A program made the translations under genes and the position numbers. A DNA stretch of 29,216 nucleotides, taken from IMG/VR virus record IMGVR_UViG_3300008450_000324, positions 1 to 29,216 of that record, one strand, 5' to 3'. This document shows positions 1 through 29,216 of the stretch, in pieces. How positions within the stretch are numbered: the first letter of the stretch is position 1; every line of letters begins with the position of its first letter. The notes under the pieces were generated by a model that was not told the DNA's origin, ran no database searches, and saw nothing but the letters and a program-made list of their open reading frames with translations. This stretch comes from a virus.

Positions 1-1
1 C

Positions 2-3000
2 TATACTGGTTCAGTAGGTTTTACCGGTTCAATCGGATATGCTGGTTCACAAGGTAACTTAGGTTACTCTGGTTCTATTGGATATACAGGTTCAATTGGT
101 TACACCGGTTCACTAGGCTATACAGGTTCAAAAGGCGATCTAGGTTATACAGGATCGATTGGTTTCACTGGTTCATCTGGTTATACTGGTTCAAAAGGTG
201 ATATTGGTTATACTGGTTCACAAGGACCACAAGGAACATTTGGTGGTGCAGCATTTGATTACACATTTAATGCAAACACGGATAACTCTGATCCTGGTAA
301 TGGTGGGTTAAAGTTCAGTAATACAAATGCATCACAAGCTAACACACTTTATATCAGTGAAAATGCAGATAATTTTCAATCAGTATATAATTATCTTCAA
401 ACAATCGATGATTCTACATCATCAATTAAAGGTCACTTTACAGTAACAGAGAAAGCAAACACCAATCACTTTGTAATGTTTGCTATTACTGGTAATCATA
501 CACATTATACTAATTACTTTGGCGTTCCTACTTCATTCCTATCAGGTTCAAACACATTTAGTAACGGTCTTGATATTATTATCACATTTGCAAGAACCGG
601 TGATATTGGTGATACAGGTTACACAGGTTCACAAGGTATTCAAGGGGTAACTGGCTATACAGGATCTAAAGGTGATACTGGATACACTGGATCTATTGGT
701 TATACTGGTTCTAAAGGTGATTTAGGTTATACTGGATCTTTTGGTTATACAGGCTCTCAAGGTGTTGACGGTTACACAGGTTCTAAAGGTGATGCTGGAT
801 ATACTGGATCTATAGGATATACGGGTTCTGTAGGTGATACAGGATTTACTGGATCTAAAGGTGATCAGGGAAATACTGGATATACTGGGTCAAAAGGTGA
901 TTTAGGATATACTGGTTCAAAAGGTGATCTGGGTTATACTGGATCTATAGGTTATACAGGATCACAAGGTGATCAAGGGATAACTGGGTTTACAGGATCA
1001 CAAGGTATTCAAGGAACAACAGGTTTTGTTGGCTCGAAAGGTGATTTAGGATATACTGGATCGCAGGGTGTTGATGGATATACTGGATCTAAGGGTGATC
1101 TGGGTTATACAGGCTCAAAAGGCAATTTGGGTTATACAGGATCTCAAGGTGATTTAGGATACACTGGCTCTATTGGATATACTGGATCAAAAGGTGATTT
1201 AGGGTATACAGGATCCAAGGGTGATTTGGGTTATACAGGATCAATAGGATTCACAGGATCAAAGGGTGATACTGGGTTTACCGGATCTAAAGGTGATCTA
1301 GGTTATACCGGTTCAAGAGGTAACGATGGTACATCAATTACTATCTTAGGAACTGTTTCAACATCAACAAATCTTCCAGGATATCCATCATCATATGGTG
1401 GATCGGCTGGTGATGCATATGTTACTACTGACACAGGACATTTGTGGGTCTGGACAGGATCAGCTTGGAATGATGCAGGTACGTTTGTAGGTTATACAGG
1501 TTCTTTTGGTTATACAGGATCTATAGGGGCTACTGGTTACACAGGATCCACAGGATATGTTGGATCATTTGGCTATACTGGATCACAAGGCCCACAAGGT
1601 ACATTTGGTGGTGCTGCCTTTGAATATATCTATTCAACCAATACTACGCATACAACTACTCCAGATGGTTATCTTAATTTTAGTAATACAAATCTTTCTA
1701 ATGCTAACACTCTCTATATTGATTACATTGATGTGTTGGGAGCCAATAGTTATTCGTTCTTACAAACAATTGACGACTCTACTTCTGCAATTAAAGGTCA
1801 CTTCTCTATCAGAGATCTTGCTAATTCTTTAAACTATGCAATGTTCTCTATTGTAGGTATACACACAGAAGTAACTGATCACTTTGAAGTTCCTATTTCT
1901 TATCTAAGTGGTGTAACAACATTTGTTAACGGCACTAATACTATAATTACTTTTGCTAGAACTGGGGATATTGGTGATACTGGTTATACTGGCTCTAAGG
2001 GTGATATTGGTTATACTGGATCCAAAGGTGATATTGGTTATACAGGTTCTCTTGGATATACTGGTTCACAGGGTAATATAGGATATTCGGGTTCAATTGG
2101 ATTTACTGGATCCAAAGGTGATTTAGGATATACAGGTAGTATAGGATTTACTGGATCTCAGGGCATTCAAGGTGATACTGGTTATACTGGATCAGTAGGA
2201 TTCACAGGATCTAAAGGTGATTTAGGATATACCGGATCTCAAGGTATTCAGGGTTATACTGGTTCTATTGGGTACACTGGATCAAAAGGAGATACTGGTT
2301 ATGATGGATCTCAAGGTGATTTAGGATATACTGGGTCTCAGGGTAATATAGGATATACTGGTTCAAAAGGTGATCTAGGATATACTGGATCTCAGGGTAT
2401 AACAGGATATGATGGATCTTTTGGATACACAGGATCCAAAGGAGATCTGGGTTACACAGGATCCAAAGGTGACTTAGGATACACTGGTTCTAAAGGTGAT
2501 CTAGGATATACTGGGTCAGAAGGTTATACAGGTTCTAAAGGAGATTTAGGTTATACTGGATCTAAAGGTGATTTAGGTTATACGGGGTCTAAAGGAGATA
2601 TTGGTTATACCGGTTCATTTGGATATACTGGTTCTAAAGGTGATACAGGAAGTGTAGGGTTTACAGGTTCAGTAGGTTATACTGGTTCTGAAGGCTCACA
2701 AGGAACTACAGGTTATACTGGATCTCAAGGCTCTCAAGGAACTACAGGCTACACCGGTAGTATAGGTTATACAGGTTCGGTAGGATTTACTGGCTCAGTA
2801 GGTTATACTGGTAGTGTAGGGTTTACAGGTAGTGAAGGTTACACCGGTTCGGTTGGATTTACTGGTTCAACTGGCGCTGGTTATACAGGATCAGAAGGTA
2901 CAGGTTATACAGGGTCTCAAGGTTCTGTAGGTTACACTGGTTCTGCTGGTACCGGAGGAGGTGGAGGTGGAGGAGCATCAGTAACTGTCTCTGCCACTGC

Positions 3001-3175
3001 ACCTTTATCAGCAAACTCCGGAGACCTCTGGTGGAATTCTGATTTAGGATCATTATATCTTTACTACAATGACGGTGATACATCACAATGGGTAGTAGCA
3101 TCACCAACATTACCAGCAATAAATACTACAACAGTTGGTAAATCTATTGCTATGTCAATAGTATTTGGAGGATAA
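2..3175 (+). CDS. Collagen-like tail fibre, 5' end outside window
   Basis: The reading frame is open from the left edge through 3175, so the Met at 476 is internal and the true start lies upstream. The product is mainly Gly-X-Y triplets of the type GYT-GSK-GDL, a 9-residue unit, in four blocks (about 2-238, 596-1326, 1491-1603, 1961-2958). These predict a collagen-type trimeric shaft with almost no proline; Lys-Gly-Asp triplets may stabilise it. Blocks are separated by globular inserts: two related 119-residue modules (239-595 and 1604-1960) and a different one (about 1327-1490) containing HLWVWTGSAW. A poly-Gly hinge near 2955 leads to a C-terminal domain with GDLWWNSDLGSLYLYY, a motif I recognise from phage fibre ends. 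The triplet register breaks near 2870-2910. Role by inference: long tail fibre or fibre-like adhesin. The family is clear; its exact position on the virion is not. Confidence 0.88.
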   Translation, partial: YTGSVGFTGSIGYAGSQGNLGYSGSIGYTGSIGYTGSLGYTGSKGDLGYTGSIGFTGSSGYTGSKGDIGYTGSQGPQGTFGGAAFDYTFNANTDNSDPGNGGLKFSNTNASQANTLYISENADNFQSVYNYLQTIDDSTSSIKGHFTVTEKANTNHFVMFAITGNHTHYTNYFGVPTSFLSGSNTFSNGLDIIITFARTGDIGDTGYTGSQGIQGVTGYTGSKGDTGYTGSIGYTGSKGDLGYTGSFGYTGSQGVDGYTGSKGDAGYTGSIGYTGSVGDTGFTGSKGDQGNTGYTGSKGDLGYTGSKGDLGYTGSIGYTGSQGDQGITGFTGSQGIQGTTGFVGSKGDLGYTGSQGVDGYTGSKGDLGYTGSKGNLGYTGSQGDLGYTGSIGYTGSKGDLGYTGSKGDLGYTGSIGFTGSKGDTGFTGSKGDLGYTGSRGNDGTSITILGTVSTSTNLPGYPSSYGGSAGDAYVTTDTGHLWVWTGSAWNDAGTFVGYTGSFGYTGSIGATGYTGSTGYVGSFGYTGSQGPQGTFGGAAFEYIYSTNTTHTTTPDGYLNFSNTNLSNANTLYIDYIDVLGANSYSFLQTIDDSTSAIKGHFSIRDLANSLNYAMFSIVGIHTEVTDHFEVPISYLSGVTTFVNGTNTIITFARTGDIGDTGYTGSKGDIGYTGSKGDIGYTGSLGYTGSQGNIGYSGSIGFTGSKGDLGYTGSIGFTGSQGIQGDTGYTGSVGFTGSKGDLGYTGSQGIQGYTGSIGYTGSKGDTGYDGSQGDLGYTGSQGNIGYTGSKGDLGYTGSQGITGYDGSFGYTGSKGDLGYTGSKGDLGYTGSKGDLGYTGSEGYTGSKGDLGYTGSKGDLGYTGSKGDIGYTGSFGYTGSKGDTGSVGFTGSVGYTGSEGSQGTTGYTGSQGSQGTTGYTGSIGYTGSVGFTGSVGYTGSVGFTGSEGYTGSVGFTGSTGAGYTGSEGTGYTGSQGSVGYTGSAGTGGGGGGGASVTVSATAPLSANSGDLWWNSDLGSLYLYYNDGDTSQWVVASPTLPAINTTTVGKSIAMSIVFGG
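239..595 (+). repeat. Fibre insert module, copy 1
   Basis: A 119-codon non-collagen module starting FGGAAF and ending ITFAR. It shares TLYI, LQTIDDST, IKGHF and ITFARTGDIGDTGYTGS-type segments with the second copy, and has the same length. It is preceded by the same GYTGSQGPQGT sequence, so the duplication includes collagen flanks. Confidence 0.85.
596..1326 (+). repeat. Collagen-like 27-base repeat block
   Basis: Tandem units of about 27 bases encode Gly-Tyr-Thr-Gly-Ser-Lys-Gly-Asp-Leu and variants. Units keep the amino acids but differ at many third positions (ggt/gga, tat/tac, act/aca, tct/tca). This is a coding repeat, not a CRISPR array: there are no unique spacers. Confidence 0.9.
1604..1960 (+). 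repeat. Fibre insert module, copy 2
   Basis: Second 119-codon module, clearly paralogous to the one at 239-595 and exactly the same length. The starts are 1365 bases apart. Divergence is concentrated in the N-terminal third and around the HTE/HTH region, while LQTIDDST, IKGHF and the end are conserved. Confidence 0.85.
1961..2958 (+). repeat. Collagen-like 27-base repeat block, longest
   Basis: About 110 Gly-X-Y triplets by length. The first part is dominated by GYTGSKGDL units; the distal part changes to GYTGSVGFTGS and GTTGYTGS units, so charged Lys-Gly-Asp triplets are lost toward the C-terminal end. The register breaks near the end, before the poly-Gly stretch. Confidence 0.85.
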
Positions 3176-3181
3176 TTTTTT

Positions 3182-3544
3182 ATGGCTAATCCTAATATAG
3201 TCAATGTTTCAACAATTTATGGAAACACAGCGACACTTGCAGTTAGTACAGTGACTACAAACGTAGTTGCCAACCCATCATCTTCTGGGCAAGTTTATAA
3301 AATTAATGCGTTGACAATTGCAAATATTAACACATTATCATCTGCTGTTAGTATAAATGTAGAATACAACAATGCTGGGGCAAATACATATCTTGCTAGA
3401 AGTGTTGCTGTTCCTGCTAACTCTTCACTTGTAGTAGTTGGCAAAGATACATCATTTTACTTGTTAGAAAATTCTTCAGTACAGTTAACTGCTGGATCAA
3501 ACAGTTCACTTTCCGCACTTGTCACATACGAACAGATAAGTTGA
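3182..3544 (+). CDS. Small beta-rich structural protein, unknown
   Basis: A 120-residue protein with no Cys, Trp, His or signal peptide, and alternating Val/Ser/Thr/Asn segments that suggest a beta-sandwich. Small proteins of this kind sit beside fibre genes in T4-like marine phages (recalled, not searched). GGAGG at 3167-3171 lies in the end of the fibre gene, 10 bases before the ATG, so translation is probably coupled. It shares a loose pattern with the 90-residue protein at 27202: a central TIAN, then a run ending in a short strand near the C-terminus. Possible roles are fibre accessory or decoration protein. Function not known. Confidence 0.7.
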   Translation: MANPNIVNVSTIYGNTATLAVSTVTTNVVANPSSSGQVYKINALTIANINTLSSAVSINVEYNNAGANTYLARSVAVPANSSLVVVGKDTSFYLLENSSVQLTAGSNSSLSALVTYEQIS

Positions 3545-3545
3545 T

Positions 3546-5648
3546 ATGCCTAGAGTAAGATTAGATGGTGGGTTAATAGGATCAGTTAATAATCCAACAG
3601 CATCAGTTGCTGGTGGTATGTGGTCAATGAAAGAACATGAAAAATATTCAAGAAGTTCACTTTGGCCAATAGCTGTATCTAATGTTCCTTCTGATGTTTA
3701 TTTTAAATACAACACTCTATTAATACACGGTGATGCTACCGGTAATAATACTGTATTTGTTGATAGTTCTGCAAACGCTTTAACTTTAACAACAAATGGT
3801 AAACCTTATCAAGGTACATACACTCCATTTAGTCAAACTGGTTGGAGTGCTGCATTTAATTTATCTGGAAGTACGGATGCGTTAGCAACAACTAATTTTG
3901 ATGCTAGTTTAACTCCCGGCACAAGTGATTATACTATAGAATTCTGGGTATATCCAACTGCCACTTCTGGAAGACAAAACTGGTTTAATTTACAAGCTTC
4001 TTCAGGAACTAACAGAATTTTAGTTTACTACACAGGTACTGCAATATCATTAGATATAGGTGTAAGTACATCAGCAACCTCAAAGATAAGTTATACCGTA
4101 GGTCTTTCAACTTTAGCTTTTACTTGGAATCATATTGCTGTTAGTAGAATTGGTGGTACTACTAAAATGTTTTTAAACGGTACACAAATTGGTAGTGATT
4201 ATGTTGTTTCTGATAACTGGACAGCAGCATTTAAAATGACAACCATGAGAGATCCCGGTGGTGCTACCTGGGGTTCTGGATATATGTCTAATATGAGATA
4301 TATCATAGGTACAGGTCTTTATTCAGCTAATTTTACACCTTCAACAACAGAAATAACTTCAACTGGTAGTGAGACAAAACTTTTAACTCTTCAAGATTCT
4401 AGATATTATGATAATGGAGCAAATACCCAAGCATTGACGTTAACCGGCACACCATCAATTCAACCGTTTGCCCCATTTGCACCAACTTCATCATATTCTA
4501 CCTCAACAGTAGGTGGTAGCATTTATTTAAATGGAAGTACTGATTATCTTTCGTTGACTTCTACTGCTTTTGGTATAGGTACTAGTGATTTTACTGTTGA
4601 ATTTTGGATTTATAAAAATAATGCCTGGAGTACTAGTGATCAGTATATATTTGATAATGGCACTTCATCTGGAATGCAGGTGTGGGTCAACACTGCTGCT
4701 GGTGCATTGCGTTTAGGACGTTCCGGTGTAGATGTAATTTTAGATTATGCATATAGTAATCTAACACCCAATCAATGGTATCATATGGCTTATGTAAGAT
4801 CTGGTACCACACTATCACTATTCGTTAATGGTTCTAGAGTAGCAACTACAACTTCTAGTGCAAGCTTTGCAACAGGTAGTGCTACACAGAATATAGGAAG
4901 AGGTACACAAGGTACTGGATACTTAAATGCCTATCTCTATAATTTGAGAATTGTTAATGACTCACCCGTATATGACCCAACATTAACAACTTTGACTGTA
5001 CCTACAGCTCCTTTATCCGTAGTAAATAATACTACATTGCTTTTAAATGGAACAAACGCCGGTGTTATAGATCATACTGCTAAAAATAACATAACAACAT
5101 TTGGTGCAGCTGCAATTAGTTCCACACAAAGTAGGTTTAATGGAACTAGTGTGTCTTTTGATGGTACTGCTTATTTAGCTTTTGCCCCTAGTAATAATTT
5201 TACTTTTGGTGCAGGTGATTTTACTATAGAATTCTGGTTATATTTAAATTCTTCCGGCAACCAATCATTTTACGATTCAAGACCATCGGGCACTTCGTCA
5301 ACTACTAATTATATTAAATTAGGATATATCACAAGTGATTTAAAATATGAAACTGCTGGTGTTACTGCAATATCAGGAGGTGCTTTAAATACTGGCCAAT
5401 GGTATCATATTGCTCTATGTAGAAGTGGTACATCTGCTAGATTATTTGTAGACGGGGTACAGAAGGGTACTACATATACAGATTCTCAATCTCATATTGT
5501 AGGGTCTAATAGGCCAATAATAGGGGCTGATGGTTTTAACGCAGCTGCTAATTTGCTTAATGGATATCTAGATGAAATTCGTATATCTAAATATGCCCGC
5601 TACACAGCTAATTTTACACCACCAACATCAACATTTGCTAACCAATAA
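3546..5648 (+). CDS. Triple LamG-domain phage surface protein
   Basis: A 700-residue protein with a short N-terminal region (GGMWSMKEHEKYSRSSLWP, residues 23-41) of the kind seen in phage appendage proteins, followed by three concanavalin A-like/LamG units starting near residues 57, 277 and 495. Each unit has the signature DYTIEFWVYP, DFTVEFWIY or DFTIEFWLY (near residues 126, 346 and 556) and later a W-x-H-I/M-A strand and an LFVNG/LFVDG strand. LamG_3-type domains usually bind carbohydrate, so the role inferred is glycan binding on the host surface or capsid/fibre decoration. No catalytic motif is visible. The ATG follows the previous stop by one base; the Shine-Dalgarno is weak. Confidence 0.85.
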   Translation: MPRVRLDGGLIGSVNNPTASVAGGMWSMKEHEKYSRSSLWPIAVSNVPSDVYFKYNTLLIHGDATGNNTVFVDSSANALTLTTNGKPYQGTYTPFSQTGWSAAFNLSGSTDALATTNFDASLTPGTSDYTIEFWVYPTATSGRQNWFNLQASSGTNRILVYYTGTAISLDIGVSTSATSKISYTVGLSTLAFTWNHIAVSRIGGTTKMFLNGTQIGSDYVVSDNWTAAFKMTTMRDPGGATWGSGYMSNMRYIIGTGLYSANFTPSTTEITSTGSETKLLTLQDSRYYDNGANTQALTLTGTPSIQPFAPFAPTSSYSTSTVGGSIYLNGSTDYLSLTSTAFGIGTSDFTVEFWIYKNNAWSTSDQYIFDNGTSSGMQVWVNTAAGALRLGRSGVDVILDYAYSNLTPNQWYHMAYVRSGTTLSLFVNGSRVATTTSSASFATGSATQNIGRGTQGTGYLNAYLYNLRIVNDSPVYDPTLTTLTVPTAPLSVVNNTTLLLNGTNAGVIDHTAKNNITTFGAAAISSTQSRFNGTSVSFDGTAYLAFAPSNNFTFGAGDFTIEFWLYLNSSGNQSFYDSRPSGTSSTTNYIKLGYITSDLKYETAGVTAISGGALNTGQWYHIALCRSGTSARLFVDGVQKGTTYTDSQSHIVGSNRPIIGADGFNAAANLLNGYLDEIRISKYARYTANFTPPTSTFANQ

Positions 5649-5657
5649 GAGAAAACA

Positions 5658-5897
5658 ATGAACGAACTTATTGAAAAATATGCTATGCAGTGTACATCAT
5701 GGCCCTATTGGAGAGATATGCAAAACGGAAATGATATCCCCTCTTCATTAATTACAGAATGGCCTTCACATATTACAGAAGAACAAAAAGCATTCTGGAG
5801 ATTGTTTGTTAAAAACCTTTTAGATGATTTAAGAAATGAAGTGTCATTTGTTAATACAAATAAACTTGATGAAATTTTAAATATATTGAATAAATAA
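5658..5897 (+). CDS. Small hypothetical protein, 79 residues
   Basis: Not recognised. The N-terminal half is rich in aromatic residues (CTSWPYWRDMQNG, residues 12-24) and the C-terminal half looks helical (residues 42-79, Lys/Leu/Asp/Asn). No signal peptide or membrane segment. AAGAGAA upstream of the ATG, tight spacing after the LamG gene and location among appendage genes support a real gene, perhaps a small structural or assembly protein. Confidence 0.6.
   Translation: MNELIEKYAMQCTSWPYWRDMQNGNDIPSSLITEWPSHITEEQKAFWRLFVKNLLDDLRNEVSFVNTNKLDEILNILNK
5889..5896 (+). promoter_or_regulatory. Possible late promoter AATAAATA
   Basis: The octamer matches NATAAATA except that the first base is A rather than T or C. 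It overlaps the stop of the 79-residue gene and lies 19 bases before the ATG at 5915, the same spacing as the gp13 promoter. The local AT-rich sequence makes a chance match plausible. Confidence 0.25.
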
Positions 5898-5914
5898 AAA
5901 CAAAAGAGTAATTT

Positions 5915-6199
5915 ATGGCAATTGATTTTCCTTCTAGTCCTACAAATGGTCAATTATATACCAACCCAACAACAGGGATGGTATATGCTTATAGTACTAC
6001 CTATACGGCTTGGCAACCATATGCTAATTCTACTATAGGGTACACCGGCTCTAAAGGAGATATTGGTTACACAGGCTCTAGAGGGGATGTGGGTTATGAT
6101 GGTTCAACAGGTTCCCTAGGTTATACGGGTTCAATAGGTTATACAGGTTCAACTGGGGACGTTGCAATATTTTATTCATATAGATCAATAATAATGTAA
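5915..6199 (+). CDS. Short collagen-like fibre protein, possibly truncated
   Basis: A 94-residue product. Residues 1-41 (MAIDFPSSPTNGQLYTNPTT and a following YSTTYTAWQP) are an N-terminal domain I recognise from full-length phage collagen-like fibres. Residues 42-84 are about 14 Gly-X-Y triplets (GYTGSKGDIGYTGS). The end, VAIFYSYRSIIM, is not a normal fibre tip. It therefore looks like a fibre base whose distal part was lost by deletion or recombination, or a deliberately short peg. AAGAG precedes the ATG. The start of the large fibre at the left edge is unseen, so whether the two share this N-terminal domain cannot be checked here. Confidence 0.7.
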   Translation: MAIDFPSSPTNGQLYTNPTTGMVYAYSTTYTAWQPYANSTIGYTGSKGDIGYTGSRGDVGYDGSTGSLGYTGSIGYTGSTGDVAIFYSYRSIIM

Positions 6200-6209
6200 G
6201 GAGATTATA

Positions 6210-6632
6210 ATGCCAGGCAATGTACAGCCAATTTTTGCAAGAATAGGTGAGATATCATGGGCACAAACTGCAACAGCTGTTACTGGTGCAGATCTCACTA
6301 ACGCTGCACTTATTTTTACTTCTGATGCAACTAACGGATCTATTGTTACTGAAGTTAGGGTAAAATATATACCAGGCACATCAACTGTAGCAACTGCTTT
6401 TCGTGTTTGGATAAACAATGGTTCTACTCTAAGTACAACCACAAATAATACGTTAATAGCTGAAATTACAATTCCAATTATTACAACATCACAGGTAGCA
6501 GCTACACCAGATTATGTTATTCCTATGACAAGAGGTGGTATTATATTACCTCCTTCATATAGAATGTATGCATCTATTGGTACTTATTCAACAGGTACAT
6601 TTATGGTTACCGCAATAGGAGGAGATTACTAA
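6210..6632 (+). CDS. Conserved phage structural protein, unknown
   Basis: A 140-residue, beta-rich protein with no Cys. The segments VWINNGS and NNTLIAEITIP, followed by a Pro-Pro-Ser-Tyr-Arg-Met-Tyr turn and the end TAIGGDY, form a family I recall from marine phages next to fibre genes; no function is established to my knowledge. AAGGAG sits just upstream of the ATG. The last base of its stop is the A of... the next gene's ATG region (stop ends at 6632 where the next ATG begins), so the two are translationally coupled. Likely an appendage or virion-surface component. Confidence 0.7.
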   Translation: MPGNVQPIFARIGEISWAQTATAVTGADLTNAALIFTSDATNGSIVTEVRVKYIPGTSTVATAFRVWINNGSTLSTTTNNTLIAEITIPIITTSQVAATPDYVIPMTRGGIILPPSYRMYASIGTYSTGTFMVTAIGGDY

Positions 6633-6841
6633 TGGCACTTATTCTTATGCAATTTACTACAAGTGTTGAAAACGGGTTTAACGGTCAACTATATCAAGAA
6701 GTATTGAATAATCAAATTACACGTTGGTTTGATACAAATGGTTATGAAACTGCTTTTCCACAAACAGGTGAAGAAGGTATATCTTATACGTCAGTAAAAC
6801 CACAACCTTCTACACCAGCATGGTATACTGAACCTCAATAA
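6632..6841 (+). CDS. Small hypothetical protein, 69 residues
   Basis: Not recognised at family level. The sequence includes NNQITRWFDTNGYE and a Pro-rich end (KPQPSTPAWYTEPQ), resembling the short partner proteins found between fibre genes. A strong GGAGGAG lies inside the end of the 140-residue gene, and the two genes overlap by one base. It sits directly before the glycine-rich array and may be an accessory or assembly factor for those proteins; that is inference from position only. Confidence 0.6.
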   Translation: MALILMQFTTSVENGFNGQLYQEVLNNQITRWFDTNGYETAFPQTGEEGISYTSVKPQPSTPAWYTEPQ

Positions 6842-6845
6842 CATT

Positions 6846-7739
6846 ATGTTTTATAATATTCCTAGTAATAGAGATGACGGTCTTTTTATATTTCCAGGTA
6901 GTTTTACTTCGGGTACTAATGAATGGAAAGCCTGGACAATACCTGCATCTGCAAATTATATTAGTATGATTGCTATAGGTGCTGGTGGTAGAGGTGGATT
7001 AGGAAGAGCCATTGCAAACGGTACAGGCAAAGGTGGAGGTGGAGGAGGATCCTCAGGTGCTATTTCTAAAGCTATCTTTGCAACTAAGTTTTTACCTTCT
7101 GTTTTATATCTTAACATTTCTACTACAGATACTACTATAGCAGTTGAACCAAATAATAACAATTCATTATATGTAAAAATATTATTTGCTAAGGCTGGAG
7201 GTAATGGAGGTGATTCCACTGGTACTGCAGGTGGAGCTGGTGGTACTGCTCCATTAGCTGCAACTGATATTTCTTTGGGACCGCCGCCTTTTATTGGCTC
7301 TGCTATTATGTATCAGTGTGTAGCAGGAGTAATAGGAGCTGCTGGTGGCGCAGCGGGTGTAGCAGGTACAAATGCTACTTTTATGCTTTCTAATTCTTTT
7401 GGATTGACTGGTGGTGCTGGTGGGGGTGGAACAGCTGTTACACCTGGATATACTGCAGGTGGTGGTGTTGTATCAAATAATGAATGGTTTCCTTCTATTG
7501 CAGGTGGGACGTCAAATGCCTCAGGAAGAGGCAACCGAGGTGGGGATGGTAATTGGTTTTGGAAACCGCATCTTGCAGGTCAAGGCGGTGGAGGTGGAGG
7601 GGCAGGCAGCACTCTTCCTGGTATTGGAGGCAATGGTAGTTTTGGTTGCGGTGGAGGTGGTGGTGGATCTTGTGTTACCGCTGATGCTGATGCTGGTGGT
7701 CTTGGTGGCCCTGGTCTAATAATCATGAAGTGTTTTTAA
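6846..7739 (+). CDS. Glycine-rich adhesin-like protein, paralogue 1
   Basis: A 297-residue protein and the first of three tandem paralogues. An N-terminal beta domain (about residues 1-45, with EWKAWTIPASANYISMI) leads into long Gly-rich stretches (GKGGGGGGSSG; GGAGGGGTAV), then SFGCGGGGGGSC and the C-terminal GGLGGPGLIIMKCF. The layout, Gly-rich stretches interrupted by variable loops and closed by a hydrophobic strand, resembles phage glycine-rich distal adhesins, where polyglycine helices carry receptor-binding loops (T-even gp38 type, by analogy). Weak Shine-Dalgarno; the ATG is four bases past the previous stop. Among the three, this copy is the most divergent at both ends. Confidence 0.75.
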   Translation: MFYNIPSNRDDGLFIFPGSFTSGTNEWKAWTIPASANYISMIAIGAGGRGGLGRAIANGTGKGGGGGGSSGAISKAIFATKFLPSVLYLNISTTDTTIAVEPNNNNSLYVKILFAKAGGNGGDSTGTAGGAGGTAPLAATDISLGPPPFIGSAIMYQCVAGVIGAAGGAAGVAGTNATFMLSNSFGLTGGAGGGGTAVTPGYTAGGGVVSNNEWFPSIAGGTSNASGRGNRGGDGNWFWKPHLAGQGGGGGGAGSTLPGIGGNGSFGCGGGGGGSCVTADADAGGLGGPGLIIMKCF

Positions 7740-7741
7740 AA

Positions 7742-8656
7742 ATGTTTTTAAATTTTGACGAAAATGATATTGCATATATGGTATATGGTCCCGGACCATC
7801 ATCTGCTGTATTATATACGTTTGGTAAATGGAATATACCTCAGAAAGCTAGTTTTATTACCTTTATATGCATTGGCGGAGGAGGCGGTGGAGGTTCAGGA
7901 AGATCAGCTGCATCTGGTATAGCTAGGGGAGGCGGTGGAGGAGGAGCATCAGGATCATGGCTCTCCGCAACTTATCACACTAGTTTTTTACCTGAATCAA
8001 TTGCATATGCTGTTGGTAAAGGCGGTGCAGGTGGGGCATCTGGTACAAATGGCACTAATGGTTCAGAAACCATAGTATTTTTACCAGTTACTAATTTCAC
8101 ATCTACTGCAGGTAATACATTAGCACGTGCATCTGGTGGCGATGGTGGCGTTGGAACTCAAACTACTGGTGCTGGCGGTGGTGCTAATCCTGGTGTAACA
8201 AATTTCTCAACGAATTACCCTCTATCAGGTCAATGTTATTTTGTTGAAACTACCGGTTTAGGGGGTGGTACTGGTGGCAGCGGCGCTGCGCCGACTGGAG
8301 GAAGTGTTTCCGCAGGTGGTACTGGTAACCTTACTTTAACTGGTGGTGCCGGTGGAGGTGGGGTCACAACAGGTAACGTTGGTGGTGTTGGTGGAGATGT
8401 TTCTGCCTTATTTTCTGAAATTCTACCAACAATACCAGGTGGTGCAATTGCTGCTAACTCACCTGGAGGTAATGGTACAATGGTATTGAAACCATTTGCT
8501 TCCTTGGGTGGTGCAGGAGGTGCTGGGTTCAACGGTACTGGTGGTAGAGGTGGTGATGGATCTTATGGATGTGGAGGTGGAGGTGGCGGAGCTGGTACAA
8601 CAGCGGGTGCTGGTGGAAATGGTGGACCTGGAATGTTAATAATCTTAGCGTGGTAA
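7742..8656 (+). CDS. Glycine-rich adhesin-like protein, paralogue 2
   Basis: A 304-residue protein from the ATG at 7742; a GTG at 7730 would add four residues and overlap the previous stop, but the ATG just past that stop is the simpler start. It has the family plan: N-terminal FGKWNIPQKASFITFICIG, poly-Gly core (GGGGGGGSG; ARGGGGGGASG), an FLPESIAYAVG strand shared with its neighbours, SYGCGGGGGGAG and the end GGPGMLIILAW. Seven to nine consecutive glycines would suit a polyglycine II-like core rather than collagen. Predicted role is receptor recognition at a fibre tip. Paralogy is seen directly; function is inferred. Confidence 0.75.
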   Translation: MFLNFDENDIAYMVYGPGPSSAVLYTFGKWNIPQKASFITFICIGGGGGGGSGRSAASGIARGGGGGGASGSWLSATYHTSFLPESIAYAVGKGGAGGASGTNGTNGSETIVFLPVTNFTSTAGNTLARASGGDGGVGTQTTGAGGGANPGVTNFSTNYPLSGQCYFVETTGLGGGTGGSGAAPTGGSVSAGGTGNLTLTGGAGGGGVTTGNVGGVGGDVSALFSEILPTIPGGAIAANSPGGNGTMVLKPFASLGGAGGAGFNGTGGRGGDGSYGCGGGGGGAGTTAGAGGNGGPGMLIILAW

Positions 8657-8663
8657 GTAATAA

Positions 8664-9590
8664 ATGACAACACTTAATGACACAATAGGAAAATACGGGG
8701 ATACTTTTATATTCACCGCTACTACCGGTGCGCAAATCACCGGATTTCAGTCATTTACAATTCCCAATAAAGTAAAAATGATAAGTTTTTTATTGATAGG
8801 AGCTGGTGGTGGAGGGGGTGGCGGCTCACAACCAACTGGAGCAGCTTCTTCATATGCAGGGGGTGGAGGTGGAGGTTCAGGATCTACAGCTACATTGGTA
8901 ATGCCAACAGAATACTTACCTGAAACAATTTATATAAACATTGGTATTGGTGGGAACGGCGGGGCAAGAGCAGCTACTACCGGTGGTACTGGTTCATCTG
9001 GTACTAATAGTGTTATTGCATGGTATCCTCTTTACATAAATTCACAATATCATATTATGAGTTGCTCCGGTGGTAGTGGTGGCACTGGTGGTGGTACTGG
9101 CTCTCGTGCTGGAGGTGCAGCAGGAAGTTTAGGTTCCTTACTTTTAAGAAGTTCTGCTGTTATGTTTAATTCAACATCAGGACAAGCTGGTGGTGGAGGT
9201 TTTGTTAGTACTTCAACAACTGACAACAGCCGCCAGGCATTAGGTGTAAATATAGTAGGAGGTGGTGCAGGTGGGGGAGGATGTACTGGTGCAAGCGCTG
9301 CAGGGTTTGCAGGAGCGGAAATAACCGGTGCATTTCAAACCCAAACAATATCTGGTGGTGCACCTGAACAAAACGGGTTGCCTGGTGTTTGGAATTCGAA
9401 TTATATGTATGGTACTGGTGGTTCAGGTGGAGGAGGCTCACCAAACTTAACAGGAACTACAGGTAATGGAGGTGATGGCGCCTATGGATGCGGCGGCGGT
9501 GGTGGTGGATCATCAAGAAACGCTGGTAATGGTGCAGGTGGTACTGGTGGAAGAGGTGGTGACGGGTTAGCAATAATAACTGTATGGTAA
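8664..9590 (+). CDS. Glycine-rich adhesin-like protein, paralogue 3
   Basis: A 308-residue protein and third member of the array. It contains FQSFTIPNKVKMISFLLIG, GAGGGGGGGSQ, SYAGGGGGGSG, EYLPETIYINIG, AYGCGGGGGGSS and the end GGRGGDGLAIITVW, each aligning with the same points in paralogues 1 and 2. The conserved parts are the N-terminal sheet and the C-terminal Cys-Gly run plus terminal strand; the middle loops vary in length and sequence, as expected for receptor-contact loops. The Shine-Dalgarno is weak, as in paralogues 1 and 2, so translation may depend on coupling. A late promoter follows immediately after the stop. Confidence 0.75.
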   Translation: MTTLNDTIGKYGDTFIFTATTGAQITGFQSFTIPNKVKMISFLLIGAGGGGGGGSQPTGAASSYAGGGGGGSGSTATLVMPTEYLPETIYINIGIGGNGGARAATTGGTGSSGTNSVIAWYPLYINSQYHIMSCSGGSGGTGGGTGSRAGGAAGSLGSLLLRSSAVMFNSTSGQAGGGGFVSTSTTDNSRQALGVNIVGGGAGGGGCTGASAAGFAGAEITGAFQTQTISGGAPEQNGLPGVWNSNYMYGTGGSGGGGSPNLTGTTGNGGDGAYGCGGGGGGSSRNAGNGAGGTGGRGGDGLAIITVW

Positions 9591-9598
9591 TATAAATA
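9591..9598 (+). promoter_or_regulatory. Late promoter TATAAATA
   Basis: Exact T4-type late promoter octamer, in the 40-base gap directly after the glycine-rich array and 33 bases before the ATG at 9631, whose AGGAG site lies between. Recognised in T4 by the gp55 sigma factor with the gp45 clamp (established). Confidence 0.8.
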
Positions 9599-9630
9599 GT
9601 ATAAAATAAAATTTACAGGAGAAGTATAAA

Positions 9631-9990
9631 ATGAGTCATTTTGCACATGTTGATGAAAACAACATTGTAACTCAGGTGATAGTTGCAGAACAAGATTTTA
9701 TTAATTCCGGAGCAGTAGGCGATCCATCAAGCTGGATCCAAACCAGTTATAATACATATGCTGGTCAGCACAAAAATGGTGGGACCCCTCTTCGTAAAAA
9801 TTATGCAGGAATTGGCTATTCTTATGATGCTGGTCGTGATGCGTTTATTCCACCTAAGCCTTTTAATAGCTGGACATTAGATGAAACTACTTGTCTCTGG
9901 GAAGCTCCTACTCCTTATCCTACTGATGGTAAGATTTATAATTGGAATGAAAATACTCTATCTTGGGATGAAGTAGTAATTCCTGAGTGA
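9631..9990 (+). CDS. Conserved T4-like marine phage protein, unknown
   Basis: A 119-residue protein beginning MSHFAHVDENNIVTQVIVAE and containing SWIQTSYNTY, RKNYAGIGYSYD, RDAFIPPKPF and a Trp-rich end (SWTLDETTCLWEAPTPYP, then YNWNENTLSWDE). I recognise this as a protein nearly ubiquitous in marine T4-like phages; no function is established to my knowledge. It is highly aromatic, has no signal peptide, and is preceded by CAGGAG and its own late promoter. A second late promoter follows it, so it is probably a single-gene late unit, consistent with strong expression. Likely a virion-associated or tail-fibre-related protein. Confidence 0.85.
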   Translation: MSHFAHVDENNIVTQVIVAEQDFINSGAVGDPSSWIQTSYNTYAGQHKNGGTPLRKNYAGIGYSYDAGRDAFIPPKPFNSWTLDETTCLWEAPTPYPTDGKIYNWNENTLSWDEVVIPE

Positions 9991-9991
9991 T

Positions 9992-9999
9992 TATAAATA
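9992..9999 (+). promoter_or_regulatory. Late promoter TATAAATA
   Basis: Exact octamer starting two bases after the stop of the 119-residue gene and ending 30 bases before the ATG at 10029. It would drive the fibre-lysin-PAAR unit, which has no other clear late promoter until 15741. Confidence 0.8.
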
Positions 10000-10028
10000 G
10001 ACTAGTAATATAATTATCAGGATATAAG

Positions 10029-11051
10029 ATGTCAACTAAAATCTATGTTTCACAGATTGATACAGCTAATTCTACAGGCGGACAAGCTAATGTAGGAGCG
10101 CTTCTTGTTATTGGATCTTCTGGACCATACTGGTCTAATCAATCAGTAGCAGAACTAGCAAATATTAATCTTGCTGAAATCGTAGGTTATACAGGATCAG
10201 TTGGTTATCAAGGTTCTTTAGGAACAACCGGTTACTTTGGTTCTACTGGTTATACAGGATCAACTGGTGATGATGGAGTTCAAGGTGCAGTAGGTTATCA
10301 AGGATCTATTGGTAGCACAGGCTATCTAGGTTCTGTAGGATACACCGGGTCAGTAGGTGATGTAGGTTATCTAGGTTCTGCAGGCTACCAGGGTTCATTA
10401 GGTGGTACTGGTTATACAGGATCGGTAGGTGACCAAGGATCAGCAGGATACCAAGGTTCAGTTGGATATCAAGGATCGGCTGGTGATCCAGGTAATACTA
10501 CACCATTTGCATTCACTACTCTTACTGACGTCCCTTCTAGTTATACATCAAAAGCAAATCACTTTGTAAGAGTAAATGCTACTGCTAACGGTCTTTACTT
10601 TGATAGCAATTCGTATGTAACTAATTCGTTCGGTACTAGTGTAAACTTTAACGGTAACACTGTTATATCACCATCATTAAAAAGTTATAGTGAAGTAATT
10701 AATGTTAAAGGTGATACAGGAAGTGAAGTAACATTAGAATTTGCTGATGGTAATATTCATACTCTTACACTAAATGCAGCATCAGTAGCAATTATTTTAA
10801 GTACTGCTGGACTCAATGCAGGTAAAGCATATACATTTTCATTAGCATTAACTCAAGATGCTACAGGTGGTAGAACGGTAGATTGGTCAAATCAAACTAT
10901 TGTATGGCCATCAGGTGAGGGGATCTACTCTCCAGAAGGACCTACACTTACATCTAATGCAAACTACACTGATTTTGTTTCAATCACCACGTTTAACGGT
11001 GGTACTTCCTGGTATGGAGTAATGTCTGCTAAAGGCTTCCCACCACCATAA
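10029..11051 (+). CDS. Collagen-like tail fibre, complete
   Basis: A 340-residue protein. Residues 1-52 form an N-terminal domain (MSTKIYVSQIDTANSTGG... with GPYWSN). Residues 53-160 are Gly-X-Y triplets built on GYTGSVGYQGSLG and GYLGS, with Gln at many Y positions and few charged residues, unlike the Lys-Gly-Asp-rich shaft of the fibre at the left edge. Residues 161-340 form a globular tip (FTTLTDVPSSYTSKANHFVR, then an LTLNAASVAIIL strand and a WSNQTIVWPSG loop) of the type seen at phage fibre ends. First gene after the late promoter at 9992. Probably a short or whisker-like fibre; its exact virion site is unknown. Confidence 0.83.
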   Translation: MSTKIYVSQIDTANSTGGQANVGALLVIGSSGPYWSNQSVAELANINLAEIVGYTGSVGYQGSLGTTGYFGSTGYTGSTGDDGVQGAVGYQGSIGSTGYLGSVGYTGSVGDVGYLGSAGYQGSLGGTGYTGSVGDQGSAGYQGSVGYQGSAGDPGNTTPFAFTTLTDVPSSYTSKANHFVRVNATANGLYFDSNSYVTNSFGTSVNFNGNTVISPSLKSYSEVINVKGDTGSEVTLEFADGNIHTLTLNAASVAIILSTAGLNAGKAYTFSLALTQDATGGRTVDWSNQTIVWPSGEGIYSPEGPTLTSNANYTDFVSITTFNGGTSWYGVMSAKGFPPP

Positions 11052-11063
11052 GGGATTAATATT

Positions 11064-12548
11064 ATGCCTTTTGCAAGAACTTTTAGAACTGACGGACAAA
11101 CTAATGCACCTCGTGGGTACAAAACATATGTACCCTATAATGCAGTTCTATTTTATTACGGAAGAGTAGAAGATTTTTCCGGTACACCTTCTGGTACTCT
11201 TAACTATGATAATTACAGAGAATACTCAGACATTTATTACCCTGTAGCATCTTATTATGATGAAAATGGCACATTAACTACGTTAAAAAGTAACCCTCTT
11301 ATTAGTTGTGTAATATCAGACAACAATTGGGGTGCAAATACTGGTGTATGTCGTTCTTCTTCTACCAGCTTGCCTAATACTGGTGCAACTCTTTTTGAAT
11401 CTTATACACACGGTCCTAGCACATTAGTAAGAAGTACAATTTATAATGCATTAGGATCTATATCTGGTGATTCACCAGCATCAAACAACGGTGTACTACC
11501 TGCAACTTATAGACTACAATTTGGTGATCACACCCATGACCATTCTTCATCTGGTATTGCAGATTCACTAAGAAGTGTAGTGTATGGTGAAGAAGATTAT
11601 ACTGGTACTATACAAGGTATAAATGCAATTGCAGTAAATCCAATTCTTCGTGATCCACTTCTCACTACCACTACTACAACTTATAACGACAAGAAACTTT
11701 ACTTTTTTCCTAAGAATGTTTTAGTATTTGGTGATGATCTTCCTACTAACAACTATACCAGAGATGATAGTTCACACACATACTCTGCAAATAATAAAAT
11801 ACTACCACTAATTGCAACTAATAATGAACAAGGTATTTTAAACTTAGCAAACACCTTATCATTCTCATTATTATCTAATACTGTATTATCACATAATCAT
11901 GAATCAGTACCGGTTATTAATAGAAGTAGATCAAATAAGACTAATCAAAAAGGCTACAGAATATTAGATGCAGGTATTCACAATCATAAGATAACATATA
12001 CTGCTAATGTTGCATTAAGATCAAAAATACTAAAGGCATGGATAACAACTCAGGATGAGACGTTAATTGCGAACGGTGTTATTATTGCTTATTCTATAGG
12101 ACCAAGTACATTATATCCAGGAGTATATTCTAACTCTGCAGGCTTGCCAGTTAACTGGCATTTTTGTGACGGTACTAAAGGTACTCCTGATCTTAGAGGT
12201 TATTTTATCTATGCTAATTTTGATACTTCTAATACCTATCATGATGTAGTATATAATTCATCTAACACCATGACTATATCTGATATCACTATGGAAGCTA
12301 ATGGTAATCACTCACATTTAGGCCCACTTACTGGTGAAGATACTGGTTTTGGAACTGCAACTGATATCGGTAGCCATACGTTTGAAGACTCATTAAATCA
12401 TACACATGCTATTTCATCAGCAAATACTTTCAAATTAGCACCTTCAGATGCATCTAATGTGACTAATATTATTGTGTCACAATCCTATGAATATAAACCT
12501 CCAAGAGTTGATCTTGCGTTCATAATGTATAACGAAAATATAGTATAA
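11064..12548 (+). CDS. Tail-collar-type fibre tip with HxH clusters
   Basis: A 494-residue protein. Residues 360-381 (LPVNWHFCDGTKGTPDLRG) match the phage tail-collar motif found in short and long tail fibre tips, and the end PPRVDLAFIMYN is the usual final strand of such domains. Five histidine clusters occur: H156/158/160, H277/279, H306/308, H416/418 and H446/448. In T4 gp37 the distal needle binds iron through HxH motifs of each chain (established), so a trimeric, metal-stapled needle is a reasonable inference. AAGGGAT precedes the ATG. Arginine codons are mostly AGA, as in most of the region. Probably the receptor-facing end of a fibre, perhaps paired with the collagen-like protein upstream. 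Confidence 0.75.
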   Translation: MPFARTFRTDGQTNAPRGYKTYVPYNAVLFYYGRVEDFSGTPSGTLNYDNYREYSDIYYPVASYYDENGTLTTLKSNPLISCVISDNNWGANTGVCRSSSTSLPNTGATLFESYTHGPSTLVRSTIYNALGSISGDSPASNNGVLPATYRLQFGDHTHDHSSSGIADSLRSVVYGEEDYTGTIQGINAIAVNPILRDPLLTTTTTTYNDKKLYFFPKNVLVFGDDLPTNNYTRDDSSHTYSANNKILPLIATNNEQGILNLANTLSFSLLSNTVLSHNHESVPVINRSRSNKTNQKGYRILDAGIHNHKITYTANVALRSKILKAWITTQDETLIANGVIIAYSIGPSTLYPGVYSNSAGLPVNWHFCDGTKGTPDLRGYFIYANFDTSNTYHDVVYNSSNTMTISDITMEANGNHSHLGPLTGEDTGFGTATDIGSHTFEDSLNHTHAISSANTFKLAPSDASNVTNIIVSQSYEYKPPRVDLAFIMYNENIV

Positions 12549-12558
12549 GGAGTATATA

Positions 12559-13179
12559 ATGCTTACAGAAGAACAAATTAAACATGGTTATCCTAACTCA
12601 AAGCCAGATATTGTTAAAGCACTTGCTGGTAGTTTAGAAATGTTTGCAGAGAAGTATGGTATCAATACACCACTTCGTCTTGCACATTTCCTTGCACAGA
12701 CTGCTCACGAGTCTGGTGGTTTCAGAGCAATCGTAGAAAACCTTAACTACTCAGCAGAAAGCCTCGATAAAGTATTCCCAAAGTACTTCAAGAATGCAGG
12801 TCGTAGTGCGGCTGAATATGCTCGTCAACCAGAAAAGATTGCAAACGTAGTTTATGCATCTCGTATGGGAAATGGCGATACTGCATCAGGTGATGGTTTC
12901 CGTTATCGTGGTCGTGGTTTGATCCAATTGACTGGTAAGAATAATTATTCAGCAATGGCTGCTGATATGGGCATTTCAGTAGAAGAATGTGCTGCCTACC
13001 TTGAGACACCAGAAGGTGCTTGTGAATCAGCAGCATGGTTCTGGAATAAGAACGGTCTTAATGCTCTTGCAGATAAAGATGATGTTACTGCTGTTACAAA
13101 AAGAATTAACGGTGGTACTATTGGTCTTGAAGATCGTAAGAAGCATACAGAAGAATTTAAAGGTCTTCTAGGTGCTTAA
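12559..13179 (+). CDS. GH19 chitinase-like muralytic enzyme (endolysin)
   Basis: A 206-residue single-domain glycoside hydrolase family 19 protein predicted to cut the glycan backbone of peptidoglycan. Glu51 in AHFLAQTAHESGGF is the predicted catalytic acid and Glu60 (VENLNYS) the likely second carboxylate; FRYRGRGLIQLTGKNNY (115-130) is the family substrate-cleft signature and RINGG (182-186) the conserved C-terminal element. No signal peptide or membrane segment, so release would need a holin, or the protein acts from the tail. A strong AAGGAG precedes the ATG. It lies directly before the PAAR gene, with stop and start overlapping by one base, which raises a tail-tip role. Eight of ten arginine codons are CGT, unlike the AGA-rich neighbours. 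Confidence 0.9.
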   Translation: MLTEEQIKHGYPNSKPDIVKALAGSLEMFAEKYGINTPLRLAHFLAQTAHESGGFRAIVENLNYSAESLDKVFPKYFKNAGRSAAEYARQPEKIANVVYASRMGNGDTASGDGFRYRGRGLIQLTGKNNYSAMAADMGISVEECAAYLETPEGACESAAWFWNKNGLNALADKDDVTAVTKRINGGTIGLEDRKKHTEEFKGLLGA

Positions 13180-13538
13180 TGGCATTAATTGCAAGACTTG
13201 GTGACGGAAGTTCTCATGGTGGTGTTATTATATCATCAGCTTCCGTTACTAAAACTGAAGGAGTTTTGACAGCCAGGGTAGGAGATTTACATTCTTGTCC
13301 TATCCCTGGTCATGGTATTACTCCTATAGTAAACGGGTCAGGCAATTTTAAATGTGAGAGTGCTATTACTGCTGTATCCGGTAGTATTTGCGGATGTGGT
13401 GCAGTTATTATAGCAGGATCTACTGTATCTAATGCACCTCTTGAATCACCATCAGGAGCTGGTAGATTAGGACCTGTTCCTGGAGAAGAACCTAAAGTGC
13501 TTGGTCCTTGGCCATCAAACGAATTTATAATGGGGTAA
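13179..13538 (+). CDS. PAAR-domain tail-tip protein (gp5.4-like)
   Basis: A 119-residue protein. GDGSSHGG (8-15), ARVGDLHSCPIPGHGITPI (32-50) and VSGSICGCGAVIIAGS (67-81) are the hallmark segments of PAAR proteins, which form a metal-bound sharp cone on the central spike of T4-like tails and type VI secretion systems (T4 gp5.4, established). Candidate ligands are H13, H38, C40, H45, C59, C71 and C73. The last about 35 residues (LESPSGAGRLGPVPGEEP and onward) are a Pro/Gly-rich extension outside the cone. It starts within the stop of the GH19 gene, suggesting coupled translation. Confidence 0.92.
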   Translation: MALIARLGDGSSHGGVIISSASVTKTEGVLTARVGDLHSCPIPGHGITPIVNGSGNFKCESAITAVSGSICGCGAVIIAGSTVSNAPLESPSGAGRLGPVPGEEPKVLGPWPSNEFIMG

Positions 13539-13541
13539 AAA

Positions 13542-14111
13542 ATGGGTAAGACATATGTAGCTGGTGAAACGCTTACTGCTGCTGATCTCAATGCTTCCTT
13601 ATCAGAAGCAGTGAATACTACTGGCTACTTTGTATTTACAGGTGAACATGTCCATAATGCTAATCTAACATCAAATACAAACTTTTTTTCTAATTCATTA
13701 TCATATTTTAGTGGTAACAGTACATTTTATGCAAATGTCACTTTAGGTACCTCTGCAATATTATCATCTTCTAATACTATTTCAGATAGAATTGGTAACG
13801 TAAGACAGGTACCTATGAATCCTGTAGGTTCTGGATATACATTAGTTGCTTTAGATTCAGGTAAAGTAGTATATAATGGTGCTGGTGGAACTATGACAGT
13901 TCCATTTGGCATATTTGTTGGAGGTGATACAATAACAATTTATAATTCTGGTCCTGCATTTACTATAGTACAAGGCGGTGGAGGTACATTATATTGGGCT
14001 GGACAGCCTTCTGTTACTACTGGAAGTAGAACACTCGCAACAGCAGGTTTATGTACAGTTCTCTTTATTAATCCGACATATGCAGTTATTACAGGTGCAG
14101 GGTTGACTTGA
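13542..14111 (+). CDS. Short tail fibre-like protein
   Basis: A 189-residue protein. The N-terminus (GKTYVAGETLTAADLNASLS) and the C-terminal module, from about residue 85 to the end (VALDSGKVVYNGAGGTMTVP, TLYWAGQPSVTTGSRTLATAG, YAVITGAGLT), are familiar from phage fibre or spike proteins, where the final module is usually a beta-rich trimer cap. The middle is Asn/Ser/Thr-rich. The gene starts three bases after the PAAR stop, and the next gene, a glycine-rich protein, begins one base after its stop. The pair therefore resembles a fibre followed by its adhesin. Function inferred; structural assignment fairly sure. Confidence 0.72.
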   Translation: MGKTYVAGETLTAADLNASLSEAVNTTGYFVFTGEHVHNANLTSNTNFFSNSLSYFSGNSTFYANVTLGTSAILSSSNTISDRIGNVRQVPMNPVGSGYTLVALDSGKVVYNGAGGTMTVPFGIFVGGDTITIYNSGPAFTIVQGGGGTLYWAGQPSVTTGSRTLATAGLCTVLFINPTYAVITGAGLT

Positions 14112-14112
14112 T

Positions 14113-14826
14113 ATGTCAATATATAATGTATTTTTAGGTCTTGGTGGTTTAAGATCGAGTATAGATTTATCTATTGCTTCTGATACTCAAAATTACAATC
14201 TATTAACTGCTGCATCGAATACTGGTAGGTATAGAGCAGGTAAAAGTGATATCAGACTCAATATTAATTCTGGTGTTTACGTTGGAAGTACATCTACATC
14301 AGCTGCATTAAATATAAGTGGATTTACCATTGGTGATACTATAAGAGTTACTAATAACGGTGTTATAATAGGTAAAGGTGGTAATGGTGGTAATGCAGGT
14401 AGCGGAGGTAGTGGTGGCTCTAACGGTCAAGGCGGTGGTCTTGCAATATTATTAACATACCCCACTACAATATACAATTATGGGACTATTGCAGGTGGTG
14501 GTGGCGGTGGTGGTGCTGGTCGTGGTGGCACTACATACGGATCCTGTGGTTACGGTGGTGGCTCGTTTAGTGGTTCTGGTGGTGGTGGAGGTGCTGGTTA
14601 TACTCCTGGCTCAGGCGGTTCAGGTAGTAACGGTGGTAGTTCAGGTACCAGAACATCTGGAGGTGCAGCCGGTACTGGTGAAGGTGGTGCAGGCGCAGGT
14701 GGTGGCCCAGGTGCAGCAGGTCAAAATGGTCAGACTGCAGCAGGTGCAGGAGGAGCTTATATACAAGGTGGACAACAATATGCTACTTGGGCAGCAATTG
14801 GTACACGTTTAGGTTCTGCAACTTAA
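14113..14826 (+). CDS. Glycine-rich receptor-binding-like protein
   Basis: A 237-residue protein, different in plan from the three-member array at 6846-9590. Residues 1-95 form a beta domain (DIRLNINSGVYVGSTSTSAA, then a GFTIGDTIRVTNNG turn), followed by poly-Gly stretches broken by a YPTTIYNYGTIAGGGGGGGAG segment. This N-terminal domain plus Gly-rich tip is a type I recognise from phage receptor-binding proteins. The end (QQYATWAAIGTRLGSAT) lacks the terminal hydrophobic strand of the array proteins. It follows a short fibre gene by one base. Predicted role: host receptor recognition. Confidence 0.72.
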   Translation: MSIYNVFLGLGGLRSSIDLSIASDTQNYNLLTAASNTGRYRAGKSDIRLNINSGVYVGSTSTSAALNISGFTIGDTIRVTNNGVIIGKGGNGGNAGSGGSGGSNGQGGGLAILLTYPTTIYNYGTIAGGGGGGGAGRGGTTYGSCGYGGGSFSGSGGGGGAGYTPGSGGSGSNGGSSGTRTSGGAAGTGEGGAGAGGGPGAAGQNGQTAAGAGGAYIQGGQQYATWAAIGTRLGSAT

Positions 14827-14836
14827 GGGGAATAAA

Positions 14837-15157
14837 ATGCAAAGATTGAAAATGAAGATACATGAATATGATGAAGAAACTCATTCTCTGGTAGTAAGTT
14901 TTGCATCAGATGAAAATGATTTAGATGTTGGTGAATATAGAAAATACACCTATAATATCGGTAATTTTAATCCAGATGACCTACGTGAAACTATCTATGC
15001 TATTGCAATCCAAGGAGTTGAGATAGCTGCTAATCAAAAAATAGAAGAAGATAGTAAAAAGAATTTTAATAGTATAGAAAATGCTAAATTAGAAGTAGAT
15101 AAAGTATATGAGTTTGATCTAAGTGAATTAATTCCTGAAGGAGCTGTTTTAACATGA
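14837..15157 (+). CDS. Hypothetical protein, 106 residues
   Basis: Not recognised. An acidic protein with a predicted beta N-terminal half (HSLVVSFASDEND, residues 16-28, then a GEYRKYTYNIGNF strand) and a helical middle (ETIYAIAIQGVEIAANQKIE). The conserved-looking end, YEFDLSELIPEGA, could be a binding strand. AAGGGGAA precedes the ATG; a second in-frame Met is five residues in. The stop overlaps the next start (ATGA-type, 15154-15157), so the two small genes are coupled. They sit between the adhesin and the neck operon, where accessory fibre or head-tail proteins are typical. Confidence 0.65.
   Translation: MQRLKMKIHEYDEETHSLVVSFASDENDLDVGEYRKYTYNIGNFNPDDLRETIYAIAIQGVEIAANQKIEEDSKKNFNSIENAKLEVDKVYEFDLSELIPEGAVLT
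15138..15143 (+). promoter_or_regulatory. Ribosome binding site AAGGAG deciding a start
   Basis: AAGGAG ends 10 bases before the ATG at 15154 and 19 bases before the in-frame ATG at 15163, so the first ATG is the better start. It lies inside the end of the preceding gene. Confidence 0.6.
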
Positions 15158-15732
15158 TAACTATGACTGATAGCAAAGTTTTCAGATTAGCAGGTATAAA
15201 CTGCGATCGTGCAGTTTTTTCTGAAGCTGGTGATAAGTTTATCTTTAATTTTGATCATGGCACTTTTAGTACAGAAAATTATAATCGCTATCATGTCTCT
15301 CTAAACACATTTAAAATAGAATGGTTAACAGATGGTCAACCTCAGGGTGTTTTTGATGATAATGTTACTGAGCAGTTAGACGAAAATCACAAGACATATC
15401 CTATTTTTACATCTCAATTGGAACGTCTTTATTACCCAGTTCACGATTCTTGTAATTCAGTAACTATAACATCTATAGAACCTGATAGTTCGTACTGGTG
15501 TGTAGTTCCCACTAATAGAAACCATATTATTAAAGTAGAAGAACATGAATTATCAATCTATAGAATTTTTAGAACAACACTAAAAAGGGTATATTTTTCT
15601 AATATAAAACTATGCATAGACGGAAAAGATGTTCCTCCTCTGACGCCGTTTGCGTCTGTATACAACCCAGTAAATATAAATCCAGGAAAGTATTCTGATA
15701 AAAACGGTAAAATCATTGGATTTTACATATAA
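15154..15732 (+). CDS. Hypothetical protein, 192 residues
   Basis: Not recognised. A beta-rich, mildly acidic protein with segments AGINCDRAVFSEAGDKFIFN (13-32), VTITSIEPDSSYWCVVPTN and LSIYRIFRTTLKRVYFSNIK, and a short C-terminal region (NPGKYSDKNGKIIGFYI). No signal peptide, membrane segment or known catalytic motif. It is the last gene before the gp13 late promoter. A terminator-like hairpin lies in its 5' coding region (15198-15220). Position suggests a structural or fibre-attachment role, but nothing in the sequence proves it. Confidence 0.65.
   Translation: MITMTDSKVFRLAGINCDRAVFSEAGDKFIFNFDHGTFSTENYNRYHVSLNTFKIEWLTDGQPQGVFDDNVTEQLDENHKTYPIFTSQLERLYYPVHDSCNSVTITSIEPDSSYWCVVPTNRNHIIKVEEHELSIYRIFRTTLKRVYFSNIKLCIDGKDVPPLTPFASVYNPVNINPGKYSDKNGKIIGFYI
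15198..15220 (+). terminator. Possible intragenic terminator-like hairpin
   Basis: AAACTGC (15198-15204), a six-base loop, GCAGTTT (15211-15217), with six Ts in a row at 15215-15220. Only four of the seven pairs are G-C or C-G at most, so it is weak, and it is inside a coding region; it may be chance. Confidence 0.25.
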
Positions 15733-15740
15733 ACAGGATT

Positions 15741-15748
15741 CATAAATA
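15741..15748 (+). promoter_or_regulatory. Late promoter CATAAATA before gp13
   Basis: NATAAATA octamer with C at the first base, in the 34-base gap before gp13, ending 19 bases from the ATG. The same C variant precedes gp18. It would start the gp13-14-15-16-17 unit. Confidence 0.7.
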
Positions 15749-15766
15749 TCTAAAAAGGATATTTAA

Positions 15767-16504
15767 ATGGCAGTTACATCTAGAGAAGAATTTAAAGAAT
15801 ATTGCCTGAGAAAACTCGGCAAACCTGTTATTGAAATCAACGTGGATGATGATCAGGTTGAAGATCGTATTGATGAAGCTCTCAAATACTATTGGGATTA
15901 TCACTTCGATGGTACAGAGAAAGTATACTATAAACATCTAGTTACTGCAAGTGATATTTCCAACAAATATATTACTCTCCCTGAAAATATTATAGGAGCT
16001 GTAAGAATATTTGATATTGGCAATTATATGTCTGTTAATAATATTTTTAACATAAGATATCAAATAGCGCTTAACGATCTTTATACTCTTACATACCAAT
16101 CTATGGTTCCCTATTATATGGCATTCCAGCATATTCAAATGCTAGAACAGCTTTTAGTAGGACAGCAACCAATAAGATTTAATAGACATACAGATAAACT
16201 TTACATTGATGTTGATTGGACTAAAATAGTAGAAGGTTATTATCTTGTAATAGAAGCATACCAGGTTGTAGATCCTGAAACATATTCAGATGTATGGTCA
16301 GATAGATGGTTGCAAAGATATGCTACCCAGCTCATTAAAAAGCAATGGGGTTCTAATCTTACTAAGTTTAACGGCGTTCAGTTACCAGGCGGTATTACCT
16401 TTAACGGTACACAAATCTATAATGACGCACATGAAGAGATAGACAAACTAGAAGCAGAAATGATCAACAGCTACAGTTTACCTGTTGCAGATATGATAGG
16501 TTAA
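15767..16504 (+). CDS. gp13: Neck protein gp13, head completion
   Basis: A 245-residue protein matching the gp13 family of T4-like marine phages, with the opening SREEFKEYCLRKLGKPVIEI, the acidic helix VEDRIDEALKYYWDYHFDG and the W-rich stretch VWSDRWLQRYATQLIKKQWG followed by LPGGITFNG. T4 gp13 (309 residues, longer) joins gp14 in the neck that closes the filled head and accepts the tail (established). It begins the head-tail operon, is preceded by a late promoter and AAAGGAT, and is followed one base after its stop by gp14, in the T4 gene order. Confidence 0.92.
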   Translation: MAVTSREEFKEYCLRKLGKPVIEINVDDDQVEDRIDEALKYYWDYHFDGTEKVYYKHLVTASDISNKYITLPENIIGAVRIFDIGNYMSVNNIFNIRYQIALNDLYTLTYQSMVPYYMAFQHIQMLEQLLVGQQPIRFNRHTDKLYIDVDWTKIVEGYYLVIEAYQVVDPETYSDVWSDRWLQRYATQLIKKQWGSNLTKFNGVQLPGGITFNGTQIYNDAHEEIDKLEAEMINSYSLPVADMIG

Positions 16505-16505
16505 T

Positions 16506-17234
16506 ATGGCCACTAATTTTTATTTTAATAATTTTTCTTCTTCTGGTGAGCAATCACTAATAGAAAATCTTATCATAGAGTCTATCAAGATTCATGGTGT
16601 TGATAACTATTATATTCCGAGAAAAATTATTAATAGAGATAGTGCATTTAGAGAACAAGAGTTTGCAGAGTATGGTGAAGCAGTTTTAGTTGAAATGTAC
16701 ATTAGAAATGTAGATGGGTTTGAAGGGGATGGAGAATTCCTATCTAAGTTTGGTGTCGAAGTTAGAGATCAAATTACATTTTCTATTGCAATGAGAGTAT
16801 TCGATAATGAAGTAGGTACTCTTCTTAAAAGAGATCGTCCAATTGAATCTGATCTTATATGGTTCCCATTTACTAAGACTCTTTATACTATTAAATTTGT
16901 TAATAAGAAACCAGTATTCTATCAAATGGGTGCATTACAATTCTATGATGTTGTATGTGAACTGTTTGAATACTCTAATGAAGTATTTAATACTGGTGTT
17001 GATGTTATTGATAAAACTTATAACGCACTTCTTACAACAACAGATCCATATATTATTACTACGGAAACCAGTGTAAGTTTAACTACAGAAGATGGTTATC
17101 AGTTAATTAAAGAAGAATATGATATAGATGAATTAGATCAATCGTCCCAGAATGAATTCTTTGAAACTGAAGCAGTAGACTTCCTAGACTTTACAGAAAG
17201 AGATCCGTTTAGTGAAGGTGATAGGAGAGCATAA
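16506..17234 (+). CDS. gp14: Neck protein gp14
   Basis: A 242-residue protein (T4 gp14 is 256). Family features seen include FYFNNFSSSGEQSLIENLII (5-24), the HGVDNYYIPRKI segment and the central FPFTKTLYTIKFVNKKP strand pair ahead of a QMGALQFYDVVCELFEYSNE helix. The C-terminal 60 residues are strongly acidic. gp14 forms the neck ring with gp13 (established). It lies between gp13 and gp15, and its stop overlaps the gp15 start (TAATG at 17232-17236), so translation is coupled. Confidence 0.92.
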   Translation: MATNFYFNNFSSSGEQSLIENLIIESIKIHGVDNYYIPRKIINRDSAFREQEFAEYGEAVLVEMYIRNVDGFEGDGEFLSKFGVEVRDQITFSIAMRVFDNEVGTLLKRDRPIESDLIWFPFTKTLYTIKFVNKKPVFYQMGALQFYDVVCELFEYSNEVFNTGVDVIDKTYNALLTTTDPYIITTETSVSLTTEDGYQLIKEEYDIDELDQSSQNEFFETEAVDFLDFTERDPFSEGDRRA

Positions 17235-18052
17235 TGATTTCAAGTTCTCCTTTTTATAATTCACTTTTTAAGAAGTATGTTGTTATTTTTGGAACTCTCT
17301 TTAATAATATAAAGATTGAACGTAAAAATTCAACAGGTGGTCTAGAACAAACTTTTAAAGTACCCATTGCTTATGGTCCTAGAGAAAAGTTTCTTGCTCG
17401 TATTGAAGATAACCCGGATGCTACTGCATTAACTGCTATTAAACTTCCAAGAATGGCATTTGAGATATCATCAATTAATTATGCTCCTGCAAGAAAATTG
17501 CAGACAATTAATAAAGTAGCTTCAAGAAAAACTCTTAATGGTGTGAATGTCTATGATAAAGTATTTAATCCAGTTCCTTACGATATTGGATTTAGATTAG
17601 ATATTATGTCTAAAACTATGGAAGACGGGTTAAGAATAGTTGAGCAAATTCTTCCGTATTTTACACCAGAATGGACTGTGAGTGCAAAACTATTAGGTAA
17701 TGATTTTGATAATGTCACTGATATACCTTTAGTGTTGGATTCAGTTGCAATAGATGATACATATGCTGCAGACTTCTTAACCAGAAGAGTTTTAGTATTC
17801 TCACTTAATTTTGTAATGAAATGTTATTTCTACGGACCTGTAACAGAAAGTAAACTCATTAAACTTACTGATGTCCGTCTATATTCAGATACTACTGCTA
17901 ATACAGGTGTAACTACAACTACTACTAGACCTGGATTAACTGCAGATGGTGAACCTACTTCTAATGCGGATCTTTCAGTAGCATTATCTGCAATAGATGA
18001 AGATGATAATTTTGGTTATATTGTGACAGTAGAAAATAATTATGGCAGCTAA
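17234..18052 (+). CDS. gp15: Tail sheath stabiliser / tail terminator gp15
   Basis: A 272-residue protein, the same length as T4 gp15, which forms the hexameric ring ending the tail and binding the neck (established). Recognisable segments are the opening SSPFYNSLFKKYVVIFGTLF, KVPIAYGPREKFLARI, the LPRMAFEI strand, FNPVPYDIGFRLDIMSK and a TPEWTVSAKLL stretch. The last about 50 residues are a Thr/Asp-rich tail. GGAGAG lies just before the start. Its 3' end overlaps the next gene by 11 bases. Confidence 0.94.
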   Translation: MISSSPFYNSLFKKYVVIFGTLFNNIKIERKNSTGGLEQTFKVPIAYGPREKFLARIEDNPDATALTAIKLPRMAFEISSINYAPARKLQTINKVASRKTLNGVNVYDKVFNPVPYDIGFRLDIMSKTMEDGLRIVEQILPYFTPEWTVSAKLLGNDFDNVTDIPLVLDSVAIDDTYAADFLTRRVLVFSLNFVMKCYFYGPVTESKLIKLTDVRLYSDTTANTGVTTTTTRPGLTADGEPTSNADLSVALSAIDEDDNFGYIVTVENNYGS

Positions 18053-18440
18053 AAAAGATATTATTTCTGATTCTTTAGGTATAGAACCTTTAGAGCAAAC
18101 TACTAAAATTACTCAAGTTCTCCCTGCTATTAAAGCACAGAAGAATGATGATTATGAATATGCACGTCAAAACCTTTATGATATTATTGAAAAGGGTCAG
18201 AATGCTCTAGAAGATATTATTGATATTGCCAAACAATCAGAATCAGCACGAGCATTTGAAGTTGCTACTAATCTTATAAAGACAATGGCAGAGGCAAACA
18301 AGGATCTGTTGAACTTAGCAAAAGTTAAAAAAGACTTAGATAAAGAAGACGTTCCAGAACAAAAGAATATTACAAATAATAACCTTGTTTTAACCTCTGC
18401 CGATCTCCTTAAAATGATCAAAGATAAGTCTAATGAGTGA
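18042..18440 (+). CDS. gp16: Terminase small subunit gp16
   Basis: A 132-residue, mostly helical protein in the gp16 position directly before the large terminase. The central antiparallel-helix region (DYEYARQNLYDIIEKGQNAL, 37-56, then a SESARAFEVATNLIKTMAEA helix) is typical of the T4-like small subunit, which forms a ring that controls the gp17 motor and DNA recognition (established). The C-terminus (NLVLTSADLLKMIK) is the conserved gp17-contact-like end by analogy. T4 gp16 is 164 residues. It overlaps gp15 upstream by 11 bases and the next gene by 8. Confidence 0.87.
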   Translation: MAAKKDIISDSLGIEPLEQTTKITQVLPAIKAQKNDDYEYARQNLYDIIEKGQNALEDIIDIAKQSESARAFEVATNLIKTMAEANKDLLNLAKVKKDLDKEDVPEQKNITNNNLVLTSADLLKMIKDKSNE

Positions 18441-18657
18441 AGGTAAGATAATTTTACTTACTGATATTTACGAGACAAAAAGACGAAAAGAAGAAGAACT
18501 TAGATTTTATAATGAGCAGTTAGAAAAACTAAAAACTAAAATGTTTTTCATACAAAAAGATATTGAAATTACAACACTTTGTATCGAGCTTATAGAAAAA
18601 GAAAAGGTTGTAGAAATTAAAAGAGCAATCAAAGATGAGCGAGATATATCTAGGTAA
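18433..18657 (+). CDS. Small coiled-coil protein between gp16 and gp17
   Basis: A 74-residue basic-acidic protein: GKIILLTDIYETKRRKEEEL (4-23) followed by a helix with heptad-like Leu/Ile spacing (FYNEQLEKLKTKMFFIQKDI, then ITTLCIELIEKEK) to the end. No known enzymatic motif. It overlaps gp16 by 8 bases and the gp17 start by 23, so it is in a coupled block with both terminase genes. T4 has no gene at this point. I have a weak memory of similar small genes in marine T4-like phages; function is unknown. A terminase accessory or coupling factor is inferred from position. Confidence 0.68.
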   Translation: MSEGKIILLTDIYETKRRKEEELRFYNEQLEKLKTKMFFIQKDIEITTLCIELIEKEKVVEIKRAIKDERDISR

Positions 18658-20230
18658 TAAAAACCTAAAGAACAAAGACGTCAAACTTAATTATACTACA
18701 GAGCAAATCCAAGAGTATATCAAATGTGCTAAGGATGTTGAATACTTTTGTGAAAAATACGTTAAGATTGTTACCGTAGATAAAGGGTTACAACCTTTTA
18801 AACCTTTTGATTATCAAAAGAAAATGTTTAAGGTATTTGATGATAATCGTTTTACAGTATGTAAGATGCCTCGTCAGGTTGGTAAAACTACAGGTGTTGT
18901 AGGGTATCTACTTCATAAGATTCTTTTTAATGAAAATTATAATATTGCAGTTCTTGCAAACAAACAAGTACAGGCAAGAGAAATTCTTTCTAGAGTACAA
19001 CTTGCATATGAATGGCTCCCTAAGTGGTTACAGCAGGGTATTGTTGAATGGAATAAAGGTAACATAGAATTAGAGAATGGTTCTAAGATACTTGCATCTG
19101 CAACGTCATCATCTGCAGTACGTGGTCAATCTTATAATCTAGTTTATCTTGACGAGTTTGCATTCGTGCCTCGTAACGTTCAGGATGCTTTCTTTGCATC
19201 GGTCTTCCCTACTATTACTTCCGGTTCATCATCTAAACTTCTGATCACATCAACACCTAACGGTATGAATCTATTCTATAAGATCTGGATGGACTCTGTT
19301 AACGGTAACAATGATTATGCAAGAGTTGATGTTCACTGGTCAGATGTTCCAGGTCGAGATGAAGCCTGGAAAGAGCAGATGATCAGAAGTACTTCTATAG
19401 ATCAATTTAGACAAGAGTTTGAGTGCGAGTTCTTAGGTTCAGCTAACACTCTAATTCATCCTTCTATTCTCTCTAAATTAGTTTACCACCCAATTCTTAA
19501 AGAAATACATAATGTAAAAATCTATAAAGAACCGATAAAGGACCATGTTTATTCTATAACAGTAGATGTATCTGAAGGGCTAGGTTTAGATAGTTCTGCA
19601 TTTGTAATTATAGATTGTTCTACAGTTCCTTATGAAGTAGTTGCAACATATAAAGATGCTAATATATCTCAGCTCATGTATCCAACACTTCTAGAAAGTA
19701 TTGCAAAATATTATAATAATGCTGCAGTTCTAGTAGAAGTCAATATAGGATCACAGGTTGTTAATATTCTCCATCAAGATCTAGAATATGACAATGTTGT
19801 TATGACAAAAATGTCTGGCAGAAAAGGTACTATTATCGGAACTGCTGGTAATCAGAATCGATTAGGTATAAAAACTACAAAGATCACTAAGAGAATTGGA
19901 TGCTCGAATCTTAAGACTATAATCGAAAGTAATAAAATAATTCTTAATGATTATGATATTATTAATGAGCTTTCAACCTATATAGTAGATGGAAGTACTT
20001 ACAATGCCGAAGATGGCCACCATGATGATTTAGTGATGTGTCTGGTTCTCTTCGGATGGATGGTTAGCCAGAACTATTTTAAGGATGTCTCAAATACGGA
20101 TATTCGTAGAAAAATAGAAGAAGAACAAGAAGAGTTTACTCCTTTTGGACTCATCGATGATGGAAGAGAAGATGATCCATCCGATAGGATTTTGACAGTC
20201 AGTGAGTTTGATAGATTTCTTCTAAACTAA
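18635..20230 (+). CDS. gp17: Terminase large subunit gp17, packaging motor
   Basis: A 531-residue ATPase-nuclease that pumps DNA into the prohead through the portal and cuts the concatemer (established for T4). Seen: Walker A MPRQVGKTT (78-86), Walker B LVYLDE (169-174) with the catalytic Glu174, coupling motif STPNG (206-210), and the RNase H-fold nuclease with Asp311 (ITVDVSEGLGLDSSAFVIID), Glu368 (VEVN) and Asp464/465 (DGHHDDLVM). It lacks part of the N-terminus of the 610-residue T4 protein. All catalytic residues are present. The start overlaps the preceding small gene by 23 bases. Confidence 0.98.
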   Translation: MSEIYLGNKNLKNKDVKLNYTTEQIQEYIKCAKDVEYFCEKYVKIVTVDKGLQPFKPFDYQKKMFKVFDDNRFTVCKMPRQVGKTTGVVGYLLHKILFNENYNIAVLANKQVQAREILSRVQLAYEWLPKWLQQGIVEWNKGNIELENGSKILASATSSSAVRGQSYNLVYLDEFAFVPRNVQDAFFASVFPTITSGSSSKLLITSTPNGMNLFYKIWMDSVNGNNDYARVDVHWSDVPGRDEAWKEQMIRSTSIDQFRQEFECEFLGSANTLIHPSILSKLVYHPILKEIHNVKIYKEPIKDHVYSITVDVSEGLGLDSSAFVIIDCSTVPYEVVATYKDANISQLMYPTLLESIAKYYNNAAVLVEVNIGSQVVNILHQDLEYDNVVMTKMSGRKGTIIGTAGNQNRLGIKTTKITKRIGCSNLKTIIESNKIILNDYDIINELSTYIVDGSTYNAEDGHHDDLVMCLVLFGWMVSQNYFKDVSNTDIRRKIEEEQEEFTPFGLIDDGREDDPSDRILTVSEFDRFLLN

Positions 20231-20235
20231 GAAAT

Positions 20236-20243
20236 CATAAATA
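20236..20243 (+). promoter_or_regulatory. Late promoter CATAAATA before gp18
   Basis: C-variant late octamer in the 57-base gap after gp17, 45 bases before the gp18 ATG; AAAGGAG is also present immediately before the ATG. Sheath genes need high expression. Confidence 0.72.
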
Positions 20244-20287
20244 AACTTACTAGATACTGAAAATACTTTATCATAAAGGAGAAAACA

Positions 20288-22294
20288 ATGCCATTTCAAG
20301 TAAGTCCTGGTGTTAACGTATCAGAAATTGACTTAACTACAATCGTACCATCAGTATCAACTACTACAGGTGCGTTTGCTGGCGTTTTTAGATGGGGACC
20401 TGTTGAAGAAGCAGTCCTGATTTCTTCTGAAAACGAACTAGTTAATACATACGGAAAACCAACAGCTAATAATTTCGAAACATGGTTCACTGCTGCTAAC
20501 TTTTTAGCATATGGAAACCAGCTTTATATTTCAAGAGCAGCAAATACAGATAATTATAATGCGGTAGCAAATACTGGCACTCTTGTAAATTATTTTATTA
20601 AAAACAGCACAGATTGGACTAGTCAAGAATCAACAGTTCAAGCTGAAGCAAACACTGCTTTTGTTGCAAAATACCCTGGTTCTTTAGGAAATTCACTTAA
20701 GATTTCTATCTGTCCAGATGCAAATGCATATACATCATCATTTGGTTACGCAAATACTACATCAAACGTAGTTGCGGAAGTTGCAGTTGGAAGCACTACT
20801 CTCTATCTAAGAGCTGATCTCAGTGCTATGGCTACAACTGTTGACTCAGAACTTACAGTAGGTGACTATATCCTAATTGGTAACACTACTATTGGTACAC
20901 AATATGTTAAGATTAAGTCAAAGTCTGTTTCAGGTAACACAGTTACAGTAACTCTTAATGAAACTAGCAAATTAAAGACTGACTGGGTTAATATAACTAA
21001 CAGCTCTTCTACTGCAGTAGCTACTAGATACTGGGAATACTTTAATTCAGTAGACGGTGCACCTGGTCAATCAAATTATGTTGCTACTCGTGTAAATGAT
21101 ACAACTAAGACTGACGAAATGCATATCGTTGTAGCAGATGAAGATGGTAATATTACTGGAGTGCCTGGTGAAATTATTGAAGTTTGGAAAAACGTTTCTA
21201 GAGCTTCTGATGCAAAAGGTGAACAGGGTGGTTCTATTTACTGGAAAGATATTCTTAAGAATAACTCACAGTGGGTATGGCCAGGTAAAGATAATTACAC
21301 TTCTACAACAACATCATCAATAGATAAACTTACCGGTACAAACACCATGGTTGATACAATATCATTCAATGGTGGTGGATCTGATGATGCAGAATCTGTT
21401 ATTGCACCTGCAAAAATTATGACTGCTTATGATAAATTTGCATCTGCAGAAGATATTGATATCTCATTAGTACTTGGTGGTCGTGCAACTGGTGGTTCTG
21501 GACAATTGGTAGCAAATTACATCATAGACAATATTTGTGAATATAGAAAAGATTGCGTAGCATTCGTTTCTCCAAATAACACAGATACTGTTAATGTACC
21601 TGGACAAGAACTTACTAAACTTAAAACATTTAGAAACCTCTTAAGAGCTTCTTCTTATGCAGTGCTCGATTCAGGTCACAAATATCAATATGACAAGTAC
21701 AACGATGTGTATCGTTGGGTACCTCTAAACGGCGATATTGCTGGTCTTTGCGTACGCACAGACAGCGTAAGAGATCCATGGTTCTCTCCAGCAGGGTTCA
21801 ACAGAGGTAACATTAAGAACATTGTTAAACTTGCATACAATCCAGATAAAGCTGATAGAGATGAGCTTTATAAGGTAGACATCAACCCTGTAGTTAACTT
21901 CCCAGGTCAAGGTGTTGTACTCTTCGGTGATAAGACACTCCTAGGAAGACCATCAGCATTCGATAGAATTAACGTACGTAGATTGTTCATTGTTCTTGAA
22001 AAAGCCATTGCAACAGCTGCTAAGTCTGCTCTATTTGAATTCAATGATGACTTTACAAGAGCTTCATTCCGTAATCTTGTAGAGCCTTACCTACGTGATA
22101 TCCAAGGCCGCAGAGGAATCTATGACTTTAGAGTGGTTTGTGATACTACAAATAATACTCCTGAAGTTATTGATCGTAACGAGTTCCGTGGTGATATTTA
22201 CATCAAGCCAGCTCGTTCAATTAACTTCATTCAGCTCAACTTCGTTGCAGTACGCACCGGTGTAGAGTTTGAAGAAATCGTTGGTCGCATTTAA
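20288..22294 (+). CDS. gp18: Tail sheath protein gp18
   Basis: A 668-residue contractile sheath subunit (T4: 659). The opening FQVSPGVNVSEIDLTTIVPS and GAFAGVFRWGPVEE are family hallmarks, as is the conserved C-terminal core (ARSINFIQLNFVAVRTGVEFEEIVGR, split here between 642 and 668), which strand-swaps with neighbouring subunits (established). The middle (about 85-370) is the exposed, variable domain and carries Ala/Thr/Asn-rich repeats-poor sequence. Strong AAAGGAG leads the gene. It is followed 20 bases later by the tube gene, as in T4. Fully intact. Confidence 0.97.
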   Translation: MPFQVSPGVNVSEIDLTTIVPSVSTTTGAFAGVFRWGPVEEAVLISSENELVNTYGKPTANNFETWFTAANFLAYGNQLYISRAANTDNYNAVANTGTLVNYFIKNSTDWTSQESTVQAEANTAFVAKYPGSLGNSLKISICPDANAYTSSFGYANTTSNVVAEVAVGSTTLYLRADLSAMATTVDSELTVGDYILIGNTTIGTQYVKIKSKSVSGNTVTVTLNETSKLKTDWVNITNSSSTAVATRYWEYFNSVDGAPGQSNYVATRVNDTTKTDEMHIVVADEDGNITGVPGEIIEVWKNVSRASDAKGEQGGSIYWKDILKNNSQWVWPGKDNYTSTTTSSIDKLTGTNTMVDTISFNGGGSDDAESVIAPAKIMTAYDKFASAEDIDISLVLGGRATGGSGQLVANYIIDNICEYRKDCVAFVSPNNTDTVNVPGQELTKLKTFRNLLRASSYAVLDSGHKYQYDKYNDVYRWVPLNGDIAGLCVRTDSVRDPWFSPAGFNRGNIKNIVKLAYNPDKADRDELYKVDINPVVNFPGQGVVLFGDKTLLGRPSAFDRINVRRLFIVLEKAIATAAKSALFEFNDDFTRASFRNLVEPYLRDIQGRRGIYDFRVVCDTTNNTPEVIDRNEFRGDIYIKPARSINFIQLNFVAVRTGVEFEEIVGRI

Positions 22295-22314
22295 GGTAAG
22301 GGAGGAACACAAAA

Positions 22315-22866
22315 ATGGCGTTCAATATTAATGATATCCGCGCCCAGCTTACCTTTGGTGGTGCGCGTCCAAGTCTCTTCCAGGTGATTATCAGCAACCC
22401 AGTAAATCCAGTAGCTGATCTTAAGTTACCTTTCCTTTGTAAGACTGCTCAGATTCCTAGTTCAATTCTAGGTCTTATTGAAGTACCTTACTTTGGAAGA
22501 AGACTTAAGATGGCAGGTGATCGTAGATTCGATCCATGGACTGTTACAATCATCAATGATGAAGACTTCCTAGTACGTAATGCTATGGAACAATGGAATA
22601 ACTCCATTCAGCTTTATCAGCAAAACGTTACTGCATTAGGAACTGGAGCTCCTTCTAACTACAAATCACAAGCAACTGTTACTCAATTTGGTAAAGCTGG
22701 TGAAATTCTTAGAACATATCAGTTCAACGGAATTTATCCAGAAGCAATCGCTCCAATTGATCTTGCTTGGGCTTCAGTAGATGAAATTGAAGAGTTCCAA
22801 GTTACATTCCAGTACGATACATTTGAGGTATTAAATGGCGTTACTGGTAATGCAGGCGGTGCTTAA
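22315..22866 (+). CDS. gp19: Tail tube protein gp19
   Basis: A 183-residue protein (T4: 163) with the family start FNINDIRAQLTFGGARPSLF, then LPFLCKTAQIPSS, IEVPYFGRRLKMAGDRRFDP, EDFLVRNAMEQWNN and the end VTFQYDTFEV. Hexameric rings stack into the inner tube through which DNA and internal proteins are delivered (established). GGGAGGAA lies before the ATG. A strong terminator follows the stop. Confidence 0.97.
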   Translation: MAFNINDIRAQLTFGGARPSLFQVIISNPVNPVADLKLPFLCKTAQIPSSILGLIEVPYFGRRLKMAGDRRFDPWTVTIINDEDFLVRNAMEQWNNSIQLYQQNVTALGTGAPSNYKSQATVTQFGKAGEILRTYQFNGIYPEAIAPIDLAWASVDEIEEFQVTFQYDTFEVLNGVTGNAGGA

Positions 22867-22876
22867 GATTAAGATC

Positions 22877-22913
22877 GAGAGCCGTTATAAATACTATAGC
22901 GGCTCTCTTTCTT
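22877..22913 (+). terminator. Rho-independent terminator after gp19
   Basis: Perfect stem GAGAGCCG (22877-22884) / CGGCTCTC (22900-22907), extended inward by UUAUA/UAUAG pairing (one G-U) to 13 pairs with a 5-base loop, followed by TTTCTT. It lies 11 bases after the gp19 stop. The loop side contains the late promoter for gp20. Confidence 0.85.
22886..22893 (+). promoter_or_regulatory. Late promoter TATAAATA inside the terminator
   Basis: Exact octamer within the hairpin's inner stem and loop, 32 bases before the gp20 ATG. A transcript begun about a helical turn downstream would carry at most the right arm of the hairpin and thus could not fold it. Confidence 0.8.
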
Positions 22914-22924
22914 AAGGACATATT

Positions 22925-24505
22925 ATGCAATTATTTGGATTTGAAATCAAAAGAGCAAAGGAAGAGCCTGTTGAATCTTTTGCCCCAGAGGTAAAAGACG
23001 ACGGTGCTCTCGTAGTAGCAGCTGGTGGTGCTTACGGTACATATATTGACCTAGACGGCACTGCACGCACAGAAGCTGAACTTGTCTCAAAATACCGTGA
23101 AGTATCTTTACATCCAGAAATAGAAATGGCAATAGATGATATTGTCAATGAAGCTATTGATACAGATGCTAGTTCTATAGTAGAACTTAATACGGATAAA
23201 CTTAACTACTCTGATTCAGTAAAAGATAAGATCAGAGATGAGTTTGATACTATTCTTGAATTATTTAATTTTCAAAACGAAGCATACGAATTATTTAAAA
23301 GATGGTATATTGATGGTAGAATGTACTATCATGTTATCATCGATGAAGAAAATCCTCGTAATGGTATTAAAGAACTTCGCTATGTTGATCCACGTAAAAT
23401 CCGTAAAGTTCGCGAAGTAAGAAGAAAATCTAAAAGTGGAATTACAGTAACAAATACTCAAAGAGAGTATTATGTTTATAACGACCGTACTTTTTTACCT
23501 GCTGGTGGTAATGCTGGTGTTCCAATGGATACTACTAGTACTGCAGGTATAAGAATAGCTACCGATGCTATTTTACACTGTACTTCAGGTCTTATGGATA
23601 AGAATAATGCAATGGTGTATTCTTATCTACAAAAAGCAATTAAACCTCTTAATCAATTAAGAACATTAGAAGATGCTACTGTCATTTATCGTATCTCTCG
23701 CGCTCCTGAACGCCGTATCTTCTATATTGATGTCGGTAATCTTCCTAAAGCAAAAGCAGAACAATATCTAAGAGATATGATGGTTCGCCATAAAAACCGA
23801 CTAGTATATGATGCTGCTACTGGTGAAATTCGTGACGATCGTAAGTATATGACTATGCTAGAAGATTATTGGTTACCTCGTCGTGAAGGTAATCGTGGTA
23901 CAGAAATAACCACACTACCTGCCGGTCAAAATCTCGGTGAAATGGCAGATGTTCAATATTTTCAGAGAAAATTATTTCAATCTCTTAACGTTCCTATGTC
24001 TAGATTAGAACCTTCTTCTGCAGGATTTAATTTAGGACGTGCAGCAGAAATATCTCGAGATGAAGTTAAGTTTACAAAATTTATTGGTCGTCTCCGTAGA
24101 AGATTCTCTCAGTTACTTTTAAAAGCTTTAGAAAAGCAATTAATACTTAAAGGTGTAGTTTCTGAATCTGACTGGCCTGAGATTGCAAATAACATTAATT
24201 TTGATTTTACTATTGATAATCACTTTGAAGAGTTTAAAGAAGCAGAAGTTTTAACTAATAGACTTCAATTGTTAAATAATGTTCAGCCTTTTATCGGTAA
24301 ATATTTTTCAGATATGTGGGTTCGTAAAAACATACTCATGCAAACAGATGAAGATATAAAACAGATGATGGAAGAGATTTCCATGGAACCTATGCCAGAA
24401 TCTGAGATTAATACTTTAAATTCACAGGTTCAACCAGAAGAAGAACAACAAACTCCTGCAATCCCGTTAAAACCTAATGTACCAGGTGCAGGAAATTCAA
24501 GGTAA
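22925..24505 (+). CDS. gp20: Portal vertex protein gp20
   Basis: A 526-residue portal protein (T4: 524) forming the dodecameric gate for DNA entry and exit and the starting point of head assembly (established). Seen: HPEIEMAIDDIVNEAID (62-78), ILHCTSGLMDKNNAMVYSYL, PERRIFYIDVGNLPKAKAEQ, VRHKNRLVYDAATGEIRDDR, and the YWLPRREGNRGTEITTLPAG signature, followed by NVPMSRLEP. The C-terminal tail after about residue 480 is acidic and Pro-rich. It has its own late promoter and an AAGGAC site. Fully intact. Confidence 0.97.
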   Translation: MQLFGFEIKRAKEEPVESFAPEVKDDGALVVAAGGAYGTYIDLDGTARTEAELVSKYREVSLHPEIEMAIDDIVNEAIDTDASSIVELNTDKLNYSDSVKDKIRDEFDTILELFNFQNEAYELFKRWYIDGRMYYHVIIDEENPRNGIKELRYVDPRKIRKVREVRRKSKSGITVTNTQREYYVYNDRTFLPAGGNAGVPMDTTSTAGIRIATDAILHCTSGLMDKNNAMVYSYLQKAIKPLNQLRTLEDATVIYRISRAPERRIFYIDVGNLPKAKAEQYLRDMMVRHKNRLVYDAATGEIRDDRKYMTMLEDYWLPRREGNRGTEITTLPAGQNLGEMADVQYFQRKLFQSLNVPMSRLEPSSAGFNLGRAAEISRDEVKFTKFIGRLRRRFSQLLLKALEKQLILKGVVSESDWPEIANNINFDFTIDNHFEEFKEAEVLTNRLQLLNNVQPFIGKYFSDMWVRKNILMQTDEDIKQMMEEISMEPMPESEINTLNSQVQPEEEQQTPAIPLKPNVPGAGNSR

Positions 24506-24506
24506 T

Positions 24507-24514
24507 TATAAATA
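24507..24514 (+). promoter_or_regulatory. Late promoter TATAAATA before core genes
   Basis: Exact octamer one base after the gp20 stop and 27 bases before the ATG at 24541. It would drive the prohead-core and protease genes through gp21; the next late promoter is before gp22. Confidence 0.8.
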
Positions 24515-24540
24515 AAACACATAGATTTTTTGGAGGAAAT

Positions 24541-24795
24541 ATGAGTAGCGTTGAAGATATTTTTGGTTATGCTTGGAATAAAGATGCAGCTAATCTTAAA
24601 GGTGCATTAGATTCTATTATGCAATCTAAGGTTGCAGATGCTGTTGGTGGTATGTATCAAGACGTTGCAGCTAGCGTTTTTGGTTCTTCTAATGGTATAG
24701 ATGCTCCAGTAGAAGAAGTTCAAGAGACCTCTCCGGATGAAAATATACAAATAGAACCAGATTCAACCGAAGGAATAACAGATGAAAACGTTTAA
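24541..24795 (+). CDS. Prohead core protein, gp67-like (putative)
   Basis: An 84-residue protein in the T4 gp67 slot, directly after the portal. T4 gp67 is 80 residues, acidic and degraded to a peptide by gp21 (established). Here residues 1-50 form a helix-prone region (SVEDIFGYAWNKDAANLKGA) and 51-84 an acidic tail rich in Glu/Asp/Pro. Length, position and the acidic end support the assignment, but sequence identity with T4 is not apparent by eye. GGAGG precedes the ATG. It overlaps the next gene by 14 bases. Confidence 0.6.
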   Translation: MSSVEDIFGYAWNKDAANLKGALDSIMQSKVADAVGGMYQDVAASVFGSSNGIDAPVEEVQETSPDENIQIEPDSTEGITDENV

Positions 24796-27199
24796 TGAGA
24801 TCATTGCTGAAATACAGCAACCTCTCTCCCAAGGAGAAAAGAACTTTAAGGACATGCATGGTTCTCTAGTTGCTATTAACAGAGATATTGTACCTGGTGT
24901 TACTGATCAAGATTTTCTTTTCAAAGGTCTAAAGAGAGAGTACGATGCTCCAACTGCTTCTTATGAAAATCAAGCAGATATTGCAGCATATGATAAAGGT
25001 CTCAAAGTAAAGGAAGTTTCCTATCCACGTCCTGGTGAAGATTACAAGCCAATAGATGCAGTAAGAAATGAAGGTGTAGAAATTAATGAATCTACTCTTT
25101 CTGCTACTGCAGCTCGTGCAGGTAAAGATATAGGCGAGCCCGGTAAGAATTTTGCTAAGATTGCTAAAGCAGCTGCTGATCGTTATGGTTCAGAAGAAGC
25201 TGGAAAAAAAGTAGCTGGTGCTATTCTCGCTAAAATGCGCGCTAATGAAGAAGTAGAGCAAGTTGATGAAGGTGGTAAAAACAACTGGGATAAAGTTGCT
25301 AGACATCATATGAATGATACTCTAAGCAATAGAATGCTCAAAAAGAAACCATTACCTACACCTGGTCCTTCTAGAGAAGCTCTTAGAAAGCTAGCAGCAC
25401 AAGCTACACACGTAGGTGCTAAAGTTAAAGAAGAAGCAGAACATGTTGAAGAAAAGACTCTTACACCTGCTGAAATGAAAAAGCGTGAAGAAGTCGCCAA
25501 GGCTTTAAAGCGTGAACATCCTGGTATGCCAATGGCACAGAAGATGGCCATTGCTACTGCAACTGCAAAAAGAGTAGCAGAAGATTTAAAAGGTGATCAA
25601 CATAAGATTGATGCTAATAAGAATAATAAGATTGACGCTCACGACTTCAAACTTTTAAGAGCTAAAAAGAAGTTAGCTGAAGAAGCTGATTTTGATTACG
25701 AAGGTGAAATGGCTAAAGCAGAACTAAATGCTATCTGTGATAAAGCTGGTGTACTTGCGGACATGTTAGAGAATGATACTCAACTTGAAGCATGGTTACA
25801 ATCAAAGATTACTAAAGCCAAGTATATGATTGATTCTGTTTACGACTATATGATGTATTCAGAACCAAACGTAAAGCAAGAGCCTGAAGATAAAGAAGAA
25901 AATGAGATGGAAGATAATTATTCTCAAAGTTCTTCTATGGCTGCTAATTATGGCTCCTTTCTTAACCGTCTAGGAGAAGAAAAAGAAGATGATGTTGATC
26001 TTTTAGTTGAAGAAACTGAAATAGATGAAGCATTAGGAACAATGGATAATATTAAGAAGGCATCTAGAGATGCAGCAACACGTGAACCAGGCTCTGCACC
26101 TTCTTGGTTAAAGAAAGCAATCAAAGACAGAGCTTCTAAGAAAGTTCAAAAAGAAGAAGTAGAACTAGAAGAAGCAGTTTCTGTAAAAAAGTCTACACAC
26201 CCATGGGGTAAAATGATTACTGTACACCATGGGTCATCTCATTCTTTTCCATTACACCCAGAACATCAAGAAGCAATTGGTAAATTAAAAGATGGTGAGA
26301 GCACCACTTTTACAGATGAAACTAAGTCTAAGGTAACTGCTCACAGAGAAGGTGATACTGTTCATCTTTCTCATCGTGGTTCAAGCACTAAGACTCCAGT
26401 TGCAATGTCTCACTTCACGGAAGAAGTAGAACAAGTTGATGAAGCCAAGCGCGGTCGTCCTCGTAAGGATGGTTCAAAACCAGCTGGTGATGATGATCAT
26501 CAAGAAGCAGATAAGAACATTCATACACAGTTACATAAAGTAATCTCAGCTAACAAGCCAGTTACTTTTAATAACGGTAAGACACATACAATAACATCTG
26601 CACATGCACATAAAGCACTCTCAATGCTTCAGAATGCAAAAGCATCTGATCGTCTTGCAATACAGCATTCACTTTCACATTCTCATGATAGATTCCATGA
26701 GACTCTCAAGACTGGTAAAGCAATAGTAGATGCTCCTCGTCCTAAGGTATCACTTGCAAAATCAGTAAAAGAAGATGCACAAGTAGATGAAGCTAGAGGT
26801 GAAGTTGCTGTTTCGGATAGAAGAGAGCGTATTGCAGTTCAAGCTACTAACCCTAAAACTGGACGCCCTGCTGTAAGATGGGCAGCATTACCTAAAAGAT
26901 CAGTAAAAGTATCAGAGGCTCTTAGTAAAGAAAATATGGCTCAAGATAGTGTAGATAAGATTAAGAAAGATCCACTCGCTTCTAAGGAAAAGATTGATCT
27001 CCCTGCTACTACTGGAAATAAGCCTATCGGTGGTGAAGGTCAAGCTTATAGTGGTAAATCTACTATGGCGGAAGAGGTTTCCCTAAATAATCTATACAAC
27101 AATTTATCTGAAAATAATAGAGTTAAATTTAATGAAAAAATGCTTACAGCAGAAGGTAAAGCTGAACTTCTTAAATTTGCTCAGGAGCAAGGGTACTAA
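24782..27199 (+). CDS. Large modular prohead-core polyprotein (gp68 slot)
   Basis: An 805-residue protein where T4 has the 141-residue gp68. No single family covers it. Visible parts in order: N-terminal region (1-100); KNFAKIAKAAADRYGSEEAG-type basic module (122-154); TPAEMKKREEVAKALKREHPG module (228-266); EF-hand/dockerin-like loop DANKNNKIDAHD (277-288); helical region (305-360); NIKKASRDAATREPGS module (423-455); a His-rich HHGSSHSFPLHPEHQ module (468-545); AT-hook KRGRPRK (556-562); a second His-rich module (577-646); a small basic beta-like module (673-714); and a C-terminal helix (768-805). Joints carry acidic linkers ending in VDE, IDE or LEE before Ala/Gly. I infer a core polyprotein for gp21 cleavage. 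Confidence 0.6.
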   Translation: MKTFNEIIAEIQQPLSQGEKNFKDMHGSLVAINRDIVPGVTDQDFLFKGLKREYDAPTASYENQADIAAYDKGLKVKEVSYPRPGEDYKPIDAVRNEGVEINESTLSATAARAGKDIGEPGKNFAKIAKAAADRYGSEEAGKKVAGAILAKMRANEEVEQVDEGGKNNWDKVARHHMNDTLSNRMLKKKPLPTPGPSREALRKLAAQATHVGAKVKEEAEHVEEKTLTPAEMKKREEVAKALKREHPGMPMAQKMAIATATAKRVAEDLKGDQHKIDANKNNKIDAHDFKLLRAKKKLAEEADFDYEGEMAKAELNAICDKAGVLADMLENDTQLEAWLQSKITKAKYMIDSVYDYMMYSEPNVKQEPEDKEENEMEDNYSQSSSMAANYGSFLNRLGEEKEDDVDLLVEETEIDEALGTMDNIKKASRDAATREPGSAPSWLKKAIKDRASKKVQKEEVELEEAVSVKKSTHPWGKMITVHHGSSHSFPLHPEHQEAIGKLKDGESTTFTDETKSKVTAHREGDTVHLSHRGSSTKTPVAMSHFTEEVEQVDEAKRGRPRKDGSKPAGDDDHQEADKNIHTQLHKVISANKPVTFNNGKTHTITSAHAHKALSMLQNAKASDRLAIQHSLSHSHDRFHETLKTGKAIVDAPRPKVSLAKSVKEDAQVDEARGEVAVSDRRERIAVQATNPKTGRPAVRWAALPKRSVKVSEALSKENMAQDSVDKIKKDPLASKEKIDLPATTGNKPIGGEGQAYSGKSTMAEEVSLNNLYNNLSENNRVKFNEKMLTAEGKAELLKFAQEQGY

Positions 27200-27201
27200 T
27201 A

Positions 27202-27474
27202 ATGTCAGCTGTGTATAAATTTTTAAGTGTATCTGCTAATACTGATTACGGTTTAGAAATAAGCCTAACAACAGCTAACACTGTTTATGGTTCAAAGCTA
27301 GTAAGAGTTACAAATGCTAATAACTCTCTTACAGTTTTAACCATTGCAAACACTACTGCTACTTACGCTAATGTAACTCTTACTCCTTATGAAGCTGTAA
27401 ATGTAGAAAAAGCTACTACAGATACTTTAACTGGAACTAATTTAAGAGCAGTACAAATTGCTTATAGGAACTAA
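27202..27474 (+). CDS. Small head-region protein, unknown
   Basis: A 90-residue, Thr/Asn/Val-rich, beta-looking protein (TANTVYGSKLVRVTNANN, then NATYANVTLTPYEAVNVEKA and ending RAVQIAYRN). No signal peptide or membrane segment. It is inserted between the core polyprotein and gp21, where T4 has no gene. AGGAG sits inside the end of the preceding gene. Pattern and composition resemble the 120-residue protein at 3182, suggesting a common small beta-sandwich type, possibly head decoration or completion. Function unknown. Confidence 0.62.
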   Translation: MSAVYKFLSVSANTDYGLEISLTTANTVYGSKLVRVTNANNSLTVLTIANTTATYANVTLTPYEAVNVEKATTDTLTGTNLRAVQIAYRN

Positions 27475-27476
27475 CA

Positions 27477-28136
27477 ATGAAACTCATTACTGAAGTCGTA
27501 GAAGACGTAAAAATTATAACTGAAGAAGGTGTAGAAGGCAAAAAGAGTCTTTACATTGAATGTATATTTTTACAAGGCAATTTAAAGAACCGTAACGGTC
27601 GTAAATATCCTACTGAGCTTCTTGCTAAAGAAGTTGATAGATACCGTGCAGAGCAAATTGATAAAAATCGTGCATACGGTGAGCTAGGTCATCCTTCTGG
27701 ACCATCTATCAATCTAGAACGAGTATCTCATATGATTAAATCACTCGTTCAAGAAGGCGATAATTTCATTGGACGTGCTAAAATTATGGACACTCCTTAT
27801 GGTAATATCGTGAGTAATCTTATGAAAGAAGGTGCTCTTCTAGGTGTTTCTTCTAGAGGCATGGGTTCTCTAGTTGAAAGAAACGGTATTATGGAAGTCC
27901 AAGGAGATTTCTATCTAGCTACTGCTGCTGACATAGTAGCAGATCCATCCGCTCCTGATGCATTCGTAAATGGCATCATGGAAGGTGTAGAATGGATCTG
28001 GGATAATGGTGTTCTCAAAGCTAGCCAATTAGAAAAGGCTAAGCAAGTAATCAATGAAGCAGCATCTAAAAAAGATAAAAAACAATTAGAAGAAGCTAAG
28101 ATACGAGTTTTTAAACATTTTCTTTCAAATATGTAA
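27477..28136 (+). CDS. gp21: Prohead maturation protease gp21
   Basis: A 219-residue serine protease (T4: 212) that assembles in the prohead core and trims scaffold, core and capsid proteins after (I/L)-x-Glu (established). Seen: NGRKYPTELL (40-49), AYGELGHPSGP with the catalytic His72, MDTPYGNIVSNLMKEGALLG (104-123) and GVSSRGMG with Ser125/126 as the nucleophile. Near the C-terminus are two sites fitting its own rule, INE|A (194/195) and LEE|A (206/207), consistent with known self-processing. The ATG is two bases after the previous stop; AGGAAC lies before it. Intact. Confidence 0.95.
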   Translation: MKLITEVVEDVKIITEEGVEGKKSLYIECIFLQGNLKNRNGRKYPTELLAKEVDRYRAEQIDKNRAYGELGHPSGPSINLERVSHMIKSLVQEGDNFIGRAKIMDTPYGNIVSNLMKEGALLGVSSRGMGSLVERNGIMEVQGDFYLATAADIVADPSAPDAFVNGIMEGVEWIWDNGVLKASQLEKAKQVINEAASKKDKKQLEEAKIRVFKHFLSNM

Positions 28137-28140
28137 AATA

Positions 28141-28148
28141 TATAAATA
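28141..28148 (+). promoter_or_regulatory. Late promoter TATAAATA before gp22
   Basis: Exact octamer five bases after the gp21 stop, 27 bases before the ATG at 28175, followed by AAGGAG. It separates scaffold (needed in many copies) from protease. Confidence 0.82.
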
Positions 28149-28174
28149 TTTCAAATTACCTAAGGAGAAAATTA

Positions 28175-29216
28175 ATGTCTGACACAGAATTAAACAAAGA
28201 AGATCAAGTAATCGATAGCGGTGCAGAAGCCGTTGTTGAGGATGCATCTTCAAATCAAGCATCTATCGCTGGTAACGAAACTGTTTCAAAGTCTGACCTT
28301 CTTGCAAAGATGGTAGCATATGCATCAAAGATGAGTGCTGACACTCTTGCACAGGCAGTAGAAACTATTTCAAAATCAAACGATGACATTTATAACGCTA
28401 ACAAAGCAGCTCAAGATGCAGTTGGCGACAATTCAGATAAAAACAAAGCTTCAATTAAATCATCTGGTGCACATGCAGATGCAATGCAGTCAGTAAAAGA
28501 AGATCTTGAAGTAGTATTTGGTGGTTCAGAAGATCTATCAGAAGACTTCAAATCAAAGATTTCTACAATTTTTGAAGCAGCTGTATCAACTAGAGTTAAT
28601 CTTGAAGTTGCAAAGGTACAGGAAGATTTCGAAGCTAAAGCAAAGAGCTTAGAAGAACAATATGCAGCAGATTTAGAAGAATCAGTAAACAACATTTCAA
28701 CTGAAATGGTTGAAAATGTAGATTCATATCTAAACTATGCTGTAGCCGAATGGATCCAAGAAAATAAGCTTGCTATTGAGCAAAATATCAGAACTGATAT
28801 TGCTGAGTCATTCATTAACGGTCTTAAGGCAGTATTTACTGAACACTACATCGATATCCCAGAAGATAAAGTTAACGTTGTAGAGTCATTAGCTGCTGAA
28901 GTTGAAGAACTTAAGAGCCGTCTTAATGAAACAACTGAAAAGAATATCGAGCTTATGAAAGTTGTTACTACAAAAGAAGTAGCAGATATCACTGCTTCTT
29001 TCTCAGAAGGAATGACTGACACTCAGAAAGATAAGTTTGTAAAGCTCACTGAAGCAATCGACTTTTCTGATGTTGCTGAGTTTCGCAAAAAGATAGCTAT
29101 CATCAAGGAAACATACTTCCCATCAAAGGCTGAAGTAAAGGTTACTGAAGATCAGCTTCTTAATGAGACAGTAGAAGAGCCTGTAAAGGAAGCTTCTCTT
29201 GATCCTAACATGGCAC
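28175..29216 (+). CDS. gp22: Prohead scaffold core protein gp22, 3' end outside
   Basis: Open from the ATG at 28175 to the right edge, at least 347 codons, with no stop inside the window. The protein is acidic, helix-rich and low in Pro, as expected for the scaffold core that guides capsid assembly and is then digested by gp21 (established). A conserved stretch near residues 180-250 (SYLNYAVAEWIQENKLAIEQ-like, with NGLKAVFTEHYIDIPEDKV after it, in the frame) matches T4-like gp22. T4 gp22 is 269 residues, so this one is notably longer. AAGGAG lies before the ATG. It follows gp21 in T4 order; the capsid gene gp23 would be expected next. Confidence 0.9.
   Translation, partial: MSDTELNKEDQVIDSGAEAVVEDASSNQASIAGNETVSKSDLLAKMVAYASKMSADTLAQAVETISKSNDDIYNANKAAQDAVGDNSDKNKASIKSSGAHADAMQSVKEDLEVVFGGSEDLSEDFKSKISTIFEAAVSTRVNLEVAKVQEDFEAKAKSLEEQYAADLEESVNNISTEMVENVDSYLNYAVAEWIQENKLAIEQNIRTDIAESFINGLKAVFTEHYIDIPEDKVNVVESLAAEVEELKSRLNETTEKNIELMKVVTTKEVADITASFSEGMTDTQKDKFVKLTEAIDFSDVAEFRKKIAIIKETYFPSKAEVKVTEDQLLNETVEEPVKEASLDPNMA

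Follow-up and report, generated by a model that had tools for sequence, protein, structure and literature searches.

In phage T4 (Straboviridae) the internal proteins IPI, IPII and IPIII, described by Black and co-workers, share a 10-residue capsid-targeting sequence (CTS) pattern ending in hydrophobic-x-E. CTS mutants of T4 assign residues 4 and 7 to targeting and residues 8 and 10 to processing, and the literature gives the rule of the T4 protease gp21 as L/I-x-E, nothing more (PMC9026906). Replacing the CTS Glu by Asp blocks processing in T4 (PMC9026906). In T4, each of the core proteins gp22, gp67 and gp68 is cleaved into several fragments, and these mostly leave the head (PMC9026906; PMC5694885). 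In giant phages of the phiKZ/SPN3US type, injected head proteins are released by a Glu-specific prohead protease recognizing x-x-Glu, with several sites per chain (PMC5694885). Polyvalent proteins of phages and conjugative elements are also multi-domain chains, thought to be delivered with the DNA and separated by proteolysis (Iyer et al. 2017, PMC5512222); beyond that paper, the literature searched yielded no description of a phage polyprotein of the kind analyzed here.

Gene order and content of the slot before gp21

The window, meaning the whole stretch of DNA that was analyzed (29,216 bases), is the complete IMG/VR record of a T4-like phage. Its genes run in the order sheath, tube, portal gp20, a gp67-like ORF, an 805-aa ORF, a 90-aa ORF, gp21 and gp22 (Table 1). 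The gp67-like ORF overlaps the start of the long gene by 14 nt, and this small ORF recurs there in many relatives. In the 90-aa ORF (27202-27474) small and hydrophobic residues alternate; a similar ORF recurs at this position in relatives, and it had no family match with known function.

The first-pass annotation gave the long gene as 805 residues at 24782-27199, which is correct, and placed it at the T4 gp68 position. The location between the gp67-like ORF and gp21 agrees with that, but there is no detectable homology to T4 gp68. When the N-terminal domain family was compared with seven gp68 sequences, hhalign probability was 1% or less; at this sensitivity homology to gp68 is undetected and the slot alone is in common, although the two may be remotely related. 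Searches of PHROGs, Pfam and NCBIfam with the 805-aa protein returned nothing above the cut-off, the PDB contained no match by sequence, and tblastn against cultured phages found short partial matches only.

Table 1. Features of the window and predicted cassettes of the 805-aa protein (the arrow marks a predicted cut).
Feature	Position	Strand	Remarks
Portal gp20	22925-24505		
gp67-like small ORF, 84 aa	24541..24795	+	by position; no significant family match
Predicted mosaic polyprotein gene, 805 aa, gp68 slot	24782..27199	+	
CTS MKTFNEIIAE, predicted cut after E10	24782..24811	+	likeness to T4 IPII/IPIII
Conserved N-terminal domain m1, aa 11-103	24812..25090	+	first in 45/45 contigs; alignment A1
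Cassette A, aa 104-163, INE↓S ... VDE↓G	25091..25270	+	17 contigs; P1 Glu 11/12 contexts
Linker/cassette, aa 164-224, ends VEE↓K	25271..25453	+	
Cassette B, aa 225-267, KTLTPAEM...	25454..25582	+	22 contigs; P1 Glu 17/17
Cassette C, aa 268-300, EF-hand/dockerin-like loop DANKNNKIDAHDF	25583..25681	+	21 contigs
Cassette D and acidic linker, aa 301-416, ends IDE↓A	25682..26029	+	28 contigs; model helices 306-359
Cassette E, aa 417-464, IDE↓A ... LEE↓A	26030..26173	+	both orders with F
Cassette F, aa 465-554, LEE↓A ... VDE↓A	26174..26443	+	6 contigs; LEE↓A 4/4
Cassette G, aa 555-670, AKRGRP AT-hook-like start and helical domain	26444..26791	+	36 contigs
Basic piece, aa 671-712, VDE↓A ... VSE↓A	26792..26917	+	net +6
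C-terminal unit H+Z, aa 713-805	26918..27199	+	H then Z 24/25; Z last 36/36
ORF of 90 aa, small and beta-rich-looking, ahead of gp21	27202..27474	+	
gp21 head-maturation protease, presumed cutter	27477..28136	+	PHROG 207 E 5e-80; Pfam Peptidase_S77 8e-37
gp22 head scaffold; contig ends here	28175..29216	+	PHROG 237 E 1e-70; Pfam T4_CASP

An AlphaFold2 model built from 22 aligned sequences (mean pLDDT 60) predicts folded islands in A (121-155), B (229-265), D (306-360), F (489-530), G (575-655) and Z (762-805). Most of the predicted cut sites fall in stretches modeled as disordered: those at 10, 103, 163, 464, 554, 670 and 712 are in segments under 50 pLDDT, and those at 416 and 224 are just outside such segments. 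The core of cassette G has pLDDT 92-96. Modeled alone, cassette G is helical and without a significant match in a fold search of the PDB. The top matches in BFVD are for the most part long Caudovirales proteins without annotation, some named 'EF-hand domain-containing'; the proteins matched are possibly polyproteins of the same kind. The full-length model searched against the PDB by fold gave only scores of Z below 6, which is uninformative, and absence there proves nothing.

Cassette shuffling among relatives

With the polyprotein, gp21 and the N-terminal domain as queries, 11, 80 and 74 loci were found, respectively. The interval between gp67 and gp21 in these relatives holds ORFs of about 200-1,050 aa, and many contigs have it split into two or three ORFs. 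Naive segmentation at each site fused most of the pieces via their linkers, so HMMs were used to map the cassettes (17 cassette seeds onto 75 slot ORFs). This resulted in 59 distinct architectures, in which about 15 cassettes occur in changing order. Swaps include E-F/F-E and C-D/D-C, cassette A is found both early and late, and cassette I reaches 3 copies per chain. The two ends are fixed, with the N-terminal CTS domain first in 45/45 and the C-terminal domain Z last in 36/36. From phage to phage, the comparison shows cassettes being acquired, lost, duplicated and moved, with fixed ends.

Individual cassettes differ in how widely they were found. Cassette B is present in at least 387 IMG/VR loci; of 51 distinct examples examined, 7 had no gp20, gp21 or gp22 nearby. 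Cassette C has weak EF-hand/dockerin similarity in a relative. The basic piece at aa 671-712 had no relative among the slot proteins. One 202-kb record contains, about 95 kb from its slot polyprotein, a second cassette-type ORF of 789 aa (L181:1012-3381) that carries cassette D together with Pfam DUF6321.

The linkers named in the first-pass annotation, EEVEQVDE at 156-163 and 547-554 and ETEIDE at 411-416, are present, and the pattern it proposed as a test, conserved linkers between shuffled modules, is strongly supported by the 75 slot ORFs and by the Glu at 86/87 junctions. Its description of the pieces as mostly basic holds for five of them, but the whole chain has a pI of 6.4 and the piece 266-416 is strongly acidic (net -22).

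Capsid-targeting sequence and cassette junctions

Judged by its first ten residues, the N-terminus of the 805-aa protein is a T4 IPII/IPIII-like CTS. MKTFNEIIAE↓I is identical at 7/10 positions to MKTYQEFIAE↓A of T4 IPII/IPIII (read from NC_000866). Residues of the expected type occupy all four positions identified by the T4 mutants: an aromatic at 4, hydrophobic residues at 7 and 8, and E10, which is invariant in an alignment of 10 relatives (A1). Relatives begin, for example, with MKTFKELVSE↓V, MKTFKQLISE↓V, MKSFKEFINE↓V or MKTYKTLIGE↓V, and a strict T4-like CTS pattern is fitted by 14/57 relatives vs 0/114 control ORFs. The proposed link to the T4 internal proteins is strongly supported by this CTS, which had been overlooked.

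The seven bonds first listed as cut sites (103, 163, 416, 464, 554, 670 and 712) are exactly all the [ILV]xE[AGS] matches in the protein. Shuffles give 3.0 (P=0.028), a weak excess, so the case rests on the relatives. The narrower pattern [ILV][DE]E[AGS], chosen post hoc, occurs 5 times vs 0.5, a count reached by 0/5000 shuffles. Pooled over 70 de-duplicated slot proteins, [ILV]xE[AGS] occurs 150 times vs 79 +/- 8.8. Equally good sites missing from the list are IAE↓I (10/11), VEE↓K (224/225) and VAE↓D (267/268).

Nine cassette-start families (A, B, F, RGRP, I, J, K, Q, L), picked post hoc with their boundaries already seen, supplied 87 distinct junction contexts after removal of 16 double-counted KRGRP frames. 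P1 is Glu in 86/87 and P3 is I/L/V in 83/87; P2, P4 and P1' are variable. The RGRP start of cassette G has [ILV]xE at the join in 23/23. An agnostic test points the same way: the ends of similarity blocks fall on the Glu of [ILV]xE at 4.1x background vs 1.8 for other Glu. In addition, there are 2.2 sites per 100 residues outside and 1.0 inside cassette cores. Other cassettes are not regularly preceded by a site (C 7/22, D 16/27, H 6/25, M 2/8, Z 19/36), so not every cassette would be freed; on these counts C-D and H-Z may remain joined.

Val at P3 is outside the strict T4 L/I-x-E rule. At the orthologous CTS site P3 is I/L/V in 41/6/5 cases (the relatives are one family and the events are not independent), and since the three residues interchange there, V-D-E is read as equivalent to I-D-E. 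Some linkers have Thr at P3 (EEVEQTDE, in loci L018 and L019).

The first-pass rule of Ala, Gly or Ser at P1' was too strict, as close relatives have a predicted gp23 site of the form LxE↓T/V/A/L. Likely gp23 maturation sites there, inferred by position, are LNE↓T, LFE↓T, LLE↓V, LAE↓V and LME↓L; locus L013, whose gp21 is 95% identical to that of the window, has LFE↓T. Across the gp23-carrying loci (L013, L014, L027 and others) P1' of the likely site is T, V or L vs Ala in T4. P1' at the junctions depends on the cassette: A/S/T before A, K/R/T before B, A/G before RGRP and L/I/V before I. T, V and L would fit the gp21 of this clade because the predicted gp23 sites carry them. For Lys before cassette B, the one line of support comes from the sequences of stand-alone CTS genes.

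In such genes, cassettes known as internal units of the polyproteins directly follow a CTS-like N-terminus, and the join is at the same Glu. Several cassette B sequences, G, I and J were seen in this position. MNLFHLRNKLDE↓KTLTPAEM, for example, is a CTS-like N-terminus joined to cassette B in a 121-aa gene in the same slot, and MKSFDQIRE↓KHLTPAEM, MIPFKILRTNISE↓KTLTPAEM and MKTFNSLRSSLEE↓KKLTPAEM have the same arrangement. MKSIKEIFEE↓GRGRPRK is a stand-alone CTS and cassette G gene in a 164-kb record, far from head genes. Further CTS-like joins are MRSKILAE↓ISKKTL (Caulobacter phage Cr30) and MITNENVQYLDE↓VLKASDP. The Glu at the junctions and the Glu at the CTS end are therefore most naturally read as one kind of protease site.

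A 161-aa ORF with cassettes C and M (L183:506-991) immediately precedes the stand-alone CTS-G gene and is likewise remote from the head genes. The cultured phage Cr30 encodes a 682-aa cassette polyprotein (KF301602 29635-31683; L093:6759-8807) with the N-terminus MRSKILAE↓I and four LSKKTL-type cassettes; its gene is outside the gp20-gp21 slot, a short way downstream of one for a cytidylyltransferase. In Sinorhizobium phage phiM12 the slot protein is minimal (136 aa, MKSFKQLVE↓T...) and matches cassette G weakly.

Cyanophage cytidylyltransferases (L285:2677-3834, L286:2683-3843, L288:2890-3978) start with a T4-type CTS, MKKFSAFLTE↓A in Syn33 and P-SSM7 and MRFRQFIIE↓A in S-SZBM1_140, and cassette M is common to neighboring cyanophage ORFs. 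The S-SZBM1 cytidylyltransferase was detected by mass spectrometry in CsCl-purified virions (PMC9146016). A cytidylyltransferase was also found in S-CREM2, where the authors warn of a possible contaminant (PMC10665884). These enzymes support the targeting logic, not the cutting of the slot polyprotein. S-SZBM1_139, also found in virions, was considered as a cassette-bearing relative and rejected; its similarity to cassettes is of low complexity only, and it is therefore not used as evidence.

Fate of the chain and comparison with known systems

The gene probably encodes a CTS-targeted mosaic head-cargo polyprotein that is cut by gp21. The whole chain would enter the prohead core by its single CTS tag, as the likeness of the first 10 residues to T4 IPII/IPIII suggests. 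From the conservation of (I/L/V)-x-E, gp21, encoded two ORFs downstream, would then remove the tag and cut at most of the joins between cassettes, which would free several small folded units (A, B, F, G and others). Core targeting and gp21 cutting at many junctions are inferred with good support. The most speculative step is retention and injection, in which at least some pieces would stay in the head, DNA-bound, and enter the host with the DNA as T4 internal proteins do. Other pieces (the CTS, the acidic linkers, perhaps m1 and Z) may have a role in the core only and then leave. A fuller version is tentative, a little short of an even chance: aquatic T4-like phages may use a recombining cargo array, loading a changing set of small injected proteins on one chain with one tag, with acidic linkers that would be both gp21 cut sites and joints for cassette swaps.

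It is conceivable, if rather unlikely, that the chain is targeted and cut and that its pieces are scaffold or head-size filler, expelled before DNA packaging, with none injected. The slot is the one that gp67 and gp68 occupy in T4, where fragments of these proteins and of gp22 mostly leave the head (PMC9026906; PMC5694885). Total length also varies freely, about 200-1050 aa, as filler could, and the linkers and Z are acidic. However, fast gain, loss and shuffling of folded domains is more like cargo than like a shape-determining scaffold, cassette G has an AT-hook-like RGRP start, and some cassettes are stand-alone CTS genes far from the head cluster.

A still less probable reading is an uncut multidomain virion protein, one protein after CTS removal, in which the acidic (I/L/V)xE linkers are only flexible spacers spread by recombination. 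Linker sequences are similar and could have been passed on together with the cassettes, and their 5' GAAGAA codons resemble each other more than codon use would predict. The codons at the P1 end do not (0.60 vs 0.72 expected), so conservation there is at the protein level; as a copied recombination patch the linker DNA was rejected, with a mixed signal confined to the first two Glu codons. Selective retention of P1 Glu and hydrophobic P3 among varying P2, P4 and P1' also argues against passive spacers, as does the same Glu being the CTS end in stand-alone genes. That the motif hits and linkers are a chance artefact of a Glu-rich disordered protein, for which the weak single-protein count leaves some room, is highly improbable, and for the family as a whole it is refuted by the pooled motif excess, the cassette architectures and the junction Glu kept across unrelated neighbors.

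Overall, the modular polyprotein, the Glu junctions and the T4 internal-protein link of the first-pass reading are supported, and its P1' rule is too strict. If the gp21-cut cargo reading is true, one gene would let a phage load many different proteins cheaply, and the cassettes would amount to a list of candidate anti-defence or take-over proteins, most of them lacking a known domain. The evolution of gp21 specificity and of capsid targeting could also be put to a concrete test, and the large unannotated ORFs that recur in metagenomic T4-like phage contigs would be explained.

In phiKZ/SPN3US-type phages, propeptides are removed from separate proteins; the passages of PMC5694885 examined describe no cassette-shuffled polyprotein. 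Polyvalent proteins have an embedded peptidase or known effector enzyme domains. Neither was recognized by Pfam above the cut-off in the window protein, and the only hit in the relatives scanned was DUF6321, which belongs to another phage and a different ORF; the protein is therefore not polyvalent in the sense of PMC5512222. Here the units are about 40-120 aa and the cutter would be the separate gp21. The T4 core proteins gp67, gp68 and gp22 share the slot before gene 21 and have many gp21-type sites per chain, but the slot polyproteins are up to about seven times longer than T4 gp68 and cassette-shuffled. By analogy with the T4 internal proteins, the chain would be expected to follow the prohead-core route and the gp21 cut, with variable content behind a conserved tag. 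It is not short and single-domain as they are, having 805 aa and at least six folded islands in the model. T4 internal proteins are encoded by separate single-domain genes far from gene 21, whereas here many cassettes share one tag and one chain within the head cluster.
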